Shown: piece after piece, positions 1 to 50,428 of the stretch
How positions within the stretch are numbered: position 1 is the stretch's first letter
How the letters are laid out: the number at the start of each line of letters is the position of its first letter
Assembly: GCF_000337555.1 (NCBI RefSeq)
Contig: NZ_AOIO01000021.1
Coordinates: forward strand, 1-50,428
Direction of reading: 5' to 3'
DNA from: Natrialba asiatica DSM 12278
GTDB taxonomy: Archaea > Halobacteriota > Halobacteria > Halobacteriales > Natrialbaceae
Length of the DNA stretch: 50,428 nucleotides
Notes under the pieces: generated by a model
Told to the model about the DNA's origin: nothing
Databases searched by the model: none
Seen by the model: only the letters and a program-made list of their open reading frames with translations
Translations under genes and position numbers: made by a program

Positions 1-1
1 T

Positions 2-2221
2 GCCTGTCTCGAGACGATTCTCTCGACGCTGCCGGTCGGCATCACCGACACGACGCTCGTCGGCCCCGAGGATCGGCTTCGCTGCGAGCAGATCGAACAG
101 CCGCGTGCGGGAAGACTCCTCGGAACGACCCGGCAGGTGGTGATCGTCGACGCACACGAGGATCTGCAGCCGAACGCGCTCGGCCAGGTCGTCGGTGCCG
201 TCGACGGCGGCGGTCTGCTGATCCTGCTGACGCCTGCACTCGAGACGTGGCCCGACCGGCGAAACGGCTTCGACCAGTCGCTGGCCGTTCCGCCCTTCGC
301 GATCGACGACGTGACCGGCCGGTTCAAACGCCGACTGGTCGAGACGATCCGGGAGCACCGCGGCATTGCAGTCGTCGAGTTCAGTGACGACCGGGACACG
401 GGCAGCGCCGAGCCTGCGGCGCTCGCCGAGGACGAACTCGTCGCAAATGGCCTGACGAACCCCGCGCCGATCCTATCGACCCCGGACACTGCGCCCGCCG
501 CAGGTATCCCACCCGACGCCGCGTTTCCAGCAGCCGCCTACGACGCCTGCCTCACCGATGACCAGGTCGGGGCGCTCGCCGCCTTCGAATCGCTCGCCGA
601 ACCCGGCCGAGCCGTCGTCCTCGACGCCGACCGCGGCCGCGGCAAATCGAGCGCCGCGGGGCTGGCCGCCGGCTGTTTCGCGCTTGCAGGTGACTCGGTG
701 CTCGTCACCGCACCGTCGGTTGCCAACGCGACCGAACTGTTCGCCCGCGCCGACGAACTCGTCGCTGAACTCGACGCCGAGGCGGCCGTCTCGGAAGATT
801 CCCGGGGTGCCCCTCGGGAGATAGACACGAGTTCAGGCGGGCGCGTCCGATTCCGTGACCCGTCCGCCGCGGCGAGCGAGTGCGAGGCGGCGGACGTCGT
901 CGTCGTCGACGAAGCCGCCGCACTCCCGGTGTCGACGCTCGAGTCGTTCCTCGCCGCCGACCGCATCGCGTTCGCGACGACGATCCACGGCTACGAGGGG
1001 GCGGGGCGGGGCTTTTCCGTGCGGTTTCGCGACCGACTTGCCGAGAGCGACCACGACGTGACCGAGCGGACACTTGCCGCCCCGATCCGCTACGCAGCGG
1101 GCGATCCGATCGAGGTGTGGGCCTTCCGCGCGCTACTGCTCGACGCTCGGCCGCCCGTGGCTCCGCTCGTCGCCGACGCGACCCCGGATTCCGTCGAGTA
1201 TCGCCGACTCGACCCCGACGAGCTGCTCGCAGACGAACGCTTGCTCCGGGAGGCCTTCGGGCTCCTCGTCCTCGCCCACTACCGCACCGAGCCGAACGAC
1301 CTCGCCAGACTGCTTGACGCGCCGAATCTCGACGCCCGCGCGCTGGTTCACGACGGCCACGTCGTAAGCGTCGCGCTGCTCGCCCGCGAAGGTGACCTCG
1401 GTGCCGAGGCGCGAGCGATGATGTACGAGGGCGGGCGCATCCGCGGGAACATGCTCCCGGACGTGCTCACGAGCCAACTTCGCGACGAAGCGGCCGGCGA
1501 ACCGGCCGGCGTGCGCGTCGTTCGTATCGCGACCCACCACGAGGTGCGCGCTCGCGGCCTCGGATCGCGCCTCCTCGAACGCGTGCGCGACGAGTTCGGT
1601 TCGACCGTCGACTGGCTCGGAACCGGCTTCGGCGCGACGCCGGACCTGCTCTCGTTCTGGCGCGAGAACGGCTTTCGAACACTGCACGTCTCGACGACGC
1701 GCAACGACGCGAGCGGGGAGTACTCGGCGCTCATGCTCGATCCGACGAGCGATACGGGCCGTGCACTTTACGACCGCCACGCCGAGCGATTCGCCCGCCG
1801 ATTCCCCGCGCTCTGTACCGATTCACTCGCGGATTTGGACCCCGACGTGGCCCGCGAAGTACTGCGGAGCACCCCCGACGAGGCCGCGACGCCGCTCGAG
1901 TTCACCGATCACGAGTGGCGGATCGTCGCCGGGGCGGCCTACGGCCCCGGCCTGTTCGATGTCGATCCCGGTCCCTTCCGTGAACTCGCGGGTCGGTACT
2001 TCGTCACGAAGCCGGACGCTGTCGATCTCTCCGAACGCGAAGAGCGGCTGCTCGTCCTGCGGGTGCTTCAGGGAACGGATTGGGCGACGGTCGCGGATCG
2101 GCTCGAGTTCCACTCGTCGGGGCAGTGCATGCGGGCACTCGGTGAGGCGTTCCAGCCGCTGGTGGACGAATACGGATCGGAGGAAGCGCTGGAGATCCGA
2201 GACCGATTCGCTACCGAGTGA
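2..2221 (+). CDS. tmcA: tRNA(Met) cytidine acetyltransferase TmcA, 5' end missing
   Basis: The frame is open from base 2, so the gene starts before the window; 739 residues are present. Seen: an N-terminal segment with PNALGQVVG and GGGLLILLTP typical of the family's first domain, a P-loop (DADRGRGKSS), a helicase-type box VVVVDEAAALP, and a GNAT acetyl-CoA site (HHEVRARGLGSRLLE), followed by the C-terminal tail domain. Known of the family: ATP/GTP-driven acetylation of the wobble cytidine of elongator tRNA-Met to N4-acetylcytidine; archaeal homologues also acetylate other RNAs. A start at the GTG at 137 would remove part of the first domain, and the codons before it read as good family sequence, so the gene is treated as truncated by the window. 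It converges with the SDR gene, with only 5 bases between their stops. Confidence 0.95.
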   Translation, partial: ACLETILSTLPVGITDTTLVGPEDRLRCEQIEQPRAGRLLGTTRQVVIVDAHEDLQPNALGQVVGAVDGGGLLILLTPALETWPDRRNGFDQSLAVPPFAIDDVTGRFKRRLVETIREHRGIAVVEFSDDRDTGSAEPAALAEDELVANGLTNPAPILSTPDTAPAAGIPPDAAFPAAAYDACLTDDQVGALAAFESLAEPGRAVVLDADRGRGKSSAAGLAAGCFALAGDSVLVTAPSVANATELFARADELVAELDAEAAVSEDSRGAPREIDTSSGGRVRFRDPSAAASECEAADVVVVDEAAALPVSTLESFLAADRIAFATTIHGYEGAGRGFSVRFRDRLAESDHDVTERTLAAPIRYAAGDPIEVWAFRALLLDARPPVAPLVADATPDSVEYRRLDPDELLADERLLREAFGLLVLAHYRTEPNDLARLLDAPNLDARALVHDGHVVSVALLAREGDLGAEARAMMYEGGRIRGNMLPDVLTSQLRDEAAGEPAGVRVVRIATHHEVRARGLGSRLLERVRDEFGSTVDWLGTGFGATPDLLSFWRENGFRTLHVSTTRNDASGEYSALMLDPTSDTGRALYDRHAERFARRFPALCTDSLADLDPDVAREVLRSTPDEAATPLEFTDHEWRIVAGAAYGPGLFDVDPGPFRELAGRYFVTKPDAVDLSEREERLLVLRVLQGTDWATVADRLEFHSSGQCMRALGEAFQPLVDEYGSEEALEIRDRFATE

Positions 2222-2226
2222 ACGGC

Positions 2227-2982
2227 TCAGCCGAACAGTCGTCTGAGCACCGATTCAGGGAGGGCCCGTAACGCCCACGCGACCAGCCGCCAGCGACGCG
2301 TCACGTAGGCGTGAACGCGCTCGTCACGGATTGCATCCGCGATTTGACTCGCCGCCGTCTCCGGTGAACACTGCCAGAACGAGCCGTAAGAGAGTTCGGT
2401 GTCGACGAAGCCGGGTTCGATGGTCGTGATCGTCACGTTCGTGTCGGCACCGGCCTGTCGGCTTCGCAACCCCTCGAGATAGCGCGAGACGTACGCTTTC
2501 GAGGCGTTATAGGCCTGTGTTCCACCGTTACCGAAGCGAGCGGCGACGGAGGAAATCCCGACGAGATGGCCGTCCGAGTCACCCGGGGCGGTCGACCGGC
2601 GCTCGAACTGGTCCATTGCGGCCGTCGCGAGCGCGGTGAACCCGCGTACGTTGACATCGATCGTCCGGCGTTCGGTTTCCCAGTCGAGGTCGTAATTCGC
2701 ATCGCCAACCCCGGCGCTGATGACGACGAGATCGACCGATTTCATCGCGTCGGCAAGCGATCGAAACCGGTCGCGGGCAGTGTCCGGCTCTGTGACGTCC
2801 ATCGTTGCGACGTAGGCTTTCGTCGGGAGCGACGCGCCGAGGTCTTTGAGCCGGTCCGTTCGTCGTGCGGCCAGTCCGATTTCGTAGCCGTCGGCGGCGA
2901 GTTCACGCGCGAGGGCGGCTCCGATACCGGAGGAGGCACCGATGATGATCGCGCCGCGTGGATCGGCCGTCTGTGCTGTCAT
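2227..2982 (-). CDS. Short-chain dehydrogenase/reductase (SDR)
   Basis: A 251-residue classical-SDR protein. Seen: the Rossmann glycine motif GASSGIG near residue 16, an AARR segment after the second strand that suggests NADP(H) preference, and the catalytic Ser (ISSVAAR) followed by the YNASK pair near residues 155-160. The C-terminal part (WRLVAWALRALPESVLRRL) is hydrophobic and basic and may lie on the membrane, as in SDRs acting on lipids. The substrate cannot be read from the sequence. Monocistronic, convergent with tmcA and divergent from the DUF456 gene, with 78 bases between the two start codons. Confidence 0.9.
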   Translation of the reverse strand: MTAQTADPRGAIIIGASSGIGAALARELAADGYEIGLAARRTDRLKDLGASLPTKAYVATMDVTEPDTARDRFRSLADAMKSVDLVVISAGVGDANYDLDWETERRTIDVNVRGFTALATAAMDQFERRSTAPGDSDGHLVGISSVAARFGNGGTQAYNASKAYVSRYLEGLRSRQAGADTNVTITTIEPGFVDTELSYGSFWQCSPETAASQIADAIRDERVHAYVTRRWRLVAWALRALPESVLRRLFG

Positions 2983-3060
2983 GTCACGAGATGGTCACGC
3001 GGCGACCGTAACAGTACTGATGGCGGTACGGCTTTGCCGTTCGCTGCCGTTGGGGCTCGT

Positions 3061-3546
3061 ATGGTAGATGCGGGAATCGTGCTTGCGGTCGCGTTGCTCG
3101 TCGGCGGTGTCCTCGGGACGGTGGTGCCGCTCGTCCCAGGAGGGGCGCTCTCACTGGCGGGCGTGTATCTCTACTGGTGGCTCTCCGGATTCACAGCGCC
3201 GGGAACGATTGCGCTCGTCGTCCTCACGCTCCTTGGACTGGTGACGCTGTTTGTCGAACTCTTTGCGGGGTCGATCGCGGCACGAGCGGGCGGGGCCTCC
3301 TGGGTGACGACCGGACTCGCTGCTGTGGTCGGGATCGTGTTGATGTTTGCGACTGGTCCGCTTGGCTTACTGCTCGGGTTATTTGGTACTGTCTTCGTTG
3401 TGGAGTATCTGCGAGCCGGGGATCTAAACCGGAGCACGCAATCGGCGATCTACGCGACAGCCGGTATTCTGGCCTCGACGGCGATTCAGGTGTTGTTGAC
3501 GGTGTCAATTCTCTGTGGATTTCTCGTCTCGGTTGCCGTTCAGTGA
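3061..3546 (+). CDS. DUF456 family membrane protein
   Basis: A 161-residue, almost wholly hydrophobic protein with about four to five membrane segments. The start at 3061 was chosen because the first membrane segment begins a few residues later; the longer open frame upstream only mirrors the SDR gene on the other strand. The pattern of a first helix, GTVVPLVPGGALSLAG (a turn rich in Pro and Gly), further helices, and a late EYLRAGD-type loop matches the DUF456 family, whose function is unknown. No operon partner; it is divergent from the SDR gene. Confidence 0.8.
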   Translation: MVDAGIVLAVALLVGGVLGTVVPLVPGGALSLAGVYLYWWLSGFTAPGTIALVVLTLLGLVTLFVELFAGSIAARAGGASWVTTGLAAVVGIVLMFATGPLGLLLGLFGTVFVVEYLRAGDLNRSTQSAIYATAGILASTAIQVLLTVSILCGFLVSVAVQ

Positions 3547-3603
3547 AAGATAAACTATCTTCCCGGAGAGTCTTCCAACTCTGACCGAATATACAAAAAT
3601 ACA

Positions 3604-3615
3604 ACCATATATGGT
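3604..3615. promoter_or_regulatory. Perfect 12-bp palindrome, possible operator
   Basis: ACCATATATGGT is a perfect inverted repeat in an A+T-rich stretch about 36-47 bases before the TATA-like element of the copper-lipoprotein gene. Its position upstream of the promoter suits an activator or repressor site. No factor is known to me for this site, so the role is inference. Confidence 0.3.
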
Positions 3616-3650
3616 CTAAAAAACTGAGATAGTCATCAGTGTGCCGGATT

Positions 3651-3659
3651 TGATTTAAC
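3651..3659 (+). promoter_or_regulatory. TATA box of the copper-lipoprotein gene
   Basis: TGATTTAAC is centred about 30 bases before the ATG at 3685, where a haloarchaeal TATA box would lie for a leaderless or nearly leaderless transcript. Confidence 0.5.
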
Positions 3660-3684
3660 ACTCGTGGGTGTTGTAGGGCGAGAC

Positions 3685-4347
3685 ATGGCAGAAAAAGATC
3701 CCACGTCGCGGCGGACGGTCCTCAAAATATCCGGTGCCGTTGGTGCAGCCGGTCTTCTCGCAGGTTGCGCGGACAGCGGTGGCGGTGGAAACGGTGGCGG
3801 CAACGGCGGCGGAAACGGGGGCGGCAACGGCGGTGGCAATGGTGGCGGCAACGGCGGCACAGATGTCAGCGAGTGGGAAGGCGTCAGCGAAATCGAGCTC
3901 ACCGGTGTGACGAGCGGATGGGAAGGGAATTCGCCGAGTCCGATCGAGGGGGAGACCAACCCCTCGCTGGTCCTCTTCGAAGGCGAGTCGTACGAAATCA
4001 CCTGGGAGAACGGCGACGGAGCCAACCACAATCTCGAAATCGTCGACGAGAACGACGAAGTCGTCGACGATCTCTCGACCGAGCAAATGAACGAGGAAGG
4101 CGAAACCCAGACGCTCGAAATCGAGGAAGTCACGAGCGAGATGGCCGAATACGTCTGTCGCCCACACGAGAACCAGATGCGCGGAACGATCGACTTACAG
4201 CAGGGTTCGGGCGGCAACGGCGGTGGAAACGGTAACGAGACCGGCAACGGTAACGAGAGCGAAAACGGCAACGAAAGTATGGAGAACGGTAACGAGAGCG
4301 AAAACGGCAACGAAAGCATGGAGAACGGCAACGAGAGTAGCGAATAA
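3685..4347 (+). CDS. Halocyanin-like cupredoxin lipoprotein with Gly/Asn repeats
   Basis: A 220-residue secreted lipoprotein. Seen: a twin-arginine signal (SRRTVLK), a hydrophobic stretch and lipobox LAGC, so it is probably exported folded by Tat and anchored by lipid outside the cell. Next comes a linker of GGGN repeats (bases about 3774-3858), then a cupredoxin-like domain with a His in ANHN and a Cys-x2-His-x3-Met cluster in YVCRPHENQM, the usual type 1 copper ligands. The tail repeats NGNES / NGNESMEN up to the stop. ATG 3685 is preferred over the in-frame GTG at 3664 because it sits just before the Tat signal and 26 bases after the TATA box. Probable role: membrane-attached electron carrier or copper binder. 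No redox partner is encoded next to it. Confidence 0.85.
   Translation: MAEKDPTSRRTVLKISGAVGAAGLLAGCADSGGGGNGGGNGGGNGGGNGGGNGGGNGGTDVSEWEGVSEIELTGVTSGWEGNSPSPIEGETNPSLVLFEGESYEITWENGDGANHNLEIVDENDEVVDDLSTEQMNEEGETQTLEIEEVTSEMAEYVCRPHENQMRGTIDLQQGSGGNGGGNGNETGNGNESENGNESMENGNESENGNESMENGNESSE
3774..3858 (+). repeat. 12-bp-period repeat coding GGGN linker
   Basis: Degenerate tandem units of about 12 bases (coding Gly-Gly-Gly-Asn, about six to seven copies) form the flexible linker between lipid anchor and copper domain. Third positions vary between copies, so the repeat is old or selected at the protein level. Confidence 0.8.
4216..4344 (+). repeat. Repeat coding the NGNES tail
   Basis: Tandem units coding NGNES and MENGNES make the last about 43 residues of the lipoprotein. 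Two near-identical 33-base blocks are visible (AGCGAAAACGGCAACGAAAG and its neighbour), a copy-number-variable type of sequence. Confidence 0.75.
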
Positions 4348-4410
4348 CCGCCCGTTGCACTCGTACTCGTACTGGAACTCGACGAGCGATCGTCCCAACC
4401 GAAGCGATAC

Positions 4411-4420
4411 TATTTTTGCC
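4411..4420. terminator. Possible T-tract terminator
   Basis: TATTTTTGCC lies about 65 bases after the lipoprotein stop in otherwise G+C-rich spacer. Archaeal transcription can stop at a short T-run without a hairpin. The remaining spacer between 4348 and 4585 shows no gene. Confidence 0.3.
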
Positions 4421-4585
4421 GATATTTGCGCTCGACCAGCGTTCCGATCCACCAGTGCCACCGGCGCAGGCTCCGATCGCGGATCGCGACCAGTCCGGTC
4501 ACGCCTCATACGGTCTGCTGGACCGGTTTTCAGTCGCGACCCAGGACGGTTGCGGGTGCGTCGACACGACTGCCAGCAGTCCGTA

Positions 4586-6364
4586 TTAGTCGTGCGTGTA
4601 GTACGCTACCGTTTCGTCGCCATCGTGGTGATCGATTCGGGCGAATCCAATCCGTTCGAACTGCACCATCTCGTCCGATTCGAGTTCAGCAACGCCGGGT
4701 TCCGCTCGCCCGGAGACGTCGCCCGTGATCGTTCGCAACCGAACCGGGACGCTCTCGGCCGCTGGCACCCAGTGGACGACATCGACACCCTCCTCGCGGA
4801 CCACGTCGATACCCGCACCGGTGAACTCGAGTCCGTCCGCAGTGGCCTCGACGCAGCCGAGTCCCTTGAGCCAGACGCGGGTTCCGTTGTCGGGGACGTC
4901 TGCCGGTTCGAGCAGGACTGCATCGTCGACGGGGATTTCGCGGACGCCACGCTCTTCGTGGTCCGGATGGAGCGGCGGATTGGCTTCTGCGGGCGGGTCG
5001 CCGCCGAGTGCGAGTTCGGTGCCGTCGCGGACGAGGAACCGACGGTCGGTTTCGTCGTCGATGAGGTCGCGGTTGTTCGCGTAGATGGCGCTCATCGCGA
5101 GGTCGACGTCGCTCGTCGAGGTGCCGAGTTCGACCATCGCGTCGACGATTGCCTCGCCGCGAACGCCCCGGCGGCGGAGGCTCTTGAGCGTCGGCGCGCG
5201 GGGGTCGTCCCAGCCGTCGAGTTCGCCCTCGTCGATCAGTTCGGAAATCGTCGAGGTGCTCATCTTCACGTCGTAGGCGTCGACCTGAACGTGGCCCCAG
5301 TGGATGACTTCGGGGTACTCCCAGTCGAAGTAGTCGTAGACGAACTGCTGTCGTTTCGCGGAGTCCTGCAGGTCGATCCCGCGGATGATGTGAGAGATTC
5401 CGAGCAGGTGATCGTCGATTCCGGACTGGAAGTCGAGCATCGGCCAGCACCGGTACTCGCTCGCCTCCTCGCGGGGGTGTGGCGTGTCGATCATCCGGAA
5501 CGCAACCCAGTCGCGCAGGGCGGGGTTCTTGTGCTCGATATCGGTTTTGACCCGGAGCACCATCTCGCCGCTCTCGTACTCGCCGGCGATCATGTCCTCG
5601 AACTCTTCGTGGACGGTGTCTGTGTCCTTGTCGCGGTGCGGACAGGCCTCGCCCGCGTTTTTCAGCTCGGAGAAGGTCTCTCCCGAACAGGAACAAGTGT
5701 AGGCCCCGTCCATGTCGATCAGGTCGCGGGCGTGCTCGTAGTACGTCTCGAGCCGGTCGCTCGCTCGATACACGTCGTCTGGTTCGAACCCGAGGTAGTC
5801 GAGATCGTCGAGAATCGCATCGTAGGCGTCGAGATCCGGCCGTTTCGTCTCGGGATCCGTGTCGTCGAACCGGACGCAGAACCAGCCGTCGTAGCGATCG
5901 CGGTACGTGCCGATGACCGCCGGCATTCGCGCGTGGCCGACGTGCCACGGCCCGTTCGGGTTCGGCGCACACCGCATGCGGATCTCGTCGAACTCGTCGG
6001 CGTCCTCGGGAGCATCCCGACGAGCCTGCGAGTCGGAACTCGTGGAGTCGGGCTCTACGGCGTTGGGTAGTGCGGGCAGGTCGTGTTCGTCCGTCTCGTC
6101 TTCCGCCTCGAGTTCGGCGAGTTCCTCGGGCGCGAGTTCTTCGAGGCGCTCGCGTTTGGCGTCGTACGCGAGGTCGTTGACCCGGTCGACGACCCCGCCG
6201 GCAATGCCCGGAATCTCGTCTCCGTGCTCGCGGAACTCGGGGTTGTCGCCCATCAGCGGCCCCATGATCGCACCGACGTCGGCGTCGCTCTCGTGTTTGA
6301 CGGCGTTCAACAGCGCGTGCTTCTCGACTTCGCGCTCGACGCGCTCGCGCAACTCGTCGTTCAT
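4586..6364 (-). CDS. gltX: Glutamyl-tRNA synthetase, archaeal type
   Basis: A 592-residue class I aminoacyl-tRNA synthetase that charges tRNA-Glu. Seen: an N-terminal archaeal extension of about 125 residues, the HIGH-type motif as PWHVGHA near residue 141, a Cys/His cluster (TCSCSG ... CPHRD) that fits the zinc-binding insert, and the KMSKS-type loop as VKMSTS near residue 367; a beta-barrel anticodon domain follows, as in the archaeal/eukaryotic GluRS-GlnRS line. Known: most archaea make Gln-tRNA by amidating Glu-tRNA-Gln, so this enzyme is expected to be non-discriminating; specificity cannot be read here. Single gene, same direction as the idsA group but separated from it by tspO on the other strand. 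Confidence 0.96.
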   Translation of the reverse strand: MNDELRERVEREVEKHALLNAVKHESDADVGAIMGPLMGDNPEFREHGDEIPGIAGGVVDRVNDLAYDAKRERLEELAPEELAELEAEDETDEHDLPALPNAVEPDSTSSDSQARRDAPEDADEFDEIRMRCAPNPNGPWHVGHARMPAVIGTYRDRYDGWFCVRFDDTDPETKRPDLDAYDAILDDLDYLGFEPDDVYRASDRLETYYEHARDLIDMDGAYTCSCSGETFSELKNAGEACPHRDKDTDTVHEEFEDMIAGEYESGEMVLRVKTDIEHKNPALRDWVAFRMIDTPHPREEASEYRCWPMLDFQSGIDDHLLGISHIIRGIDLQDSAKRQQFVYDYFDWEYPEVIHWGHVQVDAYDVKMSTSTISELIDEGELDGWDDPRAPTLKSLRRRGVRGEAIVDAMVELGTSTSDVDLAMSAIYANNRDLIDDETDRRFLVRDGTELALGGDPPAEANPPLHPDHEERGVREIPVDDAVLLEPADVPDNGTRVWLKGLGCVEATADGLEFTGAGIDVVREEGVDVVHWVPAAESVPVRLRTITGDVSGRAEPGVAELESDEMVQFERIGFARIDHHDGDETVAYYTHD

Positions 6365-6511
6365 TACCGAGCGGTATTCGTGCCCGGACCAAAACCTCCG
6401 CGGTGTTGGTCCGTCGGACCCGTCATCGGTTCCTCGGGTCGTCGATCCGCCGGCGGGCGGCCGCTCGATCTCCGGGGGAACTGCTACCCGTGTCCGTGAC
6501 GAACGAGAACC

Positions 6512-7018
6512 ATGGACACGATGTCTCGACCCGGAACGTCGTCGATACGGGACGGCCTCGTCGCGCTCGGACTCGTCCTGGGGGTGAACGCGCTCGGCGC
6601 GTCACCGGCGGTGTTCATCAGCTCCGACACGGCCTGGATTGATCGGCCGTGGTTCTATCCGCCGGAGATCGCCTTTCCGATCGTCTGGACGCTCCTGTTC
6701 ACGCTGATGGGAGTGGCCCTGTTTCTCGTGTGGCGCCGCACCCGCGAACTCGGGCCCGGCCGCCGTCGGGACCTCGGCGTCGCGCTCGGGGCCTTCGTCG
6801 TCCAATTCGCGTTGAACTTCGCCTGGACGCCGGTGTTCTTCGGGCTCCGGCGGCCCGACCTCGGCCTCGTCGTCATCGGCGCCCTCTGGATCGCGGTGGT
6901 CGGCACGATCGTCGCGTTCGCTCGCCTCGATCGGCTAGCGGCCGGACTACTCGTGCCGTACCTCGGCTGGGTCTCGTTCGCGTTCGCCCTCAACTACGCG
7001 ATCTACGCCGCCGGCTGA
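6512..7018 (+). CDS. tspO: TspO/MBR family membrane protein
   Basis: A 168-residue five-helix membrane protein. Seen: the family's Trp/Pro-rich first loop (RPWFYPPEIAFPIVWT), a NFAWTPVFFG segment between helices, and the C-terminal GWVSFAFALNYAIY helix. Known of the family: tryptophan-rich sensory/translocator proteins binding porphyrins or sterols, linked to tetrapyrrole or light and oxygen responses in several microbes; the archaeal role is not settled. ATG 6512 is used; ATG 6521 is an alternative. It converges with idsA. Confidence 0.88.
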   Translation: MDTMSRPGTSSIRDGLVALGLVLGVNALGASPAVFISSDTAWIDRPWFYPPEIAFPIVWTLLFTLMGVALFLVWRRTRELGPGRRRDLGVALGAFVVQFALNFAWTPVFFGLRRPDLGLVVIGALWIAVVGTIVAFARLDRLAAGLLVPYLGWVSFAFALNYAIYAAG

Positions 7019-7062
7019 TCGCTGCGTACGAGTCTTCGAAAAGCTGCGGACCGATCGGCGGC

Positions 7063-8112
7063 TCAGTAGCCGCGTTCGATCAAGTAGTCTCCGAGTTCAC
7101 AGAGCAGGTCGCGGGCGTCGTTGTCCGGCAACACCTTGAGTCGGTTCTTGCCCTGGGTAACCAGATCGCGGGCGGTCTCGTTGGCGTAACTGATCGAGCC
7201 GGCGGCTTCGAGTTCGGCGACGGCGTCGTCGATTTCGGCCTCGGTGACGGCGTCGACGTCCGTGGTGTCGACGAGGTCCTCGACAGCGAGTCCCTGATCG
7301 CGGGCGTGGACGGTGATGAGCGTCTGCTTCTCCTCGACGAGGTCGCTACCGCGCTGTTTGCCGAGTTTGTCGCTCGGGACGGTGAGATCGAGCACGTCGT
7401 CCTGGATCTGGAAGGCGCGGCCGATGTCGAGCCCGTAGCCGTAGAGAGCATCGATCGTCTCTTGGTCTGCACCCTGTAGGATGGCCGGGAGACACGCGGA
7501 AGCAGCGTAGAGGACGGCGGTCTTCTGTTCGACCATCTCGAGGTACTCCTCGGGGACAATAGCGTCGCGCTCTTCGAAGGTCACGTCGAGTGCCTGGCCC
7601 TCGCAGATCTTCGTACAGGTCGTCGCGAGCACGTCGAGTGCGTCGACCATTCGGGACGGGTCCGCGCCCGCTTCGAGCATGATCTCGAAGGCCTTCGAGT
7701 AGAGCGTGTCGCCGGCCAGAATCGCCGTCTCGAGGTCGTACTCACGGTGGACGGCGGGGACGCCCCGTCGGAGGTCGTCGTCGTCCATGATGTCGTCGTG
7801 GATCAGCGTAAACGACTGGATGACCTCGACGCTGACGGCGGCGTCCATGAGATCGATCGTCTCGCCGGTCAGTGTCGGGAACGTCCGGTAATCCGTCGTC
7901 AACGGCTCGACATCCGCGAGCGCTTCGGCCGTTGCGAGCAAGACGGTCGGTCGCAAGCGTTTCCCGCCCGCGTCGAGGAGGTATCGCGAGGCCTCGTAGA
8001 GCCGTTCTGGCCGCTGGATCGGCAACTCCTCGGGAATCGCGTCGTTAACCAGTTCGCGGCGCTCTCGAACCGCTTCGAGTACCGCCTCCTCACGTGCCTT
8101 GGGGGTTGTCAT
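7063..8112 (-). CDS. idsA: Polyprenyl (geranylgeranyl) diphosphate synthase
   Basis: A 349-residue trans-prenyltransferase. Seen: GGKRLRP substrate motif, first aspartate-rich motif in LIHDDIMDDDDLRRG, an ALAGDTL-type segment (AILAGDTLYSKA), and the second motif in FQIQDDVLDL. Known: sequential condensation of isopentenyl diphosphate to geranylgeranyl (C20) or farnesylgeranyl (C25) diphosphate, the side-chain source of archaeal ether lipids. Chain length cannot be called with confidence. The ATG at 8112 leaves one base to the RNase J stop, so the two are co-transcribed; longer in-frame starts run into that gene. Together with mevalonate kinase and isopentenyl phosphate kinase upstream it forms a lipid-precursor group. 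Confidence 0.93.
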   Translation of the reverse strand: MTTPKAREEAVLEAVRERRELVNDAIPEELPIQRPERLYEASRYLLDAGGKRLRPTVLLATAEALADVEPLTTDYRTFPTLTGETIDLMDAAVSVEVIQSFTLIHDDIMDDDDLRRGVPAVHREYDLETAILAGDTLYSKAFEIMLEAGADPSRMVDALDVLATTCTKICEGQALDVTFEERDAIVPEEYLEMVEQKTAVLYAASACLPAILQGADQETIDALYGYGLDIGRAFQIQDDVLDLTVPSDKLGKQRGSDLVEEKQTLITVHARDQGLAVEDLVDTTDVDAVTEAEIDDAVAELEAAGSISYANETARDLVTQGKNRLKVLPDNDARDLLCELGDYLIERGY

Positions 8113-8113
8113 A

Positions 8114-9466
8114 TCACTCGACAAGCTGGATAAGGTTCCCGTTGCGCGTCGCGTGGAGGTCCCGACCAAGCTGGTATCCCTGGTTCTCGGCGAGGTCGAT
8201 GTACTTGGCCAGGTGCTCTAGGTCCTGGTGGGCAGGGATGATGTTCTGCGGTTGGAGCGCGTCGAGCATCTGATAGTGGCCCTCCTGGTTCATGTGGCCG
8301 GAGACGTGGATGTCGTCGTAGATGCGGGCACCCTGCATGCCGAGCAACTTCTCGGCCTGGTAGCGCTGCCCCTCGTTGGTCGGTTCGGGGATAACGCGAG
8401 CCGAGAAGACGACCTTGTCACCGTTGTCCAGTTCGTACGGCGTCTCGCCGCGGGCCATTCGCGTCAGCATCGCGCGTGGCTCTCCCTGGTGGCCGGTGAC
8501 GACGGGGAGGAAGTTCTCCTTGCCCTCGTTCATGATTCGCTTGAAGGTGCGGTCGACGGACTTGCGGTGCCCGAACATTCCCAGATCCGTCGGGAAGTCG
8601 ACGAAGTCGAGTCGTTCCGCGGTGCCGGAGTACTTCTCCATCGAGCGTCCGAGCAAGACCGGCTGACGACCGATATCGTCTGCGAACTCGACGAGGCTCT
8701 TCACGCGGGCGATGTGACTCGAGAACGTCGTCGCGACGATCCCGCCGTCGTAGTCCTCCATGCTGTAGAGGGTGTCCCGAAGGTGTTCGCGAGCGACGTT
8801 CTCCGAGGGCGTCCGTCCCTTCCGCCCAGCGTTCGTACAGTCCTCAATATAACAGAGAACGCCTTCGCCCTCGCGACCGATCTCGCGGAACCGTTCCATG
8901 TCGATCGGATCGCCGAGCACCGGCGTGTGGTCCATGCGCTTGTCCAGCCCGTAGACGACCGCGCCTTCGGGCGTGTGAAGTACCGGGTTGATCGCGTCGA
9001 TGATCGAGTGCGTGACGTTGACGAACTCGAGATCGACCTTGCCGGAGTCGCCGATCGACATCGTCTCGCCGGCGTCCATCTTGACCAGGTCGTTCTCGAC
9101 GCCGAACTTCTGCTCGCTCTCGATCTGCTGTTTGACCAGTTCGATCGTAAACGGCGTGGCGACGATCGGCGCGTCGTACCGGTGGGCCAACTTCGAGATG
9201 GCACCGATGTGGTCCAGGTGTCCGTGCGTCGGCACGATAGCCTGCACGTCGCCTTCGAGGTCGCTCATGACCCGATCGTCCGGGATTGCGCCCATGTCGA
9301 TCAGGTCGAGACTGTGCATCCGCTCGGTTTCGACGTTGTCGTGGATCAGAACCTGCGAGAGGTTCAGTCCCATGTCGAAGATAACGACGTCGTCACCGGC
9401 GCGAACGGCAGTCATCTGCCGTCCGACTTCTTCGTAGCCGCCAATTGTTGCAATTTCGATTTCCAT
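8114..9466 (-). CDS. rnj: Ribonuclease J (beta-CASP metallo-beta-lactamase)
   Basis: A 450-residue archaeal RNase J, a 5'-to-3' exonuclease. Seen: a metallo-beta-lactamase fold with the zinc motif THGHLDHIG near residue 78, a following His (NVTHSIIDA), then the beta-CASP region ending in [11 protein letters not shown] and the late His motif [18 protein letters not shown] and PAHQDLEHL. The start ATG at 9466 ([10 protein letters not shown]) is the usual start for the family; an earlier ATG four codons upstream is less likely. It lies directly before idsA with one base between and 258 bases after the isopentenyl phosphate kinase stop, so it could have its own promoter in that gap. Known role: mRNA and rRNA turnover. 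Confidence 0.94.
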
Positions 9467-9724
9467 AGTTCGTAGCACTGAAAGTCCGTATGACTCTCAT
9501 CGAAACAGTCCGCGGACTTCGATTCATCCGGCCCCGGCGTCTTACAGCACGTCGGCCATCCCGCTATGCGTTCGGCAACCCGTGATTAGCCGACGTTCTC
9601 CGGCCAACCACACCGAGACGCACTTGCCCGCGGGTTTCGCTACCCCCATCTACACGCCCGGGTGTTAAAAACACAGTGGGTTACACATTACCGGTCCCGG
9701 GGCGAGAAGCCGGTCAGAACAGCC
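9467..9724. other. Spacer between ipk and rnj, no gene seen
   Basis: 258 bases with no open frame of credible composition. It contains an A-rich GGGTGTTAAAAACAC element at 9660-9674 that could be a TATA-like site or a leftover terminator for ipk. No RNA gene was recognised. Confidence 0.5.
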
Positions 9725-10477
9725 TTACTGAACCGTCGTTCCCGGGTTCTCACCTGCGAGAAACCGCCCGATTCCTTCGAGTCCGAAAATCGATGCCTCG
9801 GCGTCGAGTTCGAGAAGCGCCCGTACCTTCGCGGCCATCCCGCCGGTCACGTCGGTCGATTCGCTCTCGCCGAGTACGTCCGCGACGGCGTCGAACGAGC
9901 CGATTTCTGGGACGACCGTATCCGCGTCGTCGAGGACGCCGGGGACCGTCGAACAGAGGCCGATCCGATCCGCATCGAGACTGCGAGCGAGTTCAGCGAC
10001 GAGTTCGTCGCCGCTGACGACGGTCGCGCCTTCGCCGACGTGGGCGACGAGGTCGCCGTGGAGGACCGGAACGAATCCCTCTCCGACGAGCGTTTCGACC
10101 TGCCCGCTCGGGAGCGCGAGTTCGCCGTCGGCATCGCGGTGGGCCGCCGAGAACGGATGCACCGGCACCGCCGGCACGTCCCGTTCCAGCAGGCGGCTCA
10201 GGACGAACTCGTTCAGCGTCGTCATCGCGCCGTGGATGTCGTGGACGGCGGCCGGATCGTAGCTTCCCGTAGTCGTGGTCACGCCGTGTTCGCTCGCGTT
10301 GTGGTGGCCGAAGCTGCCGCCGCCGTGGACGATGACGAGTTCGTCGACCGCGCCGTCTCCGCCCGCACCGAACGAACTCGCGATCGCATCCGCCGCTGCG
10401 GCGAGCGACCGCCCGTCGAGCGTTTCCGGGCGGTCCTTGTCGGTGATCGCGCTGCCGCCGAGTTTCAGGACGATCAT
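9725..10477 (-). CDS. ipk: Isopentenyl phosphate kinase
   Basis: A 250-residue amino-acid-kinase-fold enzyme. Seen: N-terminal LKLGGSAITDK (ATP-binding Lys and glycine turn), the HGGGSFGHHNA loop carrying the His that binds the substrate phosphate in this family, a GDELVAELA segment and a late DVTGGMAAKV motif with the catalytic-region Lys. Known: phosphorylates isopentenyl phosphate to isopentenyl diphosphate, the last step of the modified archaeal mevalonate pathway, after a decarboxylase encoded elsewhere. The start at 10477 overlaps the mevalonate kinase stop by four bases (ATGA), so translation is coupled. Confidence 0.95.
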   Translation of the reverse strand: MIVLKLGGSAITDKDRPETLDGRSLAAAADAIASSFGAGGDGAVDELVIVHGGGSFGHHNASEHGVTTTTGSYDPAAVHDIHGAMTTLNEFVLSRLLERDVPAVPVHPFSAAHRDADGELALPSGQVETLVGEGFVPVLHGDLVAHVGEGATVVSGDELVAELARSLDADRIGLCSTVPGVLDDADTVVPEIGSFDAVADVLGESESTDVTGGMAAKVRALLELDAEASIFGLEGIGRFLAGENPGTTVQ

Positions 10478-11460
10478 TCGATCCGGCGCACCCCCTCCTC
10501 GGCGAGTTCGGCGCGGAACGCATCCTCGCAGCCCGGGGTGAACGACAGGGCCGTCTCGGTTTCCTCGGTCGGGTCGAGGGCGACGATACAGCCGCCGCCG
10601 CCGGCACCCGTCAGCTTCGCGCCGTCGGCCCCGGCGTCGCGGGCCGCCCAAACCATCGTCTCGAGCGAGCGCGAGGAGACGCCAAGCGCCGAGAGCAGCC
10701 CGTGGTTGAAGTTCATGAGTCGCCCGAGTTCAGCGACGTCGCCGTCGGCCAGTACGTCCTCCCCGTTTCTGACGATGTCGCCGATCGCTTCGACCGTGTC
10801 CGCGGCGAACTCGTACTCCTCGCGGAGGGTGCGCACGCCGGAAACGAGTTCGCCCGTCTCGCCGGCTCCGCCGTCGAAGCCGATCACGAGGGGGAGATCA
10901 GGGGCCTCAATCGACCGGCAATCGTCACCCTCGACGCGGACCGCACCGCCCGTCGCCGAACAGAACGTGTCCGCGCGTGACGCCTGGCCGTCCTGGACCT
11001 CGTGCTCGGTTCGGTAGGCGCGTTCGGCGAGTTCGGCCGGCTCGAGCGTCGTTCCGAGCGCGCGGGTGCCGGCGTCGATCGCCGCGACGACGACCGCCGC
11101 GGAGGAGCCAAGGCCCGCCCCGAGCGGGATATCGCTCTCGATCGTCACGTCGAAGCCGACGTCCTCCTCGCCGGTAACTTCACGAACCTGCTCGATCGCG
11201 CTGTCGACGTACTGCGTTGCGGCCATGAGCAGCGACTCCGATGCGTTGACATCGGGCCGCTCGTCGGCCCCGCCGCCGTACTCGACCGTAAAGCCATCCA
11301 GACTGAGATCCTCGGCGTGAACTCGCAGTTTACTGTCGTCCCGGCGTTCGACGCCGACCCGTGCTCGCACCTCGATCGCACACGGGACGGCGGGTTCGCC
11401 GTAGACGACCGCGTGCTCCCCGAACAGATAGACCTTCCCGGGGGCGCTCGAAACTGTCAT
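10474..11460 (-). CDS. mvk: Mevalonate kinase
   Basis: A 328-residue GHMP kinase making phosphomevalonate from mevalonate. Seen: N-terminal GKVYLFGEHAVVYG, the GHMP phosphate-binding loop PLGAGLGSSAA near residues 112-122, and the C-terminal KLTGAGGGGCIVAL. Usual archaeal length. First gene of an mvk-ipk unit with a clear TATA box, followed by RNase J and idsA in the same direction. The window's right end carries part of HMG-CoA synthase, an earlier step of the same pathway. Confidence 0.96.
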   Translation of the reverse strand: MTVSSAPGKVYLFGEHAVVYGEPAVPCAIEVRARVGVERRDDSKLRVHAEDLSLDGFTVEYGGGADERPDVNASESLLMAATQYVDSAIEQVREVTGEEDVGFDVTIESDIPLGAGLGSSAAVVVAAIDAGTRALGTTLEPAELAERAYRTEHEVQDGQASRADTFCSATGGAVRVEGDDCRSIEAPDLPLVIGFDGGAGETGELVSGVRTLREEYEFAADTVEAIGDIVRNGEDVLADGDVAELGRLMNFNHGLLSALGVSSRSLETMVWAARDAGADGAKLTGAGGGGCIVALDPTEETETALSFTPGCEDAFRAELAEEGVRRIE

Positions 11461-11484
11461 GTCCGGCCGTTCGTACGACGACGA

Positions 11485-11494
11485 TTAATACCTA
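11485..11494 (-). promoter_or_regulatory. TATA box of the mvk-ipk unit
   Basis: Read on the minus strand, GGTATTAATC is centred about 29 bases before the mvk ATG, fitting a leaderless transcript. Confidence 0.5.
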
Positions 11495-11623
11495 TCCTCT
11501 CGGATTCTTCGGTTCTCGGTAGTTCCGTTGATCGTGTTTCACGGGGGAACGCAACTGTCCGGTATCCTGCCGGATATCACTCGGTATGACGTGGAGACAG
11601 GGATCGCCCTTGTCGCATACGGC

Positions 11624-11642
11624 GTCCCGTTTCGGCCGGGAC
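11624..11642. other. Small hairpin GTCCCG/CGGGAC
   Basis: A 6-bp stem with a 7-base loop in the 271-base region between the divergent mvk and lipoprotein genes, just before the TATA box at 11651. It may be regulatory or chance. Confidence 0.25.
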
Positions 11643-11650
11643 ACGTTTGG

Positions 11651-11659
11651 TTATAAATA
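11651..11659 (+). promoter_or_regulatory. TATA box of the unknown lipoprotein gene
   Basis: TTATAAATA is the strongest TATA match in the window. It lies 73-81 bases before the ATG, so the transcript would carry a leader of roughly 50 bases, unlike the leaderless pattern of most genes here. Confidence 0.55.
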
Positions 11660-11686
11660 AGTTCTGGTGGCTTGCTGATCGCCACA

Positions 11687-11698
11687 GCCGGTACCGGC
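11687..11698. promoter_or_regulatory. Perfect palindrome GCCGGTACCGGC, possible operator
   Basis: A perfect 12-bp inverted repeat about 30 bases after the TATA box, at or just past the expected transcription start, where a bound repressor would block initiation. A further GCCGGC follows at about 11704. The function is inferred from position only. Confidence 0.35.
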
Positions 11699-11731
11699 GT
11701 ATATGCCGGCTTGATTCGAGGCTTGATGTAG

Positions 11732-13012
11732 ATGCAACTACGACCATCCGATCGACCCGAGGACCATCGACGACGGCGGTTGCTTCGAACCGTCGGTGCA
11801 GCGGTCACGACTGGGACAGTAATTTCGACGGCAGGCTGTCTCGCTTCACTACCGATGCTCGGCCAGCAGATACGATACGCGGACGTCGACGTTCCGAATT
11901 CCGGCGAGCCGATCTACCGGGAATGGATCCCGGCAGCGTCGGCGCTCGACGGCAGCAACGACAACTGGGCGAACGTGATGTATGCGACGCCCGGTGAGAT
12001 GGGCGAGTCCGTCATCGGCGCTCGATACAGCATGACGGACGCGCTTTTGCGAGCGCAGATGGACTATCTCGGCGTCGGGTACGAAAACTACGAACGCGTC
12101 GTCGGTACCGGCCCGGTAATTATCGGACTCGGATCGTTTACTGCGGCGACCGTTCGCGAGACGATCCTCGAGAGCGGCTACGAGCGTCTCGGTTCCTACG
12201 AAGGATACGACTGCTTCGAACGAACCGATCTCACCCGCGGTGTCGCCGTTCGTGATGGCGTCATAATTTTTCGCCGCCGAAAGAACGACGGCGGCTCGCT
12301 CGACGTAGTCGACCTCGAGACGGCTATCGATGCGGGTGCTGGCCGAATCGAACGACACTACGAGGCTGACGACCGGTTCGAGCGACTCACTCGAGCAGCG
12401 GGCTCTCGCCCGGAACTACAGGTTATGCGGAGTAAGAGCCTTCTCAACGGCGATCTTGTCGATAAATTCGACGTTCGATGGTCGTCGATGGGGTACACCT
12501 TCGACGAGGACAGAATCTATCACCAATTCGTCCACGTCTGCGGGGAAGAGCCGTCACTCTCCGAACGGCGCGTCAAAGCCGTCCTCGAACATGACAATCG
12601 AGCCCTCGACGCGTATGCGGTGGACGTGACGATCGACGACCCGATTCTGCAGATCGACATGAGCGAATCACACGCCGCCGCTCGCGACCGATCGTCGTCC
12701 GATGGCGTAACGTACCCACAGATTACGTGGGGTGTCCGGACGGTGGCCGATGGCGAACAGATCGAACTCTCCCACGATGGCGGTGACGCCGTCGACGCAA
12801 ACCGCCTCACCGTCACGTACGGTGCGAATTTCGACACCGAACCGAAACCCGATCGGCAGTTCGCAGACGAGTTCGAAACCGTCGAATCGGGTGCGTCCCT
12901 GACACTCGATATTACCGATCGTCCACAGGAGGTGTCGGTAACGGTGGGCTATCGCCCTCGTGAGTCGAGTTCGCTCACAGTCCTCTTTCGAGTCGATCCG
13001 TCGTTCGTATGA
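11732..13012 (+). CDS. Unknown Tat-type lipoprotein
   Basis: A 426-residue protein I do not recognise. Seen: an Arg-rich N-terminus (DHRRRRLLRTVGAAV) resembling a Tat signal, then a lipobox STAGC, so probably a lipid-anchored exported protein. The mature part is acidic and has no membrane helix. It has an early YREWIPAAS segment, a central stretch around residues 120-220 built like an alternating alpha/beta domain (ETILESGYERLGSYEGYDCFER), and a C-terminal region of beta-strand character (about residues 330-426). The early 'x-REWIPA' and 'GYDCFE' style resembles other haloarchaeal lipoproteins of unknown role, from memory only. It is followed 156 bases later by a regulator/small-membrane-protein pair. 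Confidence 0.7.
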   Translation: MQLRPSDRPEDHRRRRLLRTVGAAVTTGTVISTAGCLASLPMLGQQIRYADVDVPNSGEPIYREWIPAASALDGSNDNWANVMYATPGEMGESVIGARYSMTDALLRAQMDYLGVGYENYERVVGTGPVIIGLGSFTAATVRETILESGYERLGSYEGYDCFERTDLTRGVAVRDGVIIFRRRKNDGGSLDVVDLETAIDAGAGRIERHYEADDRFERLTRAAGSRPELQVMRSKSLLNGDLVDKFDVRWSSMGYTFDEDRIYHQFVHVCGEEPSLSERRVKAVLEHDNRALDAYAVDVTIDDPILQIDMSESHAAARDRSSSDGVTYPQITWGVRTVADGEQIELSHDGGDAVDANRLTVTYGANFDTEPKPDRQFADEFETVESGASLTLDITDRPQEVSVTVGYRPRESSSLTVLFRVDPSFV

Positions 13013-13168
13013 GGTGCAAGCACAACAGGTGATTCAGTTGTGTCTCGCACGTCACCGGTCGCGAGCAGCCACTGTCCCTCGACCGGCCGATCCGAACGAT
13101 TCCGGGCGCGCTATCATCGTCGCTCGTCGTTCGAAGCGACTATCTATCAACTACCGAACGTACTACCC

Positions 13169-13513
13169 GTGAGCGAGGACCTGCCGCTCGATACCGTCGT
13201 TGCGCTCCTCGATGACGAGTACGCTCGTTCGATCCTCACAGCGACACGCACCGAAGCCATGTCCGCCAACGAACTGACCGACCACTGTGACGCCTCGCTC
13301 TCGACTATCTGTCGCCGCCTGGAGCAGCTCGAAGCGGCGAATCTCGTTCGCGAGCGCACCCGGCCGCGCGCCGACGGACACCACGACACGATCTACGTTG
13401 CGACCTTAGAGGAGTTCCGGCTTCGACTCGACGATGAGGGATTTACGTTCAATCTTCGCTACCGCGACGAAGATGCCGCCGATCGGCTCAAACGACTGTG
13501 GGGTGACCTCTAA
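13169..13513 (+). CDS. Winged-helix transcriptional regulator
   Basis: A 114-residue DNA-binding protein with one ArsR-like winged helix. Seen: YARSILTATRTEAMSANELT leading into a helix-turn-helix (DHCDASLSTICRRLEQLEAA) and a wing with an Arg-rich turn. No metal-binding cysteine pair. GTG 13169 is chosen because the domain starts 13 residues later and the sequence before it is basic and unlike the family. Its TAA overlaps the ATG of the next gene by one base. Such a regulator paired with a four-helix mini membrane protein is a recurrent haloarchaeal arrangement; the signal it senses is unknown. Confidence 0.85.
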   Translation: MSEDLPLDTVVALLDDEYARSILTATRTEAMSANELTDHCDASLSTICRRLEQLEAANLVRERTRPRADGHHDTIYVATLEEFRLRLDDEGFTFNLRYRDEDAADRLKRLWGDL

Positions 13514-13824
13514 TGCTTCCCGGCGTTCGTCCGATCGAACTCGCCGTTGGAGCGCTCGCTGCCGGTGCAACCCTCCTCGGACTGTACATCGGGTACCAGG
13601 CGTTCCGTGCCTGGGGCCGCCACCGTGACCCATCGATGCGGTATCTCGCCCTCGGCTTGCTCCTCCTGACGGTCGGGACGTATTCGATGTCGTTCGTCGG
13701 GACCGTCCTCATCAACTTGCGGCTTCTCTCGCTACCGCAGCAGGACTGGTTCTGGCTCGCCGTTCACACCGCCCAATTTACTGGCCTGGCACTGATCGCC
13801 TACGCGCTCCATCGCCGCCCCTGA
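13513..13824 (+). CDS. Small membrane protein paired with the regulator (DUF7521-like)
   Basis: 103 residues with three or four membrane segments (about residues 8-28, 42-65, 75-98). Seen: short basic loops (RAWGRHRDPSMR) and a basic C-terminus (HRRP), so that end is probably cytoplasmic. It starts inside the stop codon of the winged-helix gene, so the two are translationally coupled. I assign it from memory to the haloarchaeal family labelled DUF7521; its function is unknown. A membrane sensor for the partner regulator is a fair guess only. Confidence 0.75.
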   Translation: MLPGVRPIELAVGALAAGATLLGLYIGYQAFRAWGRHRDPSMRYLALGLLLLTVGTYSMSFVGTVLINLRLLSLPQQDWFWLAVHTAQFTGLALIAYALHRRP

Positions 13825-13856
13825 TCCCCGCGACGCTCGACGCCACCGCCGTCCTG

Positions 13857-13866
13857 ATAATTTAAG
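13857..13866 (+). promoter_or_regulatory. TATA box of thiR
   Basis: ATAATTTAAG is centred about 29 bases before the ATG at 13891, consistent with a leaderless transcript. Confidence 0.55.
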
Positions 13867-13890
13867 CCAGTGTCGTTCGAACGCCGGCGT

Positions 13891-14814
13891 ATGTCTCTCG
13901 TGCTCCCCAGCGAACTCGTCGTCGATCGATTTCTCCCGACGGTGCGGGCGATGCTCGCCGCAGAACTCGCCGAGCGCGGGATGACCCAACAGGAAATCGC
14001 CGCGAACCTCGGCGTCACCCAAGCCGCAGTCAGCAAGTACGTAAGCGGCGAGAGCGGCGGCGACGACCGTTTTCGTGACGACCCGGATACCGTCGCCACG
14101 GTCGAGCGCATCGCCGACGGCCTCGCGAGCGGCGGGATGGACGGCTACGACGCCCTCGCCGAACTCCTCTCGCTCGTCCGCAGTCTCGAGGACCGGGGTC
14201 CGATCTGTGAACTCCACGAGGAGGAAATGCCCGCGCTCCGGGGCCTCGGCTGCGATCTCTGCGTTCGCGGCCTCGATCCGGATATCAGCGCCGAGCGGGA
14301 CGTGCTCGCGACCGTCCGAACGGCCGCCCGAACGCTCGCCGCGACGCCGGGAATGGTCGACTCCATTCCGAACGTCGGCACGAACGTCGGGATGGCGCTT
14401 CCGGACGCGCGCGATGAAACCGATGTCGCCGCCATCCCCGGCCGTATCCACGCCATGGGCGGGCGCATCGAAATCCCGGCACATCCCGAGTTCGGCGCGT
14501 CGAAACACGTCGCGACGGCTATCCTCGCCGCAGGCGCGATCGATCCGGCCGTTCGCGGCGCGATCAACATCGCGACGGACGATGCGATCCTCGAGGCCGC
14601 CCGAGCCATGGGGCTCGATCCGCTCGAGTTCAGCGCGGACTACGAGGACCGTGGCGAGCACCTCCGAACGCGGTTCGAGGAGCGGGGCGCGGTGCCGCGA
14701 GTCGCCTACCACAGCGGCGCGTTCGGCATCGAACCGGCGACGTACGTGTTCGGTGACAGCGCCGACGATGCGGCCGCCCTGATCGGGGAACTGCTCGACG
14801 CTGCGATGGCGTAA
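13891..14814 (+). CDS. thiR: ThiR-type regulator: HTH fused to ThiN domain
   Basis: A 307-residue protein. Seen: a helix-turn-helix at residues about 31-53 (MTQQEIAANLGVTQAAVSKY), a middle linker with a Cys pair (GLGCDLCVRG), and a C-terminal ThiN-like domain with NVGTNVGMALP, DVAAIPGRIHAMGG and FGASKHVA, which in ThiN proteins form the thiamine-phosphate site. Known: in archaea the HTH-ThiN fusion without a ThiD domain acts as a thiamine-phosphate-sensing repressor of thiamine genes. Whether this copy keeps synthase activity cannot be told. No thiamine biosynthesis gene is adjacent, so it would act at distant promoters. The ATG at 13891 fits the TATA spacing. Confidence 0.88.
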   Translation: MSLVLPSELVVDRFLPTVRAMLAAELAERGMTQQEIAANLGVTQAAVSKYVSGESGGDDRFRDDPDTVATVERIADGLASGGMDGYDALAELLSLVRSLEDRGPICELHEEEMPALRGLGCDLCVRGLDPDISAERDVLATVRTAARTLAATPGMVDSIPNVGTNVGMALPDARDETDVAAIPGRIHAMGGRIEIPAHPEFGASKHVATAILAAGAIDPAVRGAINIATDDAILEAARAMGLDPLEFSADYEDRGEHLRTRFEERGAVPRVAYHSGAFGIEPATYVFGDSADDAAALIGELLDAAMA

Positions 14815-15000
14815 CGGACGGGCGAATACCGCTGTGTCTCTGCCGTGACCGCTGTGCCTCGGGACGCGCTCCCGAACGGAACGAGCGAAATAAGCGAAAT
14901 AGTCGACCCGCAACTGTTACAGATGGTTTCGATGCGTGCGACCGTTCTACTGACCCGATAGTAAGGACCGCTGTCCGAATAGTTGCCTCCGGACACGAGG

Positions 15001-16248
15001 ATGGATTTCGTTATTACGATTCAACACGCGGCGAACGTCCACTTCTTCAAGCACGCCATCGCTGAACTCGAGGCTGCAGGGCACAACGTGTACGTGTTCG
15101 CTCGCGAGAAGGGGGTTACGGGAGAACTGCTCGACGCGTACGACATCGATCACGAACTCCTCTGTGACGAACCGAGCGGCTGGCTCGAATTGGGCGTGAC
15201 GCAACTGTACTACGAGGCGCGACTGCTGCGGCGAGCGCACGCGATCGACCCGGACTACATCATCACCAGTCACGGCATCGCCGCCACTCACGTCGCGACG
15301 CTGGTCGGTGCGGAGAGCCACGTCTACATCGACACCGAAACGGCGATCAACGGCGGCAATCGGCTCACGATCCCGTTCACCGACGCGCTCTACACGCCGA
15401 ACAGTTTCCGCGAATCCTACGGCGACGCACACGTCGACTATCCCGGCTACCACGAACTGGCCTACCTGCATCCCGACCGATTCGAACCGGACCCGGACCT
15501 GCTACGGCGGTACGGCGTCGACCCGCACGAGCAATACGCCGTCCTGCGCGTCGGCGCGTGGAACGGCAACCACGACATCGGCAAAGCGGGCATCTCGACC
15601 GTGGGCCGACGCACGATCATCGACGAACTCGCCGCCGCCGGTCGCGTCTACGTCTCCGACGAAGGCGACGGCCCGATCCCGAGCGGGGCCGACCCGCTTC
15701 CCGTCCCACCGGAAGCCTTCCACCATCTACTCGCGTTCGCCGACCTCGTCGTCGGCGAAGTCGCGACGACGACGCTCGAGGCCGGCCTCCTCGGGACGCC
15801 GACCGTCCGCATCAGTCCGTTCGCAGGGTCGACCGAGATGGGCAAGTTCCGCGAACTCGAAGCGTACGGCCTCGTTCGCTCCTTCCACACCGATTCCGAA
15901 CGGGAAGCAATCGACGAACTGAAACGGCTCGTTCGCGATCCACACACCGCAACAATCTGGGCAAATAGACGAGCAGCACTGCTCGAAACGAAGGTCGACG
16001 TGACTCAGTACATCCTCAGCCAACTACTCGAGGACGTTCCCGAACCGACGCCGACCGGCCGAGATCCGGATTCGAACCTGACCGTTCCGAACTCCTCCGG
16101 CCCCGGTCCGGGCTCGACCCCTAAACCAGGGCTGTCGCTTTCGAAGCCGACTCCGCGTCCGAACTCGAATCGGAACCGGCACCAGAATCAAAACCAAAAT
16201 CAAAACCAAAACCAAATCCACACCCAGAACCGAAACCGGCGACGCTAA
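15001..16248 (+). CDS. DUF354 family protein with a repeat-expanded tail
   Basis: A 415-residue protein. Residues 1-345 match the DUF354 family, which looks like a GT-B glycosyltransferase or UDP-GlcNAc 2-epimerase fold: N-terminal MDFVITIQHAANVHFFK, a TSHGIAATHVA segment, and a late donor-site-like stretch GEVATTTLEAGLLGTPTVR. Membership suggests work on cell-surface glycans, supported by the glycosyltransferase 24 bases downstream. The last about 70 residues are a Pro/Ser linker then NRNRHQNQNQNQNQNQ and a basic end, unlike the acidic proteome. In the next frame the same DNA from about 16123 reads as acidic Pro/Glu/Ser/Lys sequence, hinting at a frameshift or slippage in the tail. ATG 15001 is used. 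Confidence 0.82.
   Translation: MDFVITIQHAANVHFFKHAIAELEAAGHNVYVFAREKGVTGELLDAYDIDHELLCDEPSGWLELGVTQLYYEARLLRRAHAIDPDYIITSHGIAATHVATLVGAESHVYIDTETAINGGNRLTIPFTDALYTPNSFRESYGDAHVDYPGYHELAYLHPDRFEPDPDLLRRYGVDPHEQYAVLRVGAWNGNHDIGKAGISTVGRRTIIDELAAAGRVYVSDEGDGPIPSGADPLPVPPEAFHHLLAFADLVVGEVATTTLEAGLLGTPTVRISPFAGSTEMGKFRELEAYGLVRSFHTDSEREAIDELKRLVRDPHTATIWANRRAALLETKVDVTQYILSQLLEDVPEPTPTGRDPDSNLTVPNSSGPGPGSTPKPGLSLSKPTPRPNSNRNRHQNQNQNQNQNQIHTQNRNRRR
16179..16246 (+). repeat. Six-base-period CAAAAC/CAAAAT tract in the DUF354 gene
   Basis: Tandem CAAAAC and CAAAAT hexamers code for the (QN)n tail. The run is A-rich inside a G+C-rich gene, a composition break that favours slippage. Confidence 0.8.
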
Positions 16249-16272
16249 CAGAGACTCCACAACACCCACCGC

Positions 16273-17316
16273 ATGACCCGAATCCTGAGTCTCACGACGA
16301 CCGCCTGGCGCAGTTTCTACCAGAGTCAGATGGCAGCCCTCGAGCACGCAGACATCGAGTTCACGACTCTCCCCGTCCCGGGCGAACACCGCGCGCTCGA
16401 AGACGATGTCCAGCGGCGCACGCCCGCCGACTACGTCAGATACCTCCCGCAGGTGCTCCGCGAGGCCCGCGGCGAGTACGACGTCGTTCACGCTAACTAC
16501 GGACTGACGGCACCCTTCGCTGTTGCAGCCTCGATGCTGCCGACCATCGATCTGCCGGTCGTCTGCACGCTTTGGGGTGGCGAGTATCGCAACAACCAGT
16601 TCGAACCGCTGATCAGACGCGCCACGGCGCACGCCGACCGCGTCATCGTCCCCTCGAAGGCGATGGCCGACCGCGTCGACCGCCCCTGCGACGTGATCCC
16701 GTTCCCAGTCGACACGGATCTTTTCCGACCGATTCCGACGGCGACCGCTCGCGAACACGTTGGCTGGGACTCCACGGAAACCAACGCCGAAACTGAAGCC
16801 AAACCCAAAGCCGAAACCAACACTCAAACTCAACCCCAAACCGAACGGGAACGAATCGTCCTCTTTCCGTACGCGCCCTCGCGCGACGAGAAGAACTATC
16901 CCCTGGCGAAACGCGTGGTCGACGATCTCCGCGATGAACTCGACTATCCAATCAGCCTTCGCACCGTCGCCAACCAGCCGTACGAGGAGATGCCCTACTA
17001 CCTGAACGCCGCCGACGCCGTCCTGCTCACGTCGCGCTTCGAGAGCGGGCCGATGACGATCAAGGAAGCAACCGCCTGCAATACCCCCGTCGTCTCGCGC
17101 GACGTTGGCTTCGCTCGCGAAGTACTCACAGACGTGCCGAACGCAGCCGTCGCCTCCGACGACGCCGCCCTCCGAACGCACCTGGCAGCCCTCCTCGAAA
17201 CCGGCGAGTCAGCCGACGGCCGCGCGGCGTTTACGGACTACACCGTCGAGACGATGGGATCTCGACTCCGAACCGTCTACGCGCAGTGTCTTCGCGAGAC
17301 GGAGGCCGCCCAGTAG
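16273..17316 (+). CDS. Glycosyltransferase family 4-like protein
   Basis: A 347-residue GT-B glycosyltransferase. Seen: N-terminal acceptor domain with DVVHANYGLTAPFAVA and VVCTLWGGEYR, then a donor domain beginning at VLFPYAPSRDEKNYPLA and ending with the family's LTSRFESGPMTIKEATACNTPVV motif, in which the Glu residues contact the sugar nucleotide. No membrane helix. Between the domains, near residues 168-195, lies an insertion of Thr/Glu/Lys/Gln repeats (ETNAETEAKPKAETNTQTQ) absent from the fold. Preceded by the DUF354 gene with 24 bases between, so one operon. Sugar and acceptor unknown; a role in S-layer or exopolysaccharide glycosylation is likely. Confidence 0.88.
   Translation: MTRILSLTTTAWRSFYQSQMAALEHADIEFTTLPVPGEHRALEDDVQRRTPADYVRYLPQVLREARGEYDVVHANYGLTAPFAVAASMLPTIDLPVVCTLWGGEYRNNQFEPLIRRATAHADRVIVPSKAMADRVDRPCDVIPFPVDTDLFRPIPTATAREHVGWDSTETNAETEAKPKAETNTQTQPQTERERIVLFPYAPSRDEKNYPLAKRVVDDLRDELDYPISLRTVANQPYEEMPYYLNAADAVLLTSRFESGPMTIKEATACNTPVVSRDVGFAREVLTDVPNAAVASDDAALRTHLAALLETGESADGRAAFTDYTVETMGSRLRTVYAQCLRETEAAQ
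16776..16846 (+). repeat. Six-base-period GAAACC/CAAACT tract in the glycosyltransferase gene
   Basis: Degenerate hexamers code for the interdomain Thr/Glu/Lys/Gln insertion. The period and A/C composition match the tract 600 bases upstream. Confidence 0.75.
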
Positions 17317-17412
17317 CCGAGCTGAACTCTTGGAATCTCGGCGCTATCACAGGCACGCGACCACCTGTCGGCTCAGTGGCCGTAATCGGCAGTTGTGGCG
17401 GTCGGAGCGCGC

Positions 17413-17541
17413 TCAGAAAAGCACGATCGCCAGCCCGCGATAGACCAGTCCCAGCGCGAAGACCGCGATTAACCCCGCCGTTGCGAACACGACGGCCGGT
17501 GAAAGCCGCTCTTCTTCCGCGGTAAACAGCCAGTCTGACAT
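17413..17541 (-). CDS. 42-residue single-pass membrane protein
   Basis: A short frame: ATG 17541 to TGA 17413. It codes for an acidic, hydrophilic start (MSDWLFTAEEERLSP) and one long hydrophobic segment to the end (AVVFATAGLIAVFALGLVYR). Support for being real: a clean start and stop, an amphipathic start followed by one helix, no competing gene, and the same direction as the ribosomal cluster. It lies 120 bases after the S2 stop. Function unknown; small single-helix proteins of this kind are common beside haloarchaeal housekeeping genes. Confidence 0.65.
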   Translation of the reverse strand: MSDWLFTAEEERLSPAVVFATAGLIAVFALGLVYRGLAIVLF

Positions 17542-17661
17542 CTGTATACCTGAACTCGTCGGGGGTCACACCTAACTTCTTCGCTCGAAGACTGACACTC
17601 GACGCGACTCGCGTGAGAAACGAGGAAACTGAGACGGAACAGTTCGATTCGAAAACCGAAT

Positions 17662-18471
17662 CTAGACGCCGCTTTCGAAGTCCTCGAGCGAGTAGGATGG
17701 CTCGGCACCGCGGCGGTCGAGGACCTCGTTTGCGAGCAACCAGTAGACGACCGAAAGGGCCTTTCGACCCTTGTTGTTCGTCGGGACGACGAGGTCGACG
17801 TTGCTGACTTGGTTGTTCGAGTCACACATCGCGATGACCGGGATGCCGACCGTGATGGCCTCCTTGACGGCCTGGGCGTCGCCGATCGGGTCCGTGACGA
17901 CGACAACGTCGGGTTCGATGTAGCCGTCGTACTTCGGATTCGTCAGCGTGCCCGGGATGAAGCGACCGGTACGAGCACGAGCGCCAACGGCTTCGGCGAA
18001 CTTCTCCGCCGGGAATCGCCCGTACTGGCGACTCGACGTGACCAGAATCTGCTCCGGGTTGTAGTTCGAGAGGAAGTCCGCAGCCGTGCGGATACGGCTG
18101 TCGGTCTTCGAAACGTCGAGGACGTAGAGTCCGTCGGTCCGGACGCGGTGGATGAACCGCTCCATGTCGTTGGTCTTTTGCTGGGTCCCGATGTGGACGC
18201 CAGCGCCGAGGTAGTCCTCGACGGGGATGAGCAGGTCGGCCTCCTCGTCGGACATCACGTCGTCGTCGAGGGTCGGGCCGGAAGCTTCCTCCTCGTCGGT
18301 TGGTTCTGCCGCGCCCTCGGCCTCGTCGGCCTCGGCGGTGGCGGACTGTTCGTCAACTGGCTCGACCTCCTCGTCGGGATCTGCGGCGGGGCCAGCGCCC
18401 TCGGCTGGCTCCTCCTCGATCTCCTCTTCGGCAGCGTCGAGCCCTTCCTGGGTCGTATCGTTATCTGTCAT
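17662..18471 (-). CDS. rpsB: 30S ribosomal protein S2
   Basis: 269 residues, longer than other archaeal S2 because of an acidic N-terminal extension of about 65 residues (Glu/Ala/Asp rich), a haloarchaeal trait. The core starts at [18 protein letters not shown] and has the S2 signatures [10 protein letters not shown] and [14 protein letters not shown]. Component of the small subunit head region. The start overlaps the enolase stop by four bases, so it is the last gene of the eleven-gene leftward cluster. Confidence 0.97.
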
Positions 18472-19673
18472 GTCGCGTCGTCTGCGATTCTGATGAGCTC
18501 GTTGAGCTTTGCGGTTCGCTCGCCGCCGACGGCACCCGTCTTGATGAACGGAGCGTCGGTCGCGACGGCGAGGTGTGCGATGGTCGCGTCTTCCGTTTCG
18601 CCCGAGCGGTGTGAGACGACCGAATCGTAGCCGTTTGCGGTCGCGAGTTCAATCGCGTCGAAGGCGTCGGTCAGCGTGCCGATCTGGTTCGGCTTGATCA
18701 GGATGCTGTTGGCTGCGCCCTGTTCGATTCCCTCGCGGAGACGCTTCGTGTTGGTGACGAACAGATCGTCGCCGCAGATCAGCGTTCGGTCGCCGACTCG
18801 GTCAGTCAGGTCGGCGAACGCCTCGTAGTCGTCCTCGTCGAGCGGGTCCTCGACGTACACGAGGTCGTACTCCTCGACGAGGTCGGCGATGTACGCGATC
18901 TGCTCGTCCGTATCGCGCGTGGTATCGCTGTACTCGTAGGTTTCGGAGTCGGCGTCGTACAGCTCTGCGCCGGCGACGTCGAGCCCGAAGCCGATTTCGA
19001 AACCGACCTCGTCTTCGACGGCCGAGACTGCTTCGTCGACGATTTCGAACGCCTCCTCGTCGTCGATCGAGGGGGCCCATGCGCCTTCGTCGCCCTTGCC
19101 GCAGGGATGGTCGCGTTCTGCGAGTAGGTCGGCAATAGCGGCGTGGACGGCTGCGTTCGCGAAGACGGCGTCTTCGACGCTCGGTGCGCCGACGGGTGCC
19201 GCGAGGAACTCCTGGATGTCCGTTGCGTCGGCGGCGTGTTCGCCACCGCCGACGACGTTGCCGAGCGGAATCGGGAAGTTCTGGCCGCGGAAGGTGCCGC
19301 CCAGATGCTGGAACAGCGGTGCACCGAGCACGTCGGCCCCGGCTTTCGCGGCAGCCATCGAGATGGCAACGGCGCTGTTCGCGCCGAGTTTCGAGAAGTC
19401 GTCAGTGCCATCTGCGGCGTGCAACAGTGCATCGACCTCGCGCTGGTTGCCGGCGTACGCCTCTCCCACTAGCCGCGGAACGGCGTGTTCACGGGCGGCG
19501 GCGATTGCCTCGCCGGGCGGTCGCTCGACGGCTTCGTACTCGCCGGTACTGGCACCGCTTGGTGCTGCAGCGCGACCGAATCCACCGCTCTCGGTGAGCA
19601 CGTCTGCCTCGACCGTTGGATTGCCCCGCGAGTCGAGTACGCGTCGCAGTCGTACGTCGGTGATGAGCGTCAT
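18468..19673 (-). CDS. eno: Enolase (phosphopyruvate hydratase)
   Basis: A 401-residue enolase interconverting 2-phosphoglycerate and phosphoenolpyruvate. Seen: N-terminal DSRGNPTVE, the [12 protein letters not shown] loop, catalytic-site segments CGDDLFVTN and [13 protein letters not shown] with the Lys base, and [17 protein letters not shown]. Normal archaeal length. It sits in the archaeal Rpo-N/Rpo-K/enolase/S2 arrangement, three bases after Rpo-K and overlapping S2, coupling a glycolytic enzyme to ribosome and polymerase output. Confidence 0.97.
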
Positions 19674-19676
19674 TGT

Positions 19677-19850
19677 TTACTCGCCTCGCTTGACGGTAAA
19701 CGGCAAGACACCGGCATCGTACTCCTCCGCGGCGATCAGGATCGGCTCGGTCTGCTCGGTCTCGATCAACACCGGCGCGCCGTAGGAGACCTGCAGCGCT
19801 CGCGCACCGAGGATACGGGCTTTCTCGTAACGATTGTGGTGCTGTTGCAT
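19677..19850 (-). CDS. rpoK: RNA polymerase subunit K (Rpo6)
   Basis: A 57-residue subunit, homologue of bacterial omega and eukaryotic RPB6. Seen on the minus strand from ATG 19850: [20 protein letters not shown] with the conserved Arg/Ala-rich motif, then [14 protein letters not shown] and a C-terminal LPFTVKRGE. It stabilises the largest polymerase subunit. Two bases follow the Rpo-N stop and three precede enolase. Confidence 0.95.
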
Positions 19851-19852
19851 GG

Positions 19853-20047
19853 TTACTGATAGGGGGAGACGACGTCAACCAGGTCGGTGTGACTGACGAG
19901 CATCCGCCGACAGCAGTAGCGGTCGACACCGAGTTCGTCGAGGACCTTCTCGGGGTCCTCGTCGCCCTCGTTTGCTCGTTCGTCGAACTCCTCCCAGTGT
20001 TCGCCGACGACCGTGCCACAGGTGAAACACCGAACCGGTACCATCAT
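19853..20047 (-). CDS. rpoN: RNA polymerase subunit N (Rpo10)
   Basis: 64 residues. Seen: N-terminal [12 protein letters not shown] with CxxC and a later CCRRML, together the zinc-binding set of this subunit. It docks in the D/L assembly platform of the polymerase. Starts at ATG 20047 (or the adjacent ATG 20044). Here 12 bases after S9. Confidence 0.96.
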
Positions 20048-20059
20048 GCTTGAATCACC

Positions 20060-20458
20060 TTAGCGGTAGGACTTCTGGTAGCGCGCCCGAGCGCCCGGGC
20101 CGCCCCACTTCTTTGGTTCGGACTGTCGAACGTCGTTGACCAGCAGCGAGCGATCGAACTCCATGAACGCGTCGCGGAGTTCGGCGTCGTTCGTGTGCTG
20201 GACGATGCCGCGTGCGATGGCGGTGCGGACGGCGTCTGCCTGGCCGCTGATACCGCCACCCTCGACGTGGACTTCGATGTCCACGCCGTCACGCAGGTCG
20301 TCGCCTGCGATGCGGAACGGCTCTATCATTTTGAGCCGGGACATCTCGGGTTCGACCAGTTCGACTGGCTTCGAGTTGATTCGGACGCGACCCTCGCCCT
20401 CGCGAACGGTTGCGCGGGCGACGGCCGTCTTCTTCTTGCCACTCGTGTTGGTTACCAT
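20060..20458 (-). CDS. rpsI: 30S ribosomal protein S9
   Basis: A 132-residue archaeal S9. Seen: [16 protein letters not shown], the central [19 protein letters not shown] and the basic end [13 protein letters not shown], whose last residues reach the decoding region in known ribosomes. The start overlaps the L13 stop by seven bases, so translation is coupled. Confidence 0.97.
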
Positions 20459-20907
20459 GTAACGTTAGCACCGAGTTGGTCTGAGACTTCGCCCAGGTGG
20501 ACGAAGCGAATGTTCGAAAGTCGATCCAGCGACGTCCCCTCGAGGATCTCGGCCTCGAGTTCGTCATCGTCTTCGTAGGGGTTGCCGACGTAGACGCGGA
20601 CATTGTCGAGCGCCTCGCGGCCGCGGGGCTTCTTGTACGGAAGCATGCCGCGAACGGAGCGCTTGAAGATCGTGTCCGGCCGTTTCGGGTAGTACGGCCC
20701 GCTGTCTGAGCTGAGCTGGAGACGCTTGCGGTAGGTGCCGAAGATGTCTTCCTTGTCGCCGGTGATGACGGCGTCTTCGGCGTTGACGATTGCGACGCGG
20801 TCGCCGTCCAGGGCGCGCTGGGCGACCTGGCTGGCGATACGACCGAGAATACAGTCGCGGGCGTCGACGACGACGTCTGCATCGAACTCTGCGATACTTG
20901 CACTCAT
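20452..20907 (-). CDS. rplM: 50S ribosomal protein L13
   Basis: A 151-residue archaeal L13. Seen: [18 protein letters not shown] at the N-terminus, [27 protein letters not shown]-type core (given in parts), and an acidic end. Large-subunit assembly protein. The start overlaps the L18e stop by four bases. Confidence 0.97.
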
Positions 20908-21257
20908 CGAATCACCCGTACGTCGGAGCCGTCTGGGTTTTCTTCGAGCACGTGCTCGAGCGGTACTGATTCGCCGACCTGTTCGATCTTCGTCTCTGCT
21001 GACGAGGAGAAATCGACGGCAGCGACGGTCACGTTCTTCTGTAGTGCGCCCGATCCCAGCACCTTGCCAGGAACGACGACAGTCTCTTCTTCGCGTGCGT
21101 ATCGTTCGATACGGCCCAGGTTTACCTCTGCGTGGGTGCGCCGGGGCTTTTCGAGACGATCCGCAATGTCCTGCCAGACGTCGGCGTCCGTTTCGCGGGA
21201 CGTCGACTTCAGCTCGGCGATAAGATCGTTGAGCCTCGGATTGGTCTTGCTACTCAT
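20904..21257 (-). CDS. rpl18e: 50S ribosomal protein L18e
   Basis: A 117-residue archaeal/eukaryotic-type protein. Seen: [31 protein letters not shown] and [15 protein letters not shown] 21257 gives the expected length; upstream in-frame sequence is not family-like. It lies 143 bases downstream of tRNA-Leu, first coding gene of the L18e-L13-S9-RpoN-RpoK-Eno-S2 unit. Confidence 0.96.
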
Positions 21258-21400
21258 TGGTTTCCTCCAAATCTGCGAGATCGACACAGAAGCTGTGTCG
21301 AGTGGAATCGAGTTCCGATACGAAAGGTCGTCGACCGAAATGGCGATAGCGACGATTGCGATTGCAACCGCCAACACACCGGTCGACGGACGAGAACTGA

Positions 21401-21485
21401 TGCAGGGAGCAGGATTTGAACCTGCGGACTCCTACGAGACAGCGCCCTGAACGCTGCGCCGTTGGCCTGACTTGGCTATCCCTGC
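21401..21485 (-). tRNA. tRNA-Leu (anticodon CAG)
   Basis: An 85-base class II tRNA read on the minus strand. The acceptor stem GCAGGGA pairs with TCCCTGC, discriminator A. The anticodon stem CAGCG/CGCTG encloses the loop TTCAGGG, giving CAG. The long variable arm and T-arm (GCAGGTTCAAATCCTGC) are present. No intron and no encoded CCA. It lies between the Rpo-D and L18e genes, same direction, so it may be cut from a shared transcript. Confidence 0.96.
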
Positions 21486-21507
21486 TCGCACTCTCGTCTA
21501 TCCGTCG

Positions 21508-21517
21508 CCCCTTCAAA
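21508..21517 (-). promoter_or_regulatory. Possible promoter of tRNA-Leu
   Basis: On the minus strand CGAAAGGGG, a BRE-like purine run, precedes TTTGAAGG centred about 27 bases before the tRNA 5' end. It is a weak TATA variant but the spacing is right. It could give the tRNA-L18e unit a start independent of the S13-RpoD genes. Confidence 0.35.
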
Positions 21518-21629
21518 CCCCTTTCGATTCCAGCTTGAATACGTGAGCCGGTGCCAGTCTCGTCGCTCGCGGCGCTGGCAGCCGGTCCGCGTTCGTATCG
21601 GTTGGATCGGGGGCGTCGGATCATTTGCT

Positions 21630-22379
21630 CTATAGCTGTACTGCGTCTTCGAGTTCAATCGCGCGAGATTCGATGGTCTCGGCGGCGCGGGTGACCAGGT
21701 CTTCGACCGTGAACGAGCCGTCGGTCTCGACGTGGAAGACGAAGGCGTTCGGCACGTCCTCGACGGTCACGTCCTTGCCCGGGTAGCGGTTCGAGAGGTC
21801 GTGGTCGAACTCGCTCGTGGGAACGAGTTCGCCGTCGTCCTCGATCACGCCGCGGACGATCCGGCTCTCGGGGTCTTCGAACTCGGGGAGATCCTCGACG
21901 GCGGCGACACGCTGCAGGTGGCGGTAGCCGACTGCGACGCCACCCTGGTGTTTGGCGTGATCCTTGCCGCGGTCGAGGACGGCGTCTGCCTCGGCCTCGA
22001 GACGCTGATCGTCTTTGAGGTCGATGATCGGCACGTTCTCGTCTGCGGGCTGGACGAGTTCGTCGCTCGAAATGAGATCGCCCGAGTAGGCGGTCGCTGG
22101 CCCTTCGACGTCGATCGAGAGCGTGACGGTATCGTCCTCACCGAACTCGCCTTCGGGTGGGGTCGTCAGCGGGACGAGCCCGAGCCGAAGTGCGAGTTGC
22201 TCGTCGAACATGACTGACGAGTTCTCGACGAACCGAACGGTGTCGATCGCCATCGTCGGCACGTCGGCGAGCATCGCGCGACGGATGCCGTTGGCGAACG
22301 CGGGCGTGATGCCGCGGACGAGGAACCGGGCGTCTCGGTCCTCGCGTTCGACGAACTCGACGTCGTACGCTACACTCAT
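21630..22379 (-). CDS. rpoD: RNA polymerase subunit D (Rpo3)
   Basis: A 249-residue subunit, homologue of bacterial alpha N-terminal domain and RPB3; with L it nucleates polymerase assembly. Seen: [39 protein letters not shown] and [15 protein letters not shown]. The insert where some archaeal D subunits carry iron-sulphur cluster cysteines has no cysteine here, as expected for haloarchaea. Three bases after S11. Confidence 0.97.
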
Positions 22380-22382
22380 GGT

Positions 22383-22772
22383 CTAGTAGCCGCCCTTGCC
22401 TTTTGGTGCGCGCGATCCGTCGTGTGGGATCGGCGTGACGTCCTCGATGCGCCCGATCTCGATGCCCGAGCGGGCGAGCGCACGGATCGTCGCCTGTGCG
22501 CCGGGACCGGGGGACTTCTGGAGATTGCCGCCGGGGCCGCGAACGCGAACGTGCAGGCCCGTGATGCCGGCAGCCTTGACTTCCTCGGCGACGGATTCGG
22601 CCATCTGCATCGCGGCGTAGGGCGAGGCCTCGTCGCGGTTTTGCTTGACGGCCGTCCCGCCGGAGGACTTGGTGATGGTCTCCGAGCCCGTGAGGTCCGT
22701 CACGGTCATGATGGTGTTGTTAAACGATGCGTGCACGTGGGCTACGCCCCACTTTTCGTCGTCCTGACTCAT
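22383..22772 (-). CDS. rpsK: 30S ribosomal protein S11
   Basis: A 129-residue S11. Seen: [20 protein letters not shown], the glycine-rich [20 protein letters not shown] core, and a basic end [14 protein letters not shown] 22772, one base after the S4 stop; the longer open frame upstream is a shadow of S4. Platform protein of the small subunit. Confidence 0.97.
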
Positions 22773-22773
22773 G

Positions 22774-23295
22774 TTACTGACCCTCCGCCCGCTCCGGGTG
22801 GAGTTCGTCCGCGAGTGGACTGTTCTCGTCGAATGCGACGAGGTCTTCCTCGTCGACGTCGACGACGTACGATGGGATTCGCTGGCGCTGGTCCCCGACG
22901 ACGACGTGGCCGTGGGAGACGAACTGCCGCGCCTGCTGGGTCGTGTTTGCGAGCCCCTTGCGGTAGACGACCGTCTGGAGGCGACGTTCGAGGACGTCCT
23001 CGATTTCGAGCGAGAGGACGTCACCGAGTTCGTCCGCCTCGTCCAGAATGCCGACGCGTTTGAGCCGTCCGAGGAATTCATCGGAGCGACGGATAACGGC
23101 TTCGTCGCCCTGGGCCTGGCCGAGCAGGTCGCGGGCCTCGCGCCGGTAGGAGCGAAGCTGGGACTGCGCGCGCCAGAGTTCCTCTTTGTTTTTCAGGCCG
23201 TAGCGGTCGAGCAGGGAGTGTTCGGTGGTGATGCGTTCACCCTGGTAGGGGTGATTCGGCGTCTCGTACTGCTTGGTGTCGGTGCCGAGTGGCAT
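22774..23295 (-). CDS. rpsD: 30S ribosomal protein S4
   Basis: A 173-residue archaeal S4, an early-binding assembly protein. Seen: N-terminal [15 protein letters not shown], the S4 RNA-binding domain [19 protein letters not shown] with [17 protein letters not shown], and an acidic C-terminus. The start overlaps the S13 stop by one base. Confidence 0.97.
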
Positions 23296-23813
23296 TAGTC
23301 CTCACCCTCCTCTTCGGCGGCTTCTTCGGCTGCTTCTTCGCGGATCTCTTCGACGTTGACTCCGATGGTGCCCTCCGTTCGACCGGTGGACTTGGTACGC
23401 TGACCGCGAACCTTCTGGCCGCGCTTGTGGCGCGTGCCTTTGTAGGAGTCGATCATCTTCATCCGGTTGATGTCGTGTTGACGACTCAGTTGGAGATCGT
23501 TGCCGATCTCGTGGGTCGTTTCGCCGGTGTAGAAGTCGTGCTGGCGGTTGTTGAGCCAGTCGGGGACTTCGTCGGCGTAGTTCTCTACGAGTGAAACGAC
23601 CTCGTCGATGACGTCGTCGTCGAGTCGGCCGAACGTTGCCGTTCGATCGACGCCCGCTTTTTCGGCGATGAGTCGGGCGGTTCGGCGACCGATCCCGTTC
23701 ATCTCCGAGAGCGAGCGCTCGACGGACTTCGTCCCGTCAAGGTCGGTTTGACCGATACGGACGAAGTACTGAAGGTCTTCGTCCTCTTGCTCTTGGGGTT
23801 CTTCCGCGCTCAT
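23295..23813 (-). CDS. rpsM: 30S ribosomal protein S13
   Basis: A 172-residue archaeal S13. Seen: [20 protein letters not shown], the [16 protein letters not shown] helix-hairpin-helix, and a basic region [18 protein letters not shown], then an acidic Glu/Ala tail. ATG 23813 matches the haloarchaeal start (MSAEEPQ). First coding gene of the S13-S4-S11-RpoD unit, 72 bases downstream of tRNA-Ser. Confidence 0.97.
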
Positions 23814-23885
23814 ATGTCGTGTATCTGTGTCTGGTCTGCAACGGTGCAATCAACTGGCGAAGGGGTGCCAGTCTCGGGTATCCGA

Positions 23886-23968
23886 CGTCGTGGCGGGGAT
23901 TTGAACCCCGGAGGCTTGACGCCACATGGTTAGCAACCATGCGCCTTGGGCCGCTTGGCTACCACGAC
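23886..23968 (-). tRNA. tRNA-Ser (anticodon GCT)
   Basis: An 83-base class II tRNA on the minus strand. The acceptor GTCGTGG pairs with CCACGAC, discriminator G as in serine tRNAs. The anticodon arm ATGG-loop TTGCTAA-CCAT gives GCT, reading AGC/AGU. The variable arm is long and the T-arm reads CGGGGTTCAAATCCCCG. No intron, no CCA. It stands just upstream of S13 in the same direction. Confidence 0.96.
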
Positions 23969-24046
23969 ACCGTGTATCTATCATCGCCCGTTTGGACTCG
24001 GGGACTGCTCCCCTACACGTATCGCAATCGAACGTACCCCCGTCTG

Positions 24047-24057
24047 GTACTTAAGGG
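24047..24057 (-). promoter_or_regulatory. Candidate TATA box upstream of tRNA-Ser and S13
   Basis: CCCTTAAGTAC on the minus strand is a good haloarchaeal TATA match with a CTTTCG element just before it. It is about 80 bases before the tRNA 5' end, so transcription would give a tRNA precursor with a 5' leader reading on into the ribosomal genes. The same spacer (23969-24212) shows no gene. Confidence 0.4.
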
Positions 24058-24212
24058 CAACGAAAGGCACCAGCAACCACTCGGTTACGCAGGCGAGTTC
24101 GTCCCGCGTCATCCGCACGATGCCATTCTATCGGGGCCCGACTGCCCTGTGAATCGATCCCGCGGTCGATGGACCCACTTATTACTGATGCGACACAACG
24201 TCCCCGAAACTG

Positions 24213-25256
24213 GTGTCCCGAAACGACCTCCTCGTCCGAGTCGCCGCCGCACTCGGCGGTATCGTCGCGATCGCACTCGCAGCGGCGACGATCGATACGC
24301 CGATCGATACCGGCGGCTCGGGCGGCAGCTCCGCCGGAAGCGGTGCCGGAACCGGCACCGAGGGTATCGTCGACCAACCGGGTTCCCCGAACGATGTCTC
24401 GGGTGGTGGCGTTCCGCCGTTTCTCGAGTACCTCTTCTACGCGCTCCTCATCATCGTCGTGATCGCACTCGTCTGGTATCTCCTCGCTAACCGACGCGAG
24501 GCCGTCTCGTTGATCGCCGTCGCCCTCCTCGCCGCACTCGGCGGAATTCTCCTCTTCTCCTTCCTCGAGTTCGATATGGCGAGCGGTCCCGCCGAAATGC
24601 TGAATCGGAGCGCCGGCTCGGGGTCCCCCGCCGCTCCGGGAAGCGGTGACGGCGAGGCCACCGACGCGTTCCCGACCAATCCGTTGTTCGCCGCGCTTGC
24701 TATCATTACGACGATTTTCGTCGGCGGCGTGTTGCTCTCCCGCGGATCCGGGACGGACGACGGCACGGCAACGACCACCACGCAGGACGAGGATGCGACC
24801 CGAGGCGCGGACGCCGCTGCGGTCGGTACCGCCGCCGGCCGCGCCGCCGACCGGATCGACGAGTCGACCGACCTCGACAACGAAATCTACCGCGCCTGGC
24901 GCGAGATGACCCGACCGCTCGACGTCGACCGCCCCGACTCGAGCACGCCGCGCGAGTTCGCAAGCGCCGCCGTCGACGCCGGCCTGACTCGCGAACACGT
25001 CGACGAACTCACCCGGCTCTTCGAGGACGTCCGATACGGCTCGACGGAGTCGACGCCTGAACTCGAAGAGCGGGCGGTCACGATCCTTCGACGGATCGAA
25101 CGCGAATACGGCGACATGGCGGAGCCGGCAGCCGCCGATTCGGAGCGGTCGGCAGAGACGGACGCCGAGCACTCGGGCGCTGCCGGACAGCGCCGAACGG
25201 ACCAGACAGGGCAGTCCGACCGCTCCGAGCGACCGAACGGCGGTGAGAACCGGTGA
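24213..25256 (+). CDS. DUF4129 domain membrane protein
   Basis: A 347-residue protein starting at GTG. Seen: an N-terminal hydrophobic segment, a Gly/Ser-rich loop, two more membrane helices near residues 70-115, another around 155-175, then a soluble acidic domain where YRAWREMTRPL, TPREFASAAVDAGL and LTRLFEDVRYG match the DUF4129 signature. Known: DUF4129 occurs at the end of transglutaminase-like proteins and next to DUF58 and MoxR genes; the function is unclear and envelope-related. Its TGA overlaps the DUF58 GTG (GTGA). Confidence 0.9.
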   Translation: MSRNDLLVRVAAALGGIVAIALAAATIDTPIDTGGSGGSSAGSGAGTGTEGIVDQPGSPNDVSGGGVPPFLEYLFYALLIIVVIALVWYLLANRREAVSLIAVALLAALGGILLFSFLEFDMASGPAEMLNRSAGSGSPAAPGSGDGEATDAFPTNPLFAALAIITTIFVGGVLLSRGSGTDDGTATTTTQDEDATRGADAAAVGTAAGRAADRIDESTDLDNEIYRAWREMTRPLDVDRPDSSTPREFASAAVDAGLTREHVDELTRLFEDVRYGSTESTPELEERAVTILRRIEREYGDMAEPAAADSERSAETDAEHSGAAGQRRTDQTGQSDRSERPNGGENR

Positions 25257-27319
25257 CCGTTCGACGGCTACCGCTCCTGCTCGGCTTTCTTGCACTCGGG
25301 TGCGGTCTCGCCGTCGCAACCGGGAGTCTCGAACTCAGCCTCACCGACAGCGCGATCGGTATTGTCGCGCTGATCGCAGTTCTGGTTGGTCTGCGATCAC
25401 TCGGGCGACGGTCCAGCCGGCGCGAGCGGCCGAATAGCGCCGAGGCAGCGCCCGAACGACGAATCAGCGTTCCCGTCCCCGGTCAGTCCCTCTCGAGTTC
25501 AGTCGCCGACTTTCGGCAAGCGACCGCCGAGTATACGACTCGTGGGCGGCGGACGATCGACGGCTTACGGGCGGCGGCCGTAGCCGTCCTCACGCGATTC
25601 GAAGGCGATACCGTGGCGGATGCGACCGACCGCATCGAAGCGGGGACCTGGACCGACGATCCGATCGCCGCCGCGTTCCTCTCGGACTCGGTCGACCGGC
25701 CGAAACGGTCGCTTCGAGCGCGCCTGCAGCGCATCACCGACCGGGAAACCGCCTTCCAGCGGGGCGTTCGTCACACCGCTGCCGCGATCGCGTCGGTTGG
25801 CTACGATCGAGGAACGGCCGAGGCCGGAACTGCGGGGAAAGCCGAATCCGGGTCCGACGTCCCATCTTCATCTCCAGTCTCAGGAACGAGTTCCGGCGAG
25901 ACCAGTTCGCTCCCGGAATACGACTACCAGCGCGGAACGACCGGTGACTCGACGCCAACCCCGCGCCGGACGACGACGGAATCCGTCGACGGCGTTCAAG
26001 ACGCTCGGACCAGATCGACCGACTACTGGCTCGGCATCGGCGTCGTCGCTCTCCTCGCCGTCGGTATCGGCGCGCTCGTCGAGTCGGCCGGCGTCGTCCT
26101 CATCGGCGTCATCGGCATCGGCTACGCCGGCTTCGCCCGGGCGCTCGAGCCGCCCGAACTCGAACTCGAACTCGAGCGCACGGTCGAAGACGACGCGCCC
26201 GACCCCGGCGACGACGTCGACGTTACCGTCACGCTCACGAATACGAGTTCGGGCTTCGTCTCGGACCTTCGGTTCGTCGACGGCATTCCGGCGGGTCTCG
26301 CCGTGACGGACGGTTCGAGCCGACTCGGGACTGCACTTCGGCCGGGCGAGTCGGTCTCGCTCGAGTATACGGTGACCGTCCAGCGTGGGAACCACCAGTT
26401 CGACCCCGCGCTCGCCATCGTGCGCGACCTCTCTCGCTCGACGGAGCGCGAGTACCTCGTCGGCACGGAGACGACCGTCACCTGCGAACCCGAACTCCGT
26501 CCGACGGCCGCGCCGGTTCCGCTTCGGACGACTGCAGCCGCCTTCGCCGGTCGGCTGACGACGTCGGAAGGCGGAACGGGGACGACCTTCCACTCCGTCC
26601 GGGAGTATCGGCCGAACGACTCGCTCTCCCGCATCGACTGGAACCGCCGCGCGAAGACGGGTGAACTCGCGACGCTCCAGTTCCACGAGGAGCGGGCCGC
26701 TCGCGTCGTCGTCCTCGTCGATGCGCGGCGACAGTCGTATCTCGCCCCGGCACCGGATCGGGCGCACGCGGTCGATCAATCGGTAACCGCGGCGGGTCGG
26801 ATCGCCGCTTCGCTCCTCGATGCGGGCGATACCGTCGGGCTCGCCGGACTCGGTCCGACCGATCGCGAACAGGGGAGTTCGAGAACCGGGCGACGACGGA
26901 CGGAGCCGTGCTGGCTCGCGCCGGCGTCCGGTCGTGACCATGAGATCCAGTTTCAGGAGTTGCTCGCGACGCATCCGCAGTTCGAGACGCTCCCGCCGGA
27001 CCAAAACAGTCGCTGGTTCTCACAGTTTCGGACGATTCAGCGCCGGCTCTCGGCCGAAACGCAGATCGTCCTCCTCTCGCCGCTGTGCGATCCGATGGCG
27101 GCCGATATCGCCCGGCGACTCGACGCCGGCGGCCACGCCGTGACGGTCGTGAGCCCGGACCCGACCGCGGAACGAACGGTCGGCCATCGTCTCGCGGCCG
27201 TCGCCCGACGCGTTCGTCGATTCGATCTCGAACAGGCGGGGATTTCGGTCGTCGACTGGGGGCCCGACGAATCGATCGATGCGGTCTTCGCGCGCCACGC
27301 TGCGGGTGGTTCTCGATGA
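25253..27319 (+). CDS. DUF58 domain membrane protein
   Basis: A 688-residue protein. Seen: two membrane helices at the N-terminus (residues about 5-45), a soluble stretch, a second helix pair near 262-290, then a beta-rich domain (ELELERTVEDDAPDPGDDVD) resembling the CARDB/DUF11 kind that precedes DUF58. The DUF58 core contains SVREYRPNDSLSRIDWNRRA and a von Willebrand-type region starting VVVLVDARRQS (DxxxS metal-site like). Known: DUF58 proteins work with MoxR AAA+ ATPases as chaperone-like maturation systems. Coupled by 4-base overlaps to the genes on both sides. No MoxR gene is in the window. Confidence 0.93.
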   Translation: MTVRRLPLLLGFLALGCGLAVATGSLELSLTDSAIGIVALIAVLVGLRSLGRRSSRRERPNSAEAAPERRISVPVPGQSLSSSVADFRQATAEYTTRGRRTIDGLRAAAVAVLTRFEGDTVADATDRIEAGTWTDDPIAAAFLSDSVDRPKRSLRARLQRITDRETAFQRGVRHTAAAIASVGYDRGTAEAGTAGKAESGSDVPSSSPVSGTSSGETSSLPEYDYQRGTTGDSTPTPRRTTTESVDGVQDARTRSTDYWLGIGVVALLAVGIGALVESAGVVLIGVIGIGYAGFARALEPPELELELERTVEDDAPDPGDDVDVTVTLTNTSSGFVSDLRFVDGIPAGLAVTDGSSRLGTALRPGESVSLEYTVTVQRGNHQFDPALAIVRDLSRSTEREYLVGTETTVTCEPELRPTAAPVPLRTTAAAFAGRLTTSEGGTGTTFHSVREYRPNDSLSRIDWNRRAKTGELATLQFHEERAARVVVLVDARRQSYLAPAPDRAHAVDQSVTAAGRIAASLLDAGDTVGLAGLGPTDREQGSSRTGRRRTEPCWLAPASGRDHEIQFQELLATHPQFETLPPDQNSRWFSQFRTIQRRLSAETQIVLLSPLCDPMAADIARRLDAGGHAVTVVSPDPTAERTVGHRLAAVARRVRRFDLEQAGISVVDWGPDESIDAVFARHAAGGSR

Positions 27320-28065
27320 CGCCGCCACCGGACCAGCGCGGTCGGAGACGGGAGCGACACGCCGACAGGGGGACCGGGAGTCCCCGCGCGGAAGCGGAGC
27401 CACAGTCACGGCCACGGCACCGAGCGACAGCGGGTCCCGGCGAGCGCGAGCAGGCTTCGGACCGGGATCAAGACCGGAACCGGGCCGAGTCGCGGGACTA
27501 CGACCCCGATGGAGCGGCCGGTCCCGTCACCCTCACGCGCAAACCAACGCTGTTCTCGAGCGGGTGTGCGCTCGCCGCCGCACTCGTCACCACAGCCATG
27601 GCCGCACTCGCATCCGGAATCACCACCCCGGGCGTCGGCGTCACCGCACTCGGTGTCGCCGTTCTCGCCGCCGGACTGTACTGGGCACACCCACGAACGA
27701 TCGACATCGGTGCACTCGTCCTCCTCGTCGGCCTCATCGTTGCCGGCGCCCGATCACCCGCCGTCGAACCCCTCGTCGTCGGCACGGTCACGACCGTTCT
27801 CGCCTGGGATCTCGGTCACAGCGGGCTCACACTCGGTACCCAACTCGGCCGCGACACCCGGACCATCCGTCTTGAACTCGTCCAGCTCGGATCGAGCCTG
27901 CTGGTCGGACTGCTGTCGGGAACCATCGGCTACGCAGTGTACACCGCCGGGACGGGCAACCTGCCAGCCTCGGCGATCGTCCTGCTGTTGGTCGCAGTCA
28001 CGCTCATTATCGTTAGTCTCGGGACGAAGCGATCCCGGAGTCCCGATCGGAAACGAAAGCGATAG
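27316..28065 (+). CDS. Membrane protein of the DUF58 operon (DUF7519-like)
   Basis: A 249-residue protein starting at ATG 27316, overlapping the DUF58 stop (ATGA). The first about 75 residues are hydrophilic and strongly charged (Arg/Glu/Asp rich), followed by five or six membrane segments (FSSGCALAAALVTTAMAAL, then GVTALGVAVLAAGLYW, IGALVLLVGLIVAGA, VGTVTTVLAWDLG, and a last LLLVAVTLIIVSLG) and a basic tail. From memory it belongs to the haloarchaeal family labelled DUF7519, found beside DUF58 and DUF4129 genes. Function unknown; the arrangement suggests one membrane complex. Confidence 0.78.
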   Translation: MTPPPDQRGRRRERHADRGTGSPRAEAEPQSRPRHRATAGPGEREQASDRDQDRNRAESRDYDPDGAAGPVTLTRKPTLFSSGCALAAALVTTAMAALASGITTPGVGVTALGVAVLAAGLYWAHPRTIDIGALVLLVGLIVAGARSPAVEPLVVGTVTTVLAWDLGHSGLTLGTQLGRDTRTIRLELVQLGSSLLVGLLSGTIGYAVYTAGTGNLPASAIVLLLVAVTLIIVSLGTKRSRSPDRKRKR

Positions 28066-28196
28066 CGGCCACCGCGATAGGCGGTAGCCACGCCGGACGA
28101 ATCGGGATGTGAGAGAACAGAGATATTCCGGCGGCAGAGACGAGTTCAGTGTCACTGTCAGTACCACGGCCACACCGCTCCGCTACAGTGTGGCGA

Positions 28197-29192
28197 TCAG
28201 ATGCCGGCGTAGCCCTCGATGTACTCGTCGTTGACTTCCCACTCGCCGTCGCCGTTTTGCACCATGTACTCGCCGTAGTAGGGGACGCGGTTCGCGACGG
28301 TTTCGCGGAACGTCTCGCGGATTTCCGGTTTCGTCATCTCGCCCATCGACCGGAGATCGTCGTTTCGGTTGAGACAGCCCTTGAGATAGCCTTCGTGGGT
28401 AACGCGGACGCGATGGCAGTTCGCACAGAAGGTCGGATTCTCGACGGGATCGACGATTTCGACCATGCCGCGGCCGGATTCGGGAGCCTCGTCGTGACTC
28501 ACCCAGTAGCGCTTTCGATCGTGCATCTCCCGATGTTCGATCTCGACGGCTTGCTCGGCGAGCCAGTCGTGAACGCGCTGGATGTCGATGTTCCACTCGG
28601 GTCGACCGGTCAACTCGGGCATGTACTCGATCAACTGGAGTTGCAGGCCGTCGTTTCGCGCGACGTGATCGACCATCTCCGGCACGTAACCCGCCGTCTG
28701 CTCGAAGACGACCATGTTGAGCTTGACCGGGTCCAGCCCCGCATCGAGCGCTGCCTCGACCCCTTCGAGCACTCGTTCGTAGGCCCCGCTCTGGGTCACG
28801 GCCGCGAAATCCTCGGGATCGAGCGCATCCTGCGAGACGTTGACGCGATCGAGCCCCGCGTCGACGAGTTCATCGGCGCGGTCGGGGAGGAACGTTCCGT
28901 TGGTCGTCAGCGAGACCTCCATCTGGGCGGGCGTGCGCTCGATGATTTCCGCAAGGTCCTGTCGGAGCATCGGCTCGCCGCCGGTGAACTTGACCGCATC
29001 GACGTCGAACTCGGCGGCGACCTCGAGAAAGCGAACGACGTCGTCCGTCTCCATCTCGTCGTCCTGCGGGTCCATCGGCCCCCGGGTGTCGCCGAGACCC
29101 TCGTTGTGACAGTAGACGCAGTCGAAGTTACACCGATCGGTGAGCGAGACGCGGACCCCGGTCACCTCGCGCCCGAACTCGTCGGTGAGCAT
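28197..29192 (-). CDS. moaA: GTP 3',8-cyclase MoaA
   Basis: A 331-residue radical SAM enzyme that starts molybdenum cofactor synthesis by rearranging GTP. Seen: the radical SAM cysteines in [17 protein letters not shown], a [10 protein letters not shown] motif, and the C-terminal second cluster site [19 protein letters not shown] that binds GTP. The expected end ([13 protein letters not shown]) resembles the family's GG tail only loosely: the usual terminal Gly-Gly is replaced by AGI. Single gene, start ATG 29192 ([10 protein letters not shown]), with a TATA element just upstream. Confidence 0.95.
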
Positions 29193-29214
29193 ATCTTCGT
29201 GTTGTGGTCGAATC

Positions 29215-29223
29215 CGCTTAAAC
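29215..29223 (-). promoter_or_regulatory. TATA box of moaA
   Basis: GTTTAAGCG on the minus strand, centred about 27 bases before the ATG, indicates a leaderless transcript. Confidence 0.5.
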
Positions 29224-29300
29224 GCGCCGGGTATTTCCGCATCCAGTAACTGATTTCGATTACCCGTACTTTCCTGTCACAGAACTGTTTTGTTGCCGTC

Positions 29301-29309
29301 GATTTTAAC
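29301..29309 (+). promoter_or_regulatory. TATA box of the transducer gene
   Basis: GATTTTAAC lies about 37 bases before the ATG at 29342, in an A+T-rich patch between divergent moaA and the transducer. Confidence 0.4.
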
Positions 29310-29341
29310 TACGTTCCGTCTAACCGTGCGGATAGTGACCA

Positions 29342-30910
29342 ATGGACAGTAATATTTCCGACGAGTCCCGAGACGCCGATTCGACGGCCACGTCGGCCGC
29401 TACGCGACCGACCGAAGACGACCGCGGGGAGGAGTCCGGCGGCGGATTCGAGGGCCCTGCCGCGCCGGTCATTCGCCGGGCCGGTTATCAGCAACTGTTC
29501 GATGGAACCGGCATTCCCACGTTCATTCTGGACGCCGAGGGAACGGTCGTCGAGTGGAACGCGGCGCTGGCCGAGTTGACCGGCGTCGAACGAGCCGATG
29601 CGCTCGGCCACGACTACGCGTCGGAACTGTTCTACCCGGACGGCCGCCGGGCGGATACGCTCGCGGACAAGGTGGTACAGGCCCCCGAGCGGGCCCACGA
29701 ACGGTTCGGCGTCGAACTGCGCGACCCCGAGCAACGCCGGTACGGCGACACCAGCACCATGGTCGACCGCCACGGCGACGAGAAACACATCGACTTCTCG
29801 GCGACACCGCTGTACGGCACCGCCGGGGGACGTGACGGCGACCTTCTCGGCGTTATCGAAGTCGTCGTCGACCGAACCGACATCGTCGCCGAGCGCGACG
29901 CCACGACGGCGCTCGTCCGCGAACTCCAGACGACCGCAACCGAAATCAGCCACGGCGACCTCACCGCCCGCGCACGGCGACTCGACTCGTTCCAGTTGCT
30001 CGATTCCGAACTCGTGGCCGTCGTCGACGACCTCAACGAGATGGCCGCCAGCCTCGAAACGCTCACCGGCCGCGTGAGCGAACAGGCGACCGAGATGCAA
30101 GCCGCCGTCGACGACGCGAGCGCGGCCGCCGACGACATCGCGGACAACGTCGCCGAACAGCATCGCCTACTCGAGGACTCCGCGAGCGAGATGCAGACGT
30201 TCGCGGCCGGCATGGAGGAAGTCGCCGCCCAGTCCGAAGAGGTCGACACCGCCGCTCAGGCCGCCAAAGACGCCGTCGAACACGGCCTCGATGCCGGCGC
30301 GGATGCACGCGAGGCGACCGAGGACGTCGTCGAAATCGGCGACGAACTCGCCGCAAACATCGACGAACTCACGGCCAAGATGGACGACATCGGCTCCGTC
30401 GTCGAGGTCATCTCGGACGTCGCCGACGAGACGAACCTCCTCGCGCTCAACGCCAACATCGAAGCCGCACGCGCCGGCGACAGCGGCGACGGATTCGCCG
30501 TCGTCGCGGACCACGTCAAAACCCTCGCCAACGAGACGCAGGACCACACCGAGGCGATCACGGCGAACCTCGACGAGTTGCAGGCCCAGTTCGCCGAGAC
30601 GACCGACGCCGTCTCCCGCTCCCACGACCGGATCGACCACGCCGAAACCCAGATCGACGCCGTCATCACCGAACTCGAGGCAATCGCCGACTCCGTCGAC
30701 GAGGCCGCCCACGGTATCTCGGAGGTCGCCCGCGTGATCGACGACCAGACGGCCAGCGTCGAAGAACTCACCTCGACGATCGAGACGGTCCGGGACCGTT
30801 CGGAGCGAAGCGAGACGGCGACGGAGCGGATCGTCGAAGCGACGACCCAGCAGGAGCAGACGATCGATCACCTCGTCCGACGAGTCGACGAGTTACAGAC
30901 CGACGACTAA
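29342..30910 (+). CDS. Soluble PAS-domain methyl-accepting transducer
   Basis: A 522-residue chemotaxis-type receptor. Seen: an acidic N-terminus, a PAS domain about residues 45-185 (IPTFILDAEGTVVEWNAAL and the late GVIEVVVDRTD), a short HAMP-like stretch, then a long coiled-coil signalling domain. The hairpin tip near residue 360-400 has DVADETNLLALNANIEAARAG, the conserved site that binds CheA and CheW. No membrane helix or signal peptide, so it senses in the cytoplasm. Gln/Glu pairs along the helices are possible methylation sites. The ligand or cofactor of the PAS domain is unknown. No other chemotaxis genes nearby. Confidence 0.92.
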   Translation: MDSNISDESRDADSTATSAATRPTEDDRGEESGGGFEGPAAPVIRRAGYQQLFDGTGIPTFILDAEGTVVEWNAALAELTGVERADALGHDYASELFYPDGRRADTLADKVVQAPERAHERFGVELRDPEQRRYGDTSTMVDRHGDEKHIDFSATPLYGTAGGRDGDLLGVIEVVVDRTDIVAERDATTALVRELQTTATEISHGDLTARARRLDSFQLLDSELVAVVDDLNEMAASLETLTGRVSEQATEMQAAVDDASAAADDIADNVAEQHRLLEDSASEMQTFAAGMEEVAAQSEEVDTAAQAAKDAVEHGLDAGADAREATEDVVEIGDELAANIDELTAKMDDIGSVVEVISDVADETNLLALNANIEAARAGDSGDGFAVVADHVKTLANETQDHTEAITANLDELQAQFAETTDAVSRSHDRIDHAETQIDAVITELEAIADSVDEAAHGISEVARVIDDQTASVEELTSTIETVRDRSERSETATERIVEATTQQEQTIDHLVRRVDELQTDD

Positions 30911-31045
30911 CGCGACCGTCGTTTTCAGGGCCACCGGCGGACGGTCGTGATGACTCGTCTCCCTCTACGCCGTCGGCCGAGATCCCTGCCACCCGAAAAA
31001 CCCTGCCGGCCGAAAACCTACACCACCCCCGCACGAACACCGACC

Positions 31046-31279
31046 ATGGACGACGACATGCTCTCCGACCAGCGCGAACTCGTCGATCGCATCGAAGCCG
31101 CCGGCTGGGACGTGACCGATCTCGAACTCTCCGCCTATGACAGCCCCTGGTCCGACGAGGACGACCCCGAGGCGACGGTGACGATCACCGCCCGCAAGCC
31201 GTACGATAACGAGACCGCAGAGACGAGCGGAGATACCGGCGAGGACGGAGACGACGAGAACCCGTTCCGACTGAAATAG
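31046..31279 (+). CDS. Small acidic haloarchaeal protein
   Basis: 77 residues, unrecognised. Seen: an N-terminal helix (LVDRIEAAGWDVTDLELSA), a short strand-rich stretch (EATVTITARKPYD) and a disordered acidic tail ending in NPFRLK. The composition is typical of genuine haloarchaeal proteins. The ATG at 31046 follows a CACCGACC context; longer in-frame extensions are basic and unlikely. It converges with rtcB, 29 bases apart. Confidence 0.75.
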   Translation: MDDDMLSDQRELVDRIEAAGWDVTDLELSAYDSPWSDEDDPEATVTITARKPYDNETAETSGDTGEDGDDENPFRLK

Positions 31280-31308
31280 GTTTCTCGAACTCCGGTCGAA
31301 GTCGGTGA

Positions 31309-32775
31309 CTACCCCTTGATGTTACACACCGGGAACGTTCGCGCCACCTTGTCGCCGATTCCCAACGCGTCCGAGACGCGAACGACCTCATCGACGTCCT
31401 TGTACACGCCGGGTGCCTCCTCGGCGACCGTCGCGCCGGACTGGGCCTTCACGTAAATCTGTTGCTGTTCCTCGAGTTCATCCTGCACGTCGCCGCCCCA
31501 GAACTCGTTTTTGGCCCGGGTGCGACTCATCAGCCGTCCCGCACCGTGGGCCGTCGAACCGAAGGTGAGGTCCATCGAGTGCTCGCCGCCTCGCAGGACG
31601 TAGCTGCCGGCTCCCATGCTGCCGGGGATGATGACGGGCTGACCGACATCGCGATACGCGGCGGGCACTTCGGGGTGGCCGGCGGGGAACGCCCGCGTGG
31701 CACCCTTGCGGTGGACGTAGAGGTCGCGTTCGTCCCCCGCCACGGTGTGCGTTTCCTTCTTCGCGATGTTGTGGGCCACGTCGTACAGCAGGTGCATGTC
31801 CATGGCCTCCCACGAGCGGTCGAAGACGCGCTCGAAGACCCGCCGCGTGCGGTGCATGATGAGTTGGCGGTTGACCCACGCGAAGTTGATCGCGGCGTTC
31901 ATCGCGCCGTAGTAGTCTTCGGCGAGTTGGGAGCCGGCGGGCGCGGCCGCGAGTTCTTTGTCCGGCAACTGGTTCAGCAGTCCCTGGTGTTGTTGTTCGA
32001 TCTTCCGCAGGTAATCGTTGCAGGTCTGGTGGCCCAGGCCGCGGGAGCCACAGTGGATCAGGACGACGATCTGGTCCGCTTCGAGGCCGTAAGCCTCACC
32101 CACCTCGTCGTCGAAGATATCTGTGACGCGCTGGACCTCGAGGAAGTGGTTGCCCGAGCCGAGCGAACCGATCTGGTTCTTCCCGCGGTCTTTGGCCTTC
32201 TGACTCACCTTCTCTGGGTTCGCGCCCTCCCGCATTCCCTCGTCCTCGCAGTGTAGCAGATCGTCCTCGACGGCGTGACCGTTCTCGAGCGCCCAGTCGA
32301 CGCCGCGGGCGAGGATTTCGTCGACGGTGTCGACGCCGGCTTCGACGACGCCGCCGCCGCCGAGCCCCGACGGGATGTTCGCAAAGAGGGAGTCGACGAG
32401 TTCTTCTTCCCGTCCCTGAAGTTCGTCGTAGGTCAGATTCGTCCGCATCATCCTGACGCCGCAATTAATGTCGTAGCCGACCGCTCCCGGCGAAATGCAG
32501 CCGTTCTCGGCGTCGAGTGCACCGACCCCGCCGACCGGGAACCCGTAACCCTGGTGACCGTCGGGCATACAGATCGCGTAGTTCGTGATCCCCGGCAGGT
32601 GGGTCGTGTTCGTGATCTGCTCGAGCGTCTTATCCTCCCGGATCTCCTCGAGGAGGGTTTCGCTCGCGAGCACTCTCGCGGGTGCGCGCATATCTCCCTC
32701 TTGTGGGATCTCCCAGACGAACTCGCGCACCTGCTCGAGCGTGATGTCGCCGGCCTCGAACGTGGGATTGCTCAT
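31309..32775 (-). CDS. rtcB: RNA-splicing ligase RtcB
   Basis: A 488-residue GTP-dependent ligase that joins the 2',3'-cyclic phosphate and 5'-OH ends left by tRNA splicing and rRNA processing. Seen: MPDGHQGYGFPVGGVGAL, the metal-binding Cys in VGYDINCGVRMMRTN, LIHCGSRGLGHQ, HLLYDVAHNIAKKE, and HGAGRLMSR, whose His is guanylylated in studied enzymes. Ends with VCNIKG as in most archaeal RtcB. No intein. Archease follows the same direction upstream, 75 bases away. Confidence 0.97.
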   Translation of the reverse strand: MSNPTFEAGDITLEQVREFVWEIPQEGDMRAPARVLASETLLEEIREDKTLEQITNTTHLPGITNYAICMPDGHQGYGFPVGGVGALDAENGCISPGAVGYDINCGVRMMRTNLTYDELQGREEELVDSLFANIPSGLGGGGVVEAGVDTVDEILARGVDWALENGHAVEDDLLHCEDEGMREGANPEKVSQKAKDRGKNQIGSLGSGNHFLEVQRVTDIFDDEVGEAYGLEADQIVVLIHCGSRGLGHQTCNDYLRKIEQQHQGLLNQLPDKELAAAPAGSQLAEDYYGAMNAAINFAWVNRQLIMHRTRRVFERVFDRSWEAMDMHLLYDVAHNIAKKETHTVAGDERDLYVHRKGATRAFPAGHPEVPAAYRDVGQPVIIPGSMGAGSYVLRGGEHSMDLTFGSTAHGAGRLMSRTRAKNEFWGGDVQDELEEQQQIYVKAQSGATVAEEAPGVYKDVDEVVRVSDALGIGDKVARTFPVCNIKG

Positions 32776-32850
32776 ACGCGAAGTCGGACCCCGACGATGA
32801 AAGGTGTTCGTCTCTCGAGTTGCTCGCTGCGCGAGTGCGATTCCGTTTGA

Positions 32851-33300
32851 TCAAATGTCGAAGACGACGTACGCCTCCCAACCGTCGGCGACGTTCTCGA
32901 GTCGCATCTCGGAATAGGTGACGGCTTTCACCTCTCGGGCGTCGAGTTCAGCAAGCGGGACGCCGCGGGCGGTTGCGGTCACTTCCCACGGAGGATCGGC
33001 TGTCGGATCGTCGCCATTGGCTGACTCAACTGTCGGCCCGCTGATCGACTCGACGCGGTGGTCGACCGGGAGTTCGGCGCGCACGTCCCGCAGATAAATG
33101 AGTTCGTCGAGATAGTCGAACAGCAGTGCCTCGCGGCTCTCGGCGGCGACTGCGAGTGAAAACCGCTTGCCTGCGTTGGGAACCTCGTCAGTCGAGCAGG
33201 CCGTCAGGCCGTCGGCGACGGCAGCGAAGACCGCTTCGAGTGACCCGCCCGTCGCCGCGACCGCAACGTCGGCAGTGTGATCGCGCAGTTCGAAACCCAT
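32851..33300 (-). CDS. Archease, RtcB cofactor
   Basis: A 149-residue archease that lets RtcB turn over repeatedly by helping guanylylation. Seen: FELRDHTADVAV with the metal-binding Asp, AVFAAVADGL, LFDYLDELIYLRD, an acidic insert (about residues 85-105), and late VKAVTYSEMRLE. ATG 33300 (MGFELRDHT) is the standard family start. Sits directly upstream of rtcB on the same strand, a known operon pairing. Confidence 0.93.
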   Translation of the reverse strand: MGFELRDHTADVAVAATGGSLEAVFAAVADGLTACSTDEVPNAGKRFSLAVAAESREALLFDYLDELIYLRDVRAELPVDHRVESISGPTVESANGDDPTADPPWEVTATARGVPLAELDAREVKAVTYSEMRLENVADGWEAYVVFDI

Positions 33301-33492
33301 CGTCTTGGAACGACGTTCGCGCGCCGCCGTCGTATGTCCGTCGCTTCCGCCGGGTTGACACGGTACCCTCGAACAACAGTCGGCGAGCAACTGGCCTGGA
33401 ATCCCGGTCGTCCGTGGAGCACCCGCGGGAGCGCCACTGATTTTCACATAGTCGACAGTATATCGGTGGCGTTCGGGCCTCGTTGCCGGTGG

Positions 33493-33501
33493 AATTATAT
33501 T
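33493..33501 (+). promoter_or_regulatory. TATA box of the GNAT gene
   Basis: AATTATATT is centred about 28 bases before the GTG at 33525. This spacing supports the GTG over earlier in-frame codons. Confidence 0.55.
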
Positions 33502-33524
33502 GGCGACGATGTAAGGCAGTGGTA

Positions 33525-34001
33525 GTGAGCGTCAACATCGACAGGCGCGTCGTTACGCCAGGGAACGACGAGTTCGTCGAGCAGGCCTGGCAGCTCAAAG
33601 AGCAGATCAATCAGCAGGAGGACGTCCTCAAGCAGCGGCGAGGCTTTTTCACTGATGCCTATCGACGCTCGACCGTTCACTGCTATGCCCTCGACAACGA
33701 ACTCGTCGGTTTTGCCGCCGTTCGACGCGACGGCTACATTCTCTTTCTCGCAGTTTCACCGGCCCATCGCGGAGAGGGGCTCGGAAAACGACTCGTTGCC
33801 CGGGTTGCAGACGACCACGAGACGATCACCTGCCACGCTCGGACGAGCAACGAGAACGCCCTGCAGTTCTACGAACATCTCGGCTTCGAGATTAAACGTC
33901 GGATCGATAACTACTACGAGGACAGCGGCGACGCCTACTATCTGAAACTCGGCTCCGGCGACGGGATCGCGGACCGAATTTCCGATCTGATGCGCCGGTA
34001 G
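33525..34001 (+). CDS. GNAT family N-acetyltransferase
   Basis: 158 residues, starting at GTG. Seen: a substrate-side helix pair (AWQLKEQINQQEDVLKQ), the acetyl-CoA strand VGFAAVRRDGYILFLAV, the pyrophosphate loop HRGEGLGKRLV and the late NALQFYEHLGFE motif. This resembles RimI-type protein N-terminal or small-molecule acetyltransferases; the substrate is unknown. It precedes priS by 78 bases with a separate TATA box for priS, so the two are probably transcribed separately though often neighbours. Confidence 0.9.
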   Translation: MSVNIDRRVVTPGNDEFVEQAWQLKEQINQQEDVLKQRRGFFTDAYRRSTVHCYALDNELVGFAAVRRDGYILFLAVSPAHRGEGLGKRLVARVADDHETITCHARTSNENALQFYEHLGFEIKRRIDNYYEDSGDAYYLKLGSGDGIADRISDLMRR

Positions 34002-34043
34002 TGCGGTCTGGGACCGACGGTCATCCGCACGGACAGTCCAATA

Positions 34044-34052
34044 CAATTATAC
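34044..34052 (+). promoter_or_regulatory. TATA box of priS-gins
   Basis: CAATTATAC is centred about 32 bases before the ATG at 34080, so the primase message is nearly leaderless. Confidence 0.5.
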
Positions 34053-34079
34053 CCGCGCCACGACGAGTAGCGCAAGCGC

Positions 34080-35255
34080 ATGGAGGAGCGAACGAGGGCC
34101 TATCTTCGGGGGCGATTTCGAGACTACTATCGACGGACGGAGCTAACGCCACCGCCCGCCGCGAACGAACGCGAGTGGGGCTTCATCCCCTGGACCGAAA
34201 GCCCCGGTACGACGATGGTCCGCCACCGATCACTACTCGAACTCGGCGAACTCTCCGAGTTCCTCGTCCGTAAGCGCCCGCGACACGTCTACTTCTCCGC
34301 GGGCCGCTTTCGCGATCCGAGCGCGAGTTCGATGAGCGAGAAAGACTGGCAGTCCGCCGATCTCGTCTTCGACCTCGACGCGGACCACCTGCCGAACGTG
34401 ACGCTCGGCGAGGACACCTACGCCGAGATGCTCGCGACGTGTAAGGAGGCCCTGTTTCGACTCCTCGATTTTCTCGAAGACGACTTCGGCTTCGAAGAAC
34501 TGGAACTCGTCTTTTCGGGCGGCCGCGGCTACCACGTCCACGTCCGCGACGACAACGTCCGCCACCTCGACCGGGAGCACCGCCGCGAAATCGTCGACTA
34601 CGTCCGCGGGATCGGCCTCGACTTCGACGAACTGATCGAAACCGAAACCGTCGCCGGACTCGGTCGAAAGACACCGACGGAGCGGCGAACGCTCCGCGTC
34701 GAGGGCGGTTGGGGAAAGCGAACCCACGATCACTTCATGGCCTTCGTCGACGACCTCCTCGAACTCGAAGCAGACGCCGCACTCGAGCGCCTCCAGGAGT
34801 TCGACGGTATCGGCGAGGGGAAGGCACAGGCGACGATAAACGCCGCCCGGAACAACCGCGAGCAACTCGCATCGGGCAACGTCACCGTCCACACCGCCGT
34901 CGCGCAGTTGGCGGAGCGGTTCGCCTCGAAAGCCGTCGAACGGGACAACGCCCCGATCGACGAACCGGTGACGACCGACACGAACCGCCTCATCCGCCTG
35001 CCCGGCACGCTCCACGGCGGCAGCGGACTGCAAACGGTTCGCCTCGAGCGCGACGAACTCGACACGTTCGACCCGCTGGTCGACGCCGTCCCCGAGACGT
35101 TCGTGGGCCAGGACATCGCCGTCGACGTCACCGACGGCGGGACAGTGGAACTCGGAGGAGATAGCTTTACGGTCTCCGAGGGTGACCAGTCACTCCCAGA
35201 GTACGTTGCCGTCTTCCTGATGGCGCGCGGTCGGGCTGAAAAGGAGAAAGAATGA
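34080..35255 (+). CDS. priS: DNA primase small (catalytic) subunit
   Basis: A 391-residue archaeal/eukaryotic primase catalytic subunit. Seen: FIPWTESPGTTMVRHRS with binding Arg, the metal-binding aspartates in LVFDLDADHL near residue 97-102, the ELVFSGGRGYHVHV phosphate-binding motif, and TNRLIRLPGTLHGGSGL with the third carboxylate region. Makes primers for replication with the large subunit PriL, not encoded here. ATG 34080 follows the TATA box. Its TGA overlaps the ATG of the GINS gene, giving translational coupling. Confidence 0.96.
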   Translation: MEERTRAYLRGRFRDYYRRTELTPPPAANEREWGFIPWTESPGTTMVRHRSLLELGELSEFLVRKRPRHVYFSAGRFRDPSASSMSEKDWQSADLVFDLDADHLPNVTLGEDTYAEMLATCKEALFRLLDFLEDDFGFEELELVFSGGRGYHVHVRDDNVRHLDREHRREIVDYVRGIGLDFDELIETETVAGLGRKTPTERRTLRVEGGWGKRTHDHFMAFVDDLLELEADAALERLQEFDGIGEGKAQATINAARNNREQLASGNVTVHTAVAQLAERFASKAVERDNAPIDEPVTTDTNRLIRLPGTLHGGSGLQTVRLERDELDTFDPLVDAVPETFVGQDIAVDVTDGGTVELGGDSFTVSEGDQSLPEYVAVFLMARGRAEKEKE

Positions 35256-36385
35256 ATCTAAACGAACTACGCTCGGTCCAGAGCAAGGAGCGAAAGAAAG
35301 ACAGCCTCCAGAACCTTCGCCCCTCGTTCTACCAGGAGGTCGGCGAGTACATCGCTGAACTCGAGGCCGAACGCGAACGCGCGGCCGAGCGCGCCGATGA
35401 CCCCTTTTCGTCGCCCGAAGTGGGCCAGCTCACGGACGAAATCGAGACCGCAAACGACGTGGTCGAAGCGATCTACGAGCGCCGGATGGGCAAACTCGTC
35501 AAGCAAGCGAGTCTCGCCGCGGCCGGTATGGCGGCAGACGACGAGGGGCTAACCGCCGAAGAGGCCGCCCTCTTCGACGACCTCGTCGACCGCATCAAGG
35601 GGAACAAAGCACGCGTGCTCGACGTGCTTGAGGGCAGTACCCAGGCCCAGGACACGGCCACCGATAGCGCTACCTCGACCGAAGCCGGTCAGGATCGCGG
35701 CCAGCGTTCCAATTCACCCGACCCGCCGACACCACCGCAAGAACCCGCAGCGAAAGACCGCGTGCAACACCACGGAGCGAACAACGGAGACGACCAGGTC
35801 CCCGAACAGCACTCACAAAACACACCGCACACGCAGCAGTCGCCGACTTCGCAGTCCACGCCAGCCGCTCCCGACTCGGAAGCCGCCGACGCCGCGGGCG
35901 TCTCCCCTGCGGACGTGATGGGCGGTGACGCTGCTGGTGCTACCGCGAGTGCTGGGGCCGACACATCCGAGACGGCTGACACGGCCGAGACAGCCGACAC
36001 CGCCGACGCGGATCACGCCGAGTCCGCTCCGCAGGTGAACTCGAGTTCGAGTGCAACAGCGACGGAGACAACCGCAGATCCTGGAGAAGTAACCGATACC
36101 GGGACTCCCGAGAAACGCCGTGATGCTGGTAGTACTGAGGGTGGAACAAGCGACGACTACGGCGGGACGCGATCCCGTTCGTCCTCCGAAGCGAAAGCGA
36201 ACGGGGACGAGGGGCCCTCCGAGTCACAAGTCGACCGCATGACGGTCAAAATCACGCAGGACATCGGCTCTATCCTCGGCGTCGACGACCGGGAATATAC
36301 GCTTGTCAGCGATGACATTGTGACGCTCCCCGAAGCGAACGCGACGCCGCTGCTCGAACGCGAGGCGGCCGAACCGCTCGAGTGA
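35252..36385 (+). CDS. GINS complex subunit (Gins15/51 type)
   Basis: A 377-residue replication factor. Seen: N-terminal helical A domain (residues 1-130; LNELRSVQSKERKKDSLQNL and FYQEVGEYIAELE), a very long disordered insert of Thr/Ala/Ser/Glu/Pro (about 131-325), and a small C-terminal B domain (VKITQDIGSILGVDDREYTL). Known: archaeal Gins15 holds CMG helicase together with MCM and GAN/Cdc45. The insert is unusually long compared with the about 170-residue archaeal core and includes short repeats (TADTAETADTADADHAES). Operon with priS is a known archaeal arrangement. Confidence 0.9.
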   Translation: MNLNELRSVQSKERKKDSLQNLRPSFYQEVGEYIAELEAERERAAERADDPFSSPEVGQLTDEIETANDVVEAIYERRMGKLVKQASLAAAGMAADDEGLTAEEAALFDDLVDRIKGNKARVLDVLEGSTQAQDTATDSATSTEAGQDRGQRSNSPDPPTPPQEPAAKDRVQHHGANNGDDQVPEQHSQNTPHTQQSPTSQSTPAAPDSEAADAAGVSPADVMGGDAAGATASAGADTSETADTAETADTADADHAESAPQVNSSSSATATETTADPGEVTDTGTPEKRRDAGSTEGGTSDDYGGTRSRSSSEAKANGDEGPSESQVDRMTVKITQDIGSILGVDDREYTLVSDDIVTLPEANATPLLEREAAEPLE

Positions 36386-36459
36386 CGGTCGGAATCGACG
36401 ACGACCGTGGCGCTCTGCCGACACCGATAACTGCGACTGTTATTGATGACGCGTTCGTC

Positions 36460-36600
36460 TCAGGCCTCTGGAACGTCGTAGATACTCACCCAGTGGCCGC
36501 CGTATTCCGCTTCGTGTTCGCTGGCGAACTCGCTGGCTTCGATCCAGTCGCGACATTCCCGATCGAGTTCGCAACTGTCGCAGCGAAGTTGGTATGCCAT
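36460..36600 (-). CDS. 46-residue Cys-containing small protein
   Basis: Short frame from ATG 36600 to TGA 36460. Seen: MAYQLRCDSCELDRECRDWI with Cys-x2-Cys and a third Cys six residues on, a helical acidic middle, and HWVSIYDVPEA. This resembles a family of tiny haloarchaeal zinc-finger-like proteins I recall from other genomes; the function is unknown. It has a TATA element at the right distance and converges with the GINS gene. Confidence 0.75.
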   Translation of the reverse strand: MAYQLRCDSCELDRECRDWIEASEFASEHEAEYGGHWVSIYDVPEA

Positions 36601-36854
36601 ATGATACCAAGAACACGAGCAGCCTTAAGCGTTCGTCGTGGTTCCGCTGGGTTGCAGTTCCGGATCAGTGGTCCCCTACCACGGACAGGGATGCTTCGTA
36701 GGGGTTTGCAAAAGAACGACGCTCTTGAGAGTGTCGTCCGGAGTCCACTCGGAGCCTGATGGACGGTGCCATACAGTCGTGCCTGCCGATCGCGTGCCAC
36801 GCCGTCCGGTGCTGCGTGGACGTGACCGAATCTCGCACGGCGGAGTGGAAGCGG
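36601..36854. other. Spacer without a recognised gene
   Basis: 254 bases between the Cys-containing small protein and the SRPBCC gene. Both strands have only short frames of atypical, basic composition. I see no RNA gene fold that I can defend. Confidence 0.5.
36623..36630 (-). promoter_or_regulatory. TATA box of the 46-residue protein
   Basis: GCTTAAGG on the minus strand, centred about 27 bases before the ATG at 36600. Confidence 0.5.
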
Positions 36855-37370
36855 TTAGTCGCTTGTCGACGGAACGGCCGACCCGTCGGCGATGAACCCC
36901 TCGAGTTTGTCGAGACTCTGGCTCCACCCCTGCTCCATTCCCTCGAGTGAGTCAGCCACCGCTTCGCTCGCCCGGATCACTTCCGCCCGTATCGTCAGTT
37001 CGGTCTGCTCACCGCGCTCGGCGAACGTGACCGTTTGGTACACTTCGAGTTGCGGGATGCCGTCTTCGTCCTCGAGCGCCCGGCTGGTGACCTCGAGCCG
37101 CTCGGGTTCATCGACGACGTGATACACCCCCGTATCGGGATAGATGGTTCCGTCAGGGCCCTGCATGTCGATTCTGAATTCCCCATCCGGTCTGACATCC
37201 AGTTCGCAGTAGGGGACGGTGAACTCGGCTGGCCCCCACCACTGTTCGACCCGTTCGGGGTCGGTCCACGCTTCGAACACGCGCTCGCGCGGGGCGTCGA
37301 ACGTCCGCCGGATCGTCGTGTCGTACACGCTCGGTTCGAACTCGGTCGCTGTCGTCTTTTCGTCTGCCAT
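36855..37370 (-). CDS. SRPBCC (AHSA1-like) domain protein
   Basis: A 171-residue START-fold protein. Seen: DTTIRRTFDAPRERVFEAWT, a DPERVEQWWGP motif, strands such as GEFRIDMQGPDGTIYPD, and a long final helix EGMEQGWSQSLDKLEGF. Known: AHSA1-type SRPBCC genes typically follow an ArsR repressor, whose gene they often overlap. Here the ArsR reading frame is broken (see 37376-37663), so the control has probably been lost. The hydrophobic ligand is unknown. ATG 37370 is the family start. Confidence 0.9.
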   Translation of the reverse strand: MADEKTTATEFEPSVYDTTIRRTFDAPRERVFEAWTDPERVEQWWGPAEFTVPYCELDVRPDGEFRIDMQGPDGTIYPDTGVYHVVDEPERLEVTSRALEDEDGIPQLEVYQTVTFAERGEQTELTIRAEVIRASEAVADSLEGMEQGWSQSLDKLEGFIADGSAVPSTSD

Positions 37371-37375
37371 TAGCC

Positions 37376-37663
37376 TCGTTCTCCAGATGGTCAGCCAACG
37401 CGTCCAACCGGTCATCCCAGAAGACGCAGTATTGCGTTAGCCAGCTAAACTGCCGGATGCGTCCGTCCCCGTTCGACTTCGATCAATCCCGCATCCTCGA
37501 GCACTTGGAGGCGCTTCGAGACGGCGGCCAGCCCACTTGCGAGATGTCGTGGGGCTCTGCGAGTTCAGTGACACTTACTGATCCTGGGTCCTGGGCTCGC
37601 AGAGTCGGGTGGCAACACCTGGAAGATCGTATCGAGGTCCATCGCTACGCGTTGGTCAACCAT
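37376..37663 (-). pseudogene. Broken ArsR-family repressor
   Basis: On the minus strand the ATG at 37663 begins MVDQRVAMDLDTIFQ, an ArsR-type start, but the frame stops after 32 codons. Recognisable parts continue in other frames: VTELAEPHDIS (next frame), then LAAVSKRLQVLEDAGLIEVE, the recognition helix and wing, back in the starting frame and ended by TAG, then WLTQYCVFWDDRLDALADH in the third frame up to the SRPBCC start. At least three frame changes plus a lost segment of about 20 residues near the first helix and another after the wing are needed, so this is a decayed gene, not a sequencing slip. Its usual partner is the intact SRPBCC gene just downstream. Confidence 0.85.
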
Positions 37664-38050
37664 CTGGTTGAATACTAGCTGCACAGATATTTAACCATTT
37701 AGTGCGCTACCGAGACCATCAGAAAAACTGTCTGAAACGGCTCTTTTAGCCATTTTACTGAATACTGGTACGAGGTCAGAAGTGAGATTGGGTGGCACCA
37801 TGTGTGTCGTTTGTAGCGGTAGGAGCGGACGGGACGGCACCCAGAGATCAAAGATCCAGCGGGGCAGTCAATTGCGTAGTGGGCAGTACGAAGATCGCAC
37901 TCAGATAGCGAGTAGGGTGAGGCAGATTTAAACCTCGCCAAGACGTTCCGGGTCGCTCACTTCGTTTGCTTCCCGGACTGCGACTTGTCTGGTTCAAACT
38001 GCCCAACGTAATGGATTTTCGCCTCACGGAATTGTTCGGCGCAAAATCAG
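37664..38050. other. Gene-free, A+T-richer stretch before tRNA-Val
   Basis: 387 bases with several stops in all frames and lower G+C than neighbours. It holds GGGTGAGGCAGATTTAAAC at 37915-37933, about 17 of 20 positions like the tRNA-Val 3' end, and CTGGTTCAAACTGCCCAAC at 37990-38008, like a T-arm in opposite direction. This suggests remains of DNA once inserted at the tRNA. No integrase remnant is recognisable. Confidence 0.45.
37915..37939 (-). repeat. Imperfect copy of the tRNA-Val 3' end, possible att remnant
   Basis: The stretch matches 38052-38075 at the tRNA 3' end with a one-base gap and two or three substitutions before diverging. Integrases using tRNA genes leave such partial copies. 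The distance is only about 135 bases, so any element has been lost. Confidence 0.35.
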
Positions 38051-38125
38051 TGGGTTGGGGCAGATTTGAACTGCCGACTTCCTCCGTGTGAAGGAGGTAT
38101 CATAACCGGACTAGATCACCAACCC
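38051..38125 (-). tRNA. tRNA-Val (anticodon CAC)
   Basis: A 75-base tRNA on the minus strand. GGGTTGG pairs with CCAACCC, discriminator A. The anticodon arm CCTCC-TTCACAC-GGAGG gives CAC, and the T-arm reads GGCAGTTCAAATCTGCC. No intron, no encoded CCA. A T-rich TGATTTTG follows its 3' end and may end transcription. Confidence 0.96.
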
Positions 38126-38150
38126 GCATACGGTCGTATCCGTGCGTTCG

Positions 38151-38158
38151 ACTTAAGG
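38151..38158 (-). promoter_or_regulatory. TATA box of tRNA-Val
   Basis: CCTTAAGT on the minus strand with a GAAAGGAA BRE-like run just before it, centred about 30 bases before the tRNA 5' end. One of the clearest promoters in the window. Confidence 0.65.
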
Positions 38159-38302
38159 CTTCCTTTCACGTTCGAAGCCGATACCCTGTGTCCTCCGCCG
38201 TTCTGGCGATCCCCAGCCGCTCGGTCGGCGACACCACAAATCGCTCTCGTCACTGCAATCGGTATCGACACATACGGAGCGTGCTCTCGCTGCTTCAGAC
38301 GA

Positions 38303-38836
38303 TTAGTATTCCGGCGTTTCCTCCGGTTCGCCCTCCCGAGCGTTGACGACGCGGGCGAACGTGAACAGGCCGTCCGAGAGTCGGTTCAGGTACTGAACCG
38401 CTTGTTCGTTGATCTCCGCTTCGCTGGCCAGTGCAACTGCTCGTCGCTCGGCTCGACGACAGACGGTTCGAGCGTGGTGTAACTGCGCTCCGGGATCGCT
38501 TCCCGAGGGGAGGATAAATGCGGTCAATGGCTCGAGTTCAGCGTCGAACGCGTCGATCCAGTCTTCGACGGTGTCGACGTGGGCGGCGGTGATCGCCGGA
38601 TCGTCTTCATCGGGGTCGGGATTCGCAAAGTCGGCCTGAACGATGTGGAGGTGATTTTGAACGGCGCGCAGTCGATCGTCGACGTCCGCGTGTCCGGTGG
38701 GTCGAATCGTGCCGAGCAGGGCGTTGAGTTCGTCGACGGTACCGTAGGCCTCGATTCGGGGGCTGGTCTTCGAGACGCGGGTCATATCCCGGAGATCGGT
38801 TTTGCCGTCGTCGCCACGGCCGGTGTAGATCGACAT
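38303..38836 (-). CDS. Cob(I)alamin adenosyltransferase, PduO type
   Basis: A 177-residue enzyme that moves the adenosyl group from ATP to cob(I)alamin or the diamide precursor. Seen: N-terminal YTGRGDDGKTDL ATP-binding motif, RIEAYGTVDELNALLG, a middle LPSGSDPGAQLHHARTVCRRAERR and QYLNRLSDGLFTFARV, the conserved PduO set. Haloarchaea both make and salvage cobalamin. Monocistronic with a good TATA element; divergent from the zinc-ribbon gene. Confidence 0.94.
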   Translation of the reverse strand: MSIYTGRGDDGKTDLRDMTRVSKTSPRIEAYGTVDELNALLGTIRPTGHADVDDRLRAVQNHLHIVQADFANPDPDEDDPAITAAHVDTVEDWIDAFDAELEPLTAFILPSGSDPGAQLHHARTVCRRAERRAVALASEAEINEQAVQYLNRLSDGLFTFARVVNAREGEPEETPEY

Positions 38837-38857
38837 GGCCGAACCGATGAAGGGAGA

Positions 38858-38866
38858 TTACTTAAT
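38858..38866 (-). promoter_or_regulatory. TATA box of the adenosyltransferase gene
   Basis: AATTAAGTA on the minus strand, centred about 26 bases before the ATG at 38836. Confidence 0.5.
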
Positions 38867-38941
38867 TGCTGGCCGAGCGGTGAGCCGGTGGCACGATCAG
38901 GAACCAGTACGTTCAATTTGGTCCGTGTGCAATCGCCGCGT

Positions 38942-39121
38942 ATGACGATGGAACTCGACCACGAGTGTCCAAACTGTGGTGACGAACGGACGTTCTACCG
39001 CGCGGCGAGTACGACGATGCACCTCGGTGAGAAGGTCAAGTGGCACTGTCCGGACTGCGACTACGGATTTGTCCGGATCGGCGACGACGGAACTGCTGTC
39101 GACTCGAGCGTGGACGTCTAG
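38942..39121 (+). CDS. 59-residue zinc-ribbon protein
   Basis: Starts at ATG 38942 (an ATG two codons later is an alternative). Seen: two Cys-x2-Cys knuckles (HECPNCGDERTF and WHCPDCDYGFV) about 24 residues apart, a classic zinc ribbon, and an acidic end. Close in style to TFIIS/TFIIB-like or rubredoxin-like haloarchaeal mini-proteins; function unknown. Same direction as the NAD kinase fusion, 75 bases ahead of it. Confidence 0.85.
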   Translation: MTMELDHECPNCGDERTFYRAASTTMHLGEKVKWHCPDCDYGFVRIGDDGTAVDSSVDV

Positions 39122-39196
39122 TCACAGCACTAATCCCGGGTGATCGCTAGCTGTCATCACGAACCGAACGCCGACCAGTTTCCGCTGGACTTCCCG

Positions 39197-41041
39197 ATGC
39201 AAGGACGCAGGCTCGCGACGACGGACGAGATTATTGCGATCGTCAGTCCCAACAGTGACGATGTCGTCGCCGGACTCGAATCCTGGACCACAGAGCGTGA
39301 CATCACGCTGTCGACGGTTGACGTCGGCGACGAGATCGGCGAGCAGTACGATCCGAACCGGGCGACGCTCGGGATAACGATCGGCGGTGATGGCACCTTT
39401 CTGGAGGGGATCAAGACCTTTGCACCGCGGAACGTTCCCCAGCTTGGAGTCAATACGGGCACCCTCTCCTTTCTAGCCCGCGTCGAACCCGAGGATCTCA
39501 ATGCCGCCCTCGACGAAGTCGTTCGGGGACGTGCAAAGGTCGACAGCCGCCAACAGGTCGCCGTCACCGGATCGAGCGTCGATGCGACGGGGATCAACGA
39601 CGTGACCGTCGAGCACGTTCCGCCGGAAAATCCCGTCGACAGCAAGGTGACGCAACTCGATGTCTACGCCGATGACGAGTACGTCGGCGAGTTCGAGGGA
39701 ACGGGACTTGCCGTCTCGACGCCGACCGGTTCGACCGGGATTTCGCTGTCCGCGAACGGCCCGATCCACTACCCGGTCGACAACCACACGCTACAGCTCG
39801 TCCCGTTGCACACCCACCAACTGGGCGTCCGGCCGATCGTCGTCTCGCCCTCGACCGAACTCCGAATCGTCACCCGCGGCCCCGCAACGTTGCTGGTCGA
39901 CGGCGGACGGACGCACACCCGCCTCGAAACGGGCGAGAGCGTCCTGTTGACGGGTGCCGACAGGCTCGCGCACGTCGTCCGAACCAGTTACGACGACCAC
40001 TTCTTTACCGCAATCGCGAAGAAACTCGGCTGGGGAATCCGCGCCGTCGACGATCAGCCGCCGACACCGCGTTCGGAGACGGAACGCGCTCTCGGATCAG
40101 GATCGCACGCTGGGACGATCTCGTCGGCGATACCAACGGCAACGGACGCGGACCCAGCGAAATCGAGTTCAGTGGCGGATGCTGGTGAGACGGGGAGCCG
40201 GTCTGCGTCGCCCGCTGTTCCGTCGACGGGGCGTGACGACCGGACGACACTCGAATACGCCCGCACGGTTGCAACAGAGGCTGCCGAGGCCGCTGGCGAG
40301 CCGCTGCGCGAACTCCACGGCCAGGTCGATTCCATCACCGTCAAAAGCGACAAATCGGATATCGTCACCGAGGCCGACCACCAGGCAAACCGGATCATCA
40401 CGACCGTTATCGACAACGAGTTCCCCGAGCACGGAATTGTCTCCGAAGAGCAACCGCGGCGAAATCGTGCCGACGGCTACACCTGGGTTATCGACCCGCT
40501 CGACGGAACCGGGAACTTCGCACACGGCAATCCGAACTACTCGGTTTCGATCGCGCTTCTCGATTGTGGAACGCCGGTGATGGGCGTCGTCTACGTCCCC
40601 GAAACGGACGAACTGTTCAGCGCAATCGCCGAGGTCGGTGCCCGACGAGACGGCGATCCGATCGAGACGACGGACCGCGACCGCCTCGACGAGAGCATGC
40701 TCATCTCGGGGTACGACCCCGACGGCACCTTCCTCTCGCACTTCTACCAGGAATCTCGCGGCGTCCGTCGTCTCGGGTCTGCCGCGCTCAATCTCTGCTA
40801 TCTGGCGAGCGGTAGTGCCGACGCGACCTGGGAACACGACACCCATCCCTGGGACATCGCCGCCGGTCTCGTCATCGCACGGGCGGCCGGCGCAACGATC
40901 ACCGACGAACGCGGCGAGCCGTTCACGTTCGAACTCGAGACCGACGACCGCACGGCGCTGCTCGGCTCGAACGGCCCGTTGCACCCGGCGCTGTTGGGGC
41001 ATCTCAAGACGGGGCTGTCGGACCGCGGAGCGGATCGCTGA
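39197..41041 (+). CDS. Fused NAD kinase / inositol-monophosphatase-family enzyme
   Basis: A 614-residue two-domain protein. Residues 1-290: NAD kinase with GGDGTFLEG near 62-70, NTGTLSFL, and GTGLAVSTPTGSTGIS. Residues 300-360: Ser/Ala/Asp-rich linker. Residues 365-614: IMPase family with EADHQANRIITTVI, EEQP, WVIDPLDGTGNFAHG near 432 (metal-binding Asp set), and HPWDIAAGLVIARAAGA. Known: in Methanocaldococcus jannaschii a fused protein is both NADP phosphatase and NAD kinase. This suggests that one chain makes and removes NADP. Domain order here is kinase first. ATG 39197 is chosen as the MQGRRLATT start, since in-frame upstream sequence is poor. Confidence 0.92.
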   Translation: MQGRRLATTDEIIAIVSPNSDDVVAGLESWTTERDITLSTVDVGDEIGEQYDPNRATLGITIGGDGTFLEGIKTFAPRNVPQLGVNTGTLSFLARVEPEDLNAALDEVVRGRAKVDSRQQVAVTGSSVDATGINDVTVEHVPPENPVDSKVTQLDVYADDEYVGEFEGTGLAVSTPTGSTGISLSANGPIHYPVDNHTLQLVPLHTHQLGVRPIVVSPSTELRIVTRGPATLLVDGGRTHTRLETGESVLLTGADRLAHVVRTSYDDHFFTAIAKKLGWGIRAVDDQPPTPRSETERALGSGSHAGTISSAIPTATDADPAKSSSVADAGETGSRSASPAVPSTGRDDRTTLEYARTVATEAAEAAGEPLRELHGQVDSITVKSDKSDIVTEADHQANRIITTVIDNEFPEHGIVSEEQPRRNRADGYTWVIDPLDGTGNFAHGNPNYSVSIALLDCGTPVMGVVYVPETDELFSAIAEVGARRDGDPIETTDRDRLDESMLISGYDPDGTFLSHFYQESRGVRRLGSAALNLCYLASGSADATWEHDTHPWDIAAGLVIARAAGATITDERGEPFTFELETDDRTALLGSNGPLHPALLGHLKTGLSDRGADR

Positions 41042-41170
41042 GCCGGTCGCCGTTCGACACTCGCCTTGTCGCGTACCCGATCCCGTTGAAGTCCGTTTCG
41101 GTGGTGTGAGCGTCGGTTCCACGCCTCGAACACGTTTATCGTCCCCGCTGCACACTGTGGGTGTAGGAAC

Positions 41171-41767
41171 ATGTCACTCTTCCCGACGGAGATGGAAAGC
41201 GAACGACTCCGGTACGAGCGGCTCCACCCGGACGAGTTCGACGTCGACGAACTGTACGAATACGTTCACGCCGGCGCACCCGGCATCGACGAGATCACGA
41301 AGTACGTCACCTGGGATTCCCACCAGCACCCTAAGGAGTCGTTCGACTGGGTCGAACACTGCGGCGAGCAGTTCGATGACGGCGTGGCGGCCACCTACGC
41401 CCTCCGACCGACGGAGGGCGACCGCGCCGGCGAACTCGCCGGCTTCGCCGGTATCCACCCCGACTGGGATCGGCGGCTCGCGGTCTTCGGCGCGTGGCTC
41501 CGGAAACCGTTCTGGGGCCGGGGCTACTCCGGCGAACGCGCCGCCCGGATGCTCGAGTTCGCCTTCGATCGGCTCGATCTCGAGATGGTCGCGGTCGCAC
41601 ATGACCCGGACAACGAGCAATCCCGCCGCGCCATCGAGAAGTACGTCGAGCGATTCGGCGGCCGGAAAGAGGGTCGTATCCGCAACGACATCGTCATCGA
41701 CGACGAGCCGCGGGATAGCATCCGGTACAGCATCTCGCGTGCGGAGTGGGAGCGAAACCGAGACTGA
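41171..41767 (+). CDS. GNAT acetyltransferase, RimJ/RimL-like
   Basis: A 198-residue enzyme. Seen: ESERLRYERLHPDEFDV at the start, strands ELAGFAGIHPDW, LAVFGAWLRKPFWGRGYSGE with the acetyl-CoA loop, and late LEMVAVAHDPDNEQSRRAIEKYVERFGG, the RimJ/RimL pattern. It probably acetylates a protein N-terminus or a small amine; not decidable. Convergent with the glycine decarboxylase genes, 36 bases between stops. Confidence 0.9.
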   Translation: MSLFPTEMESERLRYERLHPDEFDVDELYEYVHAGAPGIDEITKYVTWDSHQHPKESFDWVEHCGEQFDDGVAATYALRPTEGDRAGELAGFAGIHPDWDRRLAVFGAWLRKPFWGRGYSGERAARMLEFAFDRLDLEMVAVAHDPDNEQSRRAIEKYVERFGGRKEGRIRNDIVIDDEPRDSIRYSISRAEWERNRD

Positions 41768-41803
41768 CGGTCTCGGGACGCGTTCGCGTCCGTTCGGTTG
41801 CTC

Positions 41804-43321
41804 TTAGTCGTCGAGTTCGTGCCAGGACAGGCGCGGGCTTCGCGCCGCGCTGGTCTGGTCGATCCGTCGCGCGGTCGTCCGCTCCGGCGCGTCGGCGAGC
41901 GTCTCGTCGTCCTCCCGCGCGACGGCGTTGAACGCCGCCGCCAACCGATCGAGCGTATCCTTGCTCTCGACCTCCGTCGGCTCGGTCATCAGCGCCTCGG
42001 GGACGATTTCGGGCCACTTCGTCGTCGGCGGGTGCACCCCGTAGTCGAGCATCCGCTTTGCCACGTCGGCCGCGTCCCGCTCGCCCGCGCTCGCGACGAA
42101 CTCGTGGTGGAACGGGCCGTACGGAACGCCGAACTCGATCTGGCTCGCGAGGTAGTTCGCGTTGAGCACTGCCTTCGCGCTTGCATCTGCGAGCCCCTCG
42201 TCGCCGAGTCTGGCGATGTAGGCGAAGGCCTTTACGAGGACGAGCCAGTTGCCCTGAAACCCGTGGACCTTGCCGATTGTGTGTTCGGGATCGAACAGTT
42301 CGTAGCGCTGCTCACCGGCACCGGCACTGTCACTGTCACCATCACTGTTTCTGTCTTCCGCACGCGTGCCGTCCTCGGCCGCTCGTACCCGCGGCGCGGG
42401 CAGGAACGGCGCGAGTTCGTCCACGACGCCGACGGGGCCCGCGCCGGGGCCGCCGCCGCCGTGGGGCGTCGCGAACGTCTTGTGGACGTTGTAGTGCATG
42501 ACGTCGAAGCCCATGTCGCCGGGGCGGGCGCGCCCGAGCAGGGCGTTCAGGTTCGCGCCGTCGTAGTAGAGCAGGCCGCCCACGTCGTGGACCATGTCGG
42601 CGATCTCCTCGATGTCGCGCTCGAACAGGCCGAGCGTGTTCGGGTTGGTGAGCATCAGCGCCGCCGTGTGCTCCGAGAGGGCGGCGTCGAGCGCTTCGAG
42701 ATCGACCCGTCCCTCGTCGTCGCTGGGCAGCGACACCACGTCGTAGCCGCCGAGGGCGGCGCTGGCGAAGTTCGTCCCGTGGGCGCTCTCGGGAACGATG
42801 ACCTCGTCGCGGTGATCCTCGCCGTTGTGTTCGTGGTAGGCCGCGGCGACGCGGATGCCGACGAACTCGCCTGCTGCGCCGGCCGGCGGTTGGAGCGTAA
42901 CGGCGTCCATGCCGCCGATTCGGCCGAGGTAGTCCTGCAGGCGAGAGAGGAGTTCGAGCGTGCCCTGCACCGACGCCGCCGAGCGATCGGGGTGGACGCT
43001 CGCGCCCGGCAGCGCCGCCACGTCTTCGGTGAATTTCGGGTTGTACTTCATCGTACACGAGCCGAGCGGGTACGGTCCGCTGTCGATCCCGTAGATCATC
43101 TGCGAGAGGCGCGTGTAGTGGCGGGCGAGTTCGGGTTCGGAGAGGGCGGGCAGTTCGAGTTCGTCCCGCGTGAGGTCGTCGGGAAGCGGCGACTCGTCAC
43201 CGATCTCGACGCGAGTCCGGTCCTTCTCCGAGAGCAGGGGTTCGTACTGGCCGTCGTCGACGTAGCGGGCCTGATCGTAGCGGACCTGCCGTGCATCGGC
43301 GACCGGGTCGCCGTCGCTCAT
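41804..43321 (-). CDS. gcvPB: Glycine dehydrogenase (decarboxylating) subunit 2, GcvPB
   Basis: A 505-residue PLP subunit of the P protein of the glycine cleavage system. Seen: [45 protein letters not shown], and the PLP lysine in [18 protein letters not shown] near residue 280. Together with subunit 1 it decarboxylates glycine and loads the aminomethyl group on GcvH. An insertion of Asp/Ser/Arg/Asn/Gly repeat type (about residues 322-345) lies before the conserved [14 protein letters not shown]. Start ATG 43321 overlaps the GcvPA stop by four bases. Confidence 0.94.
42301..42358 (-). repeat. Repeat-expanded loop in gcvPB
   Basis: On the coding strand, degenerate GAC/AGT/GGT triplets form a six-base pattern ([11 protein letters not shown]). 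It adds about 20 acidic residues to a surface loop. Confidence 0.6.
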
Positions 43322-44661
43322 CGAACCACCTCCGAAAACGCCGCGACGAACGCGTCGAGTTCTGTGTCCGGAACGCCGGCGACACAACACTGCACCTCGT
43401 GTTCGCCGACGACGTGGACCGCGAAGCCGCGCCTCTCGAGATCCTCGGCGATCGCCGGCGCGGGCTGATCGACGTGCGCGACGAACTCGCGGATGTGGTG
43501 ACGGTCGTGAACCGGTGCCGTCACGCCGACGAGGTCGTCGAGTCGCTCGGCGAGAGTTTCGGCGCGGGTGACGCCGCGTTTCGCGAGGTCGACCAGCCCG
43601 TCGGGGCCGAGTGCGGCGGCGTGCATCGCGGTTCGCAGCGCGACCCAGGCCTGGTTCGTGCAGATGTTGCTCGTCGCGCGTTCGCGGCGGATGTGCTGTT
43701 CGCGGGTCTGCAGGGTGAGCGTGAACGCCCGCCGGTCGGTTGCATCCTCGCTGACGCCGACCAGGCGGCCGGGGACCTGCCGCAGGTAGTCCTCGCGACA
43801 GGCGAACAGGCCGAGGCCCATGCCGTAACTCGTCGGCAGGCCGAGGACGCTCGCGTCGCCGATGACCACGTCGGCTCCCGCGTCGGCGGGTCGTTGGAGG
43901 AGGGAGAGCGCGACCGGGTCGGAACCGAGGACGAACAGCGCGTCCGCGTCGGTTGCGAGTTCGCTCGCGGCGTCGAGGCGTTCCTCGATCGTCCCGCGGA
44001 CGGTCGGGTTCTCGGCGTAGAGCATGACGACGTCCTCGTCGACCGCGGCCGCGAGTTCGTCGGCGTCGATGGCGCCGTCGGCGGTCGGGTACGACTCGAC
44101 GATCAGGTCGGTGCCGGCGACGTAGTTCTCGAGGGTGCCCCGGCGCTCCTTGCGCAGGAGGTCCGGCACGAGAACGCGGTGGCCGCTTGTCTCGCGGACG
44201 CGATCCGCAAGCGTCGCTGCCTCGCCGAGTGCGGTCGCCGCGTCGTACATCGAGCAGTTGGCGATTTCGAGTCCCGTCAGTTCGACCAGCAGCGACTGGT
44301 ACTCGAACAGCGCCTGCAGAAAGCCCTGCGAGATTTCGGGCTGGTACTGCGTGTAAGAGGTGAGAAATTCGGAGCGATCCGCGAGGTGATCGACCAGCGA
44401 GGGCACGTAGTAGCCGTAGTGGCCACGACCGAGCAGTTCAGTGAGATTCTCGTTACGTCCGAGAATCGATCGCACGAGTCGTCTCGTCTCGCGCTCGGAC
44501 CGAGCGTCGATACCGAACTCGTCCGTGAATCGGATGGCATCGGGAATGTCGAACAGTTCCGCGATAGAGTCGGCCTCGACTGCCTCGAGCATCGCATCGC
44601 GCTCGTCGGCCGTGTGGGGGGCGTACGGACTCCCGGAGGCGCGTGTTTCTGCCCCGTTCAT
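43318..44661 (-). CDS. gcvPA: Glycine dehydrogenase (decarboxylating) subunit 1, GcvPA
   Basis: A 447-residue N-terminal half of the split archaeal P protein. Seen: [34 protein letters not shown], a [20 protein letters not shown] segment (quoted in part), and [20 protein letters not shown]. It lacks the PLP lysine, which is on subunit 2, as normal. Starts at ATG 44661. First of a two-gene unit; neither gcvT nor gcvH, usual companions in haloarchaea, is in the 200 bases upstream. Confidence 0.93.
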
Positions 44662-44873
44662 ACTCTCCCCCTGATGGTTTGGCTTCGGATTCGGGCGCTG
44701 GCTGTGGTGTGATGGGTGTCCTGTCGGTGTTGCGATCTCTCTCGATCCCCCTCTCGATTACAGGATGGCATTCGGGACACGATAGCAGTCCGTTGCGGCC
44801 AGGGACTAATTAACGCACCCGTTCCGCGTGGGCGGGCAGCGTGTTTCGGTACGAGACAGTCGGTCACGGCTGG

Positions 44874-46235
44874 CTACCGGTCGAGTTCGGAGTCGGTATC
44901 GGTTGCAGTCTCGTTGCCGTTCTCGAGATTCCCGTCGGTCTCGTCGGTTTCGCTGGTCTTGTCGGTCCCATCGCTCTCGTTGCTCTCGTCGCTCTCGTCG
45001 CTCTCGTCGGGGGAGTCGTCGTGCTCACGTTCCGTCGCTTCGTCACCGCCGGCTGCGGTCTCATCTGCGTTCGTCTCGGTATCGCCACCTTCGTCCACAT
45101 CGAGTTCACTCTCGGGAGGTTGCTCGCCGGTGAGTCCAGTTTCGGGAGCGGTCTGGACCGCACTGTCGACGCCGGGGGTACCGGTTCCGGTGACCGGGTG
45201 GGGGGCGTCGGCGCGCTCGCGGGTGAAGAGATCGAGGGTGATCTTCGCCCCGCCGAGGACGACCGGACCGATAAAGAGGCCGACGGCACCGAAGACGACG
45301 AGGCCGCCGAAGATGCCGACGACGATAATCGCCGAGTTGAACGCGCTCGTGCGGCCGATGAGCGCGGGGCGGATGTAGGTGTCCGAGGCGCTGACGATCG
45401 AGCCGTAGACGATGAGGATCGCGGCCGGAACGAGTTGTCCGGTCGCGAGCAGTCCGATCGAAACCGGCACCCAGACGCCGAAGGCCCCGATGAGGGGGAG
45501 CAACGCGAAGATAAACGTCACGACCGAGAGGAGGACGACCGCCGGAACGCCGAGGACGGCGAGGCCGATCCCGATCAGGACCGCTTGAATCGCCGCGACG
45601 ACGACGTTTCCGACGACGGAAGCCCACATGAGCTGGTCGAGTTCAGAGAGCAGTTCCGCGAGCAGGTCGTCTTCGATGGGGACGACGCGTTGCACCCAGA
45701 CGACGAACTCGCCACCGTCTCGGAGGAGGGCAAAGAGGACGAACACGGTCACGGTGAGGCCGATGAAGAGTCCCGGTGCGCCGCCGGCGATCTCGACCGC
45801 GCTCATGGCCAGCCCCTGCAGTCCCGTCGCGATCGGGTCCTGATAGGTCTGGTAGAACTCGACGATATCGACCGAGTAGCCCACGTTTTCGAGTTGCGAT
45901 TCGATGATCGCGACATCGAGGTTGCCGTTTCCGTCCTGGATCACGTCGACGAGGTTGAGCGCCTCGCGGAACGCGACGGCGAGGACGTACGCCAACGGCA
46001 ACAAGAGTGCGAGGATCGTGACCGCGACGAGCGAGAGGGCCGCGATGAGCGAGCTCACGTACCGTTCGAGCCAGCGCTGTGCCGGAACGAGAATGTACGC
46101 GAGCACGACACCCAGGAGGACGTACTGGAGATAGGGAAGAATAACGAGAAGTCCGAGAACCGTAGCCACGATAGCGAGGACGGTTAGTCCCGGTCGCTTG
46201 GCGAACCACTCCCCTGACGGAGGACGATCGGCCAT
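44874..46235 (-). CDS. AI-2E family transporter with an acidic tail
   Basis: A 453-residue membrane protein. Seen: N-terminal twin hydrophobic helices (LTVLAIVATVLGLLVILPYL), a soluble middle with long helices, then six or more helices including LLSVVTFIFALLPLIGAFGV and a GRTSAFNSAIIVVGIFGGL segment typical of the AI-2E (PerM) family. Residues about 350-453 are hydrophilic Asp/Glu/Ser/Thr repeats (DESDESDESNESDGTD). Family members include sodium/proton and autoinducer exporters; the substrate is unknown. It has its own promoter. Confidence 0.88.
   Translation of the reverse strand: MADRPPSGEWFAKRPGLTVLAIVATVLGLLVILPYLQYVLLGVVLAYILVPAQRWLERYVSSLIAALSLVAVTILALLLPLAYVLAVAFREALNLVDVIQDGNGNLDVAIIESQLENVGYSVDIVEFYQTYQDPIATGLQGLAMSAVEIAGGAPGLFIGLTVTVFVLFALLRDGGEFVVWVQRVVPIEDDLLAELLSELDQLMWASVVGNVVVAAIQAVLIGIGLAVLGVPAVVLLSVVTFIFALLPLIGAFGVWVPVSIGLLATGQLVPAAILIVYGSIVSASDTYIRPALIGRTSAFNSAIIVVGIFGGLVVFGAVGLFIGPVVLGGAKITLDLFTRERADAPHPVTGTGTPGVDSAVQTAPETGLTGEQPPESELDVDEGGDTETNADETAAGGDEATEREHDDSPDESDESDESNESDGTDKTSETDETDGNLENGNETATDTDSELDR
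44972..45008 (-). repeat. Nine-base SDE repeat in the AI-2E gene tail
   Basis: GCTCTCGTC / GCTCTCGTT units, four copies in a row on the plus strand (Asp-Glu-Ser on the coding strand), within a longer acidic low-complexity tail. Near-identical copies suggest recent expansion. Confidence 0.8.
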
Positions 46236-46261
46236 GGATACGGACCGGTACGCACTCCGAA

Positions 46262-46272
46262 CGTATTATATT
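46262..46272 (-). promoter_or_regulatory. TATA box of the AI-2E gene
   Basis: CAATATAATAC on the minus strand, centred about 32 bases before the ATG at 46235. A clear A+T-rich element. Confidence 0.6.
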
Positions 46273-46306
46273 GATGAAACGACGGCCCGCAATCGGGCGG
46301 CCGCAG

Positions 46307-48841
46307 TCACTCCGAAAGCAACGACCGCGAGGAATTCGTGACGACGAGCAGACTGCTCGCGCCCATCGCAAGCGCGGCAAACAGGGGGTTAATCAGCCCC
46401 GTCACCGCGAGCGGAATCGCGACCGCGTTGTAACAGAACGCCCAGCCGATGTTTCCTTTCACGCGTCGGTCCGTCGCCCGCGCGAGTTCAAAGACCGTCT
46501 CGACCGACGAGAGGTCGTCGTCGACGAGCGCCACGTCGGCCGCGTCGGCCGCCATCGCCGTGCCGCCGCCGAGCGCGATGCCGAGATCCGAACTCGCGAG
46601 CGCGGGGGCGTCGTTGGTGCCGTCGCCGATCATGACGGTTCGGCCCGTCCGCTTGAGCCGGTCGACGGTTTCGGCCTTCCCTTCGGGCGGGACGCCGGCG
46701 AAAACCTGATCGACCGCCTCGTGCTCGCGGAACTGGGTTGCGGCTCTCGCGTCGTCGCCGGTGAGCACGACGATTTCGGAGCCGCTCTCCGAGATCGCCG
46801 TCAGCGTCTCGTCCCAGTTCTCCCGGAGGTCGTCGCCGACGACGATGACGCCCGAGGCGGTGCCGTTGCGGCCGACGGCGACGGGGACGCGTCCGGTTTC
46901 GCGGGCGGCGCTGACTTGCTCGGCGAGTGCAGCCGGCACGTCCCAGCCGCGGTCCCGGAACAGGTCGGGGTGGCCGACGACGACCTCGTCGCCGTCGACG
47001 GTGCCGGAGACGCCGTTGCGGTGGGAGTCGAAGGCGTCGACGCGGTCAGTTGCGGTTTCATCTGTGTCGGCGTCGACCGCGTCACCTCCCGTCGCCGCTG
47101 CGGAGTCGACCGCGGGATCGGATTCGGGCTCGTTGGACGTGGGTTCGACCGCGCCGCCGTCCGCAACGGGCGTCGCCGCGGCGATAGCCGTCCCGACCGG
47201 GTGGGCGGACCGCTCCTCGAGCGCGGCGGCCTGTTCGAGCAGGTCGTCCGGAAGGTCGGCGTCGACGACGGTCATGTCCCCCGTCGTGAGCGTGCCGGTC
47301 TTGTCGAAGACGACGGTGTCCGCGTTGCGGATGCGCTCGAAGACGCTGTCGTCGAAAACGACGATCGAGCGCTCGAGCGCGTCCCGGATACCGGCTGCGA
47401 CGGCGAGGGGCGTCGCGAGACCGAGCGCGCACGGACAGGAGACGATCAGGACCGTCAGCCCGGTGAGCAGGGCCGTCGCGAGACCGGAGCCGAGCGCGAG
47501 ATAGCCGGCCGTGACGGCGACGGCGAGTGCGAGCACGAACGGGACGAAAATCGTCGCCAGTTTGTCCGCGAGTTTCTGGATGCCGTGGGTGCCGCTCTGG
47601 AGGTCCCAGACGAGTTCGCTGATCCGGTCGAGGGTGCTGGTGGCGTCCTCGCCGACGCGGACGGTCAGCGAGCCCTCGGAGACGACGGAGCCGCCGACGA
47701 CCTCGTCGCCGGATTCCTTCGTCACGGGCAGCGATTCGCCGGTGACGACGGCCTCGTCGACCGCGGCGCGGCCGTCGACGACGGTGCCGTCGATCGGAAC
47801 GCGCTCGCCGGTGCGGACCAGCACGCGGTCGCCGGGGTCGAGTTCGTCGACGGACGTCGATTCGGTGTCGCCGTGCTCGCCGACGCGGCGGGCCTCCTCG
47901 ACCTGCACGGCGGTCAGATCCGAGAGGCGCTCGGTCGCCTGGCGTTTGATCGTCGACTCGTAGTAGCCGCCGACGGTGACGATGACGACGATGGCGACGG
48001 TCACGTCGTAGTAGATGTGTTCGTGGCCGACCGCGATCGAGAGCGTGCTGTAGAGGTACGCGCTGACGGCCGCGATCGCGACGAGCAGGTCCATGTTCGG
48101 CGACCGCGTCTTGACGGCGACGTAGGCCCCTTGGAGGATCGGTTTGCCGGTCACGGCCAGGACGATCGTCGTGAGGGCGGCGATCACGACGTAGAACGGC
48201 GTCGCGAGTTCGCTCGAGAGCGTTTGCGTGAAGAACTCGGTCGTCCGCTCGTCGTAGAACAGCCCGCCGAAGTAGGTCGGGTAGATGATGACGATGTACT
48301 GCAACATCACCATCATCCCCATGAGGACGCCGACGCCGACGCGGGCCATCTCCCAATTGTTGGCTCGCCGCCGGCTGAACGCGTCCGCGCGGTCGTAGGC
48401 GCTGTACCCGAGTTTGCTGATCTCCGCTTTGAGGTCCTCGACCGAGACGACACCGGGGTCGTGATCGATCCGCGCCGTGTCGGTCACGTAACTCGAACTC
48501 GCGTGGCTGACGCCGTCGGTTTCCGCGGCGACCGACTCGATGAACGCCTCGCAGGTCGTACAGTACATTCCGTCGACCTCGAGGAACGTCGTTTCGTGGT
48601 CGGGCGGTACGTCCCGCGGTGTCCCGTCTTGGGCCTCGTCCGCCGCTCGCGCGTTGCGAACGTCGGCCGCGTCCACGTCTTCTACATCGCCGAGCGCGTC
48701 GTAGACATCGCGACAACCGACACAACAGAACGCGTTGCCGTCGGCGACGACGCCGCTGCCGTCGACCGGCAGGTCACAGAGGGTACAGCCGCTATCGGCA
48801 TCGCCGTCGACCGCGGATTGAGAGTTCGGTGTCTCCGTCAT
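46307..48841 (-). CDS. Copper-translocating P1B-type ATPase
   Basis: An 844-residue cation pump. Seen: an N-terminal zinc-finger-like metal-binding region (CTLCDLPVDG ... FCCVGC, residues about 17-40), a heavy-metal-associated domain with GMYCTTCEAF near 94, CPCALGLATPLA near 467 in the membrane, DKTGTLTTGD near 514, a SAHPVG motif in the nucleotide domain, and GDGTNDAP near 739. An acidic low-complexity insert sits in the nucleotide domain (about 565-610). The N-terminal Cys region is the kind seen in CcoI/FixI pumps supplying copper for oxidase assembly, supported by the SafE-like gene 18 bases upstream. Substrate Cu+ is most likely. Confidence 0.93.
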   Translation of the reverse strand: MTETPNSQSAVDGDADSGCTLCDLPVDGSGVVADGNAFCCVGCRDVYDALGDVEDVDAADVRNARAADEAQDGTPRDVPPDHETTFLEVDGMYCTTCEAFIESVAAETDGVSHASSSYVTDTARIDHDPGVVSVEDLKAEISKLGYSAYDRADAFSRRRANNWEMARVGVGVLMGMMVMLQYIVIIYPTYFGGLFYDERTTEFFTQTLSSELATPFYVVIAALTTIVLAVTGKPILQGAYVAVKTRSPNMDLLVAIAAVSAYLYSTLSIAVGHEHIYYDVTVAIVVIVTVGGYYESTIKRQATERLSDLTAVQVEEARRVGEHGDTESTSVDELDPGDRVLVRTGERVPIDGTVVDGRAAVDEAVVTGESLPVTKESGDEVVGGSVVSEGSLTVRVGEDATSTLDRISELVWDLQSGTHGIQKLADKLATIFVPFVLALAVAVTAGYLALGSGLATALLTGLTVLIVSCPCALGLATPLAVAAGIRDALERSIVVFDDSVFERIRNADTVVFDKTGTLTTGDMTVVDADLPDDLLEQAAALEERSAHPVGTAIAAATPVADGGAVEPTSNEPESDPAVDSAAATGGDAVDADTDETATDRVDAFDSHRNGVSGTVDGDEVVVGHPDLFRDRGWDVPAALAEQVSAARETGRVPVAVGRNGTASGVIVVGDDLRENWDETLTAISESGSEIVVLTGDDARAATQFREHEAVDQVFAGVPPEGKAETVDRLKRTGRTVMIGDGTNDAPALASSDLGIALGGGTAMAADAADVALVDDDLSSVETVFELARATDRRVKGNIGWAFCYNAVAIPLAVTGLINPLFAALAMGASSLLVVTNSSRSLLSE

Positions 48842-48859
48842 ACCTATCGAATCGTCCGC

Positions 48860-49732
48860 TCAGTGGTTCTCGTGGCCGCCCGCTTCGATACCCGCCACGT
48901 CGAAGCCGTCGTAGAACGGCAACCCGGGGTGTGGGACGTGGATTCCCAGACTCATCAACCCGTGTGCGAGCAGGACGTAGCCGAGGACGATGAAGGCCGC
49001 CCCGAGGAGGCGGTGTACCCGCCGTCGGTGGGCGACGTCGACGGCCTCGATGACGGTCCCGTAAGCGAAGACGGCCGGGACCGTACCCAGCCCCAGCGCG
49101 GCGAGGGCGAGCGCTCCCCTCGTCGGCGATCCCGTCGCGAAGGCGTACAGAAACGCCGGGTAGAGGATGGGACACGGCAGCAGGCCGTGCAACGCGCCGA
49201 GGCCGACGATGCCCGGCCCGTTCGCCAGGCGATCGACGTACCCCGTCAGCCAGCCGACGAGCCGCTCGCCGCCCGGCAGACTGACGCCGCCAGTGCTCCG
49301 CCCGAGAAGGTAGTAGAGTCCAGTCACCATGACGAACGCGCCAACGAGCAGGCCGACCCCGCCGCGGGCGAACTCGACGAACGACGTGAGTTGGGCCGTC
49401 GTCACGTACAAGATGCCGCCCAGCGTACCAAAGAGTCCCCCGAGCAGCGTGTAACTCGCCGTTCGTCCGAGATTGAACAGCGCGTGCTGGCGCACTTCGT
49501 AGATCGTAAGGTGTCCGCTCGGGCGGGCGCTGTCGGAGGCAGTGGACGCGTGTCCGCCGTCCGTACTGGTCGCCCCCTGCGACCGCCGTCCGCTCTCACT
49601 CCCATTTCCGTCCATCCGGCTCGCATAGATCGTCACGAGCGGGCCGCACATCCCGATACAGTGCCCGCCGGCCAGCAGGCCGATAACGAACAACAGGGCC
49701 ACGTCGACGCCGAGGAGTGAGAGTGGGTCCAT
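48860..49732 (-). CDS. SafE/TauE-like membrane protein, oxidase-assembly type
   Basis: A 290-residue, six- to seven-helix protein. Seen: LLAGGHCIGMCGPLVTIYAS, the family's Cys/Met/His-containing first turn, then a hydrophilic loop rich in Ser/Gly (about 40-72), later LGALHGLLPCPILYPAFLYA with a second Cys, and LLGAAFIVLGYVLLAHGL. This pattern, with Met/Cys/His residues in membrane turns, is seen in copper-related sulfite-exporter-like proteins encoded beside CcoI ATPases. It probably partners the downstream copper pump, in one operon. ATG 49732. Confidence 0.9.
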   Translation of the reverse strand: MDPLSLLGVDVALLFVIGLLAGGHCIGMCGPLVTIYASRMDGNGSESGRRSQGATSTDGGHASTASDSARPSGHLTIYEVRQHALFNLGRTASYTLLGGLFGTLGGILYVTTAQLTSFVEFARGGVGLLVGAFVMVTGLYYLLGRSTGGVSLPGGERLVGWLTGYVDRLANGPGIVGLGALHGLLPCPILYPAFLYAFATGSPTRGALALAALGLGTVPAVFAYGTVIEAVDVAHRRRVHRLLGAAFIVLGYVLLAHGLMSLGIHVPHPGLPFYDGFDVAGIEAGGHENH

Positions 49733-49920
49733 GATCGGTCGGGGCTTTCGCCGTTAGCCGACCTAGTCACCCCACCGGGTAGTGCGTTTCGCCTTCGATC
49801 CCCGCAGACGGCTGTACGCGCCGACTCTCACCCGAACGAGTTCGGATATGCTGCCAAAAGCAAGTTGTCGAACACTTGCGGTTCGTCGTTCGTCGTTCGT
49901 CGCTCGTCGCTCGTCGTGCG
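49733..49920. other. Spacer with a seven-base tandem repeat
   Basis: 188 bases between the SafE gene and the HMG-CoA synthase stop. It holds the seven-base repeat listed separately and no gene. Confidence 0.5.
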
Positions 49921-49922
49921 TC
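49881..49922. repeat. Seven-base tandem repeat GTTCGTC
   Basis: Six units: GTTCGTC three times, GCTCGTC twice, then GTGCGTC. The last unit touches the stop codon of the HMG-CoA synthase gene. The period of seven is not a multiple of three, so it is not a coding repeat; copy number could change freely. Confidence 0.85.
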
Positions 49923-50397
49923 AGTCGACGTACCGATACTGTCGTTCGCCCATCCGGCCCCAGCCGTCGAAGACGAACTCCTCGTCGGGCGTCGTGAACT
50001 CCTCGACGTCGACGTCCATCTCGTGGTTGTGGGCGTCGTGAACGTCCTCGTAATCCGCCCAGCTCAGGTCGTAGCGGGCCGCAAGCTGTTCGTCCACGTT
50101 TAACGCCTCGATCTCGTCCTTCCAACCGTCACGGACGGTTTCGGTGTGAATTTCGGCCTGCGCACCGCTTCCGTACGAGCCGATGAGCAGCGTCTCACCG
50201 GTTAGGTCGCGGCCGTCCTCGAGTGCTGACTTGAGCGCGCTCGCGCGGGCGACGTGAACGGAACCGGTGTACCAGTTGCCGACCTCGCGGGAGATCGACA
50301 GCGTCGGATCGATCATCTCCGCGTACCACTCCTGGTAGCGGTCGGTTTCCTTGAGTTCGTCCATGTACTCCCGCAGGGCCTCGCGGTAGTCCTCGTC
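49921..50397 (-). CDS. HMG-CoA synthase, N-terminal part missing
   Basis: The last 158 residues of 3-hydroxy-3-methylglutaryl-CoA synthase, which condenses acetyl-CoA with acetoacetyl-CoA to make the mevalonate precursor. Seen: DPTLSISREVGNWYTGSVHV, the family's GN-x-YTGS motif, GETLLIGSYGSGAQAE with the conserved GSGA loop, and a C-terminal end NHEMDVDVEEFTTPDEEF. The enzyme is normally about 440-460 residues. Real sequence ends at 50397; codons beyond it read MYKRQ but come from the library adapter, so the true upstream part is missing from the assembly. Confidence 0.93.
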   Translation of the reverse strand, partial: DEDYREALREYMDELKETDRYQEWYAEMIDPTLSISREVGNWYTGSVHVARASALKSALEDGRDLTGETLLIGSYGSGAQAEIHTETVRDGWKDEIEALNVDEQLAARYDLSWADYEDVHDAHNHEMDVDVEEFTTPDEEFVFDGWGRMGERQYRYVD

Positions 50398-50428
50398 CTG
50401 TCTCTTATACACATCTCTGAGCGGGCTG
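50398..50428. other. Nextera transposon adapter (artefact)
   Basis: CTGTCTCTTATACACATCT is the 19-base Tn5 mosaic end used in Nextera libraries, and the following CTGAGCGGGCTG matches the start of the older Nextera adapter 2 in reverse. These 31 bases are not part of the organism's genome. Confidence 0.97.

Follow-up and report, generated by a model that had tools for sequence, protein, structure and literature searches.

Worn hexamer tracts in a DUF354-glycosyltransferase gene pair of Natrialba, probably left by tandem duplication across the genus

Short repeats have been described in Natrialba before. In N. magadii, simple sequence repeats were reported to encode peptide repeats (PMC3403918, available portion). 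The tracts described here resemble them, as in-frame protein repeats in the same genus, but the subject occupies one sentence of that portion, without the present genes or intergenic tracts. N. magadii also tops the Archaea in low-complexity regions (LCRs), for which acidic adaptation was offered as the reason (PMC6821194, in the sections available to us). Both of our tracts are likewise low-complexity segments in Natrialba proteins; however, they are not acid-rich and they have counterparts between genes. Short satellites of Halobacteria, with N. magadii listed among the species, have repeat lengths divisible by three and were explained as parts of genes (PMC6749651, accessible text). Our tracts too are short in-frame tandem repeats in Halobacteria, but worn hexamers escape that survey because it requires four copies of a decamer. 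A large survey saw on average no expansion of STRs in Archaea (PMC12699852). We found no publication on intergenic tracts of 6- or 7-base units in Natrialba in the literature searched, which left subscription journals mostly outside.

In the phase-variable contingency repeats of bacteria, which lie in the coding DNA of sugar-transfer genes, a unit that in most cases shifts the reading frame is repeated perfectly many times. Our tracts share with them the short tandem units and the location in coding DNA of sugar-transfer genes, but they are worn, in frame, and known from one genome per species. Instead of a long perfect run, the longest runs reach 2.67 copies in tract 1 and 2.00 in tract 2, and a change in copy number would not switch either gene, the 6-base unit being in frame in both. 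Since at most 2.67 perfect copies are present, the tracts appear too worn for fast switching by the general threshold for such slippage.

The window, that is, the whole stretch of DNA analysed, comprises 50,428 nucleotides from Natrialba asiatica DSM 12278. The features discussed below are collected in Table 1.

Table 1. Coordinates of the gene pair, its spacer and its two repeat tracts in the window
Feature	Position	Strand	Description
DUF354-family gene, 415 aa	15001..16248	+	Pfam PF04007, E=1e-8; 18 orthologues; core residues ~1-345 conserved, followed by a variable tail
Spacer, DUF354 stop to glycosyltransferase start	16249..16272	+	24 bases
GT4-type, GT-B fold glycosyltransferase gene, 347 aa	16273..17316	+	Pfam Glycos_transf_1 and Glyco_trans_4_4
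Tract 1, A/C-rich degenerate hexamer tract	16168..16245	+	Encodes ..NRNRHQNQNQNQNQNQIHTQNRNRRR; TRF core 16181-16237
Tract 2, A/C-rich hexamer-derived insert	about 16777..16842	+	Encodes about STETNAETEAKPKAETNTQTQPQT; 72 bases in alignment; linker between the two GT-B domains

The two genes are co-oriented and 24 bases apart. The DUF354 protein scores 35.1 bits against PF04007, whose curated cut-off is 22, and the glycosyltransferase scores 49.1 bits with its GT4-type Pfam profile (cut-off 26.4), while NCBIfam names neither protein above its cut-offs. A model of the glycosyltransferase built from nine sequences has a mean pLDDT of 81.9, except at residues 38-47 and 169-190, and its top PDB match, MshA (3c4q, TM 0.74), supports a GT-B fold. 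The DUF354 model is weak (pLDDT 61.6, with a disordered tail) and its top match, the UDP-GlcNAc 2-epimerase 1f6d, reaches only TM 0.48, so that the class of chemistry, possibly like that of this epimerase, is only a lead. Near the pair are genes for ThiN-domain, AA kinase, GHMP kinase, HTH, ribosomal S2, enolase and ribosomal S9 proteins, and one without a match; judged from their sequences, those for the ThiN-domain protein, GHMP kinase, the ribosomal proteins S2 and S9, and enolase make these housekeeping surroundings. Neither a glycan cluster nor export genes were found among the neighbours tested, which does not bear out the shared surface-glycan operon proposed in the preliminary description. 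A promoter or terminator role for the tracts was also considered: a simple scan, whose models leave archaeal promoters outside, returned hardly more than chance would give, with no promoter-like and five terminator-like signals, against 3.1 in shuffles.

The same description had placed A/C-rich hexamer tracts at 16179-16846 and derived from them both the DUF354 tail and an interdomain insert of the glycosyltransferase. These coordinates are correct, and the derivation is upheld by TRF, by shuffles of lag-6 matches and by the alignment of orthologues. Tract 1 has a GC content of 0.40, against 0.65 for the whole window, and an A+C content of 0.895; its TRF core has period 6, with 9.5 copies and a 76% match. 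Its 51 lag-6 matches out of 72 were equalled by no codon shuffle and no base shuffle of the tract (20000 of each), and the best 30-base lag-6 score in the DUF354 gene by 0 of 5000 codon shuffles of the whole gene. This tract encodes the final ~26 residues of the protein; they are of the N/Q/R type, and the repeat itself contains no acidic residue. Disorder is predicted at residues 331-403, 407-411 and 413-415, where the model's pLDDT falls below 50.

Tract 2 is more worn than tract 1. TRF reports it at 16777-16820 with period 12 (two hexamers) and 3.7 copies, plus a weaker array at 16814-16842; its GC content is 0.50, and its lag-6 matches are 43 of 78 (codon-shuffle P=0.00015). When codons were shuffled across the whole gene, 37 of 5000 shuffles equalled the gene's best 30-base lag-6 score, and the tract lies under the threshold of the lag-6 scan that we applied to the genome sample. 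The insert, of ~24 residues of the T/E/K/P/Q type, separates the two halves of the glycosyltransferase; it corresponds to residues 169-190 (pLDDT <50, predicted disordered), flanked by a helix at 156-163 and a strand at 194-198. In both tracts the tandem period exceeds what base or codon composition would give, and these lag-6 shuffles rule out chance A/C richness without a real period. The frame is kept in both genes, as the preliminary description had held.

We compared the pair with its orthologues in 18 of 125 genomes of the family, those whose DUF354 matches rank highest after the window's own (E 2e-194 to 3e-142). The glycosyltransferase gene adjoins DUF354 in all 18, and in none of them does it carry the tract 2 insert: among the 19 pairs, the window alone has it. 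A conserved insertion is thus ruled out. In the DNA alignment, four Natrialba orthologues (G002, G003, G004 and G005) are short of 72 bases at the insert site. The same four have another hexamer tract, GACTCC-like and encoding S-D repeats, ~90 bases downstream, which is absent from the window; compared with the window, it adds 6 bases in G002, 12 in G003, 18 in G005 and 24 in G004. Lineage-specific presence is therefore seen in the absence of the insert, and whole-unit length differences in this 6-base ladder, which belongs to a neighbouring site, the window tracts having no homologous tract to measure. Neither the sequence nor the length of the DUF354 tail is constant from pair to pair. Tract 1 aligns to the stop codon and spacer of the DUF354 genes of G002, G003 and G004, an alignment suggesting that the DUF354 reading frame was lengthened through the tract in the window lineage.

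In the four other Natrialba, the first aligned codon of the glycosyltransferase follows the DUF354 stop at a distance of 22 to 141 bases. Outside the genus, 12 of 14 pairs have -4 to 14 bases there; the remaining two are G023, with a split DUF354 match, and G032, on a contig with N letters. The 141-base spacer, in G005 (L147), is packed with CACACATACCACC-like repeats and is far longer than those of other species. The G023 orthologue (L138) is matched as two separate pieces, possibly because of a frame break. Haloterrigena salina (L143/L126) shows N letters and a repeated gene fragment, possibly an assembly fault.

Similar tracts occur well beyond this locus. A search of the window genome with an A/C-rich pattern gave 26 matches against 9 for the reversed pattern, overlaps being counted separately, and nine matched places elsewhere in that genome fall partly inside and partly outside plausible genes. 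A wider scan covered samples of seven Natrialba genomes, 1,090 kb in all with the window counted in, and 560 kb from other genera of the family, made up of 28 stretches out of 25 genomes. It looked for 30-base windows in which 22 or more positions matched at the lag in question, and genes were called with a simple codon model of our own, on which the split between coding and intergenic DNA depends. In Natrialba, lag 6 yields 78 tracts in 851 kb of coding DNA, where codon shuffles yield about 5, and 19 in 239 kb of intergenic DNA, where shuffles yield none. Lag 7 yields 14 intergenic tracts and 3 coding ones in the same amounts of DNA, and lags 1 to 5 yield four intergenic tracts altogether. 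In the other genera, 19 coding tracts of period 6 were found in 439 kb (4.8 in shuffles), one intergenic tract of period 6 and none of period 7 in 121 kb; lag 7 gave none in coding DNA either. The intergenic difference between Natrialba and the other genera has a binomial P of 0.003 for period 6 and again for period 7, on small counts that are not independent, since they include tracts orthologous to one another (G003 L200, G005 L202); at lag 9 it is unconvincing (P=0.057). No plausible ORF covers 17 of the 19 intergenic tracts of period 6 and 10 of the 14 of period 7.

The tracts within genes stand out in the frame that they use and in how often their length changes. The frame in use is more hydrophilic than the alternative ones (mean -1.50 against -0.43, P=4.6e-8) in the 75 of 78 coding period-6 tracts that were readable, and D and E make up 35% of the residues encoded by the coding period-6 tracts of Natrialba. 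Nine period-6 tracts lie in the pieces of the window genome that we compared with its two nearest sister genomes, G001 and G006. The ninth, the DUF354 tail, is deleted in the sisters; of the eight that are measurable in at least one, four shift by multiples of six (-6, -6, -18 and +12), one shifts by -2 in a single sister, and three are unchanged. Coding tracts of period 6 or 9 changed length in 5 of 10 cases, against 31 of 495 random coding segments, and in 5 of 12, against 36 of 681, counts that include one -2 value and two overlapping tracts. Random intergenic segments also often change length (40 of 91 and 41 of 135), so that only the coding comparison is informative. Copy changes had been expected to alter protein length, and whole-unit steps of this kind, like the ladder described above, are indeed found elsewhere in the genus; frequent slippage at the two window tracts themselves is not supported.

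Both sisters are colinear with the window at ~95% identity and have lost the gene pair, by deletions that differ: in G001 the deletion joins window ~14901 to ~17117, in G006 ~15112 to ~17292, so that one genome retains the end of the glycosyltransferase gene and the other the beginning of DUF354. The joins show short similarity only. A second DUF354-glycosyltransferase pair, with about 46-48% identity, is kept in the window genome and in both sisters. From these comparisons, the pair at our locus is dispensable to its closest relatives. Purifying selection acts on the cores of both proteins in the window, with dN/dS values of 0.13-0.15 for DUF354 and 0.18-0.23 for the glycosyltransferase, similar to other pairs; a pseudogene pair is unsupported, both frames being intact. 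A region of ~2.3 kb at 11512-13861, with two or three ORFs, is also missing from the colinear regions of G001 and G006.

Do the tracts mark a pair that is being lost? Its independent deletion in each of the two nearest relatives and the other pair present in all three genomes would suit an early stage of loss, with the tracts as a sign of relaxed selection in the window lineage. Yet the frames are intact, dN/dS is like that of other pairs, and the window branch is of ordinary length in both trees (which left out G023, matched in two pieces, and G032, with its N letters). We consider such early decay unlikely, although it is compatible with the explanation that we favour below. The preliminary description had proposed instead that copy changes tune the lengths of the enzymes, and hence the cell-surface glycan, among strains or cultures. 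Hexamers do preserve the frame, the same glycosyltransferase shows a ladder of lengths in four species, and the position of the insert, between the GT-B domains, is one at which length could make a difference. The degenerate copies, too few by the usual threshold for frequent slippage, the absence of the genes from both sister species, the housekeeping neighbours without a glycan cluster among those tested, and the like tracts between genes all argue against this proposal, which we regard as very improbable.

A different adaptive reading, made for N. magadii in the available sections of PMC6821194, is that hydrophilic low-complexity segments are retained because they aid proteins in saturated salt. 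It draws on the 39% acidic residues reported there for N. magadii LCRs, on the D and E content of our coding tracts, and on the more hydrophilic frames that they use. The residues of the present tracts (N/Q/R and T/E/K/P/Q, tract 1 having a repeat without any acidic residue) do not suit an acid-rich halophilic loop, however; intergenic tracts are about as dense as coding ones; and fewer intergenic tracts are found in the family's other genera, although these are haloarchaea as well. Salt adaptation seems to us unlikely for this locus. The period-6 densities, 0.092 per kb in coding and 0.079 per kb in intergenic DNA, are near enough to equal that some positive selection on these tracts within genes may still have acted.

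The explanation that we favour, and consider probable, is that both tracts are degenerate coding microsatellites, produced by tandem duplication across the genus and kept through frame and protein tolerance. Small duplications of 6 or 7 bases would arise throughout Natrialba genomes, within and between genes, most likely by replication slippage. Inside genes, 7-base units would be purged because they shift the frame, and 6-base units would persist where the encoded dipeptide repeat is hydrophilic and falls at a disordered place; here, they would have survived at the C-terminal tail and in the interdomain linker of two dispensable, putative sugar-nucleotide enzymes, to be worn down later by point mutation. 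The period of the tracts, their lineage-specific presence, the stepwise differences between species at other tracts, the intergenic occurrence and the loss of the pair in the sisters are observed parts of this account.

The two tracts taken alone are ordinary, and it is the wider pattern of the genus, rather than the locus, that is worth following. That a mutational process at the level of the genus duplicates 6 or 7 bases everywhere, and that the record LCRs of Natrialba are mostly its frame-filtered by-product and not salt adaptation, is a more tentative idea, to which we give slightly less than an even chance. The pattern makes a published claim testable, by setting salt adaptation against mutational by-product as the source of Natrialba LCRs: periods 6 and 7 between genes, with period 7 nearly absent from genes, is what a frame-filtered mutational origin predicts.

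The window contains other arrays as well. A GTTCGTC-like heptamer array of ~6 copies lies at 49872-49930, outside called genes although within an ORF of 76 codons whose coding score is weak, and is 5 bases longer in both sisters. Two longer arrays are in frame: one at 3779-3859, of G/N-rich 12- and 24-mers, is shorter in the sisters, by 9 and 12 bases, and the other, at 4227-4339, is built on an N/E-rich 39-mer.

Follow-up and report, generated by a model that had tools for sequence, protein, structure and literature searches.

The last 31 bases of the window, by which we mean the whole 50,428-nucleotide stretch of Natrialba asiatica DSM 12278 DNA analysed here, are synthetic library DNA carried over by Epicentre Nextera tagmentation, read-through and scaffolding, a reading to which we assign a probability of about 98%. 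The HMG-CoA synthase gene in which they lie is interrupted inside a scaffold, rather than cut off, and the feature, an assembly artefact of a kind already known, does not reflect biology. Positions 50398-50416 read CTGTCTCTTATACACATCT and match the Tn5/Nextera mosaic end with 0 mismatches, the sole match in the window, where the chance expectation is 0.01 matches even with up to three mismatches permitted. Directly beyond this exact 19-bp mosaic end, positions 50417-50428 read CTGAGCGGGCTG and match Epicentre adaptor 2, the sequence of which is printed in PMC3699833; mosaic end and adaptor 2 together supply 31 of the full 38 bases. The original prediction had named a mosaic end followed by the older adapter 2, with genomic DNA giving way to adapter at 50397/50398, and was correct on both the identity and the breakpoint. 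Table 1 collects the coordinates of the features discussed below.

Table 1. Adapter, gene and break features at the HMG-CoA synthase locus of N. asiatica (assembly G000, contig C21) and the corresponding breaks in two other assemblies.
Feature	Location	Strand	Details
Tn5/Nextera mosaic end, synthetic	50398-50416	-	exact match; minus-strand reading AGATGTGTATAAGAGACAG
Epicentre Nextera adaptor 2, inner 12 bases, synthetic	50417-50428	-	minus-strand reading CAGCCCGCTCAG
HMG-CoA synthase, genuine C-terminal 158 codons and stop	49921-50397	-	NF041302 positions 289-443 of 443
HMG-CoA synthase, N-terminal 271 codons	C21 50430-51242, outside the window	-	true ATG at 51242
Artefactual ORF, 163 aa, start MYKRQ	49921-50412	-	GTG inside the mosaic end
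Break in this assembly	G000:C21:50398-50429		residues 272-287 missing
Break in G004	G004:C13:88610-88639		residues about 264-276 missing
Break in G008	C123 end and C124 start (two contigs)		residues 267-299 missing

The contig is 391,165 bases long in total, and the window covers its positions 1 to 50,428. Position 50429, just outside the window, is a single N, and coding sequence picks up again at 50430. Since the adapter is followed by one N and then by coding sequence, it sits at a scaffold gap that was written as one N. The original prediction had instead placed the end of the contig at 50428, with the gene truncated by it. That version can point to the window stopping at the exact last base preceding the N, and to true contig ends holding 15 of the 26 mosaic-end copies of the assembly, but with the contig extending to its full length and the gene resuming right after one N we consider it very improbable. 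A scaffold misjoin could revive it, but the halves of this single-copy gene keep their order and orientation.

Both halves of HMG-CoA synthase are present in order on the contig. The C-terminal part matches the profile for haloarchaeal HMG-CoA synthase (NF041302) with an E-value of 2e-79, at a score that falls below the full-length cut-off because the match is partial, and it is 97% identical to the closest intact relative (G005). Measured against this relative the lengths balance, with 271 residues, 16 missing and 158 residues adding up to 445. The gap hides approximately 48 genomic bases (16 codons), a figure derived from the relative and not from the N. asiatica strain itself. A search of the assembly for the missing bases, using the relative's 119-bp segment as the query, returned only this locus, as a broken alignment, together with short weak matches. 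With some 48 bases replaced by 32 (31 of adaptor and the N), the frame is shifted and ORF callers therefore see two pieces; no complete uninterrupted HMG-CoA synthase frame exists here, as adaptor and N break it. The two halves resemble other haloarchaeal HMG-CoA synthases in aligning end to end with intact relatives, and differ from them in the interruption by adaptor and N, the loss of 16 codons and the shifted frame, all of which are artefactual. The earlier statement that the enzyme is cut off at 50397 applies within the window only, as the N-terminal 271 residues lie just past it on the same contig. A simple repeat of GTCGTTC/GTCGCTC-type units is also present in the window at 49880-49919, a short way downstream of the codon that terminates HMG-CoA synthase.

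The interrupted gene is read as two false products. The MYKRQ start of the HMG-CoA synthase piece, suspected from the outset to be an artefact, is indeed one: the minus-strand ORF that holds the C-terminal part begins with this peptide, which follows directly from the mosaic-end sequence. An in-frame ATG had been proposed as its start, but the in-frame start is the GTG at 50412, the only ATG, GTG or TTG in the MYKRQ frame (228 open codons upstream hold no other), and the ATG at 50414 belongs to a different frame and reads MCIRD. The second false product is a 309-aa ORF that starts at the true ATG, carries the true N-terminus, and then runs through MCIRDR into a false tail. MYKRQ had additionally been described as a known sign of adapter carry-over, for which the literature searched offers no support; the only paper found with the string concerns a fish oestrogen receptor variant and leaves adapters unmentioned.

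The same arrangement recurs throughout the assembly. Its 49 contigs contain 26 exact mosaic ends, compared with 0 matches for a reversed control, and all 26 point outward, reaching either a contig end (15 copies) or a single N (11 copies). Between the mosaic end and the contig end or N, the 26 copies have a further 0 to 17 bases in agreement with adaptor 1 or adaptor 2, with a one-base slip within the adaptor in one copy. At one gap (C3:117657-117720), adaptor 1 is found on one flank and adaptor 2 on the other. The TruSeq adapter AGATCGGAAGAGC was not found in this assembly.

The junctions between adapter and genomic DNA carry the target bias of the transposase. Among 196 distinct junctions, drawn from this assembly and from other genomes, 102 have G as the first genomic base (background mean approximately 72) and 115 have C as the ninth (background mean approximately 69). 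When junctions are scored against the Tn5 target consensus, GNTYWRANC, the score has its maximum at offset 0 (3.44 versus approximately 2.2). An N lies within 60 bases of the junction in 140 of the 196 cases, and the end of the fetched stretch does so in 54, some of which may not be contig ends. The junctions are products of in vitro transposition, displaying the target preference of Tn5.

Among 125 genomes of the family, mosaic end plus adaptor is present in 17, at 4 to 34 copies each, and the other 108 have exactly none; within the genus, the mosaic end occurs in five of seven genomes. The adapter distribution is one that tracks batch, not phylogeny. An alternative source for the 31 bases would be a natural insertion into HMG-CoA synthase, by a Tn5/IS50 end or a transposon related to it. 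The mosaic end does derive from Tn5 ends and a Tn5-like target preference is present, but nearly every copy that is long enough to tell bears a synthetic adaptor tail, two different tails occur, and each of the 26 copies then reaches an N or a contig end. Nor would natural insertion sit well with 108 family genomes free of any copy, or with a site at which about 48 bases are missing and not 9 duplicated. Because of the adaptor tails, the gaps and the batch distribution we reject natural insertion, the chance of which is next to negligible.

Carry-over from the library probably proceeded in a few steps. In vitro Tn5 tagmentation (Epicentre Nextera) attached mosaic end plus adaptor 2 to the genomic DNA at 50397, and reads from short fragments would have continued past the insert into adaptor sequence and been incompletely trimmed. 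Genomic coverage presumably failed at this position, which would have left the adaptor as the only extension open to the assembler and produced a contig tip ending in adaptor. Paired reads would then have scaffolded this tip to the next contig, with the gap written as one N at 50429. The gap falls within one HMG-CoA synthase gene and yields the two false ORF pieces, of 163 aa and 309 aa.

Many haloarchaea have deposited contigs with an identical 31-mer (AOHX, AOIB, AOJG, AOLX and others), among them contigs of the AOI, AOJ and AOL series. In a project covering 59 haloarchaeal genomes (PMC4230888), libraries were PCR-free and of the Epicentre Nextera type, the transposase was home-purified and assembly was done with A5; E. 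coli and vector contigs were removed, and the main text does not contain the word ‘adapter’. From the genus and the library type, we infer that the present assembly stems from this project. The adaptor-2 31-mer is not restricted to haloarchaea, as it also occurs, often adjoining runs of N, in several Streptomyces and Actinoplanes drafts (P008/P011/P022/P065/P265_Doro1 and rh34; scaffolds KL568-KL571 and KL585, and NTGZ records). No exact copy of the 31-mer was found among viral contigs. A megablast search of plasmid and phage collections with the adaptor-2 38-mer gave no match, a result that is little informative with so short a query.

Adapter carry-over at contig extremities has been documented in microbial genome databases, for TruSeq adapters (Moeller et al. 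2024, PMC11536531). The copies described here are alike in their position at contig extremities, their outward orientation and the limit on contiguity that accompanies them, and they differ in consisting of Epicentre Nextera adaptor 1 or 2 and in that 11 of 26 are located inside contigs, beside one-N gaps. What we add to the documented carry-over is limited to this, that many copies are hidden in scaffolds beside one-N gaps. The relevance is one of data hygiene only. A gene that adjoins a one-N gap, in the present draft or in related haloarchaeal ones, may appear as a pair of false proteins (MYKRQ... or ...MCIRDR...). Screening with trimming at contig ends alone would overlook a good part of the copies, since 11 of 26 here are internal to scaffolds and border a single N.

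Of the 17 family assemblies that bear the adapter, 14 have an intact HMG-CoA synthase and three a broken one, namely the present assembly, G004 and G008. All three breaks fall in an overlapping stretch of 36 codons (264-299). One possible hypothesis, which we hold only tentatively and think somewhat more doubtful than probable, is that codons ~264-299 of HMG-CoA synthase present unusual difficulty for sequencing or assembly with libraries of this type, as three independent breaks would suggest. The shared break may reflect coincidence or a cold spot in coverage. As causes of the break, a strong hairpin and extreme GC content were considered and rejected: neither was seen to an extent that would account for it, and the DNA folding over the missing stretch in the relative is unexceptional. 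In G004, the N of the gap in HMG-CoA synthase lies between two different remnants, one TruSeq-like (AGATCGGAAGAGC) and one from a mosaic end, and the flanks of the gap look like a mixture of two library types.
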